Shown: piece by piece, positions 1-64,000 of the stretch
Layout: the number at the start of each line of letters is the position of its first letter
Numbering within the stretch: the stretch's first letter is position 1
NCBI GenBank assembly: GCA_903834835.1
Contig: CAILKO010000029.1
Location: 124,001-188,000 of the forward strand
Length of the DNA stretch: 64,000 bases
Origin: an uncultured Pseudomonadota bacterium
GTDB lineage: Bacteria > Pseudomonadota > Gammaproteobacteria > Burkholderiales > SG8-39
Reading direction: 5' to 3'
Made by a program: the position numbers and the translations under genes
The notes under the pieces: model-generated
What the model saw: the letters and a program-made list of their open reading frames with translations, nothing else
Told to the model about the DNA's origin: nothing
Databases searched by the model: none

Positions 1-655
1 GCGTCCATTCGTCGGTCAGCAGTCCGCCCATGATCAGCTGGCCGATGCGGCCGATGATCCTGGCGCGCCCGGGCTGGGTGTAGACCGCGTAGCGGATGTC
101 GATCAGCTCGTCGGTGACATCGCGCTCGGGGTTGTGCATGAGCCAGTTGAGACGCTGCCGTACGGCGTCTTTGGTGAGCTCGCCGGTGGCGCGCTTGGAG
201 CGATCGAGCAGGTCCTGCAGCGCGACGCGGTCTTCCGGCGTGCGGTCGACCAGTACGCCGGTATTCATGACGAGCTTCTTGACCTTTTCCGGGTATTTGA
301 TCGCGACATGGGCGCCGACCATTCCGCCGAGCGACTCACCGGTGATGCAGGCGGATTTGATACCCAGCGTGTCGATCATGTCGGCGACGTGGTCGCGGAA
401 GGTGTCCATCGTGTACTCGATGTCCGGCGCATCGGTGTAACCGTGGCCGATCATGTCCATCGAGATCACGCGGAAATGCTTGGTGTGGGTGCGGAAGTTG
501 CGCGCGAAGGCTTCGGCGTGGCCCCCGGTGCCGTGCAGGCAGATCAGGGTCTCGGCATTGCCTTCGCCGCCCTCGATGACGCGCGTGCGCACGCCCTTGA
601 CGTTGTAGTAGGTCTGCTTGACCTGCAGGCCTGCGAATTCGGTCCAGATGCTCAT
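1..655 (-). CDS. alpha/beta hydrolase, meta-cleavage-product-hydrolase-like (partial, C-terminus outside window)
   Basis: The reading frame opens at ATG 655-653 behind an AAGGAA ribosome site and runs off the left edge of the window, so only about 218 residues are seen. The visible part has the oxyanion-loop motif HGTGG (from residue 41) and the nucleophile elbow GESLGG with Ser108, as in serine alpha/beta hydrolases. The catalytic Asp and His would lie in the missing part. It is the third gene of a minus-strand set after an extradiol dioxygenase and an amidohydrolase. Hydrolysis of a ring-cleavage product is therefore the natural inference, but the substrate cannot be read from the sequence. 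Confidence 0.85.
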   Translation of the reverse strand, partial: MSIWTEFAGLQVKQTYYNVKGVRTRVIEGGEGNAETLICLHGTGGHAEAFARNFRTHTKHFRVISMDMIGHGYTDAPDIEYTMDTFRDHVADMIDTLGIKSACITGESLGGMVGAHVAIKYPEKVKKLVMNTGVLVDRTPEDRVALQDLLDRSKRATGELTKDAVRQRLNWLMHNPERDVTDELIDIRYAVYTQPGRARIIGRIGQLIMGGLLTDEWT

Positions 656-716
656 TCGATGATTCCTTGTGACGTGTATTGGGAACTGACTGACGGTGCT
701 AGCGGCCCGCTCCGGA

Positions 717-1715
717 TCAGGAGAGGCCGAGGAAGCGTTTTGCGTTGCCGCTGGTGAGCAGTTCGACCTGCTGCGGCGTAAGGCCCGCGCGCTCCAGCAT
801 GCCGACCGGGTCGCGTTCGTAGATACCGAACGGGTAATCGGTGCCGATGATGAGCTGCTTCTCGCCGAAGCTCTGCATGAGAAAGCGCAGAACCTGGGGA
901 TCGAACACGCAGGTGTCGTAGTACAGGCGCTGGGCGTAGACCTTCGGCTCCTGGGGCATGGCCTGGCGCAGCGGCTCGAGGTTCTTCCAGGTGCCCTGCA
1001 TGCGCGCCAGCACCATGGCGAACGCACCGCCGCCGTGGCTGCAGGCCAGGCGCACGTTCGCGTGGCGCTCGAGGATGCCGCCGGTCATCAGCGAGGCGAT
1101 GCCGAGCGCAACCTCGCAGGGGAAGCCTACGATCTGTTCCAGCACGGGCGGCCCCACGAGGCGGTCCTTGCCGGCCGGACGCAGCGCGTGCATGAAGATT
1201 GCGGCGCCCATCTTTTCGGCTGCCTCGAAGAAGGGCTCGAATCGCGGATCGCCGACCGGAATTCCATTCACGTTGGGGGCGATTTCCACACCCGACAGCC
1301 CGAGCACCTTGACCGCGTGCTCCAGTTCGCGGATCGCCATGTCGACATCCTGCAGCGGCACCGCGCCGAGGCCCGAGAAACGCTTCGGGTCCGAGGCCAC
1401 CATGCCTGCGATCTGCTCGTTGATGTAGCGCAGCAGTACGCGCGCATCCTCTGCGGGCAGCCAGTACGACAGCAGCTCGGGCATCGGCGAGAGCACCTGG
1501 TGATGGATGTGCATCGCATCCATGTCCGTGCAGCGCTTGCCGGTGTCCCAGGCGCTGTCGGCGACGGTGCGAAAGTTCTTGCCCGAGATCATGACGTTCG
1601 CGTGGCCGCAGCCGTCATGGGCCATCGAAGGCCAGGGCAGGTCCTTCGTGGTCCCGGCGTACTTCGGAAAGTGCTCCGGGATGATGTGGGTATGGACGTC
1701 GATGCCTTGATGCAT
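717..1715 (-). CDS. amidohydrolase family 2, ACMSD-like decarboxylase/hydrolase
   Basis: The protein has 332 residues, the usual length for the amidohydrolase_2 family that includes aminocarboxymuconate-semialdehyde decarboxylase and gamma-resorcylate decarboxylase. Metal ligands expected for the TIM-barrel are visible: HTH at residues 8-10, His176 (FMHA), His227 (SHGGG) and Asp293 (GTDYPF). An AAGGGA ribosome site lies 5 nt before ATG 1715. It sits 43 bp downstream of the dioxygenase gene and 61 bp upstream of the hydrolase, on the same strand, so the three are probably co-transcribed. In such a setting it would decarboxylate or hydrolyse the ring-cleavage product. The exact reaction is inferred. 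Confidence 0.85.
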   Translation of the reverse strand: MHQGIDVHTHIIPEHFPKYAGTTKDLPWPSMAHDGCGHANVMISGKNFRTVADSAWDTGKRCTDMDAMHIHHQVLSPMPELLSYWLPAEDARVLLRYINEQIAGMVASDPKRFSGLGAVPLQDVDMAIRELEHAVKVLGLSGVEIAPNVNGIPVGDPRFEPFFEAAEKMGAAIFMHALRPAGKDRLVGPPVLEQIVGFPCEVALGIASLMTGGILERHANVRLACSHGGGAFAMVLARMQGTWKNLEPLRQAMPQEPKVYAQRLYYDTCVFDPQVLRFLMQSFGEKQLIIGTDYPFGIYERDPVGMLERAGLTPQQVELLTSGNAKRFLGLS

Positions 1716-1758
1716 AATTTCCCTTTGTTCCGCTTCGTCGCGTGCGCCGTGCCGGCGC

Positions 1759-2685
1759 TCAGGCGGCCTTGCGGCCGGCGGCGAGTGCCTTGTCTACCTC
1801 GATCGGGCCGTAGGCGCCCATGCGCGGGTCCATCGGCGAGCCCCAGTAGTCGATCGACTCGTCTATCGGCGGCAGGATGCGCGGCCGGCGCGCGTTCTCC
1901 TCGGGGAAGGTCTCCATCCCGAAGCTGTATTCGACCGTGATGTTGTCCGGGTCAAGCATGTACAGGAACATGCTGCCCGAGGGCGGGTGGCGGCCCGGGC
2001 CGCGCACGATAGGCACATCGTTCTTCTTGAAGCGCCACATGCCCTTGCCGATGTCGTCGTCTTCCGTGACCATGAAATTGAAGTGGTGCAGCTGGCCCTG
2101 GTCCGTGGAACTCTTGGCGAGGCCGAAGCTGTGGTGATACGGGTTCGGCCAGCAGCGCATGAACGTGATGAAGGTGTCGACCGCGTCGGAGGCCTTGAAA
2201 TTCAGCACGTCCATGTAGAACTTGAGTGCCTCCTCGTAGCGCGGCGTCTTCAGCACGATGTGGCCGAGGCGCTGAATCTTGGCGACCGTCCACTTGTAGG
2301 GCGTGCCGCCGAGCTGGCGCTGATCCACGTAGTATTCGTGCGTGGTGCCGGTGAACGGGCAGGAAAAGCGCAGGCTGCGTCCCTGGTGCAGGAAGGCGCG
2401 TTCCTTGGCGTCGACTTCGACGACTTTCTGTCCCGCCTTCTGGATCCGCTCGGCCAGCTGGTCGAGATCGGATTCGGAAGCCATCTGCCAGCCGATGCGC
2501 TTCAGCCCGGGCGTGCCCTTGTACAGAATCAGGTTGTGGTGATCGTCGCTGCAGCGCAGGAAGTGCTCGCCGCTCGGTGCAGTCTCGGTGAGATCCAGGC
2601 CCCAGAGATCGCGGTAAAAGGTCTTCGAGCGCTCGAGGTCGCTCACGTTCAGCGCAACATAGCCCAGCTTGGCATATCGGTGCAT
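1759..2685 (-). CDS. type I extradiol ring-cleavage dioxygenase (VOC fold)
   Basis: The 308-residue protein has two vicinal-oxygen-chelate modules (about residues 6-120 and 138-255), the size of catechol 2,3-dioxygenase and BphC. The expected Fe(II) triad is visible: His142 (GHIVL), His200/201 (HHFNF) and Glu252 (VEYSF). The start at 2685 is preferred over an upstream in-frame start at 2715 because GGAGGAG lies about 7 nt before it. It is the first gene of the minus-strand set and probably cleaves an aromatic diol next to the hydroxyls. The gene diverges from an MFS transporter at 2889, which may carry the substrate. The substrate is unknown. Confidence 0.87.
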   Translation of the reverse strand: MHRYAKLGYVALNVSDLERSKTFYRDLWGLDLTETAPSGEHFLRCSDDHHNLILYKGTPGLKRIGWQMASESDLDQLAERIQKAGQKVVEVDAKERAFLHQGRSLRFSCPFTGTTHEYYVDQRQLGGTPYKWTVAKIQRLGHIVLKTPRYEEALKFYMDVLNFKASDAVDTFITFMRCWPNPYHHSFGLAKSSTDQGQLHHFNFMVTEDDDIGKGMWRFKKNDVPIVRGPGRHPPSGSMFLYMLDPDNITVEYSFGMETFPEENARRPRILPPIDESIDYWGSPMDPRMGAYGPIEVDKALAAGRKAA

Positions 2686-2888
2686 GAGGGGTCTCCTCCC
2701 AGTATCGGCCGCCATGCGGCCGACAGGGTCTTTATCTATCCATGGGAACGGCTGAGTACAGCGGCCGCAAAGATATCATGCCGCGACCCTTGGAGAGACC
2801 TCAGGCGGCCGCGCCCGCGAACCCGTTCCGCTGTGCGATTACACTTCTCGCCGCGCCGACTACCCGTTCCGGCCGGAGGATTGCTGCA

Positions 2889-4112
2889 ATGCACGCTGAA
2901 CCCGCCGCGACACTTCGGCAGGATGCCACGCTGATCGGTTTGATCGCGATTGCCCACGGACTGTCGCATTTCTTCCAGCTGGTGATCGCGGTGATGTTCC
3001 CGCTGATCCGGGAGGATCTCGGGGTCAGCTACGCCCAGCTCGGGGCGGCGAGTGCGCTGTACTTCACGACTTCCGCCATCGCGCAGACCTTCGCAGGTTT
3101 CGTCTCCGATCGTTTCGGGCCGGTAAAGGTCCTGCACGGGGGGCTTGCGCTGTGTGCGCTCGGCATACTCATCGCAGGGCTCGCGCCGGGCTATGGCTGG
3201 CTGCTGGCGGGCGCTGCGGTTGCGGGCATCGGCAACAGCGTGTTCCACCCGGTGGATTTCTCGATCCTGAACGCGCGGGTCACGCCGGCCCGGCTGCCGT
3301 TGGCCTACAGCGTGCACGGTTTCTGCGGCGCGATGGGCTGGACGCTGGCACCGGCGTTTGCCTACGGCATCTCCACGCTCTACGGCTGGCGCGCCGCACT
3401 CCTCGCCGCATCGGTGCTCGGCGTCGTGATGATTGTTGCCCTGCTGGTGGGCGGGATCGGGCGTGAACCCGAGCGGGTCGCGCAGGCGCGCCGGAGCGCA
3501 CCGGCGACCAGTCTATCGGCGGATCTGCAGGTGTTCATGCAGACGCCCGTGCTGATGTGTTTCCTGTACTTCGTGCTGACGGCCGTTGCGCTGACCGGGA
3601 TGCAGACGTTCGGGGTTTCGTCACTCATGGGGCTTTACTCGACCTCGGTGGGGGAGGCATCGACCGCGCTGTCGGCCTATCTGTTCTCCTCCGGTGTGGG
3701 CATCCTGGGTGGCGGCTATCTCGCGACGCGCTTCCGCCGCGCGGACAGGGTCGCGGCGCTGGGCGTGTTCTCGTCTTCGCTCGTCGCGCTCGCGCTTGCG
3801 CTCGGCATCGTTCCGGTCCCTGCACTCGCCGCCGCCATGGCGCTCGGCGGCTTCCTGTACGGCCTTTCCAGCGCGTCGCGTGATCTGATCGTACGCGAGG
3901 CGACACCGAAGGGATCGACAGGCAAAGTCTACGGTTTCGTGTATTCGGGTCTCGACCTCGGGCAGATGGTGATGCCCGTGTTCTACGGCTGGATGCTGGA
4001 TCTGGCGCGGCCCGATGCAGTGTTCTACGTCACCTTCTTCGGCCTCGGACTCGCGGTGCTGACGGTGCTGCGCCTGCCGTCGACCCGCAAAGTGGCGACC
4101 GCACCCGCCTAG
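2889..4112 (+). CDS. MFS transporter
   Basis: The 407-residue protein has about 12 hydrophobic segments and the loop motif SDRFG after the second segment, typical of the major facilitator superfamily in the inner membrane. ATG 2889 is chosen because GGAGGA (2875-2880) precedes it. The longer frame from 2742 has no ribosome site and a non-membrane-like leader. It diverges from the ring-cleavage operon across a 203-bp gap in which I see no strong promoter or repeat. A role in uptake or export of an organic acid or aromatic is inferred from this neighbourhood only. Confidence 0.85.
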   Translation: MHAEPAATLRQDATLIGLIAIAHGLSHFFQLVIAVMFPLIREDLGVSYAQLGAASALYFTTSAIAQTFAGFVSDRFGPVKVLHGGLALCALGILIAGLAPGYGWLLAGAAVAGIGNSVFHPVDFSILNARVTPARLPLAYSVHGFCGAMGWTLAPAFAYGISTLYGWRAALLAASVLGVVMIVALLVGGIGREPERVAQARRSAPATSLSADLQVFMQTPVLMCFLYFVLTAVALTGMQTFGVSSLMGLYSTSVGEASTALSAYLFSSGVGILGGGYLATRFRRADRVAALGVFSSSLVALALALGIVPVPALAAAMALGGFLYGLSSASRDLIVREATPKGSTGKVYGFVYSGLDLGQMVMPVFYGWMLDLARPDAVFYVTFFGLGLAVLTVLRLPSTRKVATAPA

Positions 4113-5095
4113 GCTGCGGCTGCGACGCCTGCCTCGACCGCGTCGCGCGCACGCCCGATGAGTCCGGCGTCGTTCCGGGCGAGCAGGGCGGGATCGGTCA
4201 GCATGCGTCGCCAGGTCTTTGCACGCGGATATCCCAGGTACAGGCCGAGCAGATGGCGCGCAATGTGGCGCAGCGGCGTGCCGCGCGCGACCTCGCGCGC
4301 CGCGTAGCGCTGCATCGTATCGACCACTGCACTGCGTTCCGGCGCGCGCACGCCGAGCGGCCGCGTCAGGAACCAGGGGTTGTGATAGGCGATGCGTCCG
4401 AGCATCACGCCGTCCACCCGCTCGAGCTGGGCACCAATTTCCTGCCAGTCCACAAGTCCGCCGTTCAGCACGATTTCGAGATCGGGGAAGTCCTGCTTCA
4501 GACGATGCACGTAGTCGTACTTGAGCGGCGGAATCTCGCGGTTTTCCTTCGGGCTGAGGCCTTTCAGGATGGCGTTGCGCGCGTGCACAATGAAGGTTTT
4601 GCATCCGGCATCGGCCACCGTGCCGACGAAATCGCGCACATAGTCGTAGCCTTCCACCGCGTCGATGCCGATCCGGTGCTTCACGGTCACCGGAATGGCG
4701 ACTGCGTCGCGCATCGCGCGCACGCAATCTGCGACGAGCCGTGGCTCCGCCATCAGGCAGGCGCCGAAGGCGCCGCGCTGCACGCGCTCGCTCGGACAGC
4801 CGACGTTCAGGTTCACTTCATCGTAGCCCCAGCGCTCGACGAGCCGTGCGCAGTGCGCGAGATCGTCCGGTTCGCTGCCGCCGAGCTGGGCGGCCACAGG
4901 ATGTTCGGCGGCATCGAAGTCGAGGTGTCGTGCGATGTCTCCGTGGATCAGCGCGCCGGTGGTGACCATCTCGCCGTAGAGGACAGCCTCCGGCCCGGCA
5001 CACAGGCGCAGAAAGTAGCGGCAATGCCGGTCGGTCCAGTCGAGCATCGGGGCGATGCTCAGGCGGTGCACGGCATGAAAACTGGGAGTGCTCAC
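4109..5095 (-). CDS. dusA: tRNA-dihydrouridine(20/20a) synthase DusA
   Basis: This FMN-dependent enzyme reduces uridine 20/20a in the tRNA D-loop. The N-terminus reads RLSIAPMLDWTDRHCRYF-like, close to E. coli DusA. The LNVGCPS motif and FGACLM with catalytic Cys113 are present, as is the C-terminal YLGYPRAKTWRR region. With GTG 5095 as start the length is 328 residues, matching the family (about 330). An upstream ATG at 5131 is possible. No ribosome site precedes GTG; instead a TATAAT hexamer sits at 5110-5105 on the same strand, so the mRNA may be nearly leaderless. The 3' end overlaps the convergent MFS gene by 4 bp. Confidence 0.95.
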   Translation of the reverse strand: MSTPSFHAVHRLSIAPMLDWTDRHCRYFLRLCAGPEAVLYGEMVTTGALIHGDIARHLDFDAAEHPVAAQLGGSEPDDLAHCARLVERWGYDEVNLNVGCPSERVQRGAFGACLMAEPRLVADCVRAMRDAVAIPVTVKHRIGIDAVEGYDYVRDFVGTVADAGCKTFIVHARNAILKGLSPKENREIPPLKYDYVHRLKQDFPDLEIVLNGGLVDWQEIGAQLERVDGVMLGRIAYHNPWFLTRPLGVRAPERSAVVDTMQRYAAREVARGTPLRHIARHLLGLYLGYPRAKTWRRMLTDPALLARNDAGLIGRARDAVEAGVAAAA

Positions 5096-5163
5096 GATGG
5101 GCCGATTATAGGGACGTGCCTCCCGTATCATGCGCATCCGGCGCAACGCCACGCGGAGCCATT

Positions 5164-6030
5164 GTGACCATCATCGACGCTCATCATCATGTGTGGGACC
5201 TTGCCACAACGGACTATCCTTGGATGGATCACCCGCGCTGGGACCCGATCCGGCGCAATTACGGCATGGACGATTTCCGTCCGGCGCTCGCCGCCTGCGG
5301 CATCGGCGCGACCGTCATGGTGCAGGTCGGAAACGACTGGACGGATTGTCTCTACGGGCTGCAGGTGGCCGAGCGCGATCCGATGATCGCGGGCTATGTT
5401 GCCTGGGTGGATCTCGCCGAGCCGGAGCGGGCGCGCGCCCAGCTGGATGAACTGTGCACCCATCCCAAGGTCGTCGGCATCCGGCACGTACTCACGATGG
5501 AATCCGACCTGCACTGGGTCATGCAGCCGAAGGTGCTGGAGAGCATTGCCGAGATCGGCCGGCGCGGTCTGGTCTACGAGGTCACGAGCGACCATCTGGA
5601 GCACCTCGACTATGCGGCCACGCTCGCGCGCCGCTTCCCGGATCAGCGTTTCGTCGTGAACCATCTCGGCAAACCGCCGATTCCGACCGCAGGCTGGGAG
5701 CCTTGGGCCGGGCTGCTCGCGAAGGCAGCGGCCTGTCCGAACGTCTACAGCAAGCTGTCCGGGCTCAGCACACCGCCGCGTGAGGGCTGGTCGGGGCATG
5801 ACTACCGCCGTTACGTGGAGTACGGGGTCGAGCAGTTCGGCGCAGCGCGCCTGATGTACGGCAGCAACTGGCCGGTGACGCTCGTGGCAGGCGCCTATGA
5901 GCGCTTCTGGGAAGCCATGGGTGTCGCGATGCAGGGCCTGAGCGCCGCGGAACGCAAGACCATCCTGGAAGAGGGCGCGGTCAGTTGCTACGGCCTGAAT
6001 CTGCCCGCGGCGGGCGGGGCTGCCCCCTAG
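5164..6030 (+). CDS. amidohydrolase family 2, lactonase-like
   Basis: The 288-residue TIM-barrel protein begins MTIIDAHHHVWD, the metal-binding HxH signature of the L-fuconolactonase/L-rhamnono-lactonase/2-pyrone-4,6-dicarboxylate lactonase group. MYGSNWP near the C-terminus carries the family's terminal motif. GTG 5164 is chosen because GGAG (5155-5158) precedes it and the HxH motif must be close to the N-terminus. It diverges from dusA. Its stop shares the tetranucleotide CTAG (6027-6030) with the convergent aldo/keto reductase stop. It likely hydrolyses a lactone; the substrate is unknown. Confidence 0.82.
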   Translation: MTIIDAHHHVWDLATTDYPWMDHPRWDPIRRNYGMDDFRPALAACGIGATVMVQVGNDWTDCLYGLQVAERDPMIAGYVAWVDLAEPERARAQLDELCTHPKVVGIRHVLTMESDLHWVMQPKVLESIAEIGRRGLVYEVTSDHLEHLDYAATLARRFPDQRFVVNHLGKPPIPTAGWEPWAGLLAKAAACPNVYSKLSGLSTPPREGWSGHDYRRYVEYGVEQFGAARLMYGSNWPVTLVAGAYERFWEAMGVAMQGLSAAERKTILEEGAVSCYGLNLPAAGGAAP

Positions 6031-6965
6031 TCGGCCAGCAGTTTTTCCACTTCGATCAGCTCATCCGCGCTCAGGCGCCAGTCCGCGGCCTTGACGTTTG
6101 CCGCCAGCTGCTCGGGTTTCGATGCGCCCGCGATCACGCTGGAGATCACATCCTGCGCAAGCAGCCACGCGAAGGCGAGTTCGAGCAGCGTGTGGCCGCG
6201 CGCTTCGGCAAACGCGGTGAGACGGTCCAGGCGATCCCAGTACGCATCGGTCAGATAGCGCTTGGCGAATTCCGGGCGCTTGCCGAGGCGCGTGTCGGCG
6301 GGAGGCGGCGCATTGCGCCGGTACTTGCCGCTCAGAAAGCCGCCTGCGAGCGGGTAGTAGGGGAGCAGCCCCAGTCCCTGGGCGCGCATGGCGGGGACGA
6401 GATCCTTCTCGATGTCGCGCTCGAGCATGCTGTACTGGTCCTGGCAGGAGACGAGGCGGTTGAGCCCCTGCTGGCGCGCGGTCCACTGTGCATCGACGAC
6501 CGACCACGCGCTGAAGTTGGAAAGTCCGGTGTAGCGCACCTTGCCCTGGCGGATGAGATCGTCCAGCGCGCGCAGGGTTTCCTCGACCGGGGTCTGCGGA
6601 TCGGGCTGGTGCACCTGGTAGAGGTCGATCCAGTCGGTCTTCAGGCGCGTCAGACTCGACTCCACCGCATGCATGATGTAGTGGCGCGAGGCGCCCTGCA
6701 TGCGCGCCTGCGCGTTCACCGGCATCGCGAATTTCGTGGCAAGCACGATGTCCTTGCGGCGCTCACCCAGCAGATTGCCGAGAAAGGTCTCCGATCCCGT
6801 GCCGCCATAGACGTCCGCCGTATCGAACAACGTGATGCCGAGTTCGATCGCCTTGTCCACGACGGCGCGGGTGCCCTCGAAGTCGAGTCGCGCGGAAAAG
6901 TTGTTGCAGCCGATGCCGATTTCCGAGACGCGCAGCCCCGAGCTGCCGAGGGTTCTGGTTTTCAT
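6027..6965 (-). CDS. aldo/keto reductase
   Basis: The 312-residue NADPH-dependent oxidoreductase has a recognisable catalytic tetrad: Asp48 (FDTAD), Tyr53 (VYGG), Lys78 (ATKF) and His119 (YQVHQ). The C-terminal region reads [13 protein letters not shown]-like, the cofactor-binding signature of the family. The start at 6965 gives the canonical [14 protein letters not shown]-terminus; the longer frame to 7166 would be leader DNA shared with msrA. It is a stand-alone gene divergent from msrA. The carbonyl substrate cannot be assigned. Confidence 0.9.
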
Positions 6966-7122
6966 GGCGGGTGTCCTGAGGATGCCGGACGAGGCTCCGG
7001 CGGCGGGCGACTTTCGCACCCGCCTGGCTGTGCTGTCAATCGCAGGCTGCGCCAGCCCGGACGCGACTTCGCTCGACCGCCCACGCGCTGGCATAAACTT
7101 GCAGGACTCCAAGGAGGTGACC

Positions 7123-7773
7123 ATGTTTGGATTGCGCAAGGCGGGCGACCTGTTGCCCGCAAACAAGACTCTGCCCGGACGGGATCGCCCGATGCCGGTG
7201 CCTGCGCGGCATTACGTGAATGGCAATCCGCTGGTCGCTCCGTTCCCGGTACATCTGCAGCTCGCCCAGTTCGGGCTGGGCTGCTTCTGGGGTGCAGAGC
7301 GCAAGTTCTGGCAGACGCAGGGCGTGTACAGCACGGCCGTGGGCTACGCCGGCGGCGTGACACCCAACCCAAGCTACGAGGAGGTCTGCTCAGGCCTTAC
7401 CAATCACACCGAGGCCGTGCTCGTCGTGTTCAATCCGGGCGAGATTGCCTATGAGCAATTGCTGAAGGTGTTCTGGGAGGCGCACGACCCGACCCAGGGC
7501 ATGCGGCAGGGCAACGACACAGGCACCCAGTATCGCTCGGCGATCTACACCTATGACGAAGCGCAATTGAACGCCGCGCTCGCCTCCAAAGCCGGCTACG
7601 AGCAGCGCTTGAAGCAGGCCGGTTTGGGACGTATCACGACCGAGATCAAGCCTGCGGGTGATTTCTACTATGCAGAGGATTACCACCAGCAATACCTCGG
7701 CAAGAATCCGAACGGCTACTGCGGGCTCGGCGGCACCGGCGTGAGCTGCCCGGTGGGCGTGCTCGCCGCCTGA
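7123..7773 (+). CDS. msrA: peptide-methionine (S)-S-oxide reductase MsrA
   Basis: The enzyme repairs methionine-S-sulfoxide in proteins. The catalytic motif GCFWGAE with Cys54 is present, and two C-terminal cysteines, Cys200 and Cys209, can act as resolving residues. The length of 216 residues and an N-terminal extension of about 50 residues before the catalytic motif match the long E. coli-type MsrA. A near-perfect ribosome site, AAGGAGGTGA (7111-7120), fixes the start at ATG 7123 and suggests strong translation. hslR follows 13 bp later, so the two stress-related genes probably share a transcript. Confidence 0.95.
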
Positions 7774-7786
7774 ACGGAGGCGCTGC

Positions 7787-8155
7787 GTGCGGCTCGACAA
7801 ATGGTTGTGGGCGGCGCGTTTCTTCAAGACGCGCGCGCTCGCCCAGGCGGCGATCGAGGCGGGACGCGTGACGCAGGACGGCGCACGGCTCAAGCCCTCG
7901 CGCATCCTTAAACCGGCGGATCGCCTGGAACTGCGAATCGGCGAGGCGCGCTGGCAGATCGCTGTGCTGCAGCTCTCTGAGCGCCGCGGGCCGGCCGAGG
8001 TCGCGCGTAGCCTCTACGAGGAGAGCGAGGAGAGCCGTCATGCACGGCTCGCCGCTGTCGAGGCGAAGCGGCTCTCCGGCATCGAGGTGCTGCGCGGCGA
8101 AGGTCGGCCGACCAAGCGCGACCGGCGCCGGATGGAACAGTTCAGGGACGGCTGA
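7787..8155 (+). CDS. hslR: S4-domain RNA-binding heat-shock protein 15 homologue
   Basis: The 122-residue basic protein starts MRLDKWLWAARFFKTR, the signature of Hsp15, which binds stalled 50S subunits carrying nascent chains. The S4 domain covers about residues 1-65. The C-terminal tail is rich in Arg and Lys (GRPTKRDRRRM). GTG 7787 is preceded by GGAGG (7776-7780). It lies 13 bp after msrA. The DNA just after its stop can form a GGGACGGC/GCCGTTCCC-type hairpin (about 8144-8163), between it and the convergent dienelactone hydrolase gene. No T-run follows. Confidence 0.93.
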   Translation: MRLDKWLWAARFFKTRALAQAAIEAGRVTQDGARLKPSRILKPADRLELRIGEARWQIAVLQLSERRGPAEVARSLYEESEESRHARLAAVEAKRLSGIEVLRGEGRPTKRDRRRMEQFRDG

Positions 8156-8179
8156 GCCGTTCCCTGGCCTGCCGCGTAC

Positions 8180-8881
8180 TCAGACCAGGAAGTGGTCGAA
8201 AAACGCGACGAGCTGAGGCCAGGCCGACTGCGATGCCCGGTGCCGGTAGCGTTCCTGGTTGGCGAAGTTCATGAAGGCGTGGCCCGCGTTCTGGTAGCTG
8301 TGGAATTCGTGCCACTTGCCGAGCCGGGTGAGTTCCGCGTCGAGTTTCGCGACGTCGGCGGGCGAGGGGTTCGTATCCTCGGCCCCGAAGAATCCGAGCA
8401 CCGGGCAGCCCACGTGAGCGGAGCGCTCGAAAGGCGTAGGGTTGCCTTCGCCCCAGGGCTTGAACAGCATGCCGCCGTAGAACAGCGCCGCGGCCTTGAG
8501 TTCCTTGTTGGAAGCGGCCATCAGGAAGGTTACCCGGCCACCCATGCAGAAGCCGGTCACGCCGAGCGGACCGACCTTGGGGTCGAGCGATTTGAGCAGC
8601 GCAAGTGCGGCATTCATGTCGGTCACGACCTCGGGGTCGCGCAGCAGCCCCACGCGGCCGGTGTTCTGCAGGCCGGCGGGCTGGCGGTGGAAGAGATCGG
8701 GCAGCACGGCCGCATATCCCGCGCGGTTAAGGCGGTGCACGGTATCGAGCATCGGCTCGTCCTGGCCCGAGGCGTGGTGCGCGACCACAATGCCGGCGCG
8801 CGGCCGGTCATGATCGGGCATTCCGACATAGCAGCGAACATCCTTGCCCTCGACCTTCATCATCACCCAGCGTGCGGTCAT
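8180..8881 (-). CDS. dienelactone hydrolase family protein
   Basis: The 233-residue alpha/beta hydrolase has the cysteine nucleophile motif GFCMGG (Cys112) that defines the dienelactone hydrolase family. Its acid Asp169 (GAEDTN) and His201 (AGHAF) complete the triad. The start at 8881 is supported by GGAG about 8 nt upstream. It lies 71 bp downstream of a small unknown gene on the same strand and probably shares its promoter. Family members open lactones formed in aromatic ring cleavage, which fits the nearby Rieske oxygenase, though the actual substrate is unproven. Confidence 0.9.
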   Translation of the reverse strand: MTARWVMMKVEGKDVRCYVGMPDHDRPRAGIVVAHHASGQDEPMLDTVHRLNRAGYAAVLPDLFHRQPAGLQNTGRVGLLRDPEVVTDMNAALALLKSLDPKVGPLGVTGFCMGGRVTFLMAASNKELKAAALFYGGMLFKPWGEGNPTPFERSAHVGCPVLGFFGAEDTNPSPADVAKLDAELTRLGKWHEFHSYQNAGHAFMNFANQERYRHRASQSAWPQLVAFFDHFLV

Positions 8882-8952
8882 GCGTAGCTCTCCGTATTGG
8901 GTACTTCGTTGATCTGGATACTGCCGGTCGGCCTCCTCTATCCAGGAGGCAC

Positions 8953-9291
8953 CTACTTCGCATCCCGCTTGAGCATCATCTGCGCGTCCTCGATGACCTT
9001 GAAAGGGCTCTTGCCCCACAGGATCGCGCCGTAGAAGAACTTTTCGAGCTTGGCATCGCTCAGCGCTTTCCACTGGTACTGGTTGAGCATGATGATCTGG
9101 CCCGTCATGCCGAGATCGCCGATCAGCGTGAAGTGGCACTCGAGCACCGGCTTTTGCGGCGGCTTGTCCCAGTTGACCGGGTTCACGCTGGCCACCGAGC
9201 CCGGCTGTTCGCCAGGCGTGGCATCAAAGGAACCGATGCAGCCGTCCTGGCTGCGCAGCGAGCATACGAGCCTGTTTCCGCGTGGGGGCAT
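8953..9291 (-). CDS. conserved hypothetical protein, 112 residues
   Basis: I do not recognise this family. The protein is soluble and begins MPPRGNRLVCSL; it has three cysteines in the first half and a C-terminal helical part (AKLEKFFYGAILWGKSPFKVI). ATG 9291 is preferred over ATG 9297 because GGAG lies 6 nt before the former but directly abuts the latter. It is the first gene upstream of the dienelactone hydrolase on the minus strand. It diverges from the Rieske oxygenase across a 168-bp gap in which I see no distinct operator. A link to the oxygenase pathway is only positional. Confidence 0.65.
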   Translation of the reverse strand: MPPRGNRLVCSLRSQDGCIGSFDATPGEQPGSVASVNPVNWDKPPQKPVLECHFTLIGDLGMTGQIIMLNQYQWKALSDAKLEKFFYGAILWGKSPFKVIEDAQMMLKRDAK

Positions 9292-9459
9292 GCACATCTC
9301 CGGGATAAATCTGAGCGGGGAATTCTAGCGCGAGGATTTCGCGGTGTGCCGGAGGCTCGGGCACGGCACCGGTTCGCTATGGCGAACTCCCGGCCGGTGC
9401 GGCGGGCATCGGCGCGGCCTTGCGCTAGACTTTCGCCCGTTCGAACGAGGAGCCCGCAC

Positions 9460-10683
9460 ATGCTTACCCAGGAAGAGAACGAAGTCCTCACCCGCGTCGG
9501 TCCCGGCACGCCGATGGGCGAGCTGTTCCGCCGCTACTGGCTGCCGATCGCGTTTTCCGCGGATCTGCACGACGAGCCGCTTGCGCGACGCATACTGTGC
9601 GAGGACCTCGTCGTGTACCGGACCAAGGACGGCAAGGTCGGGGTCATCGACGAACGCTGCGCGCATCGTCGCACCTCGATGACCCTGGGGCTCTCGGAGG
9701 AAGGCGGCATCCGCTGCGGCTACCACGGCTGGCGCTACGATCTCGAGGGACGCTGCATCGAGCAGCCCGCCGAGAAAAAGCTGCACGAGGGTCTGCAGCT
9801 CAAGGCCTACCCGGCCGAAGAACTGGGTGGCATGATCTTCGTCTACATGGGGCCGAAGCCCGCGCCGCTGCTACCGCGCTACGACCTGTTCACCATGGAC
9901 CACGCCTTCCGTGACATCGGCGTTGCGATCATGGAATTCAACTGGCTGCAGGCGATGGAAAACTCGGTCGACCCGATCCACGCCGAATGGCTGCACGGCC
10001 GGCTGCAGGACGAAGTGCGCGCGCGCGAGGGCAAGTCCACGCTCGGTCACTACCACCATCGCACCCACGTGAAGGTGGGATTCGATCTGTTCAAGTACGG
10101 CATCGTGAAGCGCCGCGTGCTGGAAGGCGGCAGCGAAGACGAGGATGGCTGGAAGGTCGGCCATCCGCTGATTTTCCCGAATATGCTCAAGATGGGCGGC
10201 GGGACCGGCTTCAGCCAGTTCCAGATACGGGTGCCGATCGATGACACGCGCACCTACAACATCTTCTACACGGCCTATACGCCGCCAAACGGCGAGCGGC
10301 CGGAGAGCGCAGAAGTTCCGGTCTACGAGGTGCCGCTGAAAGATGCGCGGGGCAAGTGGCTGCTCGATTTCATCGATGGGCAGGACATAGCGGCCTGGGC
10401 CGAGCAGGGCAAGATCACCGACCGGACGAAGGAGCAGCTCGGCGCATCGGACATGGGTATCGTGATGCTGCGGCGGACATACAAGGAACAACTCGACGCG
10501 GTGAAGGACGGCAAGGATCCGCTCGCGGTCGTGCGCGACGCGGACGAAAACCGGTTCATCGAGATTCCGATCGAGAAAACACCGCCTTTCGCAGACAAGC
10601 GTCGCTTCATCATGGGGCTGCTCGAGACCCAGGCGGTGCGTTATTCGCCGCTGAACGATCGCATGAAGGCGCTGTTTTCCTGA
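9460..10683 (+). CDS. Rieske non-heme iron ring-hydroxylating oxygenase, large subunit
   Basis: The 407-residue protein binds a [2Fe-2S] Rieske cluster through Cys67-x-His69 and Cys86-xx-His89. It binds mononuclear iron through the ENSVDPIHAEWLHG segment (His174 and His179, bridging Asp171). N-terminal GTPMGELFRRYWLP resembles phthalate 4,5-dioxygenase-type oxygenases. Such enzymes need a separate reductase, and none is encoded in this window. GAGGAG lies before ATG 9460. A Bug binding protein follows 43 bp later on the same strand, so hydroxylation or O-demethylation of an imported aromatic acid is plausible. Confidence 0.9.
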   Translation: MLTQEENEVLTRVGPGTPMGELFRRYWLPIAFSADLHDEPLARRILCEDLVVYRTKDGKVGVIDERCAHRRTSMTLGLSEEGGIRCGYHGWRYDLEGRCIEQPAEKKLHEGLQLKAYPAEELGGMIFVYMGPKPAPLLPRYDLFTMDHAFRDIGVAIMEFNWLQAMENSVDPIHAEWLHGRLQDEVRAREGKSTLGHYHHRTHVKVGFDLFKYGIVKRRVLEGGSEDEDGWKVGHPLIFPNMLKMGGGTGFSQFQIRVPIDDTRTYNIFYTAYTPPNGERPESAEVPVYEVPLKDARGKWLLDFIDGQDIAAWAEQGKITDRTKEQLGASDMGIVMLRRTYKEQLDAVKDGKDPLAVVRDADENRFIEIPIEKTPPFADKRRFIMGLLETQAVRYSPLNDRMKALFS

Positions 10684-10726
10684 GGAATGTACTGCGCGTC
10701 GGTCACCAACGCTTAGGGAGGGGTAG

Positions 10727-11710
10727 ATGAAAAAGCATTTCGCAGTCCTTGTGGCGGGTTTGCTCGCCGTGTCGCTTGTGGGCGTCTCGGCGCTCGCGCA
10801 GGAATTCCCGAATCGCCCCTTGCGTCTGCTGGTGCCGTATCCGGCTGGCGCCGGGCCGGACACCATCGCACGCCCGTTTGCCAACGGCATGAGCGGTTTT
10901 CTCGGGCAGCCGGTCGTGGTGGAGAATCTGAGTGGGGGAGGTGGTGTGCCCGCCGTGCTGGAGCTGAAGAAGTCGCCGCCGAACGGCTATACGGTGTTTT
11001 TCGGCGAGTCCAGCCAGTGGGCGGTCTATCCGTCGCTCCGTCCGGATGCGCCCTTCGACCCGATCGCCGATTTCGCGCCGATCGGTCAGGTGTATTCCAC
11101 CGATCTCTACATCTTCGTTGCGGCGAGTTCACCGGTGAAGGATCTTGCCGATCTGATCGCGCGCGCCCGTGCGAATCCGGGCAAGCTGAAATTCGGCGTC
11201 ACCGGTGTCGGCGGCATCATGCATCTCGCGGGTGAGGCGTTCAAGGCGGCGGCGAAGGTGAACGCCGAGCCCATCCCCTATCGCGCGAGCGGAGAGTCGC
11301 TGCAGGGCGTGCTGCGTGGCGATCTCGACTTCGCTGTCGCGGGCTATGGGTCGATCGGTGCGCTGGTGGAATCCGGCAAGATCCGTCCGCTCGTCACGAT
11401 GAGTTCGGAGCGCAATACCCTCTACACGCCGATGGTCGCGGCGATGCCCGAGCTGGTGCAGGATGCGAAGGCCTTCGATTTTCCTTCCGAGATCGGGTTG
11501 ATCGCGCTCGCCGGTACGCCACGCCCGGTGATCGACAAGCTGAACGCTGCGATGCGCGCCGGACAGAAGGATCCGGGTTTCCAGAAGGCGCTGCGCGCGG
11601 TGTACTACGTCGCGAAGCCCTCAAGCCCCGAGCAGCTCGCGGAGCGTATCCGGAGCGATCTCGCCAAGTACCGGGCGGTTGCGAGGCTCGCGAATATCAA
11701 GGCCGAATAG
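10727..11710 (+). CDS. Bug-family (TctC-like) periplasmic solute-binding protein
   Basis: The 327-residue protein has a clear signal peptide (MKKHFAVLVAGLLAV, cleavage likely after ALAQ). The mature start is EFPNRPLRLLVPYPAGAG, the usual opening of Bug/TctC proteins of tripartite tricarboxylate transporters. The family captures carboxylates in a closed cleft. GGGAGGGG precedes ATG 10727. It lies 43 bp after the Rieske oxygenase, suggesting that it binds the oxygenase substrate or a related aromatic acid. No tctA or tctB membrane genes are nearby, as is common for orphan Bug genes in Burkholderiales. Confidence 0.92.
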   Translation: MKKHFAVLVAGLLAVSLVGVSALAQEFPNRPLRLLVPYPAGAGPDTIARPFANGMSGFLGQPVVVENLSGGGGVPAVLELKKSPPNGYTVFFGESSQWAVYPSLRPDAPFDPIADFAPIGQVYSTDLYIFVAASSPVKDLADLIARARANPGKLKFGVTGVGGIMHLAGEAFKAAAKVNAEPIPYRASGESLQGVLRGDLDFAVAGYGSIGALVESGKIRPLVTMSSERNTLYTPMVAAMPELVQDAKAFDFPSEIGLIALAGTPRPVIDKLNAAMRAGQKDPGFQKALRAVYYVAKPSSPEQLAERIRSDLAKYRAVARLANIKAE

Positions 11711-11743
11711 GCCGCTCCCAGCGATGCGACTCGGCTCGCCAGT

Positions 11744-12094
11744 CTAGGCGGCGAGCAAGAGCGCGCCGCCGATCAGCGCTGGCAGCGCCTGGATCCAGAA
11801 GATGCGCCGGCTGACCGTGGCGGCGCCGAATACGCCCGCAACCGCCACGCAGCCGAGGAAGAAGAGCTTCACGGTGGCATCACTCGAGCCCAGGCCCCAG
11901 ACGAGGCCGGCGGCGAGAAAGCCGTTGTAGAGTCCCTGATTCATCGCCAGCGATTTCGAGGCGGCAGCGAATTCGGGCGTGAGGCGAAATGTCTTCATGC
12001 CTGTCGGCTTCGTCCAGAGGAACATCTCCAGCACGAGGAACCACAGGTGCAGCAGCGCCACCAGGGCGATCACGAGATTCGCGACGAGGATCAT
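11744..12094 (-). CDS. DUF1304 integral membrane protein
   Basis: The 116-residue protein has four hydrophobic helices and the family features LVLEMFLW, LTPEF and AMNQGLYNGFLAAG, matching DUF1304 inner-membrane proteins of unknown function. ATG 12094 is chosen over the longer frame because GGGAG precedes it and the hydrophobic segment starts at once. It lies 34 bp downstream of a VOC-family gene on the same strand and is probably co-transcribed with it. No catalytic residues are evident. Confidence 0.85.
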   Translation of the reverse strand: MILVANLVIALVALLHLWFLVLEMFLWTKPTGMKTFRLTPEFAAASKSLAMNQGLYNGFLAAGLVWGLGSSDATVKLFFLGCVAVAGVFGAATVSRRIFWIQALPALIGGALLLAA

Positions 12095-12128
12095 GGTGCT
12101 CCCTTGCCCACGGGTTGCCGTGCGCGGG

Positions 12129-12557
12129 TTATTTTTCGAACAGCTGACGTTCGATATCCCGGAAGGACTTGAACTCCAGCGCATTGCCGCTCGGATCGAG
12201 CAGGAACATCGTGGCCTGCTCCCCGGGCTGTCCCCGGAAGCGGATATGCGGCTCGACGACGAATTTCGTGCCGGCGCGCTTGAGGCGTTCGGCGAGTGTT
12301 TCCCACTCCGGCATCTCCAGCACCAGGCCGAAGTGCGGCACGGGCACGTCGTGGCCGTCGACAGGATTGGTATGCAGCGCCTCGCGGTTCACGTCTTCCG
12401 CGACGTGGCAGACGAGCTGGTGGCCGTGCAGATTGAAATCCACCCAGGTGTCGGCGCTGCGCCCCTCGGGGCAACCAAACATTTCGCCATAGAACCAGCG
12501 CGCCTCGGCGAGGTCGCGCACCTTGATGGCGAGGTGAAAGCGGGGCAGGGCAGCCAT
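12129..12557 (-). CDS. VOC (glyoxalase/dioxygenase fold) family protein
   Basis: The 142-residue protein has a glyoxalase-like double beta-alpha-beta-beta-beta fold signature. It starts FHLAIKVRDLAEARWFYGEMFGCPEG and ends FLLDPSGNALEFKSF. Putative metal ligands are His7 or so near the N-terminus, a central His (VPHFGLVLE) and Glu in NALEFK. Its role could be a lyase, epimerase or dioxygenase of small molecules; the sequence does not decide. It is the upstream partner of the DUF1304 gene and diverges from ybiT over 165 bp. Confidence 0.82.
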   Translation of the reverse strand: MAALPRFHLAIKVRDLAEARWFYGEMFGCPEGRSADTWVDFNLHGHQLVCHVAEDVNREALHTNPVDGHDVPVPHFGLVLEMPEWETLAERLKRAGTKFVVEPHIRFRGQPGEQATMFLLDPSGNALEFKSFRDIERQLFEK

Positions 12558-12722
12558 GGGTATCCGTGTCGGTGCACTATCGAGCTGCGATTCTATAGTC
12601 CGCCCGGGCGCTTTCGCTTGCGCAGGAAAGGGGCGGCGTGTAAGGTGCCGCCCTCCCTGCGGACCCGGCCTCTTCCGTACCACTCTCCGCCGCGCTGACG
12701 CGGCCTAGGCACTGCACATTCC

Positions 12723-14378
<1,656 letters not shown>

Positions 14379-14386
14379 ATTCCCGC

Positions 14387-14929
14387 ATGGCGCTGAAGGC
14401 CACGATCTTCAAATGCGATCTGCAGATCGCGGACATGGACCGGCATTACTACGCGGACCACGCCCTCACGATCGCGCGCCATCCCTCGGAGACAGACGAG
14501 CGCATGATGATGCGCGTGCTCGCCTACGCGTTGAACGCACAGGAGGGGCTGGCCTTCGGTGGCGGTCTGAGCACGGAGGACGAGCCTGATCTCTGGCTGA
14601 AGGACCTGACCGGCGCGATCCGCCTCTGGATCGAGGTGGGCCTGCCGGAGGAGAAGCTGATCCGCAAGGCGCGCGGGCGCGCGGACCAGGTTGTGATCTA
14701 TGCCTATGGCGGCGCGAAGGCCGCGCTGTGGTGGAAGGGCGTTGCCGCCGGGCTTGCGCGGGCCGAGCGCGTCCGCGTGGTCGAGGTGGCGCCCGAGACG
14801 AGTCGCGAACTCGCTGCGCTCGCAACGCGGAGCATGCGCCTGCAGTGCATGATCCAGGACGGTGAAGTCAGCGTTACGAACGGTGAGACGCTGGTGCAGG
14901 TCGGGATCGCGGAACTTTCGGACGCCTGA
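14387..14929 (+). CDS. yaeQ: YaeQ family protein
   Basis: The 180-residue protein starts MALKATIFKCDLQIADMDRHYY and contains PDLWLKDLTGAIRLWIEVG, the diagnostic core of YaeQ. This fold resembles PD-(D/E)XK nucleases, with acidic residues in this core placed like an active site. Its cellular role is not established; E. coli YaeQ was linked to suppression of RfaH loss. It directly follows ybiT and is probably in the same transcript. The 29-bp gap to the next convergent gene contains two imperfect 16-bp tandem units around GCGCxCTAGC, of no clear function. Confidence 0.92.
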   Translation: MALKATIFKCDLQIADMDRHYYADHALTIARHPSETDERMMMRVLAYALNAQEGLAFGGGLSTEDEPDLWLKDLTGAIRLWIEVGLPEEKLIRKARGRADQVVIYAYGGAKAALWWKGVAAGLARAERVRVVEVAPETSRELAALATRSMRLQCMIQDGEVSVTNGETLVQVGIAELSDA

Positions 14930-14958
14930 GCGGAATGGCGCACTAGCAGGGTGGCGCG

Positions 14959-15972
14959 CTAGCGGGCCTGCAGCCCCGCGCGCGTCACGATGTTCCGGTA
15001 AAGCTGCTCGTCGCTGCGGATGTGGCGCTCGGACTCCTGTGGCCCGAGCGCGAGTATCGTGAAGTAGTTCTTCTCCAGCTGAGTGCGTGTGTCCGGGTCC
15101 TGCAGCGCCTCGAGCGCCGCGCGGCCGATGCGGGCGACGACCGCGCGCGGCGTGGCCGCAGGCAGGTGGATGGAGTACCAGTTGGGAATCAGATCGACGT
15201 AGCCGGTTTCCTGCGCGCTCGGCACCTCCGGCAGACTGGCGAGGCGCCTCGAACCGCTCACCACCAGGGCGCGCAGCCTGCCCGCGCGCACGTCGCCAAG
15301 GGAAATCGCCTGGCCCGCGATCGCGAGCTGCACCTGGTCGGCGAGCAGTCCCGTCAGCACCGCTGTGTTGCCGTCCTTGTAGGCCACCGATTCCATGCGG
15401 ACGCCGTAGCGCGCCTGGAGCGCCTGGAACATGAGCTCGGGATAGGATTGCGGCCCTGAAGTGCCGTAGTTCAGTTTTCCGGGGTGGGCCTTCGCATGGG
15501 CGATGAGACCTTCGAGCGTATCGTAGGGCTGGCGGGCGTTCGCTGCCACGAAGACCGGCGTCTCGAGCAGCAGGGAGGCCGGCACGAGGTCGACGGTCGG
15601 GTCGAAGCGCAGATCCTTCACGAACAGCTTGAACGTCAGCAGGTTCGCGAGGCCCATCAGCATCGTATGCCCGTCAGGCGCGACCTGGCGGGCGACATAC
15701 TCGGTGCCGATCAGCGCACCCGCGCCGGGCCTGTTCTCGATGACGACCGGCTGCCCGAAACTGGCGGACATCCCGGGTATCAGGAAGCGTGCAGCAGTCT
15801 CGAAGATCGTCCCGGGGCCGAAGGGAATCACCCAGCGCACAGGGCGCGAGGGAAACTCCTGCCCGAGCGTGGCCGGGCTCGGACCCAGGCAGAGCGTCGC
15901 GAGCGCGACTTGCGCACAAACGGTTCGCAACCGGGCGCGGCGCGGTGCCCTGTCACGGGCCCCGGGGTTCAT
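14959..15972 (-). CDS. Bug-family (TctC-like) solute-binding protein
   Basis: The 337-residue protein has an Arg-rich N-terminus followed by a hydrophobic stretch (VCAQVALATLCLG), consistent with a signal peptide. It then has the family opening EFPSRPVRWVIPFGPG and the IENRPGAGALIGTE block. ATG 15972 overlaps the upstream CoA-ligase stop in ATGA, so translation is coupled to the ligase. This ties the captured solute to CoA activation: the transported acid is probably the ligase substrate. The identity of the acid is unknown, and no TctA/TctB partners are in the window. Confidence 0.9.
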   Translation of the reverse strand: MNPGARDRAPRRARLRTVCAQVALATLCLGPSPATLGQEFPSRPVRWVIPFGPGTIFETAARFLIPGMSASFGQPVVIENRPGAGALIGTEYVARQVAPDGHTMLMGLANLLTFKLFVKDLRFDPTVDLVPASLLLETPVFVAANARQPYDTLEGLIAHAKAHPGKLNYGTSGPQSYPELMFQALQARYGVRMESVAYKDGNTAVLTGLLADQVQLAIAGQAISLGDVRAGRLRALVVSGSRRLASLPEVPSAQETGYVDLIPNWYSIHLPAATPRAVVARIGRAALEALQDPDTRTQLEKNYFTILALGPQESERHIRSDEQLYRNIVTRAGLQAR

Positions 15973-17405
15973 CCGCCGGCGAGGCCGAGCAGGGCCTTGC
16001 GGTCGAGCTTGCCCATGTCGTTGCGCGGGATGCTGTCCGTGCGCAACATCGTCACGCAGGTGGCTGCAGCCTTCGCGGCGGAGAATTTGCGAAATACCGT
16101 GTCGCGCAGGCTGTCGAGATCGTGCGCCGCGTCCTGCGCGCCGAACACCAGTGCGACAACAAGCCGGGCGGGATTGCTCGCGGTCGGTGCATTGGCGATT
16201 CCGACGTCCAGAATCTCGGGGAACTGGCGCAGCTCGTCCTCGATCCTGTGAAAGGAGAGCTTGGTGCCGCCGATGTTGGCGACCTCGTCCTTGCGGCCGG
16301 CGAGGTAGATCCTGCCGTCACGGATGCTTCCGGTGTCGGGGAGCGTGTAGGCCTCGGCCGGCGCGCTGATGCTGCCGTCCGGCGATACCTCGCTGCCGAG
16401 CAGGTTGCCGTCGTTGATGAAGGCGAGCTCTGCGGGTTCGCCACGGGCTCCGTCCTGCTGAACGAGCTTCACGCCGGGTCGGATGGTACCGACATAGCCC
16501 GCTTCGAAGCCGCTGCTCGAGACTTCGCCCATCGCCATGCCGCCTGTCTCGCTCGAACCGTAGACCACGCGTATGCGCGCTCCCGGAAACGCGTTCTCGA
16601 TCCGCTGCAGCTGGGACGCGCTGAAGAGGCTCCCTGTCAGGGTTACGCCGCTGACCGAAGGGCAGCGGATGCCGTGACGCTGCATGGCATCGGCGTAGCT
16701 CAGGGCGCGTGGCGGCGTGGTGTGCAGACTCGTCACGCCGTAGGTGTTGATGATCTTCAGCGTGACGAGCACATTCTGTTCGGAACGGACGACGCAGGCG
16801 CCCTGCTCGAGCACGCGGTAGGCGTGGACGAAGCCGTAGGAATTGTTCTGCCCGATGGTGGACATGACGCGTTCGCCGGGGGCGAATTGGAGCTCTTCCG
16901 CGAGCGCACCGCGCCGGTCCATGGCGCCACGCGTGTAGCCGATGAGCTTCGGAACGCCCGTCGTGCCGGAGGTGATACCGACGAGGTAGGGGTCGTCCTC
17001 GCCGCGCGGATGCCGTTCGTGCGTTTCAGTGCTCACCGGGCGGACGCCGGCCAGCTGGCGCGCCACGCGCACGCGGGGACTCTGCGTATCGTCCAGCAGC
17101 GCGTCCGCGCCGATGACGAAGTCGATTCTCGGCCGGACAGGAAACATGCGCGGTGTCGGGATCAGCAGCGGGACCAGACCCCAGTGCAGTGCCGCGATCG
17201 CGGCGATGCCGCGCAGGTCGGTGTCCTGGATATTGATGAATGTCCGCGCAAGCCGCGATGGCTGCGCGCGGTCGAGAACCTCCCAGATGCTCTGCACCGT
17301 TGCAGCGACGTCCGCGTAGGTGAGCACAGGCTTGGCACTGCAGATGGCCGGCGCGTAGGCGTTCTGTACCGCGGTACTGAAGATGGTATCGATGATCTTG
17401 TGCAA
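15969..17405 (-). CDS. AMP-dependent acyl/aryl-CoA synthetase
   Basis: The protein belongs to the ANL adenylation superfamily: P-loop TSGTTGVPK, VYGSSETGG (A5), GRKDEVANIGG (A8) and PRNDMGKLDRK with the catalytic Lys near the C-terminus. It activates a carboxylate to an acyl-CoA via an adenylate. TTG 17405 is preferred because GGAG lies 5 nt upstream and the family N-terminus begins there, giving 478 residues. ATG 17438 and ATG 17462 lack good ribosome sites. It is coupled to the following Bug gene by an ATGA overlap. A long inverted repeat (17484-17531) lies upstream in its probable promoter. Confidence 0.88.
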   Translation of the reverse strand: MHKIIDTIFSTAVQNAYAPAICSAKPVLTYADVAATVQSIWEVLDRAQPSRLARTFINIQDTDLRGIAAIAALHWGLVPLLIPTPRMFPVRPRIDFVIGADALLDDTQSPRVRVARQLAGVRPVSTETHERHPRGEDDPYLVGITSGTTGVPKLIGYTRGAMDRRGALAEELQFAPGERVMSTIGQNNSYGFVHAYRVLEQGACVVRSEQNVLVTLKIINTYGVTSLHTTPPRALSYADAMQRHGIRCPSVSGVTLTGSLFSASQLQRIENAFPGARIRVVYGSSETGGMAMGEVSSSGFEAGYVGTIRPGVKLVQQDGARGEPAELAFINDGNLLGSEVSPDGSISAPAEAYTLPDTGSIRDGRIYLAGRKDEVANIGGTKLSFHRIEDELRQFPEILDVGIANAPTASNPARLVVALVFGAQDAAHDLDSLRDTVFRKFSAAKAAATCVTMLRTDSIPRNDMGKLDRKALLGLAGG

Positions 17406-17483
17406 ATTCGCTCCGCTGGTAGGGTCTGTGCCACGCATGCAGCGCGGCGATCCGGCCGGCATTCTAGGGGAAAGAAATCGGCG

Positions 17484-17531
17484 CATCGATGCACCGATAG
17501 TAACCTAAACGTTACTATCGGTGCATCGATG
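17484..17531. promoter_or_regulatory. GTAAC-N6-GTTAC palindrome, copy A (21-bp arms)
   Basis: Two perfectly complementary 21-bp arms (17484-17504 and 17511-17531) flank the 6-nt loop CTAAAC. The core ATAGTAAC/GTTACTAT is shared with four other sites in the window, but the outer arm sequence is unique. The centre is about 102 bp upstream of the CoA-ligase TTG and 150 bp upstream of the small basic protein. No T-run follows, so it is not a standard intrinsic terminator. It may be a dimer-binding operator between divergent genes or a hairpin element. Confidence 0.75.
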
Positions 17532-17657
17532 AATGAAATTCGCGCCCTGGTCTCGCGGCCAGGGGAGGCCGAAGGCGCAGATCCGCGTAGGATGGTGGTC
17601 TGGGCGATACGCTGGCGCATTCCGCGCCGGATTCGGCCAGCCACCGAGGAGTCGCAC

Positions 17658-17756
17658 ATGCCCAAGGGCGAACAGCGCAGCAACCGCGAAGCGAAGAAAC
17701 CCAAGAAGGCGCCCCCGCCCAAGGTTCCGGCCTCCGGACCGTCGAAGAAGTCTTAG
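17658..17756 (+). CDS. small basic protein, 32 residues (conserved KGEQRSNREAKKPKK type)
   Basis: The short frame begins at ATG 17658 behind GAGGAG (17646-17651). It encodes a Lys-, Arg- and Pro-rich peptide opening MPKGEQRSNREAKKPKK and ending SGPSKKS. Peptides of this kind occur widely as hypothetical proteins in proteobacteria, from memory. The high charge and lack of hydrophobic residues suggest an unstructured nucleic-acid- or ribosome-binding peptide, but no function is known to me. The frame also extends upstream without a better start. It diverges from the CoA ligase across palindrome A. Confidence 0.6.
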   Translation: MPKGEQRSNREAKKPKKAPPPKVPASGPSKKS

Positions 17757-17794
17757 CGGAGCCGGCCCGCGTCGCCGCGGGTCGGATCGCTTGC

Positions 17795-18403
17795 TCAGGG
17801 CTGCATGCCGTCGCGACCGGCGGTGACGCTGATCGCATCCACCTGTGTGTCGCTCTTCGGCGTTCCGTTGACCGCCACGCTCAGTCCCGGACGCAATTCG
17901 CTGCGTTCCAGTGCCGAGAGCGTGCGCAGCAGCGCGCCTTCGCCGATCACGATCTTCTGCTCGCCGCCCTTGTATTTCACGGTCAGCACCTGGCCGTCGA
18001 CAGCCGAGACTGTGGTTTCGACCGTGGCATTGGTCATCGTGGTATTCGGGCGGTTCCAGGGATAGTGGCCTTCGCCGAGGCCGCGCAGCGACTCGGGAAA
18101 GAGCGTCACCTGGATGGCCTTCTGGCTGCCGTCGGGCTGCGGACTCGCGCCCACGCCGATGAAGAGGCCCTGACGGATGTCGGCGAGCCGGGCCGGACCG
18201 ACCCCGAGCAGGCGCGTGTTCGGCATCAGCCGCACCTCCGCCTGCGAGGTGGCGGTACGCACGATGAAGGTGTCGCCGTCGACGCGTTCGATCACGCCGG
18301 AGAAACGCACGCTGGCAGGCGCTTGCTGGCCGATGGCGGGTGCGCAGGCGAGAACGCCAAGCAGGGCGCCCGCGGCGCACAGTCGCTGGATGATGCTGTT
18401 CAT
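17795..18403 (-). CDS. secreted DUF5666-like beta-rich protein
   Basis: The 202-residue protein has a signal peptide (LCAAGALLGVLACAPAIGQQ). Two repeated beta-rich halves of the form GVIERVDGDTFIVRT and TVSAVDGQVLTVKYKGGEQK resemble DUF5666 or related OB-like periplasmic domains. GGGAGGGAG precedes ATG 18403. A single cysteine near the signal cleavage site (VLACAP) leaves lipidation possible, but the lipobox is imperfect. It stands alone, convergent with the small basic gene and divergent from a DUF1330 gene. The function is unknown. Confidence 0.75.
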   Translation of the reverse strand: MNSIIQRLCAAGALLGVLACAPAIGQQAPASVRFSGVIERVDGDTFIVRTATSQAEVRLMPNTRLLGVGPARLADIRQGLFIGVGASPQPDGSQKAIQVTLFPESLRGLGEGHYPWNRPNTTMTNATVETTVSAVDGQVLTVKYKGGEQKIVIGEGALLRTLSALERSELRPGLSVAVNGTPKSDTQVDAISVTAGRDGMQP

Positions 18404-18541
18404 GCTGTCTCCCTCCCCGGAATCCGGGCGGCGGCCATTATGCGGCGAGTCCGCCGTTGACGCTACGGCGCGAAGCCTGAATACTCGGGCGCCGCGACGC
18501 GCGCGTCCGCCGTCGCCTGTCCAACATCAGGAGGAACGAGC

Positions 18542-18832
18542 ATGGCCAAGGCTTACTGGGTAGCGGTCTATCAATCGGTCAAGGATCCGGAGAAACTTGC
18601 CGCCTACGCGAAACTCGGCGCCCCCGCGCTGATCGCGGCCGGCGGCCGGGTGCTGGCGCGCGGTGAGCCCGCCATCGTGTACGAGAACGGCGTGCGCCAG
18701 CGCACCGTACTGCTCGAATTCGACAGCGTCGCACAGGCCATGGCAGCGCACGACAGCCCGAGCTATCAGGCCGCGCTCGTGGCGCTGGGCGACGGCGCGG
18801 ATCGTCAGATCAGGATCGTGGAAGGGGTCTGA
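18542..18832 (+). CDS. DUF1330 family protein
   Basis: The 96-residue protein matches the DUF1330 ferredoxin-like dimeric fold: AYWVAVYQSVKDPEKLAAYAKLGAPALIAAGGRVLARG, then VLLEFDSVAQAMAAHDSPSYQAA. The pattern is characteristic even though the function of the family is not defined. AGGAGGAAC lies before ATG 18542. It ends 8 bp from the convergent DUF2306 gene and seems to be a single-gene unit. Confidence 0.9.
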   Translation: MAKAYWVAVYQSVKDPEKLAAYAKLGAPALIAAGGRVLARGEPAIVYENGVRQRTVLLEFDSVAQAMAAHDSPSYQAALVALGDGADRQIRIVEGV

Positions 18833-18839
18833 GCGAGCG

Positions 18840-19229
18840 CTAGATCAGACCCAGCGCGCCCCAGACCAGCCTGCCGAGCAGGCGCTGGGGCAGCAGCGTG
18901 AAGAGGCCCGCCACGACCAGACCACCGGTGTAGACGCCGAGCATGGTTTTCCGGTGGTGGGCGATCCGCCCTGTGCGCGCGAACCAGATCGCGCCGGCAA
19001 GCGCGAACAGCGTGAACACCGACAGGCCATGGATCCACGAAAAGCTGCCGTTGCCGCGGATCCAGAAGCTGGAGAGCGCGGTCACCAGCATCAGCGCGAC
19101 CCAGAGTCGGCCGAGCGCCTTGTGCAGGGGCGTACCTTTGCGTTGCGCGAGCACCCAGGCGCCGAGCGCGAGGGCCGCGAGCGCGGCAACGAGGTGGGCG
19201 AGAATGATGGGCGTGAACGCCTGGCTCAT
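18840..19229 (-). CDS. DUF2306 membrane protein
   Basis: The 129-residue protein has four hydrophobic helices and the family features HLVAALAALALGAWVL, KGTPLHKALGRLWV and GRIAHHRKTMLGVYTGG. Conserved His residues in the membrane-proximal loops resemble haem-binding quinol or cytochrome-type four-helix proteins, but this is inference. ATG 19229 overlaps the stop of the upstream MFS gene (ATGA), so translation is coupled. It forms the last gene of an MFS-MFS-DUF2306 operon. Confidence 0.88.
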   Translation of the reverse strand: MSQAFTPIILAHLVAALAALALGAWVLAQRKGTPLHKALGRLWVALMLVTALSSFWIRGNGSFSWIHGLSVFTLFALAGAIWFARTGRIAHHRKTMLGVYTGGLVVAGLFTLLPQRLLGRLVWGALGLI

Positions 19230-20425
19230 GCGGGTTTCTCCCTTGAATCCTGCATCTCTGCGCTGCTCCGTACGGGGATACGGCTCCACCTGTAGTGTGC
19301 CATCCAGCCACCTGTCCCCATCAGGCCGGCGACCAGCATGAAGACCGGCATCGAGCCGAGCAGTGCGCCGACCCCGCCGAAGGCAGCGGGGATCACCGCG
19401 TGCATGCTGTTCTGAAGGGTGAAGCGCAGCCCGAGCGCCTCGGCAGCGCGCCCCTCGGGCGCAGCGTTCGTCAGCAGTCCCGTCAGCACGGGCTGCAGAA
19501 GACCGTAGCTCACCCCGTAGACGAATGACAGCGCCGCAAGCGGCCAGACGCTGCCGGCGAACGGGAAGGCGGCAAACATCGCACCGCATAGCAGCAGGTC
19601 CGCGGTCACGAGTTGCCAAGGTGTGAACAGCCGGGCGATGAGCGGCATGACGATGCGCACCAGCGTGATCGCGAGGCCGCAGGCGGACATCACGCTGCCG
19701 ATGGCGGAGGCGGAGAGTCCGATCTCGGTGCCGTAGACCGGCACGAGGAAGGAGTACACGTCGTAGCCCAGGGAAATCAGCGCGCCGCCGATGAGCGGTC
19801 CGGTCACGCCGGGATGGCGCATGAGGTCAAAGGCCTTCTTGCGCACGCCGGTGTCGCTTGAGGGCGGACGCGCGGGGCGCCCCGCGCGCATGGCGAGGAT
19901 CGCAGCCGCGGTCGCGACCGGCGCGAGGGCGAGCAGACCGAAGGTCACGGCGTGCCCGAGACCGTCGATGAGGTAGCCGGTTGCCGCCGGTCCGATCACG
20001 TTGGCGATGCCGCCCGTGAGCGAGAGCCAGGAGAAGTTCGCAGTGCGGTCCTCGGGCCGGCTCATCTGCGCCACGGCCGCATAGCCGGCGAGGTTGAACA
20101 CGGAGAAGCCGAGGGCGAAGAGCGGGGTGGTGATGAACAGCATCCACTGGGTCGGCACGAGGCCGGATAGCGCAAGGCAGGCGCCCATGCCGAAGGCCGA
20201 CAGCAGCATCGGACGGACGGTGCCGACGCGGTCGATCCAGCGCCCGCTGTGCACCGAGAAGAGTGCGGGCAGCACGCCGAACAGACCCATCAGCACCCCG
20301 ACCATCAGCGCGCTCGCCCCGAGGTGGATGGCAAGCAGCGGGACGTTCACGCGCGCCCCCATGCAGGTGGTGTTCACCACCGTAGCGAACACCAGTATCC
20401 ACAGGAAGCGCGCGCGCGGGCTCAC
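19226..20425 (-). CDS. MFS transporter (second of tandem pair)
   Basis: The 399-residue, 12-helix transporter is recognisably related to the preceding MFS protein; both share VPLLAIHLGA-like and SLGYDVYSFLVPVYGTEIGLSA-like segments. GTG 20425 overlaps the upstream stop in GTGA, which fixes the start and implies translational coupling. Its own stop overlaps the DUF2306 start. The pair probably arose by tandem duplication and may form two specificities or a heteromer. No substrate can be read from the sequence. Confidence 0.87.
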   Translation of the reverse strand: MSPRARFLWILVFATVVNTTCMGARVNVPLLAIHLGASALMVGVLMGLFGVLPALFSVHSGRWIDRVGTVRPMLLSAFGMGACLALSGLVPTQWMLFITTPLFALGFSVFNLAGYAAVAQMSRPEDRTANFSWLSLTGGIANVIGPAATGYLIDGLGHAVTFGLLALAPVATAAAILAMRAGRPARPPSSDTGVRKKAFDLMRHPGVTGPLIGGALISLGYDVYSFLVPVYGTEIGLSASAIGSVMSACGLAITLVRIVMPLIARLFTPWQLVTADLLLCGAMFAAFPFAGSVWPLAALSFVYGVSYGLLQPVLTGLLTNAAPEGRAAEALGLRFTLQNSMHAVIPAAFGGVGALLGSMPVFMLVAGLMGTGGWMAHYRWSRIPVRSSAEMQDSREKPA

Positions 20426-21588
20426 AGGGCCGCCTGTCGCTTCCGGTGCCAGCGGTGGCGACTGATCCAGCCTACGCCGGCGAGCATCGCACCGGTGGCC
20501 CAGAACACCGGCAGCATGCCGACCAGCGCGCTGATACCGCCGCAGAGACTGGGCACGACGGTCTGCAGACTGGTGTGCATCGACATGCGCAGCCCGGTCA
20601 CTTCGCCGACCCGGCCCGGGGGCGTCGCCGTGTAGAGGAGCGAGGTGATCACCGGCTGCACCGCGCCCCAGGCGATGCCGAACAGAAAGGTCAGCGACGT
20701 AAGCACCCAGGGATTGAGGATCAGCGGAAAGGCGATGAATACCGGCGCGGCGAGCGCGAAGGACAGCAGCAGAATCTGCCACTCCTTCAGCACCCGCAGG
20801 ATGAAGGGCATGATGAGGCGCACGAGGAAGATTGCGACGCCGAAGGCGCCCATGATGTTGCCGATGGTCCCGGCCGAAAGGCCGATCTGGGAACCGTAGA
20901 CCGGGACCAGCACGCTGTAGAGGTCCCAGCTGATGCCGAGCGTGCCGGCGATGACGAGGATGCGCACGAGCTCGCGCTGGCGCAGCAGCCCGCGCAGGCC
21001 GCCCGCGCGCCGCACCGGTGCCTGTGCAGTCCGGCGCGGCCGCGTGACCTGCATCACCCCGAGCACCAGGCCGACGAGGGCCGGGCCCGCCGACAGAATG
21101 CCGGAACTCATCGCGTGCCCGAGCGCGTCGATGCTGTGGCCGGCCACCACCGGACCGACGAATACGCCGATGCCATTCGCGACCGTGATGAAGGTGAAAT
21201 TAGCAGTGCGCCGCGAGGGTTCGCCGATCCCGCCGACGGCTGCGGTCAGCGCCAGATGAAACACGATGTAGGCGAGGCCGGTCACGGCGTTCACCGCGAA
21301 GGCGACCGGCAGTTCGGGCGCGAACGCGAGCACCAGCATGCCGGCCGCGATCAGCGCGGCGCACAGACTCATCGGCAAGGTCGCGCCCGCGGCATCCACC
21401 CAGCGGCCGGCGCGGATCGACAGCAGCGCCGGCAGGATCGCGAAGGCGCTCATCAGCAGGCCGACCGTGCCCGGGGTTGCCCCCAGATCGATCGCGAGCA
21501 GGGGGGCCACCATCCGCAGTCCGCTGAAGCTGAGCGTGACCAGCAGGGCAAAGAAGAACAGCAGGACGAGGCGTATGCGGTCGGTCAT
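20422..21588 (-). CDS. MFS transporter (first of tandem pair)
   Basis: The 388-residue protein has about 12 transmembrane helices (opening RLVLLFFFALLVTLSFSGL). The mid-protein segment LGISWDLYSVLVPVYGSQIGLSA closely parallels one in the downstream MFS protein, so the two are paralogues. It is the first gene of the coupled operon with the second MFS and DUF2306. It diverges from a thioredoxin-fold gene over about 130 bp without a clear operator. Efflux or uptake direction is not decidable. Confidence 0.87.
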   Translation of the reverse strand: MTDRIRLVLLFFFALLVTLSFSGLRMVAPLLAIDLGATPGTVGLLMSAFAILPALLSIRAGRWVDAAGATLPMSLCAALIAAGMLVLAFAPELPVAFAVNAVTGLAYIVFHLALTAAVGGIGEPSRRTANFTFITVANGIGVFVGPVVAGHSIDALGHAMSSGILSAGPALVGLVLGVMQVTRPRRTAQAPVRRAGGLRGLLRQRELVRILVIAGTLGISWDLYSVLVPVYGSQIGLSAGTIGNIMGAFGVAIFLVRLIMPFILRVLKEWQILLLSFALAAPVFIAFPLILNPWVLTSLTFLFGIAWGAVQPVITSLLYTATPPGRVGEVTGLRMSMHTSLQTVVPSLCGGISALVGMLPVFWATGAMLAGVGWISRHRWHRKRQAAL

Positions 21589-21717
21589 CGGGGGCGGTCG
21601 ATCCTAGCACCCGGGGCTCGCGGGGAGTGAAGAAGTTCCCCCGGGATTTCTCTATGCGAGTCACGCGTGCGGGCGGGGCCTTGCCACGACCGGCGCAGGA
21701 CGAGGAAAATCCCCCGC

Positions 21718-22050
21718 ATGCACACCCATGGTGATCAGGAATACGCATTGCGGGAGCCCGCGCGCGCGGAAGTCGATGCGATGACGGGAACGCTGCTGCT
21801 CGAATTCGGCAGCCCGGACTGCGGCTGGTGCCGCCGCGCCCAGCCGCTCATCGCGGAGGCGCTCGCAGCCTATCCGGCAGTGCGGCGCCTGCGCATCGCC
21901 GACGGACCGGGGCGCCGCCTTGGACGCAGCTATCGCGTGAAGCTGTGGCCGACGCTCATCCTGCTGCAGGCGGGTATGGAACAGGCGCGACTCGTGCGGC
22001 CGGAATCGAAGGATGAAATCATCGCCGCGCTGGCGTCGGCGGCGGGTTGA
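21718..22050 (+). CDS. thioredoxin-fold protein
   Basis: The 110-residue protein has a thioredoxin active-site motif CGWC within LLEFGSPDCGWCRRAQP, and the cis-Pro region KLWPTLILLQAG. It has no signal peptide, so it is cytoplasmic. It is shorter and more divergent than TrxA, fitting a thioredoxin-like family of thiol reductases with unknown partner. GAGGAAA precedes ATG 21718 at a somewhat long spacing. It stands between divergent MFS and convergent SnoaL-type genes. Confidence 0.87.
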   Translation: MHTHGDQEYALREPARAEVDAMTGTLLLEFGSPDCGWCRRAQPLIAEALAAYPAVRRLRIADGPGRRLGRSYRVKLWPTLILLQAGMEQARLVRPESKDEIIAALASAAG

Positions 22051-22086
22051 GCCGGTCACGCCGGTTGGCGGCCGACTCTGCGTCGC

Positions 22087-22473
22087 TCAAGGCAGATGGA
22101 ACGTCGACACGAGAACGCGGAACTGGCCGTCGATGCGCACCACGTTGTAGGACTGCCGCCAGCTCCGGACCACGCTGCCGTCGTCGCGCAGCATCTGCCA
22201 GTCAGGCGTGATCAGCGCGCTCTGCCCGCCGATCGCCTTCACGTCCAGGCTCACGATGTTCCAGCGTTTGGCACCTTCTAGATCATAGGCACGCTGGACG
22301 CCGCTGAAGAAGCGCTCGATTTCCTCGCGTGACTGGAAGATATGGACCGTGCCATCGGCGCGCACGGTCACGCTGGGGATGTGGTACAGACCGGCGAATT
22401 TCTCGGTGCCCCAGAAGGCGAGATAGTCGTTGATGAAGGCGCGGCCTTCCGCGTCGAGTTCTGCCTGTGTCAT
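22087..22473 (-). CDS. SnoaL/NTF2-like fold protein
   Basis: The 128-residue protein resembles the SnoaL/DUF4440 cone-shaped NTF2-like fold: N-terminal helix with FINDYLAFW, then REEIERFFSGV and strands ending WRQSYNVVRIDGQFRVLVSTFH. Family members are enzymes or ligand-binding pockets. No catalytic His-Asp pair can be assigned confidently. GAGGAG precedes ATG 22473. It diverges from a 67-residue CxxC protein. Confidence 0.75.
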   Translation of the reverse strand: MTQAELDAEGRAFINDYLAFWGTEKFAGLYHIPSVTVRADGTVHIFQSREEIERFFSGVQRAYDLEGAKRWNIVSLDVKAIGGQSALITPDWQMLRDDGSVVRSWRQSYNVVRIDGQFRVLVSTFHLP

Positions 22474-22581
22474 GCGATCTCCTCGTAGGGATGTGAGTCT
22501 TCGGCTTCGATGTTAGAGTCTCGCGCAGTGTGCGCCAAGCAGCGATCGGGCGCAGGCAGGCGGATTTCACAAGGAGTCGCA

Positions 22582-22785
22582 ATGAGCACAGCACAGCAGC
22601 CGCAGCGTTTCACCGAACGTGCGCCCTACCGGGACGCCTTCGACATCGACTATCCGCAGGAAAACCTCGAAGGGCAGCTGCATGCCTATCGCTGCAAGGC
22701 CTGCAAGCTCGCGACCACCACGATCAACGGCCGGCTGGAGAACCACAAGCCGGATTGCGCCTACCGCCTGAGCAAGGCGCGCTGA
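22582..22785 (+). CDS. small CxxC/HxxxC putative zinc-binding protein, 67 residues
   Basis: The short protein begins at ATG 22582 behind AAGGAG. Its C-terminal half has the pattern YRCKACKLATT...ENHKPDCAYRL, a CxxC followed by HxxxC, which could bind one zinc ion. The N-terminal half is polar (FTERAPYRDAFDIDYPQENLEG). I do not recognise the family. It is flanked by an NTF2-like gene and an orphan response regulator gene and seems monocistronic. Confidence 0.72.
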   Translation: MSTAQQPQRFTERAPYRDAFDIDYPQENLEGQLHAYRCKACKLATTTINGRLENHKPDCAYRLSKAR

Positions 22786-22807
22786 ACGCGGCCCGTCGCG
22801 CGACGCG

Positions 22808-23635
22808 CTAGCGCCAGGTGTCGGGTTCGGCGAGGCCGAGCACGGTGCGCACGGCCTTCATCAGCACTTCGAAGTTGAAGGGCTTGGTGACATAACCGTC
22901 GGCGCCGAAATGCAGGCCCTTCAGCACGTCGGCGCGCGTGGCCGAGGCGGTGAGCATGATGATGCCCGTCGTTTTCAGCAGCGGGTGCTGGCGCATGCGC
23001 GACAGGATATGGAAGCCGTCGACATCGGGCAGCTGCACATCGAGCAGGGCGAGGTCGGGCGGGGTGGGGCGTCGCAGCGCGTCGAGCACCTCGGCCTTGT
23101 TGTGCGCGACGATCACCTCGAAGTTCTCGCCGCGCAGAAAGATTTCGAGCAGATTGCCGACGTCGGCATCATCGTCCACCACCAGCGCCACGCGGCGGGT
23201 CTCGGCGGGCTTGTCGGGCACGTTGCTGCGGTGGGCGATGCTGACGAAATAGCCTTCCTCGCGCAGGCTGGACAGCCCGGCGAGCGCCTCGGCATTGCCG
23301 GTCAGCGTGGCGCCCGGCGCCAGGCGCACGGGCTTGCCGATGGTCTTGAAGAAATCGCCCGGATCGATGTAGGTCAGATCGGCATCGGACGATTTCGTGC
23401 TGCGGATGTGGCCGCCAGCCAGCAGCATGCCGAGGTTTTCACGCACTTCGGCGGGCGACAGAACCGGCATGCCGTTCATGAGTTGCTTCACGTTCGAACG
23501 GCCGTCGATCAGGACGAGCACCTTCAGGGCGGCGCTGGAAAGGGAGGTCTTGGCATCCTTGATCTGGGACTGACCCAGATCGGTCAGAGCGAAGATTTCG
23601 TCGTCGGCAACGCGTGCGGGAGCGGGGGCGGTCAT
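22808..23635 (-). CDS. orphan response regulator with C-terminal receiver domain
   Basis: The 275-residue protein has a receiver domain at the C-terminus (about residues 147-270): acidic pocket Asp154-156, phospho-acceptor Asp199 (LALLDVQLPD), Thr229 in MLTASA and Lys251 in TKPF. The first 100 residues (LTDLGQSQIKDAKTSLSS, ALKVLVLIDGRSNVKQL) look like a winged-helix-type domain, but I cannot name it. Receiver-last order is less usual. No histidine kinase lies nearby, so its partner is elsewhere. The start at 23635 gives the shorter protein; ATG 23653 is an alternative. Confidence 0.85.
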   Translation of the reverse strand: MTAPAPARVADDEIFALTDLGQSQIKDAKTSLSSAALKVLVLIDGRSNVKQLMNGMPVLSPAEVRENLGMLLAGGHIRSTKSSDADLTYIDPGDFFKTIGKPVRLAPGATLTGNAEALAGLSSLREEGYFVSIAHRSNVPDKPAETRRVALVVDDDADVGNLLEIFLRGENFEVIVAHNKAEVLDALRRPTPPDLALLDVQLPDVDGFHILSRMRQHPLLKTTGIIMLTASATRADVLKGLHFGADGYVTKPFNFEVLMKAVRTVLGLAEPDTWR

Positions 23636-23729
23636 GGGTTCGATTCTACGCACGCCGCCTCCGCGGTGCGTATGACCTGCGCATGGATTCTGTATCGCGC
23701 GGGTCGAATCTGACGAAAAGCTGTCTGCC

Positions 23730-24245
23730 TCAGCCCTTCCCGGCGTCGTCCGGCCAGTACTTTCCGGCCTTGAAGCTCGGCTTGTCGTGGCCCTTTGCGA
23801 TCTGGCTCGGATTGTGCGGGAACGCCTTGCCGTTCACGTCGGTGCGTTCGTCCGCCATGCCCGGCAGGTGACAGTTCTTGCCGGTGCCGATGCGCAGCAT
23901 CACGAGATTGCCCGCGCCGGTGCTCTGGAAGCGGTAGATCGCGCCCTTGGGGATATGCACGCAGTCGTACTTCGTGCCCATCACGGTGATGCCGTCGTCC
24001 AGAAAGAACTTGGCTTCGCCGTCCAGGATGAAGAAGGCGTGTTCCTCGGTGGGATGGGCGTGCATGTCGTTCTCGCCGCCGCTCGCGTAGACCTTCAGGT
24101 GGGCCCACATGGTGTCGGTCTGGTAGACGGATGTGTCCTGCATGCCGATGTCGAGCAGGGGCACGCGCATTTTCGTGATGCTCGGAAACGGGCGGCCGGC
24201 GCTGGATTTCTCGGGTAGCGGCTGGGTGGCAAGGGCGGCGAACAT
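23730..24245 (-). CDS. cupin-domain protein
   Basis: The 171-residue protein contains one cupin barrel: motif 1 GGENDMHAHPTEEHAF with His62, His64 and Glu68, and motif 2 HIPKGAIYRF, where the usual second-motif His is replaced by Tyr104. His97 may complete the metal site. GGGAG precedes ATG 24245. The small single-barrel cupins bind metals and act as dioxygenases, isomerases or sensors; the reaction is unknown. It stands alone before the catabolic block starting at 24513. Confidence 0.85.
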   Translation of the reverse strand: MFAALATQPLPEKSSAGRPFPSITKMRVPLLDIGMQDTSVYQTDTMWAHLKVYASGGENDMHAHPTEEHAFFILDGEAKFFLDDGITVMGTKYDCVHIPKGAIYRFQSTGAGNLVMLRIGTGKNCHLPGMADERTDVNGKAFPHNPSQIAKGHDKPSFKAGKYWPDDAGKG

Positions 24246-24512
24246 GGCGGACTCCCTGATTGAGGTGTGGATCGCGTCACACTAGCGAAAGGCCCGCCCC
24301 GGGGTAAAGCCCCGGCTCGCGGGGTGAAACGTCGACGCCCGGATCGACGCGGTTCTGATCCGGCGCAAGGGATGGGCGCCGCGATTCGATTAAACTCCCC
24401 GGCTTCCGGCCTGGCCGGTCAGCCGCAGCAGGGCTGAAGCAGGGATCTCCTGCAACCCCGCAATACCCGCAATACCCGCACCATCCCAGATCAACCGAGC
24501 GAGGAGCGCGCA
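24246..24512. other. intergenic region between divergent cupin and hydrolase genes
   Basis: The 267-bp stretch contains a short hairpin CCGGGG-TAAAG-CCCCGG (24299-24315) without a T-run and a duplicated 9-mer CAATACCCG near 24460-24480. A TTAAACT sequence near 24390 could be a -10 element, but no convincing -35 box accompanies it. I see no gene here. Confidence 0.4.
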
Positions 24513-25250
24513 GTGCCGATATTCAAGAATGGTCCCATGGGCGACACCGCCATCTATTACGAACAGCGCGGCCAGGGCTTTCCGCTGCTGCTGCTCTCTC
24601 CGGGCGGCCTGAACGCCACCATCGAATTCTGGGGCTTCACGGCTTTCAACGCCCCCGAAGTGCTGAGCCAGTGGTTCCGCGTCATCACCTTCGATACGCG
24701 CAATGCCGGGCGCTCCTCGGGTCCGCTCGACATGGAAGATCCCTGGGGCAGCTTCGCGAAGGACCATATCGGCCTCATGAACCATCTGGGGATCGACAAG
24801 TTCCATGTGCTTGGCTGCTGCGTCGGCACTTCGCACGCCCTGCGCATCATGAAGGAAGTGCCGAAGCGCGTCGTCGCCTCGGTGCTGGAGCAGCCGGTCG
24901 GCATCGACGAATCGAACCGCACCTTCTATCCGAACGTGTGGAAGACCTGGGCCGAGGGCATGATGAAGAAGCACCCGGACATGAAGCTGGAAACGCTGGA
25001 AGCCTACGGCCGCAAGATGTGGGACGGCGAGTTCGTGCTGTCGGTCGAGCGCGACTGGATGAAGACCTGCCAGACGCCGACGCTGGTGCTGCCGGGCATC
25101 GACCAGGCGCATCCGAACGCGGTCGGCAAGGAAGTTGCCAAACTGCTGCCGAATTCGGAGAAGCTCGAGCCCTGGAAGGAGCCGGCCGAGCTGATCCCGC
25201 CGACGATCCAGCGCATCCGCAAGTTCCTGCAGACGCACACGCCCTCCTGA
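24513..25250 (+). CDS. alpha/beta hydrolase-fold protein with Cys at nucleophile elbow
   Basis: The 245-residue protein has the alpha/beta hydrolase fold (FPLLLLSPGGLNAT oxyanion region, FDTRNAGRSSG). The nucleophile elbow reads GCCVG, placing Cys103 where Ser normally sits. The C-terminal part lacks the usual GH motif with catalytic His; the region reads SEKLEPWKEPAEL. It may be a cysteine hydrolase, a lyase or a non-catalytic homologue. GTG 24513 follows GAGGAG. A CoA ligase follows 36 bp later on the same strand, probably in one operon. Confidence 0.8.
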   Translation: MPIFKNGPMGDTAIYYEQRGQGFPLLLLSPGGLNATIEFWGFTAFNAPEVLSQWFRVITFDTRNAGRSSGPLDMEDPWGSFAKDHIGLMNHLGIDKFHVLGCCVGTSHALRIMKEVPKRVVASVLEQPVGIDESNRTFYPNVWKTWAEGMMKKHPDMKLETLEAYGRKMWDGEFVLSVERDWMKTCQTPTLVLPGIDQAHPNAVGKEVAKLLPNSEKLEPWKEPAELIPPTIQRIRKFLQTHTPS

Positions 25251-25286
25251 TCGTCTGATCCACCGGGGTTCGCCCGAGCGACGCGG

Positions 25287-26903
25287 ATGCTGAACCCCGG
25301 CAATCTCCTGACCCAGACCGCGCGGCGCCACCCGTCGCGCATCGGTCTCGTTCATGGCGCCCGGCGCTGGACCTGGGGCGAGCTCGAGCGCAGCGCAAAC
25401 GGGCTCGCGCGCGCGCTGGCGGCACTGGGCATCGAACGCGGCGATCGCGTCATCGTGCAGAGCCCGAACAGCCGCTGGATGCTGGAAGCGCAGTACGCGC
25501 TGCTGCGCGCCGGGGCGGTCTACATCCCGGTTCATGCGCGCGCCATCCCGCGCGAGACCGCGCAGATGGTCGGGCTCGCGGGGGCGAAGGCGCTCATCCT
25601 GCCGGCGGGCCTTGCGGCCAACGCGATCGAAGCCGAGGCGCAGTGCAGCACGCTGCAACACGTCATCGTCTGCTCGGACACGGGCGAGATCCCGCCGCAC
25701 ACGCCCGGACGCGCGCAGTGGCATGACTACGACAGGCTGGCGCGCGCGCACGCGGGCGAGACGCTTGCGCTCGAGGTCGCGCCGGACGACATCTGCCTGC
25801 AGATGTTCACCGCCGGCACGACCGGCGTGCCCAAGGGCGGCATGCACAGTAATCGCGGCTTCATGGCGGCGCTGACCGGACGCATCGCCGACGTGATGCC
25901 CGGCCTCGATATCGACTCGGCCCTGCTTGCGATCGGTCCGCTGTCGCATGGCACGGGCACGACTGCGACCTGTTGCGTGATGCGCGGCGCGAAGATCGTC
26001 ATGCTGGAGGGCCATTTCGATGTCGGCGCCTGCTGGCGTCTGATCGAAGCCGAACGTATCTCCGAGCTCTTCACGGTGCCGACCATCCTGATGGATCTCG
26101 TGCGTCATCCCGATGCCCAGCGGCGCGATCGGAGCAGCCTGCGGCATGTGGTCTATGCGGGTGCGCCGATCAACCGCACGGACCAGAAGCGCGCGCTTGA
26201 GCTGCTCGGGCCGGCGCTGGTGCAGTACTACGGTTCGGTGGAGAACATGGGCACGGCCAGCGTGCTGCATCCCTGGCAGCACTCGCTGCGGGAGGACGAT
26301 CCCGAGGCACCGGTCGGCACGGCGGGCGTCGCACGCTCGGGCGTGCGCATCGCGATCCGCGACGCGGACGGGCGTGATCTGCCGGCGGGCGAAACGGGGG
26401 AGATCTGGATCGATGGCCCGGGTAATTTCCTTGGCTACCAGAACATGCCCGAGGCGACCGCCGCCGCGCTCAAGGACGGCTGGGTGAGCTCGGGCGATCT
26501 CGGTCGGCTGGATGAGCGCGGCTTCCTGTACATCCAGGGACGCTCGCGCGAGATGTACAAATCCGGCGGACTGCAGGTCTATCCGAACGAGACCCAGAAT
26601 TATCTCGGGGAGCATCCGGCCATCGCCGAAGCGCATGTGCTCAGTCTGCCCGACAGCCGCTGGGGCGAGATCGGCGTGGCGGTGGTGCAGCTGAAAGCCG
26701 GCGCTGCGGCCACCGAGGCGGAACTGCGCGCCTTCCTGCGCACCAGGATGGCGGCCTACAAGCTGCCGCGCCGGGTCTGGATCTGGGACGAGATACCCCG
26801 GAGCCCGGTGGGCAAGGTGCCCAAGCCGCTGCTGAAGGCCGAACTGCTCGCACGCGGACTGGTGCGCGAGGGAGAGGATGTTCCCGGGGCAGATCAGGCA
26901 TAG
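25287..26903 (+). CDS. AMP-dependent acyl/aryl-CoA synthetase
   Basis: The 538-residue ANL enzyme shows the P-loop TAGTTGVPKGG, A5 motif YYGSVENMG, A7/A8 GWVSSGDLGRLDERG and GRSREMYKSGG, and the catalytic Lys region RSPVGKVPKP. It forms an acyl-CoA from a free acid, ATP and CoA. It lies between two alpha/beta hydrolase genes, suggesting a pathway in which an ester or ring product is hydrolysed and then activated. Its TAG stop (26901-26903) lies inside palindrome B. The substrate is not predictable from the sequence. Confidence 0.9.
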   Translation: MLNPGNLLTQTARRHPSRIGLVHGARRWTWGELERSANGLARALAALGIERGDRVIVQSPNSRWMLEAQYALLRAGAVYIPVHARAIPRETAQMVGLAGAKALILPAGLAANAIEAEAQCSTLQHVIVCSDTGEIPPHTPGRAQWHDYDRLARAHAGETLALEVAPDDICLQMFTAGTTGVPKGGMHSNRGFMAALTGRIADVMPGLDIDSALLAIGPLSHGTGTTATCCVMRGAKIVMLEGHFDVGACWRLIEAERISELFTVPTILMDLVRHPDAQRRDRSSLRHVVYAGAPINRTDQKRALELLGPALVQYYGSVENMGTASVLHPWQHSLREDDPEAPVGTAGVARSGVRIAIRDADGRDLPAGETGEIWIDGPGNFLGYQNMPEATAAALKDGWVSSGDLGRLDERGFLYIQGRSREMYKSGGLQVYPNETQNYLGEHPAIAEAHVLSLPDSRWGEIGVAVVQLKAGAAATEAELRAFLRTRMAAYKLPRRVWIWDEIPRSPVGKVPKPLLKAELLARGLVREGEDVPGADQA

Positions 26904-26929
26904 ATGGTAACGTATATGTTACTATCTAT
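26900..26929. promoter_or_regulatory. GTAAC-N6-GTTAC palindrome, copy B
   Basis: Twelve-base arms (26900-26911 and 26918-26929) are complementary except one G/T pair, around the spacer GTATAT. It carries the ATAG-type flanks seen in the other copies. The centre is about 111 bp upstream of ATG 27026, and the site includes the stop codon of the upstream ligase. It could be the operator of the hydrolase-GlcG transcript. There is no T-run. Confidence 0.72.
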
Positions 26930-27025
26930 TGCGGTACTGCCGTTTTTTGCCGACCCGACGTAGACTCGGCGGGGAGGAGCACTGCCCGCCGTACCCCGAT
27001 CCATCCATCAGTAGAGGAGCTGACG

Positions 27026-27859
27026 ATGCCGAACGTGAAACTGCCCACCGGAGTCGATCTGTATTACGAGACCCACGGCAAGGGCGAACCGCTGATCTTC
27101 ATTCCCTCCACCGCCTATTCGGGCGAGGTGTGGAAGCCCTACCAGCTGCCGCTTGCGGAGTCGATGCAGCTCGTGTTCCATGACCCGCGGGGCTGCGGCC
27201 GCTCGGTGCCCACGCAGAGCGTCTACACGATCGAGCAGATGGCCATGGACGTCGTCGCGCTGATGGATCATCTGAAGCTCCCCTCGGCGCACTTCCTCGG
27301 GCATTCGATGGGCGGGCGCATCGCGCTGTCGCTCGCGCAGAACTTCCCGGGCAAGGTGAAGAGTCTCATCATGGCGGCGAGCGGCTCGGGCACCGCGGGC
27401 CGCACCGGCTCGGATACGGTCTCGCGCATGCCGCACCGCCTGGTGCTCGCGCTGATCGAGATGGGCTTCGAGAAGTTCATCTACGACGAGGTCTGCCTGC
27501 AGGACAACTTCTTCACCGAGGCCTTCCGCAAGGCCCACCCGGACAAGGTGCAGGAATTCTTCAAGATCGCCTGGGCCACGCATGCGAAGCTCGATCCCTT
27601 CATTCATCTTTGCATGGCGCGCCACGAGTGGGACGGCACCCATCGGCTTGGCGACGTGCAGGCACCGACCCTGGTGCTGATCGGGGAGGGCGACACCATC
27701 GACACCAACCATGTCGCGCAGGCGAAGGTGCTGCACGAGCGCATCCCGGGCGCGCAGCTGAAGGTGCTGAAGGAGCAGTCGCACGGCTTTTTCTGGCAGG
27801 CGCCGGAACTCACCAACCAGACGATCCTGGAGTGGGTGAAGCGTCACAGCGGCAAATAA
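27026..27859 (+). CDS. alpha/beta hydrolase
   Basis: The 277-residue protein has a full serine hydrolase triad: Ser94 in GHSMGG, Asp in GEGDTIDT and His in EQSHGFF near the C-terminus. FHDPRGCGRS is the strand-helix segment typical of esterases and meta-cleavage-product hydrolases. GAGGAG precedes ATG 27026. It contrasts with the upstream Cys-elbow hydrolase in keeping a normal active site. A GlcG/HbpS-type gene follows 24 bp later, so the two form an operon behind palindrome B. Confidence 0.9.
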   Translation: MPNVKLPTGVDLYYETHGKGEPLIFIPSTAYSGEVWKPYQLPLAESMQLVFHDPRGCGRSVPTQSVYTIEQMAMDVVALMDHLKLPSAHFLGHSMGGRIALSLAQNFPGKVKSLIMAASGSGTAGRTGSDTVSRMPHRLVLALIEMGFEKFIYDEVCLQDNFFTEAFRKAHPDKVQEFFKIAWATHAKLDPFIHLCMARHEWDGTHRLGDVQAPTLVLIGEGDTIDTNHVAQAKVLHERIPGAQLKVLKEQSHGFFWQAPELTNQTILEWVKRHSGK

Positions 27860-27883
27860 GCTTGCGCAGACGAGGAGGCGCAG

Positions 27884-28408
27884 ATGGCCAGGTTGAAAGT
27901 CGCGGAGTGCCGGCGCTTTTTCAAGGCCGTGCAGAAGAAGGCGAACGAGATGGGGGTGCCGGTGGCGATGGCGGTCGTGAACGCTGAAGGCCACCTGCTT
28001 GCGCTCGAGCGCATGGACGAGGCGGGTTTCATCACGCCCGAGATCGCATGGGGCAAGGCCTTCACGGTGGCGGCCTTCCGCTCCATGAGCCCGCGCTTTC
28101 CGGACGGGCTCGCGATCCAGCAGTGGTTCCGCGAGCGCAATCCGCAGATGATGATGAATGCTGCGGTGTTCACGAATGGCCGCGTGGTCGCCTCCGGCGG
28201 CTGCGCGCCGATCTTCAAGGGCGAAGTGCTGGTCGGCGCCTACGGCGTTTCGGGCGGCACCTCGGACCAGGACGAAGTCATGGCCAACTGGGCGCGCGAG
28301 AGGGTCGGCTGGGCGCACCGCAAGGCCACCGACGACACGCCCGAAAGCGTGAAGGAACACGTCAACCAGATCTACGACAAGGTCGGGATGGGCAAACGCC
28401 GGCTGTAG
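27884..28408 (+). CDS. GlcG/HbpS-like (DUF336) family protein
   Basis: The 174-residue protein matches the GlcG/HbpS fold: PVAMAVVNAEGHLLALERMDEAG, then AWGKAFTVAAF and PIFKGEVLVGAYGVSGGTSDQDE. Members include haem-degrading HbpS and a glycolate-operon protein of unclear function, and they often accompany aromatic catabolic enzymes. It has no signal peptide, so it is cytoplasmic. GAGGAG lies upstream. Its place directly after a hydrolase points to a pathway role such as isomerisation or cofactor handling, which is unproven. Confidence 0.88.
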   Translation: MARLKVAECRRFFKAVQKKANEMGVPVAMAVVNAEGHLLALERMDEAGFITPEIAWGKAFTVAAFRSMSPRFPDGLAIQQWFRERNPQMMMNAAVFTNGRVVASGGCAPIFKGEVLVGAYGVSGGTSDQDEVMANWARERVGWAHRKATDDTPESVKEHVNQIYDKVGMGKRRL

Positions 28409-28454
28409 CGCCTCGGCATATCTTTCCGGCGCGTCCTTGGGCGATACGGGGTCC

Positions 28455-29561
28455 ATGCATACGATTCTGGTTCTCGGGGGTTACGGTTTCTTCGGCTCGC
28501 GCATCGCAGAGGGCCTCGCCAGGCGGCCGGGACTGCGGCTCCTTATCGGCGGACGCGATTCCGGCAAGGCGCGCCGGCGCGCCGTCGAACTCGGATTGCC
28601 CTATGACGCCGCGCTCGTGCTGGATGCCGCGGGGCCAGGCCTGGCGCAGGCCCTGCGCGCCGCCCGCGTCGATACGCTGATCCATACGGCCGGGCCGTTC
28701 CAGGGGCAGGACCATGCCGTTGCGCGGGCGGCTATCGAGGCGGGCTGCAACTACATCGATCTTGGCGACGGGCGCGATTTCGTCGCGGGCATCCGCGTGC
28801 TCGACGAGGCGGCGCGCCGCGCGGGCGTGGCGGTGATCAGCGGCGCGAGTTCGGTGCCGGCGCTTTCTTCGGCGGCGATCGACCGGTATCTCCCTGCGTT
28901 CAGCAGGCTGGACGAGATCCGCATCGGCATCGCCTCGGGCGCCCGCTCGCCGGGGCTCGCCACCGTGCGCGGGATCTTCGGCTATTGCGGCAAGCCGTTC
29001 CGGCGTCTGGAGAGCGGCGTCTGGAAGACCACCCATGGCTGGCTCGATCTCGATCACTACGATTTTCCGGCGCCGCTGGGGCGGCGCTGGCTGGGGAGCT
29101 GCGACGTGCCCGATCTGAGCCTGTTCCCCGAACGCTATGCGCCGGTGCAGTCGGTGAGCTTTCAGGCCGGCTTCGCGAGCACGCCGGGACATCTCGTCGT
29201 CTGGGCGCTCGCCGCAGCGGTGAAGGCGGGTGTGCTCGCATCGATGCTGCCCTTCGCCGGTCCTCTCAACCGGATCAGTCGATGGATCGAGCCGCTCGTG
29301 AGCGACCGGGGCTGCATGTTCGTGAGGCTGGGCGGACTCGGTCCGGACGGGCAGCCTCTGGTGAAGCGCTGGCATGTACTCGCCGCCCGCAATCACGGGC
29401 CGTATATCCCCTGCGGCGCGTCGATCGCGCTTGCCCGCCGGCTCGCTGCCGGGCAAAGGCTCGCGCCGGGGGCCTATCCCTGCATGGGTCTGCTGAGCGT
29501 GGACGAGTACCTGTCGCCGCTCGGCGATCTGGACGTGCACCAGGCGGGGGACGCGCTGTGA
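28455..29561 (+). CDS. saccharopine dehydrogenase-like NAD(P)-binding protein
   Basis: The 368-residue protein starts with a Rossmann motif GGYGFFG (residues 8-14) and continues with AGPFQGQDHAVARAAIEAGCNYIDLGDG, diagnostic of the saccharopine dehydrogenase/trans-acting enoyl reductase group. ATG 28455 places the Rossmann strand at the N-terminus. Its TGA shares its A with the ATG of the DUF2269 gene, so the two are coupled. The substrate is unknown; a role in lysine metabolism should not be assumed. Confidence 0.85.
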   Translation: MHTILVLGGYGFFGSRIAEGLARRPGLRLLIGGRDSGKARRRAVELGLPYDAALVLDAAGPGLAQALRAARVDTLIHTAGPFQGQDHAVARAAIEAGCNYIDLGDGRDFVAGIRVLDEAARRAGVAVISGASSVPALSSAAIDRYLPAFSRLDEIRIGIASGARSPGLATVRGIFGYCGKPFRRLESGVWKTTHGWLDLDHYDFPAPLGRRWLGSCDVPDLSLFPERYAPVQSVSFQAGFASTPGHLVVWALAAAVKAGVLASMLPFAGPLNRISRWIEPLVSDRGCMFVRLGGLGPDGQPLVKRWHVLAARNHGPYIPCGASIALARRLAAGQRLAPGAYPCMGLLSVDEYLSPLGDLDVHQAGDAL

Positions 29562-30049
29562 TGACGGGCTACCTGCTGCTCAAGCTGCTGCATGTGCTGA
29601 GTGCAAGCGTGCTGCTCGGTACCGGGGCAGGCATCGCGTTCTTCGCCTGGTTCGGCTATCGCCGCGCGCTGCGCACGGGCGGCATCGACGGATTGCGCAC
29701 CGTGCTGCGCCTGACGGTGATCGCCGATGCCTGTTTCACCGCGCCTGCGGTGCTGGTCCAGCTTGCATCCGGACTGGCGCTCGTGCACCTGAACGGCTGG
29801 TCCTATGCAAGCCCTTGGGTGCTCTCCGCGCTGGGGCTCTACGCGCTGGTTGGCGCCTTCTGGTTGCCGGTGGTCGTACTGCAGCTGCGGCTGCGCCGAA
29901 GCGCCGGGCAGGTCGAATCCGTTGCCGAACTGGGCGAAGGCTTCCATATGCGATTCCGCCTGTGGTTCGCGCTCGGCGTGCCGGCCTTTGTCGCGGTGCT
30001 GGCGCTGTATTACCTGATGGTCGTGAAGCCGCTGTCCGTGGCCGGTTGA
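29561..30049 (+). CDS. DUF2269 integral membrane protein
   Basis: The 162-residue protein has four membrane helices. Its opening, YLLLKLLHVLSASVLLGTGAG, and the segment FWLPVVVLQLRLRR match DUF2269. Conserved His in the first helix (LLHVLSA) recalls haem- or quinone-binding four-helix proteins, but no biochemical role is established. The start codon overlaps the preceding dehydrogenase stop (TGATG), suggesting a functional pair of a soluble oxidoreductase and a membrane protein. Confidence 0.88.
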   Translation: MTGYLLLKLLHVLSASVLLGTGAGIAFFAWFGYRRALRTGGIDGLRTVLRLTVIADACFTAPAVLVQLASGLALVHLNGWSYASPWVLSALGLYALVGAFWLPVVVLQLRLRRSAGQVESVAELGEGFHMRFRLWFALGVPAFVAVLALYYLMVVKPLSVAG

Positions 30050-30183
30050 TCGAGCGAGGTCGGCAGCGGCAGGTTCCAGGCAGCGCTTTCCCCAGGCCTT
30101 GTGCGGTTTGCCGCACAGAGCGCACCCCGCCTGCGGGCGGACCATGCGTTCTGTCGCTAACGGACCATGCACGGGGGTACGCA

Positions 30184-30726
30184 GTGGAACAGATCATCGC
30201 GGGGCGGTTTCAGACCAAGGATCAGGCAGATGTGGTGGCCGACCGGATTGCGCGCTACGTGCTGCGCTCGGACATCTGCATCTTTCACAATAACCCGCAG
30301 GGTCAGCACGATGCGGCCCGGTCGCAGATCCGGAGCGAGGACGACCCCGGATCGGCCGATGCGCCCGGGATGGCAGCGGGCGGGGCCCTGGTCGCGGGTC
30401 TCGCAGGCGGCGCAGTCGGTCTCTTCGGCGGGCCGACGACCGCGCTGGCCGGCGCGGCGGCGGGTGCCTATGTCGGCGCCTTTGCGGGGGCGATGCACGG
30501 CATGGGGGACAACGAAGCCGCAACCCATCCGATGGAGCGTCGACCAGGCGGCGTGATGCTGTCGGTGCGCATCGCGAACGAAAGCATCGAACACCAGGTG
30601 ATCGCCAGCCTGCGGGAGGGCGAGGCCCGGGACATCGAACGCGCAAGCGGAACCTGGCGGGACGGGGACTGGGTGGACTACAACCCGGTCGAGGCGCCGC
30701 AGCTCATCGCCCTCGTGACGATCTGA
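30184..30726 (+). CDS. glycine-zipper protein of unknown function
   Basis: The 180-residue protein begins at GTG 30184 behind a GGGGG stretch. Residues 1-60 are soluble, opening MEQIIAGRFQTKDQADVVADR, which resembles stress-protein domains that modulate Gly-zipper segments. Residues about 68-105 are Gly- and Ala-rich with GxxxG spacing (GGALVAGLAGGAVG), enough for a membrane hairpin. The C-terminal part contains VMLSVRIANESIEHQVI. The stop overlaps the start of the peroxiredoxin-glutaredoxin gene (TGATG), linking it to thiol redox defence. I do not recognise a named family. Confidence 0.75.
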   Translation: MEQIIAGRFQTKDQADVVADRIARYVLRSDICIFHNNPQGQHDAARSQIRSEDDPGSADAPGMAAGGALVAGLAGGAVGLFGGPTTALAGAAAGAYVGAFAGAMHGMGDNEAATHPMERRPGGVMLSVRIANESIEHQVIASLREGEARDIERASGTWRDGDWVDYNPVEAPQLIALVTI

Positions 30727-31499
30727 TGCCGACGACGACGCTTCCCCTCGCAGCCGATCTGGAGGGCACGCGCGTGCCCCAGGTGATGTTCAAGACGCGT
30801 GCCGACGGCGCGTGGCGTTACGTGAGCAGCGACGATGTGTTCAAGGGGCGCAGCATCGTGCTGTTTTCCCTGCCCGGCGCCTACACCCCGACCTGCTCCG
30901 GTGCGCATCTGCCGCGATTCAACGAACTCGCGCGCGTGCTCAAGGCGAACGGCATCGACGAGGTGATCTGCATGGCGGTCAACGATGCCTTCGTGATGAA
31001 CCAGTGGCGCGAGGATCAGAAGGTGGAAGAGGTCACGCTGATCCCGGACGGCAATGGCGAATTCACCGCGGGCATGCGCATGCTGGTCGACAAGTCGGCG
31101 CTCGGCATGGGCATGCGTTCCTGGCGCTATTCGATGCTGGTCCGGAACAGCGTGATCGAGAAGCTCTTCATCGAGCCCTGGCAGGACGGCGACCCCTATG
31201 AAGTGTCTGATGCCGACACGATGCTGCGCCATATCAATCCGAAGGCAGTCGTCCCGGAGCCGGTGGTGGTGTTCTCCAAGCCCGGCTGCATGCATTGCGC
31301 GCGGGCCAGGGGCCTGCTGCATGCGCGCGGCCTGCGCTTTCAGGAGATCAGCATGGGCGGAGCGATCAATGCGAGCACGCTGCGCGCGGTGACCGGCAGC
31401 GCGACCTGGCCGCAGATCTTCATCGGTGGCCGACGCATCGGCGATGCCGACGACCTCGATGCCTATTTCAATGCCGGCACGGCCGCGCGGGCGGCCTGA
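30726..31499 (+). CDS. peroxiredoxin-glutaredoxin fusion (hybrid Prx5/Grx)
   Basis: The 257-residue protein fuses a Prx5-type peroxiredoxin (residues 1-165; peroxidatic Cys57 in PGAYTPTCSG) to a C-terminal glutaredoxin (about 178-250) with Cys188-Met-His-Cys191. This architecture, known from Haemophilus and related bacteria, reduces peroxides with glutathione. The CMHC active site differs from the usual CPFC/CPYC. The gene is coupled to the glycine-zipper gene and followed 39 bp later by a disulfide oxidoreductase, so a local peroxide-detoxifying unit is likely. Confidence 0.93.
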   Translation: MPTTTLPLAADLEGTRVPQVMFKTRADGAWRYVSSDDVFKGRSIVLFSLPGAYTPTCSGAHLPRFNELARVLKANGIDEVICMAVNDAFVMNQWREDQKVEEVTLIPDGNGEFTAGMRMLVDKSALGMGMRSWRYSMLVRNSVIEKLFIEPWQDGDPYEVSDADTMLRHINPKAVVPEPVVVFSKPGCMHCARARGLLHARGLRFQEISMGGAINASTLRAVTGSATWPQIFIGGRRIGDADDLDAYFNAGTAARAA

Positions 31500-31538
31500 G
31501 GTGCCGGCGCAGTCTGCGCAGTCCATGGAGAGCGGGAC

Positions 31539-32975
31539 ATGAAAAAAGTGAAGGTTGATGTAGCGGTAATCGGGGCCGGCACGGCCGGCATTGCGGCCTA
31601 CAGAGCAGCCAGGGCGGCCGGTGCGAGCGCGGCGCTGATCGAAGGTGGCGAGCCGGGCACGACCTGCGCGCGGGTCGGCTGCATGCCGAGCAAGCTCCTG
31701 ATTGCGGCCGCCAATGCTGCGCGCGCGGTGTCCGAGGCCTCGGCTTTCGGTATCCACGTCAACGGCGGTCAGCAGGTCGACGGGCGCGCGGTGATGGCGC
31801 GGGTCCGGCGCGAGCGCGACCGCTTCGTAGGCCTCGTCGAGCATGAGATGCTGGCGGTGCCCGAGGCCGACCGGCTGCACGGGCGGGCACAGTTTCTCGA
31901 CAACCGGACGCTCGCGGTCGCCGATCACACGGTGGTGGCGGCGAAGAGCATCGTCATTGCAAGCGGTTCGCGTCCCGCAGGGCTGGAGGCCTGGCCGGAT
32001 CTGGGCGAGTGTCGCATCACGAGCGACGACGTGTTTGGCTGGGAGGACCTGCCGCAGGCCGTCGCCGTGGTCGGGCCCGGCGTCGTCGGGCTCGAGATCG
32101 GCCAGGCCCTGCACCGGCTGGGCGTGCGCGTCGCGGTGTTCGGGCAAGGTGGCCGCGTCGGCCCGCTCAGCGATCCGGAAATTCTCGATTACGCACGGCG
32201 CATCTTCGGCGCGGAGTTCACGCTCGAGCCGGACGGCGGCATTCTCTCCATGGAGCGCGAGGGCAGCCGCGTGGTGATCCGGCGTACAGGCAAGGACGTG
32301 GCGGTGCAGACCGGGCATTTCGACTATGTGCTGGTGGCGACCGGTCGCACGCCGGACATCGCGCACCTGGGGCTCGACAACACCACGCTGAAATGCGATG
32401 CGAATGGGGTGCCGATTTCGGATCCGGGTACCACGCGCACGGTAAGCAAGACAGGACAGAGCGCGATCTTCATCGCAGGCGATGCGAGCAACTTCCTGCC
32501 GCTGCTGCACGAGGCGGCGGACGAAGGGCGTATTGCCGGCACCAACGCCGCGCAGCTCGCCACCGGCCGGCCGGTCGCCTCGTCGCTGCGTCGTGCGCCG
32601 CTCGCGGTGGTATTCACGGATCCGCAGATCGGCATAGTCGGCGGCGGCTGGCATGCGCTGAAACCCGGCAGCTTCCTGACCGGGCAGGCGAGCTTCGAGG
32701 ACCAGGGCCGCGCGCGCATCATGCTGCGCAACCAGGGACTGATGAATGTCTATGCTGACCGGATCACGGGGCGTCTGCTGGGCGCGGAAATCTTCGCGCC
32801 GGCGGCGGAGCATCTCGCGCACCTGCTCGCCTGGGCGCTGCAGCTCGACCTGAGCGTGACGCAGATGCTGGAGATGCCCTTCTATCACCCGGTGCTGGAG
32901 GAGGGCCTGCGCAGCGCGCTGCAGGATCTCGCCACGCAGCTGGCTGCGGCGCAGCCGAAGGTGCGCGCAGCCTGA
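31539..32975 (+). CDS. FAD-dependent pyridine nucleotide-disulfide oxidoreductase, dihydrolipoamide dehydrogenase-like
   Basis: The 478-residue flavoprotein has the FAD motif GAGTAG, the redox disulfide Cys43-Cys48 (TTCARVGCMPSK), and an NAD(P)-binding motif GPGVVGLEIGQ. The C-terminal dyad HPVLEE (His450/Glu455) replaces the standard HPTLSE. It is a second, divergent homologue of lpdA (54246). It is not near other dehydrogenase-complex genes but follows the peroxiredoxin-glutaredoxin gene. It may therefore reduce glutathione, a thiol or a quinone. Which electron acceptor it uses is open. Confidence 0.87.
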   Translation: MKKVKVDVAVIGAGTAGIAAYRAARAAGASAALIEGGEPGTTCARVGCMPSKLLIAAANAARAVSEASAFGIHVNGGQQVDGRAVMARVRRERDRFVGLVEHEMLAVPEADRLHGRAQFLDNRTLAVADHTVVAAKSIVIASGSRPAGLEAWPDLGECRITSDDVFGWEDLPQAVAVVGPGVVGLEIGQALHRLGVRVAVFGQGGRVGPLSDPEILDYARRIFGAEFTLEPDGGILSMEREGSRVVIRRTGKDVAVQTGHFDYVLVATGRTPDIAHLGLDNTTLKCDANGVPISDPGTTRTVSKTGQSAIFIAGDASNFLPLLHEAADEGRIAGTNAAQLATGRPVASSLRRAPLAVVFTDPQIGIVGGGWHALKPGSFLTGQASFEDQGRARIMLRNQGLMNVYADRITGRLLGAEIFAPAAEHLAHLLAWALQLDLSVTQMLEMPFYHPVLEEGLRSALQDLATQLAAAQPKVRAA

Positions 32976-33003
32976 ACAAAGGCCGGGCTGCGCCTCACCT
33001 GGT

Positions 33004-33975
33004 TCAGTCGAACTGGATCTTCGCCTGGCGCGCGATGCCCTGGTACATGCGGATTTCGTCGTTCACGACCTTGCTGAGTTGGGTCGCCGCGCCGCCTTCG
33101 GTGACCATGCCCAGTTCCGCGTAACGCTTCTGGATATCCGGCTCGGCGAGCACCGCGTTCGCTGCGCGGGTTACGCGTTCGATGGCTGGTTGGGGCGTGC
33201 CCGTCGGGGCGAGGATGCCCTGCCAGGACTCGAGCACGAAGTCCTTCAGACCCGCTTCCAGCGCGGTCGGCGTCTTCGGGAAACGCGGGTCGCGGGTGCG
33301 GCTCGTCACCGCGAGCAGTTTCACGCGACCGTCGTCGATCATCGGTTTGGCCGTTGCATCGAAGGCCATCGCGAGCTCGCCGCGCACGACGGCGGTCAAG
33401 GCTTCGCTCGTCGACTTGTAAGGCACGTGCTCCATCGAGGTGCCGGTGAGGATCTTGAAATACTCGCCGAAGAAATGCACCGCGCTGCCGATGCCCGCGC
33501 TGCCGTAGCTGAGCTTGCCGGGATTCTTCTTTGCGTAGTCGACGAATTCCTGCAGCGTGCTCGCCGGGATGCTGTTGCTCGAGATGATCGGCACGCCGTA
33601 GGTGGCAAGCAGGCTGACCGGCGCGAGCGCCTTCACCGGATCGAGCGGCGCCTTCGGATTCGTGATCACCAGAAAGCTGAAGTTCGAGTTCGTGAAGAGC
33701 AGCGTGTTGCCGTCGGTCGGCCCTTTGGCCACCGCGTCGGTGCCGATGCGGCTGCCCGCGCCGGGCCGGTTCTCGATGACGATGGTCTGTCCGAGCGCCT
33801 TGGTCATGCGATCGGCCATGAAACGGCTCACCTGGTCCGTCACCCCGCCGGGCGGGTAGGGGACGATCCACTTCATGACCGGCGCAGACTGGGCCTGGGC
33901 GAGGCCTGCCCCGGCACTCAGGCCTGCGATGAGCAGGGCACGCACTGCCGGGCCGATGTTTGATTGTCTTTGCAT
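33004..33975 (-). CDS. Bug-family (TctC-like) solute-binding protein
   Basis: The 323-residue protein has a signal peptide (VRALLIAGLSAGAGLAQAQ), then VMKWIVPYPPGGVTDQVSR and VIENRPGAGSRIGTDAV typical of Bug proteins. GGAGGA precedes ATG 33975 at 9 nt. It is the last gene of a cupin-Bug-Bug transcript, 33 bp after a related Bug gene. Tandem Bug genes often bind different carboxylates. It converges with the disulfide oxidoreductase gene. Confidence 0.91.
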   Translation of the reverse strand: MQRQSNIGPAVRALLIAGLSAGAGLAQAQSAPVMKWIVPYPPGGVTDQVSRFMADRMTKALGQTIVIENRPGAGSRIGTDAVAKGPTDGNTLLFTNSNFSFLVITNPKAPLDPVKALAPVSLLATYGVPIISSNSIPASTLQEFVDYAKKNPGKLSYGSAGIGSAVHFFGEYFKILTGTSMEHVPYKSTSEALTAVVRGELAMAFDATAKPMIDDGRVKLLAVTSRTRDPRFPKTPTALEAGLKDFVLESWQGILAPTGTPQPAIERVTRAANAVLAEPDIQKRYAELGMVTEGGAATQLSKVVNDEIRMYQGIARQAKIQFD

Positions 33976-34008
33976 GGCGATGTCCTCCGTTGCGTAAGCG
34001 TCAGCCGC

Positions 34009-35001
34009 TCACTCGAGCTTGATGTTCGCTTCCTTCGCCACCGCGTGCCAGAGCCTGCGCTCGGCGGCGATGGTGCGCGCGAATTCGTCCAGCAGTTCGA
34101 TGCGGATCTCCTGGCCGACCTTGGCGGTCTGCTCGGCGAATTTCGGCGAGGCGGCCGCGTCGCCGATTTCCCTGGCGAGACGGCGCACGACGGGCTGCGG
34201 CATGCCGGCCGGCGCGATGACGCCGTACCAGGTGCCGCCGAGCGCGTCCGGATAGCCGAGTTCCACCATCGTCGGTATGTCGGGCAGGATGCGCGAGCGC
34301 TTCTTGCCGAGCGAGGCGAGCGGTACGATGGCGCCGGAGGCGATGTGCTGCGACACGCCGAGCGTGCCGGTAAGCGCGACATCGATGCGCCCGGCCACCG
34401 TCTCCGCGAGTGCCGCCATGCCGCCCTTGAAGGGCACATGCAGCGCATCCACGCCGGTGCGCAGGCGGAAGAGTTCCAGGTTGAAGTGCGACACGCTGCC
34501 CGGACCGGAGCTGCCGTAGGTGAGCTGGCCGGGACGTGCCTTTGCGATGGCGATGAACTCCTTCAGATTTTTTGCGCCGAGTTTCGAGGAAATCGCGATC
34601 AGCGAATCGACGAAGGCCACCATCGCGATCGGCTGCAGGTCGCGGTCCGGGTCATAGGGCAGCTTCTCGGCTGTCGGGAAGATGCCCAGGCCCTGCATGC
34701 TCGTATGGAGCAGCGTATAGCCGTCCGGCGCGGCGCGCGCGACCGCTTCGGTGCCGATGATGAAGGCGCCGCCCGGCTTGTTCTCCACCACCACCGGCAC
34801 CCCGAGGCGCTCGGAGAGATTGGAGGCTGTCACGCGCGCCATCAGGTCTCCGGAGCCGCCCGGCGCCTGGGCCACGATCATGCGGATCGGCCGGCTCGGC
34901 CAGGCCTGGGCCTGCACCTGCGCCGCCGCCAGCGCGAGCGCGACACTCGCGAACGCCGTGATCGCGGGCAGTACCTGCCTTTTCGTTGCGGTATCGGTCA
35001 T
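34009..35001 (-). CDS. Bug-family (TctC-like) solute-binding protein
   Basis: The family motifs AWPSRPIRMIVAQAPGGSGDLMAR and VVENKPGGAFIIGTEAV follow a signal peptide ending AAQVQAQ. ATG 35001 is preferred because GAGGAG sits 9 nt upstream; ATG 35007 is too close to it and ATG 35034 would overlap the cupin gene. With this start the protein has 330 residues. It lies between a cupin dioxygenase and another Bug gene on the minus strand. It probably delivers the cupin enzyme's substrate or a relative. Confidence 0.9.
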   Translation of the reverse strand: MTDTATKRQVLPAITAFASVALALAAAQVQAQAWPSRPIRMIVAQAPGGSGDLMARVTASNLSERLGVPVVVENKPGGAFIIGTEAVARAAPDGYTLLHTSMQGLGIFPTAEKLPYDPDRDLQPIAMVAFVDSLIAISSKLGAKNLKEFIAIAKARPGQLTYGSSGPGSVSHFNLELFRLRTGVDALHVPFKGGMAALAETVAGRIDVALTGTLGVSQHIASGAIVPLASLGKKRSRILPDIPTMVELGYPDALGGTWYGVIAPAGMPQPVVRRLAREIGDAAASPKFAEQTAKVGQEIRIELLDEFARTIAAERRLWHAVAKEANIKLE

Positions 35002-35014
35002 CGGCATCGTCTCC

Positions 35015-36127
35015 TCAGGCGTACTTCCATTCATAGCCCGGCGTCGTGTAGGCCTGCGGCGGCACGAGGCTCGTCATGCCGCGCTTTGCGAGTTCGGACT
35101 CGAAGCGTTGCCGGATCACCGGATCCTCGTCGCTGTATTCGATCTGGTCCTTGGCCGGGTCCTTCACGGTCTCGGCGCTCATGTTGAAGTGATAGGGCGA
35201 ATGCAGCGCGAGGTAGCGCGCCGGTCCGCCCGTGAGATTGAAATGCTGGTGGAACCAGTTGTCCGGCGGCACGAACACGCTGCCTTCCTGCCAGGGGATG
35301 AAGATCTTTTCCTCGCCCTCGCGCCACATCACCGAGAAACCCTCGCCGCCCGGGATCACGATCACGACGCCGGGGCCGTGGCGGTGGGCCTTCTTGTAGG
35401 TGCGCGGCGGGAACACGGACATGTGCGCCCAGAGCGGCGATTTCGGAAAGCGGATGAACACCGAACTGCCGCCCGCGCCGCGGCCCTTGTTCGGATCGAG
35501 CTTGTCCCAGGCGCGCATGTCGGCGAAGAAATTGCCGTACCAGCAGCCCACGCCGGGCAGGAACTCGTCGTTCGCGCTTACCTTGGCCGCGGAATAGAGA
35601 TCCGGGTCGGCGAGTGCGGCGGGGTCCTCGAAGGGGTTCTGGAAGTGGAACACCGGGTCCGGATTGCCGGCCATCGAGAGCGGCAGGTAGTTGAAGTGCA
35701 GCAGACGCGCGGGCTTCTGTCCCAGCATGTTCTTGAACTGGTGGATCGCATAGCGCGGCACGAGGAACAGGCTGTGTTTCTGCCATTCGAAGCTGCGGCT
35801 GGTCTTGCCGTCAGGCGAGCGCAGCGTCGTCATGCCCTGGCCGTCCAGCACGTAGATCGCCTCGTCGAAGGCGAGCTTCACTTCGGCCGACTGCGCGCCG
35901 GGGCGCAGTTCGGTGATGCGCGATTCGGTGTAACCCTCCTGGCCGGCGAGCCGGATGAAGGCCGCATCGCATTCGCGCTCGTCCCAGCGCGCCACCTTGA
36001 TGGTGCGGGCATCCGGAATGAAGTGTCCGTCGTAGACCGGCAGCCCGGTCGAATCGACCCAGTTGTCATAGGGCGATGCCCGGGTCCAGAGATAGGGGCT
36101 CTTCGCTTCTGCTTCCTTGCTGGTCAT
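35015..36127 (-). CDS. bicupin, gentisate 1,2-dioxygenase-like
   Basis: The 370-residue protein has two cupin barrels. The C-terminal barrel (about 235-310) holds a metal-type HxH, His248-Arg-His250, and His293 (WFHQHF). The N-terminal barrel (about 65-150) has a YAIHQF element and looks degenerate. This arrangement recalls gentisate or salicylate dioxygenases, which cleave aromatic rings with Fe(II). ATG 36127 sits 8 nt after GGAGG; the TTG at 36130 is also possible. It heads a cupin-Bug-Bug transcript and lies about 114 bp from palindrome C, inside its likely promoter. Confidence 0.8.
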   Translation of the reverse strand: MTSKEAEAKSPYLWTRASPYDNWVDSTGLPVYDGHFIPDARTIKVARWDERECDAAFIRLAGQEGYTESRITELRPGAQSAEVKLAFDEAIYVLDGQGMTTLRSPDGKTSRSFEWQKHSLFLVPRYAIHQFKNMLGQKPARLLHFNYLPLSMAGNPDPVFHFQNPFEDPAALADPDLYSAAKVSANDEFLPGVGCWYGNFFADMRAWDKLDPNKGRGAGGSSVFIRFPKSPLWAHMSVFPPRTYKKAHRHGPGVVIVIPGGEGFSVMWREGEEKIFIPWQEGSVFVPPDNWFHQHFNLTGGPARYLALHSPYHFNMSAETVKDPAKDQIEYSDEDPVIRQRFESELAKRGMTSLVPPQAYTTPGYEWKYA

Positions 36128-36230
36128 CAATGATTCCTCCTGTGCCGAGTGTGTGCAGCCGGGGAGGGGATGTCAAGAAAGGCGCGCAGAATTTTTCGTG
36201 GGGTCGGCCCGGGGAGCGGTTGAAGGCTTA

Positions 36231-36252
36231 TTGGTAACATATATGTTACTAA
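36231..36252. promoter_or_regulatory. GTAAC-N6-GTTAC palindrome, copy C
   Basis: The arms TTGGTAAC (36231-36238) and GTTACTAA (36245-36252) surround the spacer ATATAT. One G/T pair breaks perfect symmetry, at the same arm position as in copy B. The site is centred 114 bp upstream of the cupin start and 45-66 bp downstream of the MFS stop, both on the minus strand. It suits an operator for the cupin-Bug-Bug transcript. Confidence 0.7.
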
Positions 36253-36296
36253 CTATTCCGCGCAACGCCGCAGGGTTCCTCCGTCCTTGAAATCTG

Positions 36297-37475
36297 CTAG
36301 ACGGTCGCGTCGCCGCGCGGCCGGGCAAGCGCTGCGCGCGCGCTGTAGACCACCGCGAATCCGATCAGCGTGACGACGATGCAGCCCGCGTACATGCCGC
36401 GGAAGCCGAGCAGGTCGGCGAGGCCGCCCGCAAGGAGTGCACCGGCGCCGTTTCCGAGCTGCCAGGACATGCTGTAGGTGGCCATGGCACGGCCGCGATG
36501 GCGCGGATCGGCCTGGTCCATCGCAAGGGCAGTGGTGATCGATCCGACCAGCGACATCCCGACCGATGCGAGGAAGCCGCCCGCCGAGAGCATCACGATA
36601 TCCTCCGCATAGAGCACGAGCAGCAGCCCGGCGAGCTGGGCGAGGAGTCCCGCGGTAATCGCTGTACCGCGACCGACGCGATCGGACATGCGGCCGATGA
36701 GCGGCTGCAGTCCGATGGTCGCGATGCCGGATACGATGTAGAACCATTCCACGTGGGCGATGCCGTTCGTGCGTGCGGCAAGCGGCGTGAAGGCGACGAT
36801 CGCCGGGTAGCAGGAGGCCGTGCACAGATTGATGCCGGTGGCGACCAGCACGCCGCGGTCGATCCAGTCCTTGCTGCCGGCTTCTTCCGAGCGCGCTGCA
36901 GCCTGCGGAGTGCTCACCATGCGCATCAGCACGAGGCCCAGCACACCACCCGCGATCGCAATGCCGGCTGCGCCGAGAAAAACATTCCCGAAACTGCCCG
37001 GACGCGCCAGCAGCCACAGTCCGATCGCCGGCACGACCACCGCCGTGGCACTCAGCGCCGCGTTGAAATAGCCCGAGGCTTCGCCGCGGCGCGTGGGCGG
37101 GGCCACCGAAGCGAGCACCGCATAGGCGCCCGTATTCACGCCCGCCCAGCCCAGACCGCGCATCGCGTTCACGCAGAACAGCACCAGGAGCGACGGCACC
37201 AGCAGCGGCAGCGTCACCGCACCGAGCAGCAGCGTGCCGCCCGCCAGCACCGCCGCCGCGCCCGAACGATCCGCAATCCGCCCCAGCACCGGCCGCACGA
37301 TGAAACTCGGCAGCGAAAACGCCACCAGCACGAGGCCCGCGATGAACGGCGTATGACCGAGATGATCGACATACAGTGGAATCACCGGCATCAGCCCGTA
37401 CTGATTCGCGTAGGCGAGACAGGCCACGAGGCACATGAGGAGGTAGGGGGCTGTGGCGAGGCGGGCGGGGGGCAT
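36297..37475 (-). CDS. MFS transporter
   Basis: The 392-residue transporter has about 12 hydrophobic helices (APYLLMCLVACLAYANQYG at the start) and the motif GRIADRSGA in the second loop. ATG 37475 is chosen from the hydrophobicity onset; no ribosome site precedes it because the upstream DNA is C-rich, so the start is uncertain. It precedes the cupin-Bug-Bug genes on the same strand by 170 bp, separated by palindrome C. It may export or import the cupin pathway compound. Confidence 0.83.
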   Translation of the reverse strand: MPPARLATAPYLLMCLVACLAYANQYGLMPVIPLYVDHLGHTPFIAGLVLVAFSLPSFIVRPVLGRIADRSGAAAVLAGGTLLLGAVTLPLLVPSLLVLFCVNAMRGLGWAGVNTGAYAVLASVAPPTRRGEASGYFNAALSATAVVVPAIGLWLLARPGSFGNVFLGAAGIAIAGGVLGLVLMRMVSTPQAAARSEEAGSKDWIDRGVLVATGINLCTASCYPAIVAFTPLAARTNGIAHVEWFYIVSGIATIGLQPLIGRMSDRVGRGTAITAGLLAQLAGLLLVLYAEDIVMLSAGGFLASVGMSLVGSITTALAMDQADPRHRGRAMATYSMSWQLGNGAGALLAGGLADLLGFRGMYAGCIVVTLIGFAVVYSARAALARPRGDATV

Positions 37476-37749
37476 GGGGAAGGGGGTCTGGGTGGGGGCC
37501 GGAAGACAAAACGTCGCGGGTTGGATGTGTTGAGGAAGTGGCGCGCGCACGCCGCAGGCGAGTGTGTGGAGCGCAAGAGGCGATGTCAAGCTGCGGTGAA
37601 GGGTGTTTCGCTGCGGGGCAGGGCGGTGGGACAAGGCCTGCTACATTGCCGGCGCAACCGAACCGTATGTCATCGAACTGAATTCAACGTTCGACCGAAG
37701 CTTGAGCACGCTGTTGGGCGACTAGCAGGTGCGCGAGGAGCGACACGTC
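37476..37749. other. intergenic region between divergent MFS and SnoaL-like genes
   Basis: This 274-bp gap must hold promoters for both flanking genes. I see no palindrome of the GTAAC type, no terminator and no gene. The stretch next to the MFS start is a C/G-rich homopurine-homopyrimidine tract (37441-37500), which explains the absence of a ribosome site there. Confidence 0.4.
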
Positions 37750-38241
37750 ATGCCACCGGACGAATCCGAACTACGGCGCTTGCTGGACCAGATGGCGATT
37801 CGCGATCTGCATACGCGCTACTTCCAGGGTTGCGACAGGCTCAGTGCCGCGCAGATCCGCGCCTGCTTTGCCGAGGATATCGAAGCGCACTATCCCGGCG
37901 GGCGCCTGGTGCGGGGGCTGGACAAATTCATGGGCGTGATCTTCGGGCCGTATCTCGAGCGAGGTGGCCGCTACGAGAAGGTCAGCTCCAGCAGCCACTT
38001 CATGGGGAACCTGTGCTTCGATTCGCTGGAAGGCGATACCGCGCAGACTGAGACCTACGCGCTCATCTCGCACCTGCAGCACGGTGCAGACGAGATCTCG
38101 CTCCGGAACACCCGCTACGTGGACAGCCTGCGGCGCGACGGTACGGAATGGAAGATCTGCAAGCGCGTCGTGACGCTGGAGTGGACCTGCGTGGTGCCGG
38201 CAACTTTTGGGGTTGCGGGTACGCGCGGGCCAGATAAATAG
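37750..38241 (+). CDS. SnoaL-like domain protein
   Basis: The 163-residue protein has the NTF2-like SnoaL_4 pattern: LLDQMAIRDLHTRYFQGCDR, IRACFAEDIEAHYPGG, then SSHFMGNLCFDS and a C-terminal strand WKICKRVVTLEW. Members include aromatic dioxygenase small subunits, dehydratases and cyclases. ATG 37750 has GAGGAG upstream at about 9 nt. The TAG stop lies inside palindrome D. A catalytic role cannot be assigned. Confidence 0.8.
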   Translation: MPPDESELRRLLDQMAIRDLHTRYFQGCDRLSAAQIRACFAEDIEAHYPGGRLVRGLDKFMGVIFGPYLERGGRYEKVSSSSHFMGNLCFDSLEGDTAQTETYALISHLQHGADEISLRNTRYVDSLRRDGTEWKICKRVVTLEWTCVVPATFGVAGTRGPDK

Positions 38242-38259
38242 TAACTTCATTGTTACTAT
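38238..38259. promoter_or_regulatory. GTAAC-N6-GTTAC palindrome, copy D
   Basis: Eight-base arms ATAGTAAC (38238-38245) and GTTACTAT (38252-38259) flank TTCATT. Unlike the other copies it lies between the 3' ends of convergent genes: it overlaps the SnoaL-like stop and is 50 bp from the antitoxin stop. No start codon lies nearby, so a simple promoter operator is unlikely here. It weakens a pure operator model and supports a repeat or hairpin reading. Confidence 0.6.
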
Positions 38260-38308
38260 GTTGACCGGAGCGGCCGAAAAACTCGACCCCCGGAGCTTTG
38301 ATCCGGCG

Positions 38309-38605
38309 TCATGCCACCTTCTTCACCACCAGTCGCACCGCCAACCCGGCCCTTGAGGCGACATTGACCAGCGCGTCGAGGCTGAAGAGGTCGATTCGCC
38401 CCTTGAGCATGGCATTGAGCCGCGGCTGGGTCAGACCGAGCAGCTTCGCCGCAGCTGCCTGCGTCAATCCGCTGGCCTTCACCCAATCCTCGATCCGCAT
38501 CATCAGCGCGGAGCGCAGCCTGAGATTCTCTGCCTCGACCTTGTCGAAGCCGATGTCGCGGAAAATGTTCCCGCTGCTTCTTTCCATTTTCATCTTTTCG
38601 CTCAT
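38309..38605 (-). CDS. XRE/HigA-like antitoxin
   Basis: The 98-residue protein contains a helix-turn-helix: LTQAAAAKLLGLTQPRLNAML, preceded by an N-terminal helical part and followed by LFSLDALVNVASRAGL. This is typical of antitoxins paired with HigB/RelE-type toxins, which also repress their own operon. ATG 38605 overlaps the toxin stop (ATGA), giving coupled translation in toxin-first order. Palindrome D lies beyond its stop. Confidence 0.88.
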   Translation of the reverse strand: MSEKMKMERSSGNIFRDIGFDKVEAENLRLRSALMMRIEDWVKASGLTQAAAAKLLGLTQPRLNAMLKGRIDLFSLDALVNVASRAGLAVRLVVKKVA

Positions 38606-38931
38606 CGCCGTCTGCGCTCCTCGATCAACGCCCTGAACCTGCGCCGCGCGAGCTCGATATCGGATTGTGCGGTCTTTTCCGATTTCTTCTGGAAGGCGTG
38701 CAGCACGTACACCGCTTCCGCGAATCGGGCCAGGTACATGAGCCTGAACGCGTCGCCTGTCCACACCCGCATTTCCTTTACCCCAAGGCCGACGGAAGGC
38801 ATGGGCTTCCAGTCCGCCGGCTCGCGCCCGTCCTGAATCCTGTCCAGTTCGTGCCCCGCCACACGGCGGGCGTCTGCCGGGAAATCTCTTGCGCGTGCGC
38901 GACTGTCGCCCAACCACACAACGGGCTTCAC
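38602..38931 (-). CDS. HigB/RelE-like (phage-derived Gp49-like) toxin
   Basis: The 109-residue protein has the RelE-superfamily pattern: WLGDSRARARDFPADARRVAGHELDRIQ, then MPSVGLGVKEMRVWTGDAFRLMYLARF and YVLHAFQKKSEKT, matching the Gp49-like mRNA interferase family. Basic residues at the C-terminus (RRRFRALIEERRRR) fit ribosome or RNA binding. GTG 38931 is the likely start; a longer frame lacks a ribosome site. It is the first gene of the toxin-antitoxin operon. Confidence 0.87.
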   Translation of the reverse strand: MKPVVWLGDSRARARDFPADARRVAGHELDRIQDGREPADWKPMPSVGLGVKEMRVWTGDAFRLMYLARFAEAVYVLHAFQKKSEKTAQSDIELARRRFRALIEERRRR

Positions 38932-38935
38932 GAGA

Positions 38936-38955
38936 TTATCCCAGATTTGGTATAA
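38936..38955 (-). promoter_or_regulatory. putative toxin-antitoxin operator/-10 region
   Basis: On the minus strand the sequence TTATACC-AAATCT-GGGATAA forms an imperfect palindrome (six of seven arm positions match). It lies just before the toxin start and includes possible -10 elements (TTATAC or GATAAT). Antitoxins of the HTH type commonly bind such sites to autoregulate. The exact transcription start is not resolved. Confidence 0.5.
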
Positions 38956-39202
38956 GCGAAAAACGGCAGTGCCATGCACGTGACAACGCCTGCCCGCCGG
39001 GCCGGTTGACCGCACCCGAGCGTCGGCTCGATGGACGCGCTCAGGTGATCGAAGAACGCGTCCCGGCAGGCTCCCCAAACTGGCTGGAGGTTTCAAACTG
39101 GTTCGCAGACCGCGAAGTCCGGCACCCGGCCCCTCTGTTAAAGTACCTCTGGCCCAGCGCTTCCGTCAGGCTCGGCACCCTCGAAACTTCAGAGTCTCCC
39201 TC

Positions 39203-40474
39203 ATGCGCCGCCTCGTGAAATGGCTGGACAACCGCCTCCACTACGCCTGGGTGGTCCTCGCCGTCACGGTCATGGTCCTGCTGGCGGTAGCCGGCATCCG
39301 CGCCGCCTCGAGCGTGATGATCATTCCGCTCGAGCAGGCTTTCGGCTGGTCGCGCGACGAGGTCTCGGGCTCGCTCGCGGTCGGTCTGCTGCTTTTCGGT
39401 CTCGCTGCACCGTTCGCGGCCTCGCTGATGCAGCGTTTCGGCGTGCGCATTGTGGTTTCGGTGTCGCTCGCGATCGTGGCCTCGGGCGCGGGCATCAGTC
39501 TTTTCATGACCCAGCCCTGGCATCTGATGGCGACCTGGGGGGCGATGCTGGGCCTGGGCGGCGGGACGATTGCCGTTGTGCTGGGCGCGGTGATCACGAA
39601 CCGCTGGTTCGTGTCGCATCGCGGCCTCGTGAACGGCATTTTCCTTGCGAGCATGGCGGCCGGGCAGCTGGTGTTCCTGCCGGCTTTCGCGTGGATCGCC
39701 CAGACGAATGGCTGGCGCCCGGTGGCGCTGCTCTGTTTCATCGGCGGCTTCGCGGTGATTCCGCTCGTGCTGCTGCTCGTGCCGGAGCAGCCGGGTGATG
39801 TGGGCTTGCGGCCCGTGGGCGCGGCCAAGGGCGACACAGTCGAGAAGGGTTCGACGCGCAATCCGATCGGCGCGGCGTTCGAGACGCTGCGTACCGCGCT
39901 CCCGACCCGCACCTTCTGGGTCCTCGGTGGTTCCTTCCTGATCTGCGGCCTGACGACGGCGGGTCTGGTCGGCACGCACCTTATTCCCATGTGCTTCGAC
40001 GCCGGCGTGCCCCAGGTCATGGGGGCGGGCCTGCTCGCGATGATGGGGATCTTCAACATGGCGGGCACGACGATTGCCGGCTGGGCCTCGGACCGCTGGG
40101 ACAACCGCTGGCTGCTGATGGGCTTCTTCGCATCGCGCGGTGTGTCGCTGATCTTCCTGCCGTACTCGGGTTACACCGTCACGTCGCTCACCGTGTTCTC
40201 GGTGGTCTACGGCCTCGACTGGTTCGCGACTGCGCCGGCCACGATCCGCCTCCTCACCGACACCTACGGCAAGACCGCTGCGCCCATTCTTTTCGGCTGG
40301 ATCTTCGTGCTGCACCAGATCGGCTCGGCGATGGCCGCCTGGGGCGCCGGGGTGATGCGCGGCGCCTTCGGCAGCTATCTGGAAGCCTTCGTGTTCGCGG
40401 GCGTCACCTGCTTCGTCGCCGCGGCGCTCGTGCTCACGGTGCGCCAGAGCGGACTGCGCGCAAACGCGGCCTAG
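39203..40474 (+). CDS. MFS transporter
   Basis: The 423-residue transporter has about 12 helices, opening LHYAWVVLAVTVMVLLAVAG. PLEQAFGWSRDEVSGSLAVG after the first helix is typical of the OFA/monocarboxylate-like MFS branch. Later helices contain TNRWFVSHRGLVNGIFLASM. It is a single gene between the toxin-antitoxin pair and acnA. The substrate is unknown, though carboxylates are common for relatives. Confidence 0.88.
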   Translation: MRRLVKWLDNRLHYAWVVLAVTVMVLLAVAGIRAASSVMIIPLEQAFGWSRDEVSGSLAVGLLLFGLAAPFAASLMQRFGVRIVVSVSLAIVASGAGISLFMTQPWHLMATWGAMLGLGGGTIAVVLGAVITNRWFVSHRGLVNGIFLASMAAGQLVFLPAFAWIAQTNGWRPVALLCFIGGFAVIPLVLLLVPEQPGDVGLRPVGAAKGDTVEKGSTRNPIGAAFETLRTALPTRTFWVLGGSFLICGLTTAGLVGTHLIPMCFDAGVPQVMGAGLLAMMGIFNMAGTTIAGWASDRWDNRWLLMGFFASRGVSLIFLPYSGYTVTSLTVFSVVYGLDWFATAPATIRLLTDTYGKTAAPILFGWIFVLHQIGSAMAAWGAGVMRGAFGSYLEAFVFAGVTCFVAAALVLTVRQSGLRANAA

Positions 40475-40496
40475 CAGGAACATCCCGGAAAACAAA

Positions 40497-40524
40497 AAGG
40501 CCCCCGGGTTGCCCCGGAGGCCTT
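40497..40524 (-). terminator. intrinsic terminator downstream of acnA
   Basis: Read on the minus strand, an AAGGCC...GGCCTT stem with an inner CCGGG/CCCGG pairing is followed by TTTTTGTTTT. It starts 23 bp beyond the acnA stop. The T-run exists only on this strand, so it serves acnA and not the convergent MFS gene. Confidence 0.85.
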
Positions 40525-40546
40525 GGCAGACTGCAGGCGTTCCGTA

Positions 40547-43234
<2,688 letters not shown>

Positions 43235-43312
43235 GAAGAACTCCGGAATCGATGGGGTTGCTGATCAATGCGGATGCCGACCCGCCTCTGCTCCGGGCAG
43301 GGGCGGGTCCTG

Positions 43313-43528
43313 CTAGTCCTGCGGCTCCTGCTGTTCGGGCAGCGCGCGGAAGGTGTATTCCGCGCCGCCCGTCTTCGGCGTATGGAAGGCGCGCAACTGC
43401 GGCACGCGCTCCTCCGGCGTCTTGTCCCACCAGGCGCCGCGGCCCGCCTTGCGGTTAGCCTCTTCTTCCGGGTGCTGCGCGAGAAACTCGCGCATGAACC
43501 GGGTCAGTTCCGACTCGTAGATGGCCAT
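43313..43528 (-). CDS. DUF3460 family protein
   Basis: The 71-residue protein starts MAIYESELTRFMREFLAQHPEEE and continues GRGAWWDKTPEE, the DUF3460 pattern, a family largely seen in betaproteobacteria and often near TCA genes. No catalytic residues are evident and its role is unknown. It sits between mdh (29 bp upstream) and acnA (78 bp downstream) on the same strand, so co-expression is likely. Confidence 0.9.
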   Translation of the reverse strand: MAIYESELTRFMREFLAQHPEEEANRKAGRGAWWDKTPEERVPQLRAFHTPKTGGAEYTFRALPEQQEPQD

Positions 43529-43557
43529 GGTCGACAGGCTCCGGTGCGGGCTGCGGG

Positions 43558-44550
43558 TCAGCCGAGCAGCGTTTTCACGCCGTCGCGCTCTTCCTGCAGC
43601 TCCTGGTGGGTGAGGGCGATGCGCTGCTTGCTGAAATCGGAGAGTTCGATCCCCTTGACGATTTCGAACTTGCCGCCCTGGCAGGTCACCGGGTAGCCGA
43701 AGATCACGCCCTCGGGAATGCCATAGCTGCCGTCAGAGGGGATGCCCATCGAGACCCAGTCGCCCGCCGGGGTGCCCTGCACCCAGTTGCGCACGTGGTC
43801 GATGGCGGCATTCGCCGCGCTCGCGGCAGACGAGAGCCCGCGCGCCTCGATGATCGCCGCGCCGCGCTTCTGCACGGTGGGGATGAACTGGCTCTCGAGC
43901 CAGGCCTGGTCGTTGATCAGCGGCCAGAGCTTCTTGCCGTCCGCCTCGGCGGAGAACACGTCCGGGTACTGGGTTGCCGAGTGATTGCCCCAGATCGCCA
44001 CCTTGCGGATCGAGGTGACCGGGCGCCCGAGCTTCTGCGCAAGCTGGCTGACCGCGCGGTTGTGGTCGAGGCGCATCATGGCGGTGAACTGCGTCGGCTT
44101 GAGGCTCGGCGCATTCTTCATCGCGATGAGACAGTTGGTATTGGCCGGGTTGCCGACCACGAGCACACGCACGTCGCGGCTCGCGACCGCATCGAGGGCC
44201 TTGCCCTGCGGGCCGAAGATCTTGCCGTTCGCCTCGAGCAGGTCCTTGCGCTCCATGCCGGGGCCGCGCGGGCGGGCACCCACCAGCAGCGCCACATTCG
44301 CATCCTTGAAGGCCACCATCGGATCGGAGGCGGCGACCATCCCCTGCAGCAGGGGAAAGGCGCAGTCGTCCAGCTCCATCATGACGCCCTTCAGCGCCTT
44401 CTGCGCCTTTTCGTCGGGGATCTCGAGCAGCTGGAGGATGACGGGCTGGTCCTTGCCGAGCATTTCTCCCGAGGCGATTCTGAACAGCAGGCTGTAGCCG
44501 ATCTGGCCGGCGGCGCCGGTTACGGCGACGCGCACAGGGGCTTGGGACAT
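43558..44550 (-). CDS. mdh: malate dehydrogenase
   Basis: The 330-residue NAD-dependent enzyme oxidises malate to oxaloacetate. The NAD loop [17 protein letters not shown] is N-terminal. GNPANTNCL and the catalytic-His segment [11 protein letters not shown] are present, and substrate-binding Arg residues lie in [11 protein letters not shown]. The length matches the tetramer- or dimer-forming bacterial/plant-type MDH. AGGAG lies before ATG 44550. It diverges from the sdh operon across 422 bp and heads the mdh-DUF3460-acnA group. Confidence 0.97.
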
Positions 44551-44972
44551 TGTGTGTGGCTCCTGGATAAAAAGATTTGCGATGGTGCTGGATCCTGCAT
44601 GGGAGGCGTCCGTCGGGCCGACACCGGGCGCGAGGATAGTCTGCGCCCAGCTTCGACCTGTCGTTGGTACCTGCCCGGTGATCGCCCCGATGGTAAGCGC
44701 CGCGTCGGTTCAAGTCAAAGCCCGACGGTATCGTGCGCCGGCGCGGAACGCTGCCTCTTTTCCGTGCATGGGAGGCTCGCCGGGAAGGCGCTGCGCTGGC
44801 TATAATTCGAATCAGAAAAGCAGCGTAGCGGATTGATTCGCTTTTCTGATCAGCCCCGCAGACAGTTTCCGAAGCAGGATCCCGTACGCAGCGTTCTGCG
44901 GCGATCCCTGCGGCGGCACCGGAGCGTTGCGCGGTCATCGTCAGAGCGTTTACGAAAGAGGTGAGAGCACAT
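44551..44972. other. 422-bp divergent control region between mdh and sdhC
   Basis: No protein gene fits here, although in some related bacteria a GntR-type regulator gene sits at this place (from memory). It holds a TATAAT element (44801-44806) and an inverted repeat (44811-44850) described separately. On the mdh side, TTTTTATCC occurs just upstream of its ribosome site. I see no copy of the GTAAC palindrome. Confidence 0.5.
44801..44850 (+). promoter_or_regulatory. putative sdh promoter -10 and leader inverted repeat
   Basis: TATAAT at 44801-44806 is a good -10 element, though no clear -35 box lies 17 bp upstream. Four bases later begins an 11-bp perfect inverted repeat, ATCAGAAAAGC (44811-44821) and GCTTTTCTGAT (44840-44850), with an 18-nt loop. 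If transcription starts about 7 nt after the -10, the repeat would be at the very 5' end of the sdh mRNA. It may be an operator or an RNA stem-loop. Confidence 0.5.
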
Positions 44973-45368
44973 ATGGCGCAAGCACAACCTGCAGCCGGAA
45001 AGCCCAGGCCGAAATTTCTCGACCTGAGCCAGATCCGCCTGCCCCTGCCGGCCAAGGTTTCCATCCTGCACCGGGCAAGCGGGATCCTGATGTTCCTCGC
45101 GATGGTCTGGGTGCTGTACCTGCTCGATCGCAGCCTCTCGTCGGCCGAAGGGTTTGCCGCGATCCAGGCGTACTTCTCCTGGCGGATCGTCAAGCTCGCA
45201 TTGATCGTGCTCATCTGGGCGCTGTGCCACCACTTCTGCGCCGGCATCCGGTATCTGTTTCTCGACCTGCACAAGGGTCTGGACCTGAAGACTGCGCGCG
45301 CGACGAGCGTCGCAGTGTTTGTGGTGAGCATCGCCCTCACGATTTTCTTCGGAGCCCGCATATGGTGA
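44973..45368 (+). CDS. sdhC: succinate dehydrogenase cytochrome b556 subunit
   Basis: The 131-residue membrane anchor has three transmembrane helices. RLPLPAKVSILHRASGILMF is the conserved quinone-site region with the Ser/Arg pair. LCHHFCAGIRYLFLDLHKG contains the haem-ligand His. Along with SdhD it binds haem b and ubiquinone in the inner membrane. ATG 44973 follows AGAGGTGAG. The stop overlaps sdhD by 7 bp (ATGGTGA), coupling the two subunits. Confidence 0.95.
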   Translation: MAQAQPAAGKPRPKFLDLSQIRLPLPAKVSILHRASGILMFLAMVWVLYLLDRSLSSAEGFAAIQAYFSWRIVKLALIVLIWALCHHFCAGIRYLFLDLHKGLDLKTARATSVAVFVVSIALTIFFGARIW

Positions 45369-45706
45369 AGCGGATCGTTACCGGCGCGCACTACGGTTCG
45401 CGCGACTGGCTTGCGCAGCGCGTGACCGGCGCACTCATGGCCGTCTACATCGTGATCCTGCTCGTGGTGTTCATGACGGGCAGTCCGGTGAGCTATGCGG
45501 TCTGGAAGGATATCTTCGCCCAGGGCTGGCTGCGGGTGGCCACCCTGATGTTTGCCGCGAGCCTTGCCTGGCATGCCTGGGTCGGCATGCGCGATGTGGT
45601 CATGGATTACGTCAAGCCGGACGGCCTGCGCCTTGCGCTGCAGGTCGGCATCGTGCTGCTCCTCGCCGGTTATCTGGCCTGGGCAGTGCAAATCCTCTGG
45701 AGATAG
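45362..45706 (+). CDS. sdhD: succinate dehydrogenase membrane anchor subunit
   Basis: The 114-residue protein has three helices. [21 protein letters not shown] and [19 protein letters not shown] carry the conserved haem-ligand His and the D-Y segment of the quinone pocket. It overlaps the end of sdhC and precedes sdhA by 13 bp. The length and helices match SdhD, which with SdhC anchors the catalytic subunits. Confidence 0.95.
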
Positions 45707-45719
45707 TGGAGAGAATCGC

Positions 45720-47486
45720 GTGAATCTGTCCGTACGTAAATTCGATGCAGTGGTAGTGGGGGCCGGCGGCTCGGGCATGCGGGCGGCGCTCGAACTCGCT
45801 CGCGCCAAGCTGAAGGTGGCGGTGCTCTCCAAGGTCTTTCCGACCCGCTCGCACACGGTGGCGGCGCAGGGCGGCATTGCCGCCTCGCTCGGCAACTCGA
45901 GCGAGGACAACTGGCACTGGCATATGTACGACACGGTCAAGGGCTCGGACTACCTCGGCGACCAGGACGCGATCGAATACATGTGCCGCCGCGCGGTGGA
46001 AGTGGTGGTCGAGCTGGAACACATGGGCATGCCCTTCGACCGGCTGGACAACGGCAAGATCTACCAGCGGCCCTTTGGCGGCCACACCCAGGATTACGGC
46101 AGCCCGAAGATGGCGATGCGCGCCTGCGCTGCGGCGGACCGCACGGGTCATGCGATGCTGCACACGCTCTATCAGCAGAACGTGAAGGCGAACACCCAGT
46201 TCTTCGTCGAATGGATGGCGCTCGATCTGATCCGCGATCCTTCGGGACGCGTGATCGGCGTGGTGGCGCTCGAGATGGAAACCGGCGAGGTGCATGTGCT
46301 GCAGTCGAAGGCCGTGCTGCTCGCGACCGGCGGCTCCGGGCGCATCTTCTATTCCTCGACCAATGCATTCATCAATACGGGCGACGGACTCGGGATGGCG
46401 ATCCGCGCCGGGATTCCGCTGCAGGACATGGAGTTCTTCCAGTTTCACCCGACTGGCGTCTACGGCGCGGGGGTGCTGATCACCGAGGGCGTGCGCGGCG
46501 AGGGCGGCTATCTGCTGAACAAGAACGGCGAGCGCTTCATGGAGCGCTATGCGCCGAATGCAAAGGATCTCGCGAGCCGCGATGTGGTCTCGCGCGCGAT
46601 GACGCTCGAAATCCAGGAAGGGCGCGGCTGCGGCCCGAATGGGGACCACGTGCTGCTGAAGCTCGATCATCTGGGTGCGGACGTGATCGACAAGCGTCTG
46701 CCCGGCATCCGGGAAATCGCGATCAAGTTCGCGAACGCGGACCCGATCAAGGATCCGATCCCCGTCGTTCCGACCGTGCACTACCAGATGGGCGGCGTGC
46801 CGGCGAACTACATGGGGCAGGTCGTGGTGCCGGGCGCGAACGGCCCGGAGGAGATCGTTCCGGGCCTGTATGCGGTGGGCGAGTGCTCCTGCGTGTCGGT
46901 GCATGGCGCGAACCGTCTGGGCACGAATTCGCTGCTCGATCTCGTGGTGTTCGGCAAGGCGGCGGGCGAGCAGATCGTGCGCGATGTGCGCGCGCTGCCG
47001 GAGTCGCATCCGGATCTGCCGAAGGATGCCGCCGACCGGCCGCTCGCGCGCCTGGCGCATCTGGATTCCGCAAGCTCGGGCGAGCGGGTGGTGGACGTGT
47101 CCACCGATCTGCGGCGTGCGATGCAGCTGCACTGCGGCGTGTTCCGTTTCCCGCAGATGCTGAAGGATGGTGTCACCAAGATGCAGGAGATTGCGGCGCG
47201 CGCCGAGCGCGTGTTCATCCAGGACAAGTCGAAGGTGTTCAATACCGCGCGCATCGAGGCGCTGGAACTGGACAACATGGTGCAGAGCGCGCTCGCGACC
47301 GTGGTGTCTGCCGAGGCACGCACGGAGTCGCGCGGTGCCCAGGCGCGGGATGACTTCAAGGATCGCGATGACGCCAACTGGCTCAAGCACACGCTGTACT
47401 TCCCGGACGGCCGGCTGGAATACAAACCGGTGCACATGAAGCCGCTCACCGTTGATGCCTTCGAGCCCAAGGTTCGGACCTACTGA
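45720..47486 (+). CDS. sdhA: succinate dehydrogenase flavoprotein subunit
   Basis: The 588-residue subunit oxidises succinate to fumarate at a covalently bound FAD. The FAD motif [16 protein letters not shown], the flavin-attachment region [10 protein letters not shown] (His) and the substrate segment [13 protein letters not shown] are present. [18 protein letters not shown] is the conserved C-terminal FAD contact. GTG 45720 lies behind GGAGAG. It sits within the sdhCDAB operon; FAD attachment is likely aided by the SdhE gene downstream. Confidence 0.97.
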
Positions 47487-47540
47487 TCGTTTGCACCGAT
47501 TGACCCGGCGCAGCCCAGACAGAAGAAGAGAACAGCGACC

Positions 47541-48236
47541 ATGAAAATCTCGATCTACCGCTACGATCCCGACAAAGACGCGCGTCCGTCCATGCAGGAC
47601 TACGAGGTCGCGCTCGAGCCGTCCGACGTGATGCTGCTCGACGCGCTCGTGAAGCTGAAGGCCCAGGACGACTCGCTTTCCTTCAGGCGCTCCTGCCGTG
47701 AGGGCGTGTGCGGGTCGGATGCCATGAACATCAACGGCAAGAACGGCCTCGCCTGCATCACCAAGCTCGCGGAACTTCCCGATCGCGTGGTGCTGCGGCC
47801 GCTGCCCGGGCTGCCGGTGATCCGCGACCTCATCGTGGACATGACGCAGTTCTTCAAGCAGTACCACTCGGTCAGTCCCTTCCTCATCAACGAGGAGCAG
47901 GCGCCGGACCGTGAGCGCCTGCAGAGCCCCGAGGAGCGCAACGAACTGAACGGCCTGTACGAGTGCATCCTGTGCGCCTGCTGCTCGACGGCCTGCCCGT
48001 CGTTCTGGTGGAACCCGGACAAATTCGTCGGCCCGGCCGGCCTGCTGCAGGCTTACCGGTTCATCGCCGACTCGCGCGACCAGGCCACCAGTGCGCGTCT
48101 CGATAATCTGGAAGACCCGTACCGGCTGTTCCGCTGCCATACCATCATGAACTGCGTCGATGTCTGCCCCAAGGGGCTGAACCCGACGGCAGCGATCGGT
48201 AAGATTCGCGACATGCTGGTCAGGCGGGCGGTCTGA
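47541..48236 (+). CDS. sdhB: succinate dehydrogenase iron-sulfur subunit
   Basis: The 231-residue protein carries three clusters: the [2Fe-2S] ligands Cys52, Cys57, Asp60 and Cys72 in CREGVCGSD...LAC; the [4Fe-4S] and [3Fe-4S] ligands lie in CILCACCSTACPS and CHTIMNCVDVCPKG. It passes electrons from SdhA FAD to the quinone site. It follows sdhA by 54 bp. Behind it, an 8-bp hairpin (48237-48244/48253-48260) without a T-run lies before sdhE. Confidence 0.97.
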   Translation: MKISIYRYDPDKDARPSMQDYEVALEPSDVMLLDALVKLKAQDDSLSFRRSCREGVCGSDAMNINGKNGLACITKLAELPDRVVLRPLPGLPVIRDLIVDMTQFFKQYHSVSPFLINEEQAPDRERLQSPEERNELNGLYECILCACCSTACPSFWWNPDKFVGPAGLLQAYRFIADSRDQATSARLDNLEDPYRLFRCHTIMNCVDVCPKGLNPTAAIGKIRDMLVRRAV

Positions 48237-48277
48237 GCGTCGCGCTTTGCCGCGCGACGCCTTGACTGGCACGACGC

Positions 48278-48520
48278 ATGCTTGAAAGACTTGCGCAGGA
48301 GAAGCTGAAGTGGAAGTGCAGGCGCGGCCTGCTCGAGCTCGATATCGTGCTCGAGCGCATGCTGCGCACGAAGCTGGACGGGCTGGATGAAAAGACGCTT
48401 GCCGAGCTCGAAGTGCTGCTGGAACTCCCGGACAACGACCTCTGGGACATCGTGAAGGGCAAGAGCGACGACTACGCGCCGTCGCTGAATGAAATGGTGG
48501 CCATGCTGCGGGGGCTGTGA
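48278..48520 (+). CDS. sdhE: succinate dehydrogenase assembly factor SdhE
   Basis: The 80-residue protein has the family motif RRGLLELD (RGxxE at residues 16-20), needed to promote covalent flavinylation of SdhA in Proteobacteria. The length matches YgfY/SdhE. Its place directly after sdhB and before gltA is the common betaproteobacterial order and supports the assignment. Confidence 0.93.
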   Translation: MLERLAQEKLKWKCRRGLLELDIVLERMLRTKLDGLDEKTLAELEVLLELPDNDLWDIVKGKSDDYAPSLNEMVAMLRGL

Positions 48521-48558
48521 CCCTGCCGCCGGCCGCAAGACACTGACAGGAGAAAACC

Positions 48559-49851
48559 TTGGACAAGATCGCCACGCTGAAACTGCCGGATGGCAAGACC
48601 ATCGAACTGCCGGGCATGTCCGGCACCCTCGGGCCGGACGTCTACGACGTGCGCAGCCTCTACGGCAAGACGGGCGTATTCACGTACGACCCGGGCTTCA
48701 TGTCCACGGCGGCCTGCACCTCGGATATCACCTACATCGACGGCGATGCCGGCATCCTGCTCTACCGCGGTTATCCAATCGAACAGCTCGCGGAGAAATG
48801 CGACTACCTCGAAGTCTGTTACCTGCTGCTTAACGGCGAGCTGCCGAACAAGGCGCAGAAGGTGGATTTCGATTTCACGGTCACACGCCACACCATGGTG
48901 CATGAGCAGCTGTCGCGCTTCTACCAGGGCTTCCGTCGCGATTCCCATCCGATGGCGGTGCTGCTCGGCGTGGTGGGCGCGATGGCTGCCTTCTATCACG
49001 ACTCGCTCGACATCAATAATCCGGAGCATCGCAAGGTATCGGCCTTTCGCCTGATCGCGAAGCTGCCGACCATCGTGGCAATGTCCTACAAGTATTCGAT
49101 CGGACAACCCTTCATGTATCCGCGGAACGACCTGTCCTATGCGGCGAACTTCATGCACATGATGTTCGGCGTGCCGGCCGAGGATTACAAGGTCAACCCC
49201 GTGCTCGTGCGCGCGATGGACCGCATCTTCACGCTCCACGCGGACCATGAGCAGAACGCCTCCACCTCCACGGTGCGGCTGTCCGGCTCCTCGGGCGCGA
49301 ATCCCTTTGCCTGCATCGCTGCCGGCATCGCCACGCTGTGGGGCCCGGCGCACGGCGGCGCGAACGAGGCCGCGCTCAACATGCTGGAGGAGATCGGCGA
49401 CGTGTCCAAGGTGGGAGCCTTCATCAAGGACGTGAAGGACAAGAATTCGGGTGCCAAGCTCATGGGCTTCGGCCACCGGGTGTACAAGAACTACGACCCG
49501 CGCGCGAAACTCATGCGCGAAACCTGCCATGAGGTGCTGGGCGAGCTCGGCCTCAAGAACGACAAGATCCTTGCGCTCGCGATGGCGCTGGAAAAGATCG
49601 CGCTGGAAGATGACTACTTTGTCTCGCGCAAGCTCTACCCGAACGTGGACTTCTATTCCGGCATCGTGCAGCGCGCGCTGGGCATACCGGTGTCGATGTT
49701 CACCTGCATCTTCGCGCTCGCGCGCACGGTAGGCTGGATTTCGCAGTGGACCGAGATGATCAGCGATCCGGGCATGAAGATCGGCCGTCCGCGCCAGCTC
49801 TATACGGGCGCGGGACGTCGTGACGTCCCGGCAATCATCAACCGCAGCTAG
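48559..49851 (+). CDS. gltA: citrate synthase
   Basis: The 430-residue enzyme condenses acetyl-CoA with oxaloacetate. Type II hexameric features are visible: the catalytic-His segment [14 protein letters not shown], the second His in [14 protein letters not shown], and the catalytic Asp region [19 protein letters not shown] 48559 is the start, supported by AGGAGAA 8 nt upstream and by the [13 protein letters not shown]-terminus. Use of TTG may lower its translation relative to neighbours. It precedes sucA by 71 bp. Confidence 0.97.
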
Positions 49852-49922
49852 GAAAGCCCACCGCTGCCCGCCGGGGAGACCGCATCGGTGTCTCCGGCGA
49901 TCCCCTACCGGAGCCCTTCCCC

Positions 49923-52760
<2,838 letters not shown>

Positions 52761-53014
52761 GAACGGGGGATTCCGGCCCCTTCGGGCGCGTTGCGCCGGG
52801 GCCATCCCGAATCCCCCGTTGGCCCCCTGGTCGCGGGTTTGCAGGGTGGACCGCTAGTTGGAACCGAGGATTTCCTCGCACCGGAAATTTCGTAGTTCTG
52901 GTTTGTTCATTGTTTTTTTGTTGTCACCCCGGCGTGTTACACGCTGGTTTTTCAAAACCCTGCGGACGCTAAGCGGAAGCCGGGGAAAAACTTAACGGGA
53001 ATACAGGAAATACC
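52761..53014 (+). other. sucA-sucB intergenic region with large hairpin and T-rich leader
   Basis: A nested hairpin spans 52762-52820: outer arms of 12 bp (52762-52773 with 52809-52820), an inner GGCCCC/GGGGCC stem and a terminal GGCGC/GCGCC stem. No T-run follows it directly, so it may pause or process transcripts rather than end them. A second part (52900-52930) is T-rich with seven Ts in a row and could be a promoter-proximal leader for sucB. No coding frame is convincing here. Confidence 0.55.
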
Positions 53015-54244
53015 ATGCTGATCGAAGTGAAGATACCGCAGCTCTCCGAGTCGGTTTCGGAGGCCACGCTGCTCGAGTGGAAGAAGAAGCAGGGCGAGGC
53101 CGTCAAACGCGACGAAAGCCTCATCGACATCGAGACCGACAAGGTCGTGCTCGAGCTGCCCGCACCCGCGGATGGCGTGCTGAAGGAAATCATCAAGGGC
53201 GACCGCGGCACCGTGGTGTCGGGCGAGGTGATCGCCGTGATCGATACTGAAGCCACGGCGAGTGCTTCCGCGCCGGCGAGCGCCGCAGCGCCGGCACCTG
53301 CACCCGCCAAGGCTGGCGTGCCTGCGATGCCTGCCGCGCAGAAGATCGCCTCCGAACTCGGCGTGGATACGAGCAAATTGCAGGGTACCGGCCGTGACGG
53401 CCGTGTGACCAAGGGCGACGTGCTCGCCCAGGCCGGGCGTCCGGCCTCCTTCGCTGCGCAGACGCCGGCAGCGACACCCGCGCCGAGCGCCGCGCCGCTG
53501 CCCAGCCTGCCTTCCCCGGTGAACATGGACAGCGTGCTGAAGGGGCGCCCGGAGCAGCGCGTGCCGATGTCACGTCTGCGCCAGCGCGTGGCCGAGCGGT
53601 TGGTCCAATCGCAGTCCACCGCCGCGATTCTGACGACCTTCAACGAGGTCAACATGCAGCCGGTGATGGACATGCGCAAGCGCTATCTCGATCGTTTCGA
53701 GAAGGAGCATGGCGTGCGCCTGGGCTTCATGTCGTTCTTTGTGAAGGCGGCGGTGCACGCGCTGAAGCGCTACCCGATCATCAACGCGTCGGTGGACGGG
53801 ACGGACATCGTCTACCACGGCTATTTCGACATCGGCATCGCGGTGGGCAGCCCGCGCGGCCTGGTGGTGCCCGTGCTGCGTGATGCCGACCAGCTGAGCT
53901 TCGCGGGTATCGAGAAGAAGATCGGTGAATTCGGCAAGCGTGCCCAGGATGGCAAGCTCACGATCGAAGAACTCACCGGCGGCACGTTCTCGATCTCGAA
54001 CGGCGGAACTTTCGGTTCGATGCTTTCGACGCCGATCATCAACCCGCCGCAGTCTGCGATTCTCGGTGTGCATGCGACCAAGGACCGTCCCGTGGCCGAG
54101 AATGGTCAGGTCGTCATCCGGCCGATGAACTATCTCGCGCTCTCCTACGATCACCGGATCATCGACGGCCGCGAAGCTGTGCTGTTCCTCGTGGCGATCA
54201 AGGACGCGCTCGAGGATCCCGCGCGCCTGGTGCTGGAAATCTGA
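53015..54244 (+). CDS. sucB: dihydrolipoamide succinyltransferase E2 component
   Basis: The 409-residue protein has an N-terminal lipoyl domain with the lipoylated Lys in [12 protein letters not shown], an Ala/Pro-rich linker, a peripheral-subunit-binding domain ([29 protein letters not shown]) and the catalytic domain with [10 protein letters not shown]. It transfers the succinyl group to CoA. Its lipoyl cofactor is reoxidised by LpdA, encoded directly after it. A T-rich leader lies upstream. Confidence 0.97.
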
Positions 54245-54245
54245 C

Positions 54246-55700
54246 ATGGCTGCCGAACCCACTACGCCGCAGAGCTTTGACGTGGTCGTGATCGGGGCGG
54301 GGCCCGCGGGCTACATCGCCGCGATCCGCGCCGCCCAGCTCGGGCTCACCACCGCCTGCGTCGAGCAATGGAAGACCCCGCAGGGCGAATACGCGCTCGG
54401 CGGCACCTGCCTGAACGTCGGCTGCATTCCGTCCAAGGCGCTGCTCGAATCCTCCGAGAACTATGAGCGGGTGCTGCACAAATTCGCGGTTCACGGCATT
54501 ACGACCAAGGGCGTGGAACTCGATCTCGCCAAGATGCTCGACCGCAAGGACAAGATCGTGCAGAAAATGACGGGCGGCATCGCCGGCCTGTTCAAGAAGA
54601 ACAAGGTCACCTGGCTGAAGGGGCGCGGCAAGCTCCTCTCGGGCGGGACGACCTGGAAGGTTGAAGTCGCGGGAGACAAGGGTCTCGAAGTGGTGGAAGC
54701 GAAGAATGTGATCCTCGCCACCGGCTCGCGCCCGCGCCAGCTGGCCGGAGTGACGGTGGACAACGACCTCGTCTGCGACAACGAAGGCGCGCTGTCGTTC
54801 AAGGCGGTGCCGGAGAACCTGGGGGTGATCGGGGCAGGCGTGATCGGTCTGGAACTGGGCAGCGTGTGGCGGCGACTCGGGTCCAAGGTGACGATACTCG
54901 AGGCGGTTCCGGAGTTTCTCGCGGCGGCCGACCAGGCCGTGTCGCAGGAAGCCTGGCGCATGTTCACCGGCGAGCAGCAGCTGGACATTCAGCTCGGCGT
55001 CAACATCGCCTCGGTGAAGGTCGATGCAAAGAAGCGCCGCGTCGTCGTCGAATACAAATCGCCGGACGGCACGGCGAAGAAGGCGGAGTTCGACCGCCTG
55101 ATCGTTTCGGTTGGCAGGGTGCCGAACACCGGGGACCTAGGCGCGGAGAACGTGGGCCTCAAGATCGACGCGCGCGGGTGCGTCGAAGTGGACAAGAACT
55201 GCCGCAGCGGCCTGCCGCGGCTCTACGCAATCGGCGATATCGTGCGCGGCCCGATGCTGGCCCACAAGGGCGAGGATGAGGGCGTGATGGTGGCCGAGAT
55301 CATCGCCGGCCAGCATGGCCATGTGAACTACGACGCGATTCCCTGGGTGATCTACACCGCACCCGAGATCGCCTGGGTCGGGAAAACGGAGCAGCAGCTG
55401 AAGGCCGAGGGCATCGCCTACCGCACGGGGCGTTTCCCGTTCGCCTACAACGGCCGGGCGCTGGGCCGCGACGAGCCAGAGGGTTTCATCAAGATGCTGG
55501 CCGATGCGACGACTGACCGGATACTCGGCGTGCACGCCATAGGCGGCCAGGCGAGCGAACTCATTGCAGAAGCGGTGGTGGCAATGGAATTCGGCGCATC
55601 GTCGGAAGACATCGCGCGCATCTGCCACGCGCATCCTTCGATGTCCGAGGTGATGCGCGAGTCGGCGCTTGCGCTCGACAAGCGTAGCCTGAACGGCTGA
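54246..55700 (+). CDS. lpdA: dihydrolipoamide dehydrogenase E3 component
   Basis: The 484-residue FAD enzyme has [17 protein letters not shown], the redox disulfide in [13 protein letters not shown], the NAD motif [17 protein letters not shown] and the terminal CHAHPSMSE dyad. These are canonical, unlike the divergent homologue at 31539. It begins 1 bp after the sucB stop, so coupled expression is likely. The perfect palindrome E follows its stop by 33 bp. Confidence 0.97.
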
Positions 55701-55733
55701 ACAGGCAGGGGGAGTGAAATCCGGCAGGGTCAT

Positions 55734-55765
55734 GCCAGATAGTAACGTATACGTTACTATCTGGC
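55734..55765. promoter_or_regulatory. GTAAC-N6-GTTAC palindrome, copy E (perfect 32 bp)
   Basis: Positions 55734-55749 and 55750-55765 are exact reverse complements; the centre reads GTAACGTATACGTTAC. It is the most symmetric copy and has unique outer sequence (GCCAG/CTGGC). The centre is 83 bp upstream of zapE and 50 bp downstream of lpdA. No T-run lies on either side. Confidence 0.8.
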
Positions 55766-55832
55766 TTCGAAAGCTGGATTAGCTTCCTCGGATGCTGCCT
55801 GCCCGGGCGCAATTTCTTCTCCCCGCCTAGAC

Positions 55833-57014
55833 ATGTCCTCCGAGACACCCGAACGTCCTCGTGCCGATACGCCTGCAGGCGGCGTGATCGCCCTCTACGA
55901 GGAGCATCTTGCGAAGCGCGGATTCCTGGCGGATCCCGCACAGCGCCGGGCGGTCGAACGTCTGCAGCGCCTGTACGAAGAGTGGAGTGCCTACAAGGCG
56001 CGCCGCAGCAGTGCTTTGCGCCGCATGCTCGTGAAGCCGCCGCTGCCGCGCGGGGTTTACCTCTGGGGTGCGGTCGGCCGGGGCAAGAGCTTTCTGATGG
56101 ACGCCTTCTATCTGTGCGTCCCGCTGGTGCGCAAACGCCGCGTGCATTTTCATCAGTTCATGCGGGAGATCCATCGCGAGCTGGACGCGCTGAAGGGCAC
56201 CGAAGACCCGGTTGCAGCCGCAGCCGAACGCATCGCGCGCCGCTACCGGCTGATCTGTTTCGACGAATTCCATGTATCCGATATCGCCGACGCGATGATA
56301 CTGGGCCGCTTCCTCGAGCAGGCCATGGACCGCGGCGTGCAGTTTGTCATCACCAGCAACTACCACCCGGACGGCCTCTATCCCCACGGGCTGCAGCGCG
56401 AGCGCTTTCTGCCCGCGATCGAGGTGATCAAGCGCCGCCTCGACATCGTCGAAGTTGATAACGGCACGGACTACCGACGCATGAAGCTCGAGCGGGCCCA
56501 GGTCTACCACACGCCGCTCGGGCCGGAGAGCGAGGCCGCGCTCGAGGCGCTTTACGCCGGTCTCGCGGATGTCGAAGCCGAGGATCAGGCGCTGGAAGTC
56601 GACGGGCGGGCGATTCCGTTTCGCCGACGGGCGGCTGGCCTGCTGTGGGTGGATTTCGCCCATCTGTGCGGCGGACCGCGCTCCTATGTCGACTATGTCG
56701 AGCTCGCGCGCCGGTTTCATACGGTGATTCTGTCCGGGGTGCCGTGTATGGGGCCGGCGAACGGCGACGTGGCACGGCGTTTCACCTGGCTCGTGGATGT
56801 GTTCTACGACGCGGGCGTGAAGCTCGCTATCTCGGCCGAGGCCCAGCCCGAGGCACTCTACACAAGCGGGGTGCAGGCCGCCGAGTTCCAGCGCACCGTG
56901 AGTCGTCTGATCGAGATGCAGTCGCGCGAGTACCTGCTGCAGGCGCGTCGCGAGCAGGCGCTGAATGCCGCCGGCGCGACGCCTTCCGGCGGCGACGGGG
57001 CACCGCCGCCGTAG
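55833..57014 (+). CDS. zapE: AFG1-like ATPase / cell division protein ZapE
   Basis: The 393-residue P-loop ATPase has Walker A GAVGRGKSFLMDAFY and Walker B LICFDEFHVSDIADA, plus HFHQFMREIH characteristic of the AFG1/ZapE family. ZapE acts on the Z ring in E. coli, while AFG1 handles mitochondrial proteins. No ribosome site is obvious before ATG 55833. The position after lpdA is the usual betaproteobacterial order; palindrome E lies upstream. The start could be internal to a longer leader. Confidence 0.93.
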   Translation: MSSETPERPRADTPAGGVIALYEEHLAKRGFLADPAQRRAVERLQRLYEEWSAYKARRSSALRRMLVKPPLPRGVYLWGAVGRGKSFLMDAFYLCVPLVRKRRVHFHQFMREIHRELDALKGTEDPVAAAAERIARRYRLICFDEFHVSDIADAMILGRFLEQAMDRGVQFVITSNYHPDGLYPHGLQRERFLPAIEVIKRRLDIVEVDNGTDYRRMKLERAQVYHTPLGPESEAALEALYAGLADVEAEDQALEVDGRAIPFRRRAAGLLWVDFAHLCGGPRSYVDYVELARRFHTVILSGVPCMGPANGDVARRFTWLVDVFYDAGVKLAISAEAQPEALYTSGVQAAEFQRTVSRLIEMQSREYLLQARREQALNAAGATPSGGDGAPPP

Positions 57015-57093
57015 AATCGGCAACCACCTACCGGATCCCGTCCGGCGGCGGCTCCGACACATGCAACGCACGCAATCGAGAGGGAAAGCACCG

Positions 57094-58095
57094 ATGAGCA
57101 AGTTCAAGGCATTCCGCATCAGCGAAACGGCAGATCGCAAGATCGAAGCGGCCTATACCGACTTCACGCTGGACGAACTCGATCCGGGGGCGGTCGTCGT
57201 GAAGGTCGCTTACTCGACGATCAACTACAAGGACGCGCTCGCCGGCACCGGCAAGGGCAGGATATTGCGGCGCGCGAGCTGCATCGGCGGGATCGACCTT
57301 TCGGGAACGGTGGAGTCATCCGAAGATGCGCGTTTCAAGCCCGGAGACAGGGTGCTTGCGACGGGGCACGACCTCGGCGTCTCCCACCACGGCGGCTATG
57401 CGGAATACGCGCGTGTGCCGGCTGACTGGCTCGTCAAGCTGCCCGGCACGATGAACCTGAAGGAGGCGATGGCCTTCGGCACGGCGGGCTTCACTGCCGG
57501 TCTCGGCATCGTGCGCATGGAGCAGGTGGGACTGAAGCCGGCGAATGGTCCGGTGATCGTGTCCGGCGCGACGGGCGGGGTGGGCTCCATTTCAGTCGAT
57601 TCGCTGGCGGGGCTCGGCTACCACGTGGTGGCGCTGACCGGGAAGGCGGAGGAGGAGGGCTATCTGAAGCGGATCGGCGCGAAGGAGATCATGCTCCGCA
57701 AGGACCTCGATCTCGCGAAGATCAAGCCGCTCGACCGCGCGACCTGGGCGGGCGCGGTGGACAACCTGGGCGGCGATGTCCTTGCCTGGATGACTAGCAC
57801 CATGCAGATCGGCGGTGCGATTGCCGCGATCGGCCTCGCGGCGAGTCACGAACTGAAGACGACGGTGATGCCCTTCATTCTGCGTGGCGTCAGCCTGCTC
57901 GGCATCGATTCGGTGAATTGCCCGATGCCGCAGCGGCTGGATGTCTGGCGCCGTCTGGCCGGCGATATGAAGCCGGTGCACCTGGGCGAAATGATTCGCG
58001 TGGTGAAGTTCGATGACCTGCCGGCGGCATTCCCCGCATTCATCGAAGGCAAGATCCGCGGCCGCACGGTAGTGGAGGTCGGCGGCGGTAGCTGA
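57094..58095 (+). CDS. acuI: acryloyl-CoA reductase-like MDR oxidoreductase (YhdH/AcuI family)
   Basis: The 333-residue zinc-free medium-chain reductase has the YhdH/AcuI opening KFKAFRISE and TINYKDALAGTGKG, and the NADPH-binding motif SGATGGVGSISVDSLAGLGYH. AcuI reduces acryloyl-CoA to propionyl-CoA in some bacteria; the exact substrate here is inferred from the family. ATG 57094 follows AGAGGGA. It is downstream of zapE and convergent with fumarase. Confidence 0.85.
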   Translation: MSKFKAFRISETADRKIEAAYTDFTLDELDPGAVVVKVAYSTINYKDALAGTGKGRILRRASCIGGIDLSGTVESSEDARFKPGDRVLATGHDLGVSHHGGYAEYARVPADWLVKLPGTMNLKEAMAFGTAGFTAGLGIVRMEQVGLKPANGPVIVSGATGGVGSISVDSLAGLGYHVVALTGKAEEEGYLKRIGAKEIMLRKDLDLAKIKPLDRATWAGAVDNLGGDVLAWMTSTMQIGGAIAAIGLAASHELKTTVMPFILRGVSLLGIDSVNCPMPQRLDVWRRLAGDMKPVHLGEMIRVVKFDDLPAAFPAFIEGKIRGRTVVEVGGGS

Positions 58096-58149
58096 CCAGT
58101 AGAGTGCGGCAGGGAGGAGAGGGCTGCCGGGTATCCGGGCCGCTGCTTG

Positions 58150-59673
58150 TCAGGCGGCTGTGACCGGGATGCGCAGTTCGCGAATTTTCTTTTCCCAGGC
58201 GACAGGCCCGGTTTCGTGCACGGACTCGCCTTGCGCGTCCACGGCTACCGTGACCGGCATGTCCGCAACCTCGAATTCGTAGATTGCCTCCATGCCGAGG
58301 TCTCCGAAGGCCAGCAGTGTCGATTTCTTGATTGCCTTCGATACGAGGTAGGCGGCACCGCCCACCGCCATCAGGTAGGCGGCGCGGTGCTTCCGGATTG
58401 CCTCGATCGCCACCGGCCCGCGTTCGGACTTTCCGACCATGGCGATAAGGCCGGTCTTCGCGAGCATCATCTCGGTAAATTTATCCATGCGCGTGGCGGT
58501 CGTGGGGCCGGCCGGTCCGACGACTTCATCGCGGACCGGATCGACCGGCCCGACGTAGTAGATCACCCGGTTGCCAAAGTCCACGGGCAGTTTCTCGCCA
58601 CGCTGGAGCATGTCCTCGATGCGCTTATGCGCCGCGTCGCGGCCGGTGAGCAGCTTGCCGTTCAGCAGCAGGCGCTCGCCGGGTTTCCATGAAGCGACTT
58701 CCTCACGCGTAAGCGAATCGAGATTCACCCGGCGCGAAGCGGGGTCAGGCTTCCATTCGACCTTAGGCCAGTCGGCAAGGTTCGGTTGTTCGAGCACCGC
58801 CGGACCGCTGCCGTCCAGCACGAAATGCGCGTGGCGCGTCGCTGCGCAGTTCGGAATCATCGCAACGGGCTTGTTCGCCGCGTGGGTGGGGTAGTCGAGG
58901 ATCTTCACGTCGAGTACCGTGGCGAGCCCGCCGAGGCCCTGGGCACCGATGCCGAGCGCGTTTACCTTGTCATAAAGCTCGATGCGCAGTTCCTCGAGTT
59001 TGCTCGCCGGTCCGCGTGCCTTGAGTTCCGCCATGTCGATCGGCGCCATGAGAGATTCCTTGGCAAGCAGCATGGCTTTCTCCGCCGTGCCGCCGATACC
59101 GATGCCGAGCATGCCGGGGGGGCACCAGCCCGCGCCCATCGTGGGTACGGTCTTGACGACCCAGTCGACGATGGAATCGGAGGGATTCAGCATCGCGAAC
59201 TTGGATTTCGCCTCCGAGCCGCCGCCCTTGGCGGCGAGCGCGACCTCGACCGTGCCGCCTGGCACGATTTCATAGTGAATGACGGCGGGCGTGTTGTCGC
59301 GCGTGCCCTTGCGCGTGAAGGCGGGATCGAGCAGAACCGAGGCACGCAGCGGGTTGTCCGGGTTCAGGTAGGCGCGGCGGACCCCTTCGTTGATCATGTC
59401 CGTCACACTCATCGAGGCTTCCCAGCGGACATCCATGCCGACCTTGACGAATACATTGACGATGCCGGTATCCTGGCAGATCGGGCGGTGACCTTCGGCC
59501 GACATGCGGGAGTTGCTCAGGATCTGTGCGATGGCGTCCTTCGCGGGGCCGGACTGCTCGCGTTCATACGCCCGGCCGAGCGCCCGGATGTAGTCCACTG
59601 GGTGGTAGTAGGAGATGAACTGCAGCGCGTCGGCGACGCTGGATATCAGATCTTCCTGCTGGATCGTGGTCAT
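58150..59673 (-). CDS. fumA: class I fumarate hydratase
   Basis: The 507-residue enzyme hydrates fumarate to malate with a [4Fe-4S] cluster. Three candidate cluster cysteines are visible, in CQDTGIVNVFVKVG, CPPGMLGIGIGGTAE and CAATRHAHFVLDGSG. The length fits the fused single-chain class I form rather than the two-subunit form. It follows the YqhA-family gene by 11 bp on the same strand, so they probably share a transcript. Being oxygen-sensitive, it suggests another fumarase may exist elsewhere. Confidence 0.95.
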   Translation of the reverse strand: MTTIQQEDLISSVADALQFISYYHPVDYIRALGRAYEREQSGPAKDAIAQILSNSRMSAEGHRPICQDTGIVNVFVKVGMDVRWEASMSVTDMINEGVRRAYLNPDNPLRASVLLDPAFTRKGTRDNTPAVIHYEIVPGGTVEVALAAKGGGSEAKSKFAMLNPSDSIVDWVVKTVPTMGAGWCPPGMLGIGIGGTAEKAMLLAKESLMAPIDMAELKARGPASKLEELRIELYDKVNALGIGAQGLGGLATVLDVKILDYPTHAANKPVAMIPNCAATRHAHFVLDGSGPAVLEQPNLADWPKVEWKPDPASRRVNLDSLTREEVASWKPGERLLLNGKLLTGRDAAHKRIEDMLQRGEKLPVDFGNRVIYYVGPVDPVRDEVVGPAGPTTATRMDKFTEMMLAKTGLIAMVGKSERGPVAIEAIRKHRAAYLMAVGGAAYLVSKAIKKSTLLAFGDLGMEAIYEFEVADMPVTVAVDAQGESVHETGPVAWEKKIRELRIPVTAA

Positions 59674-59684
59674 GATGTGGTCTC

Positions 59685-60308
59685 TCAGTGGCGGACCGCT
59701 TTGCCGCCGGCCGCATGCGGCATGATACGGTCGCAGAGTGCGATCGCGAGCGCAGAAATGAGGAAAACGACGTGGATCCCGGTCTGGGCGATCAGGGTCT
59801 TTTCGTCATAGGCCGCGGCATTGATGAAGGTCTTGAGCAGATGTATGGATGAAATTCCGATGATCGCGGTGGCGAGCTTGACCTTGAGCACCGAGGCATT
59901 GACGTGGGACAGCCACTCGGGCTGATCGGGATGGCGCTCGAGATGGAGGCGTGAAACGAAGGTCTCGTAGCCGCCGACGATCACCATGATGAGCAGGTTG
60001 GAGATCATCACGACGTCTATCAGACCCAACACCACCAGCATGATGGTGGTTTCGTTCAGCGATTTCGGCCTTGCCATCCCTTCGATCGTGACCGCCGAAA
60101 GGATGTGCTCGAGCGATGAGGGGTTGCCCATTGCGGCGCCGATCAACTCGACGAGTTCGACCCAGAAGTGCCAGACGTAGACGCACTGTGCGAGGATGAG
60201 GCCGAGGTACAGCGGGAGCTGCAGCCAGCGGCTGGCGAATATAAAGGCGGGCAGCGGGCGCATGACATACGCCTCGTTCAGGGGGGGCTGAGGGTCTTTG
60301 GTATCCAT
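59685..60308 (-). CDS. YqhA (UPF0114) family membrane protein
   Basis: The 207-residue protein has about four transmembrane helices: [20 protein letters not shown], the mid-segment [22 protein letters not shown] and C-terminal helices. These are typical of UPF0114/YqhA, a conserved inner-membrane family of unknown function. The start at 60308 has GGTGAT upstream. It probably heads a two-gene transcript with fumarase and diverges from acs. Confidence 0.9.
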
Positions 60309-60539
60309 GGATCACCGCGCAAAAAACGTTGCGGCCCGCATGCTCTCGGCCACCGGGTTGGAAGGGAAATGACTTTATCACACAGGGGATTGCGCGACCC
60401 CTGTGGAAATCTGGTGGGGTGTGCCAGGATGCTCTATGCTCGCTGCAGGCTGATGGACGAGGCAAGCCGGGGCGCAGTAAGTCAGATGTAAGCGGGGCTT
60501 TGCAGAATGGCTTCGGACCGAGATCGAGGAGGATGCACC
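60309..60539. other. 231-bp divergent region between YqhA-family gene and acs
   Basis: This gap must hold both promoters. I see short AT-rich patches (AAAAAACGTT at 60320, ATGACTTTATCACAC near 60370) but no palindromic operator, terminator or gene. Confidence 0.4.
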
Positions 60540-62507
60540 GTGCAACACATTATTTCCGTATTGCAGGAGAACCGGATTTTTCCGCCGTCACCGGAGTTCG
60601 TGCGTGGGGCCAATGTTTCAGGCATGGACGCCTACCGAACGCTCTGCGCCGAAGCCGAGCGAGATTTCGAGGGGTACTGGGCGCGGCTCGCGCGCGAGTT
60701 CCTCAGCTGGCACAAGCCGTTCACAAAAACGCTTGATGAGTCGAATGCGCCGTTCTTCCGGTGGTTCCATGACGGCGAATTGAACGCCTCTTACAACTGT
60801 CTAGACCGTCACTTGCCCGCGCTCGCGGACAAGGTTGCAATCATCTTCGAATCGGATGACGGCACGGTGACGCGCACGACCTATCGCGAGCTGCACCGCG
60901 AGGTCTGTCGTTTTGCGAATGCGCTGAAATCGATTGGCGTCAAGACGGGCGATCGGGTGATCGTCTACATGCCGATGTCGGTGCAGGCGGTCGTTGCCAT
61001 GCAGGCCTGCGCGCGCATCGGCGCGACACACTCGGTGGTGTTTGGCGGTTTCTCGGCGAAGTCGCTGCAGGAGCGCATCATCGATGCGGGCGCCTGCGCG
61101 GTGATCACAGCAGACGGTCAGTTCCGCGGCGGGCGCGAGATCCCCCTCAAGCCGGTGGTGGATGAAGCCCTGGCGATGGGCGGCTGCGAAGCGATCAGCA
61201 AGGTGCTGGTCTACCAACGCACGGGTTCCGCGGTGGCGATGGCCGCGAATCGGGATGTCTGGTGGGAAGACGCCGTGGCGGGACAGGCTGAGACCTGCGA
61301 TCCGGTCTGGGTGAACGCAGAACACCCGCTCTTCATCCTTTACACCTCGGGTTCGACGGGCAAGCCGAAAGGCATCCAGCATTCAACCGGCGGCTATCTG
61401 CTGTGGACGGCCGTGACGATGAAGTGGGTGTTCGACAATCGTCCGGAAGACGTCTTCTGGTGCACCGCGGACGTGGGCTGGGTCACCGGTCATTCCTATG
61501 TCTGCTACGGTCCGCTGGCTGTCGGCGGCACTGAAGTGATCTTCGAAGGTGTGCCGACCTACCCGGATGCGGGCCGCTTCTGGAAAATCTGTCAGGATCA
61601 CCGTGTCACGGTGTTCTACACCGCGCCCACAGCGATCCGCTCGCTTATCAAGGCGGGCGGCGATCTGCCCGGGAAATACGACCTAAGCAGTCTGCGAGTG
61701 CTCGGCACGGTGGGCGAGCCGATCAACCCGGAAGCCTGGATCTGGTACAACGAGGCGGTCGGCGGCGGGCGCTGTCCGATCGTCGATACATGGTGGCAGA
61801 CCGAAACAGGCGGACACATGATCACGCCGCTTCCGGGCGCAACGCCGACCAAGCCCGGTTCGGCGACACTGCCGCTGCCCGGGATCATCGCGGACATCGT
61901 GGACGAGGCGGGCGAGCCGGTGGGCCGCGGCAAGGGCGGCATTCTGGTCATCAAACGTCCCTGGCCGTCGATGTTGCGCACGATCTGGGGCGATCCGGAG
62001 CGTTACCGCAAGACCTACTTCCCCGAGGAGTTCAAGGGGAAGTATTACCTTGCGGGTGACGGCGCCAGCATGGACGAGGAGGGCTATTTCCGCATCGTCG
62101 GGCGGATCGACGATGTACTGAATGTCTCAGGGCACCGCCTCGGAACGATGGAAATCGAATCCGCGCTGGTCGCCAATACGAAGCTTGTCGCGGAGGCCGC
62201 TGTCGTCGGGCGACCGGACGACCTCACGGGTGAGGCCATCGTAGCCTTCGTCGTGACCAAAGGGCCGCGTCCGACAGGCGAAGAGGCGCTGAAAATGGCG
62301 CGCGAGCTTCGTGAGTGGGTCGCAAAGGAGATTGGTCCGATCGCGCGTCCGAAGGACATCCGCTTCGGCGACAATCTGCCGAAGACGCGGTCCGGCAAGA
62401 TCATGCGCCGGCTTCTGCGCGCCATCGCGAAGGGCGAGGAGATCACGCAGGATGTTTCGACGCTGGAGAATCCGGCCATCCTCGAACAGCTGAAGGGTTC
62501 CGTCTAA
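60540..62507 (+). CDS. acs: acetyl-CoA synthetase
   Basis: The 655-residue enzyme activates acetate to acetyl-CoA via acetyl-AMP. The P-loop [22 protein letters not shown] and [16 protein letters not shown] are present. The catalytic Lys (about residue 620 in [10 protein letters not shown]) is the site acetylated by Pat-type enzymes in other bacteria. GTG 60540 is chosen because GGAGGA lies 9 nt upstream; an ATG at 60507 is in frame but poorly placed. It diverges from the YqhA-fumarase genes. Confidence 0.96.
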
Positions 62508-62572
62508 GGGGCGGAAGCGGAAGCCGCCGCCGCTCTGCTAAACTCGCTCCCCTTCCAGCGGTAGGGCAGTAC

Positions 62573-62663
62573 GGAGAGATGGCCGAGCGGTCGAAGGCGC
62601 ACGCCTGGAAAGTGTGTAAACGTTAATCGCGTTTCGTGGGTTCGAATCCCACTCTCTCCGCCA
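62573..62663 (+). tRNA. tRNA-Ser(GGA)
   Basis: A 7-bp acceptor stem GGAGAGA/TCTCTCC, a D arm, an anticodon stem CACGC/GTGTG with loop CTGGAAA (anticodon GGA at 62607-62609), a long variable arm (AAACG/CGTTT) and a TPsiC arm GTGGG-TTCGAAT-CCCAC are visible. The long variable arm is diagnostic of serine tRNA. The 3' CCA is encoded, with G as discriminator base. Confidence 0.97.
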
Positions 62664-62744
62664 GATATTCCCCGGGGGCGCGGCATGTGAGCGGGATTCT
62701 TGCTCCGGCACCCGGCCAGTTCCGCCACACAGGATTCCGGACGG

Positions 62745-63587
62745 ATGACCCCGAAATACTCGATCATCACGACCTGCAAGGGCAGACTTGGCAATCTCAA
62801 GCGGACGCTGCCGCAGTTCCTGAAGCAGCGTGACTCGGAAGTGATCGTCGTGGACTACGACTGTCCAGAAGGCACTTCGTCGTATGTTGCGGCCGCGCAT
62901 CCGCAGGCGCGTCTGGTCACGGTGAAGAACAAACCGAAGTTCAATCTGCCGCATGCGAGGAATCTCGGTGTAGCGGAGGCGCACGGCGAGATCCTGATTT
63001 TTCTGGATGCGGATATCGTCATCCCGGATGACTTCACGGAGACGCTGGCATCGAAGCTCACGCCGCGTGTATTTGCCGTATTCGGTCCTCCTCTTAGGGA
63101 TTCCCTCAGAGGGCAGAGCGTTGTGCGAAGGATTCATTACGATGGTGTCGGCGGTTTCGACGATCTGCTCGACGGCTACGGTGGCGAGGATCTGGATTTC
63201 TACATGCGCTTGCGCCTGAGCGGGTTGCGCAGCGTGCCCCTCGACCCGGGTTCCGTGATCGAGGTCATCGAACAGACTGTTCAGGAACGGGAGCGATTCC
63301 GTGCGCCGGACCTCAGGAAGCAGTTTCTCAGGGGGCAACTCTATTCCACCGCGAAGGAGCTGGTAATGCGCGCGATAGGGACCGCCAACCTGCCGGTGGA
63401 GGACAGGCGGCGCATACTCGACAGGGTCGAAGCGAGGCTGCCTGCGCTCTACGACGGCACCGGTGAATTCCGCCTGGAAGTGGAAATTCCGGAGCGCCAC
63501 ACCAAGCGCCGCTGGCTGCGTGACTGGGAATTCACCCGTTCGGTAACCCTGAAGGTGGTCCGGCGCAAGCAGGATAGCGGGGGGTAG
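62745..63587 (+). CDS. family 2-type glycosyltransferase
   Basis: The 280-residue protein has a GT-A fold opening KYSIITTCKGRLGNLKRTLP, the DxD metal motif Asp88-Ala-Asp90 (IFLDADIVIP) and a C-terminal GYGGEDLDFYMRL segment like the GT7C-type domain. It transfers a sugar from a nucleotide donor, perhaps to a surface polysaccharide or glycolipid; the acceptor is unknown. ATG 62745 is the likely start, with only a weak AGGA upstream. It lies between the tRNA-Ser gene and dnaX. Confidence 0.85.
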   Translation: MTPKYSIITTCKGRLGNLKRTLPQFLKQRDSEVIVVDYDCPEGTSSYVAAAHPQARLVTVKNKPKFNLPHARNLGVAEAHGEILIFLDADIVIPDDFTETLASKLTPRVFAVFGPPLRDSLRGQSVVRRIHYDGVGGFDDLLDGYGGEDLDFYMRLRLSGLRSVPLDPGSVIEVIEQTVQERERFRAPDLRKQFLRGQLYSTAKELVMRAIGTANLPVEDRRRILDRVEARLPALYDGTGEFRLEVEIPERHTKRRWLRDWEFTRSVTLKVVRRKQDSGG

Positions 63588-63667
63588 ATCCACGCGCCCC
63601 GGACGACTGGTTGCCGGGCGGCTCTGACCGGTACGAACTCCGGCGAGCCGGCTGATAGAATCGACAC

Positions 63668-64000
63668 ATGGCCTATCAAGTTCTGGCACGCAAGTGGCGG
63701 CCACGCGACTTCTCAAGCCTGGTAGGGCAGGAGCACGTTGTTCGCGCGTTGCGCCATGCCCTTGAAAGCCAGCGTCTCCACCATGCGTATCTGCTGACGG
63801 GAACTCGAGGCGTCGGGAAGACGACGCTTGCGCGGATACTCGCCAAATGTCTCAACTGCGAGACGGGCGTCACCGCGGACCCCTGTGGCAAGTGCACGGC
63901 CTGCGTTGAGATCGACGGCGGGCGTTTCGTGGACCTGCTGGAAGTCGATGCGGCCACCAACACTCGCGTAGACGAGATGCGGCAACTGCTCGAGACGGCA
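63668..64000 (+). CDS. dnaX: DNA polymerase III subunit gamma/tau, N-terminal part
   Basis: The first 111 residues are present and the gene continues beyond the window. It starts MAYQVLARKWRPRDF and has Walker A GTRGVGKTT (residues 45-53). The zinc-binding cysteines Cys64, Cys73, Cys76 and Cys79 are visible, as is LLEVDAATNTRVDEMR. It is the clamp-loader ATPase of the replicative polymerase. The programmed frameshift region that makes gamma in some species would be outside the window. Confidence 0.97.
   Translation, partial: MAYQVLARKWRPRDFSSLVGQEHVVRALRHALESQRLHHAYLLTGTRGVGKTTLARILAKCLNCETGVTADPCGKCTACVEIDGGRFVDLLEVDAATNTRVDEMRQLLETA

What the first reader, a model, noticed from the sequence alone, without database searches (positions are those of the whole stretch)
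17484..17531. Arms of the palindrome covary outside the core
Copy A has 21-bp perfect arms and copy E 16-bp perfect half-sites, yet their outer sequences differ (CGATGCACCG versus GCCAG) while staying complementary. A protein operator usually conserves sequence, not long variable complementarity. Preserved pairing with changing sequence suggests that the hairpin or cruciform itself matters, as in REP-like elements or RNA stems. Copies B and C both carry a G/T pair at the same arm position.
Basis: partly seen in the sequence, partly recalled or inferred. Interest (0 to 1): 0.55.

Follow-up and report, generated by a model that had tools for sequence, protein, structure and literature searches.

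The report
Evenly spaced antitoxin-operator-like palindromes genome-wide
One bacterial genome carries about 180 near-identical, evenly spaced DNA palindromes between its genes whose core matches the switch sequence of a common toxin-antitoxin gene pair, and it keeps an antitoxin-like gene with no toxin gene found beside it, which hints that an antitoxin may have become a chromosome-wide DNA-binding protein.

Summary
The palindrome and its covarying arms are real but part of something larger. The window's genome has 179 RGTAAC-N6-GTTACY sites; none of 397 other genomes in a phylum sample exceeds 7. In the two thirds of the genome that I fetched, 97 of 99 classifiable sites are intergenic, convergent gene pairs are favoured, and spacing is more even than chance (CV 0.60 against 0.94; 0 of 2000 simulations). 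Many have conserved outer boxes beginning 32-33 bp outside the core.

The core matches the operator of an HI1419/HI1420-like toxin-antitoxin module: 8 of 9 exact matches in other genomes lie just upstream of such a toxin ORF. The genome has one detected antitoxin homolog, no toxin hit beside it, and a site 44 bp upstream. All 15 detected copies of an IS30-like end lie 18-19 bp from a palindrome.

Arm covariation is significant at -2 to -9 only; 51 of 110 copies barely extend. I find no sign of an RNA stem (no strand bias); replication template switching or a DNA-level role fits better. No RAYT passed its cut-off.

Best reading: dispersed sites of a solitary antitoxin-derived protein, probably architectural. 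Binder and function are inferred.

The parts
17484..17531 (.). Copy A: core 17499-17516 (AGTAAC-N6-GTTACT) with 15 further complementary bases on each side; purine box GGGGAAAGAAATCGG at 17467-17481 on the left
   Evidence: the box position is read off the sequence
26906..26923 (.). Copy B: core GGTAAC-N6-GTTACT, 3 bp after the stop of the gene 25287-26903; arms extend 6 pairs
36233..36250 (.). Copy C: core GGTAAC-N6-GTTACT, arms extend 2 pairs, between co-directional minus-strand genes
38240..38257 (.). Copy D: core AGTAAC-N6-GTTACT at the end of gene 37750-38241, convergent with 38309-38605; arms extend 2 pairs
55734..55765 (.). Copy E: core 55741-55758, 32-bp perfect palindrome; outer boxes GGGGGAGTGAAATCCGG at 55708-55724 and CTGGATTAGCTTCCTC at 55774-55789
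   Evidence: box positions read off the sequence

Best explanation
The palindromes are dispersed binding sites of a solitary, antitoxin-derived helix-turn-helix protein. SHOWN by sequence: the 18-bp core equals the site found just upstream of HI1419-type toxin / HI1420-like antitoxin operons in other genomes; this genome has one detected homolog of that antitoxin, with no toxin hit in its 3.3-kb locus and with a copy of the site 44 bp upstream of its start; the genome carries 179 sites where sampled relatives carry few or none; sites are intergenic, biased to convergent pairs, evenly spaced, and many have a second conserved box on one or both sides; an IS30-like element ends 18-19 bp from 15 of them. 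INFERRED: the solitary protein binds the sites as a dimer and acts architecturally (anchor, insulator or supercoil barrier between transcription units about every 19 kb) rather than as a promoter repressor; an unknown partner or DNA shape uses the outer boxes; the long variable complementary arms come mostly from replication template switching seeded by the palindrome.
For: Copy number: 179 against at most 7 in 397 others; 133 against 1 in 97 family members for the strict form. All-or-none: 111 sites above 20 bits, 119 above 6 bits. Operator identity: 8 of 9 exact matches beside a toxin ORF; the two toxins scanned pass the TIGR02683 cut-off. Relatives: of 27 loci with homologs, 15 have a strict (12) or one-mismatch (3) site beside a toxin hit. 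Solitary homolog: E 2.8e-14, 38% identity, no toxin hit in its locus, site at L175:1857-1874, shared invariant residues K66 S67 R70 M71 G76 N77 P78. Placement: 40 convergent, 46 co-directional, 11 divergent, 2 genic, 12 at contig edges. Even spacing: CV 0.60 against 0.94 +/- 0.09. Outer boxes: 75% of 220 halves against 5% of random flanks (profile trained on the same halves); with free position 56 of 110 on each side, both 27, neither 25. No strand bias.
Against: No binding data. The homolog scores far below the TIGR02684 cut-off (18.4 against 53.7 bits). A site upstream of it could be chance, since some 5% of co-directional intergenic regions carry one (46 of 837), and that site matches the outer box on one side only (0.6 and 6.5 bits, threshold 2.9). 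Another relative (locus L185) has a 51%-identical homolog with neither toxin hit nor site in its locus, so being solitary does not by itself bring sites. The genome is 88.9% complete, so a toxin or a second binder may be missing; three sub-cut-off toxin hits exist. Outer boxes and long arms are not part of the known operator (3 of 40 halves; extensions 0 to 6). Fold comparison found no match at E 0.001 or better.
Confidence: 0.5

Rival explanations
1. A REP- or MITE-like repeat family that multiplied by transposition and only happens to carry an operator-like core; its placement reflects selection against insertions in genes and promoters, and its even spacing reflects target immunity.
For: High copy number in one genome only; intergenic and 3' bias; use as IS target, 15 of 15, as described for REPs in PMC1525189 (abstract).
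Against: Arms differ from copy to copy; no target-site duplication found; no RAYT above cut-off; the core recurs upstream of toxin ORFs elsewhere.
Confidence: 0.2
2. A bidirectional transcription terminator or other RNA hairpin at gene ends, with a conserved apex.
For: 3' and convergent placement; A and T tracts at the outer boxes; arms more complementary at convergent than co-directional sites (0.71 against 0.57, p 0.043, uncorrected).
Against: No GU excess over AC in transcribed orientation (19 against 24); equal sense and antisense energies and no T-tract orientation bias, 14 of 46 downstream against 19 of 46 mirror-upstream; T tract lies about 21 nt from the core and the bases between show no covariation; core recurs at promoters of TA operons elsewhere.
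Confidence: 0.12
3. An ordinary promoter regulon of the solitary antitoxin-like regulator.
For: Same core as the TA operator; a site upstream of the homolog.
Against: Only 11 of 97 intergenic sites lie between divergent genes, which hold 58 of 184 kb of intergenic DNA; no tail of weak sites; even spacing.
Confidence: 0.1
4. The DNA hairpin or cruciform itself is the functional object and arms are kept complementary by selection, with the operator-like core as its apex.
For: Covariation at -2 to -9 without strand preference; both sides changed yet complementary at -3, -4, -5, -6 in 28, 15, 28 and 23 of 110 copies.
Against: 51 of 110 copies extend 2 pairs or fewer; matching falls near chance after the first mismatch; the six central bases are conserved but do not covary.
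Confidence: 0.08

Closest known systems
Operator of HI1419/HI1420-type (RelE/HigB toxin with HigA-like antitoxin) modules
   Same: 18-bp core RGTAAC-N6-GTTACY; directly upstream of the toxin ORF in 8 of 9 exact matches and in 15 of 27 loci from relatives, one-mismatch forms included
   Different: 179 copies, mostly away from any such operon; outer boxes and long arms that operators elsewhere lack; placed at gene ends
REP / BIME elements
   Same: High-copy extragenic palindromes, 3' placement, IS targets (PMC1525189 abstract; PMC3733652 start of abstract in listing)
   Different: No RAYT above cut-off; variable outer stems; conserved core in the middle; no one-sided tag found in the symmetric profile
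Dispersed chromosome-binding sites of Noc, SlmA or MatP type
   Same: Many short palindromic sites for one sequence-specific protein over the chromosome (recalled; PMC4726725 start of abstract in listing)
   Different: Candidate binder is an antitoxin relative; sites restricted to intergenic DNA; macrodomain bias cannot be tested on contigs
Template-switch-homogenised inverted repeats
   Same: Contiguous complementary tracts anchored on an existing palindrome (PMC8794818 abstract; PMC8604942 start of abstract in listing)
   Different: No ancestral sequences here to show single events

Membership tests
HI1419/HI1420-type TA operator | Core RGTAAC-N6-GTTACY | tested here: met
   179 in the genome; same core at toxin ORFs elsewhere
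HI1419/HI1420-type TA operator | Next to a toxin gene that it controls | tested here: not met
   No TIGR02683 match over cut-off in the genome; three sub-cut-off hits, one of them at window 38641-38856 near copy D, which lies downstream of it
HI1419/HI1420-type TA operator | Bound by the antitoxin | not testable with these tools
   Needs EMSA or ChIP
REP element | Associated RAYT (Y1) transposase in the genome | tested here: not met
   PF01797 best hit 14.2 bits, cut-off 23; genome 88.9% complete
REP element | Extragenic, high copy, palindromic | tested here: met
   97 of 99 non-edge sites intergenic
REP element | GTAG or CGTC tag at one end (PMC3733652, listing only) | not tested
   No dedicated search; none stands out in the symmetric profile
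MITE | Target-site duplication | tested here: not met
   No direct repeat stands out; best of several thousand offset and length combinations is 7 against 1.25 expected
Intrinsic terminator | Stem followed directly by an oriented U tract | tested here: not met
   T tract about 21 bp from the core, 14 of 46 downstream against 19 of 46 mirror-upstream
Structured RNA | GU tolerated over AC in the transcribed strand | tested here: not met
   19 GU and 24 AC in 46 co-directional sites
Noc/SlmA/MatP-type site array | Many sites of one motif across the chromosome | tested here: met
Noc/SlmA/MatP-type site array | Bound by a protein acting on nucleoid or division | not testable with these tools
   No binding or cell data
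IS30 family (the adjacent element) | IS30-type transposase | tested here: inconclusive
   Only ends are in the fetched contigs; 5 of 8 listed plasmid hits, each covering 22-39% of the query, are annotated IS30 transposase

The most novel reading that the evidence does not exclude
An antitoxin that lost its toxin partner was domesticated into a chromosome-wide architectural protein with about 180 evenly spaced two-part sites at transcription-unit ends. The searches made listed no paper on such a system.
Probability: 0.35. Interest if true: 0.85.

Novelty: new variant of a known kind. Interest (0 to 1): 0.68.

Why it matters
If right, it shows how an addiction module can become part of chromosome organisation, in a lineage with about 180 evenly spaced sites that sampled relatives lack. 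It also cautions that covarying palindrome arms, usually read as proof of a functional hairpin, may be left by replication template switching around a protein-binding site.

Tried and rejected
Considered and rejected or demoted: RNA stem or terminator; REP with RAYT; MITE with target duplication; single-copy uptake signal (AGTAAC has 8 matches in the window, each inside a palindrome). Led nowhere: viral contigs (20 stretches; flanks printed, not followed); solved-structure sequence search (2 weak unrelated matches); Foldseek (nothing at E 0.001 or better; designed proteins rank first, HTH proteins such as HipB, C.EcoT38IS and HigA2 follow weakly); text search for the core letters (0 papers). 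The antitoxins of L142 and L137 match no Pfam or NCBIfam model at 0.001.

The pile-up of sites near contig ends first looked like an assembly effect of the palindrome; it proved to be a shared IS30-like end. Limits: gene calls come from my own codon-score script; copy A's co-directional label ignores a 32-aa ORF at 17658-17756; the 110 copies include 11 at contig edges, some with IS sequence as outer flank, and one edge copy (C35:22) was dropped for lack of flank; site and box profiles were trained on copies they then scored; arm shuffles ignore any relatedness of copies.

Full report
Observation. Copy A (17484-17531) has 21-nt perfect arms and copy E (55734-55765) 16-nt arms; five copies lie in the window and none in 100 shuffles. 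The window is C29:124001-188000 of a genome of 3.37 Mb, 74 contigs and 88.9% completeness. That genome holds 133 exact AGTAAC-N6-GTTACT (reversed control 0); of 97 family members one holds a single copy. With RGTAAC-N6-GTTACY it holds 179 (control 2), and none of 397 other genomes of a phylum sample exceeds 7. GTAACRTWWAYGTTAC occurs 88 times in it and once in one of 299 other genomes of an order sample.

Anatomy. A profile scan of the fetched contigs (about 2.06 Mb) gave 111 sites above 20 bits and 119 above 6 bits; a shuffled version gave 5 above 6 bits and none above 10, so the family is nearly all-or-none. The core is flanked by a partly conserved ATAGAT/ATCTAT and its six central bases are R-T-W-W-A-Y. 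A purine box, roughly GRGGAGGAAAATNCGG, starts 32-33 bp outside the core. With free position it passes a 5% threshold in 56 of 110 left and 56 of 110 right flanks, both in 27, neither in 25; in fixed register 75% of 220 halves pass, a figure helped by training on the same halves.

Covariation. On 110 copies complementarity exceeds the composition expectation at -2 to -9 (z 2.9 to 6.3), weakly at -10 and -11 (z 1.6), and not beyond, nor in the centre. 44 of 110 copies extend 6 or more pairs (5.2 expected) and 14 extend 10 or more (0.2 expected), but 51 extend 2 or fewer. The signal is in exact register. After the first mismatch the match rate is 0.40 against 0.36 +/- 0.016 near the core, a small excess, and 0.30 against 0.29 farther out. 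Contiguous tracts anchored on the core fit template switching, which can create and repair stems (PMC8794818, abstract and start of introduction). In 46 co-directional sites GU and AC mismatches number 19 and 24, sense and antisense energies do not differ, and T tracts have no orientation bias. I see no RNA-level selection.

Placement. By my own gene calls, 40 sites lie between convergent, 46 between co-directional and 11 between divergent genes, 2 in genes and 12 at contig edges; intergenic DNA is 18 kb convergent, 107 kb co-directional and 58 kb divergent. On eight contigs 78 gaps average 18.8 kb with CV 0.60, against 0.94 +/- 0.09 for class-matched random intergenic placement; one gap is under 3 kb (10.6 expected); none of 2000 simulations is as even. 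Arms are somewhat more complementary at convergent than at co-directional sites (0.71 against 0.57, p 0.043, uncorrected).

Identity of the core. The 22-bp consensus ATAGTAACRTWWAYGTTACTAT has 9 matching stretches in genome contigs, where records near the window's own may be left out. The eight whole genomes then searched hold 1 or 2 RGTAAC-N6-GTTACY each, no more than their controls suggest. In 8 of 9 stretches (not L141) an HI1419-like toxin ORF starts beside the site; in L138 its frame looks broken. The two toxins scanned pass the TIGR02683 cut-off; the others are judged by eye. An antitoxin-like ORF follows in seven. In the family, 22 of 97 relatives have a homolog of the solitary protein at E 0.001. 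Of 27 loci from them, 12 have a strict RGTAAC-N6-GTTACY and 3 a one-mismatch form, each with a toxin hit beside it; 12 have neither form, among them L182/L201 (one place, 48% identity), L185 (51%, also without toxin hit) and L190 (cut by the contig start), the rest being weaker matches. Operators elsewhere lack long arms (21 sites, extensions 0 to 6) and outer boxes (3 of 40 halves).

The candidate binder. The genome has one homolog of the L142 antitoxin at E up to 10 (E 2.8e-14, 38% identity): 106 aa at L175:1492-1812, no toxin hit in its locus, a site at L175:1857-1874, 44 bp upstream of its start. It shares the invariant K66 S67 R70 M71 G76 N77 P78 with toxin-paired antitoxins. Its TIGR02684 score, 18.4 bits, is far below the cut-off of 53.7. 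The toxin family gives three sub-cut-off hits in the genome: a 66-aa frame on C46, window 38641-38856, and a weak one on C57. A related antitoxin (L140) is predicted as all-helical with mean pLDDT 85.7; Foldseek gives no match at E 0.001 or better, so the fold test is inconclusive. A HigA antitoxin bends DNA (PMC7340258, start of abstract in listing).

Mobile element. Fifteen places share one end sequence of 97-139 bp, and 15 of 15 have a palindrome 18-19 bp away. The plasmid matches are short (22-39% of the query in the 8 rows listed), and 5 of those 8 are annotated IS30-family transposase. REPs as IS targets are described in PMC1525189 (abstract). IS30's liking for palindromic targets is recalled, not tested.

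Conclusion. The arms do covary near the core, but the element is best read as a dispersed DNA site whose core is a toxin-antitoxin operator, in a genome with a solitary antitoxin-like gene. My confidence that the core is operator-derived is about 0.85, that the solitary protein binds the sites about 0.6, and that the role is architectural about 0.4. The paper searches made listed no such system.

Noticed in passing
C35:280002-358372 of G000: Six successive dyads with nearly equal gaps of 15.5, 15.5, 15.3, 15.6 and 16.5 kb.
   Followed up: partly
L024:1-60 (C35 start): A contig begins with a 60-bp perfect palindrome around GGTAACATATATGTTACC; a fold-back assembly artefact is possible.
   Followed up: no
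window 38309-38979, minus strand: A RelE-like toxin ORF (TIGR02683, 25 bits, below cut-off) followed by a 98-aa ORF, next to palindrome copy D.
   Followed up: partly
Starts of C71 and C74, end of C62; start of C46 and C68, end of C55: Two further families of shared contig ends, probably other insertion sequences; the C71 copy also ends about 50 bp from a palindrome.
   Followed up: no
C46:46911-47042 of G000 (L204): A 66-aa frame matching only the C-terminal half of the HI1419-type toxin family, possibly a toxin remnant.
   Followed up: partly
Sites overlapping stop codons, for example copy B (3 bp after a stop), copy D and C72:17401: Several dyads begin within a few bases of, or supply, the stop codon of the neighbouring gene.
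   Followed up: no
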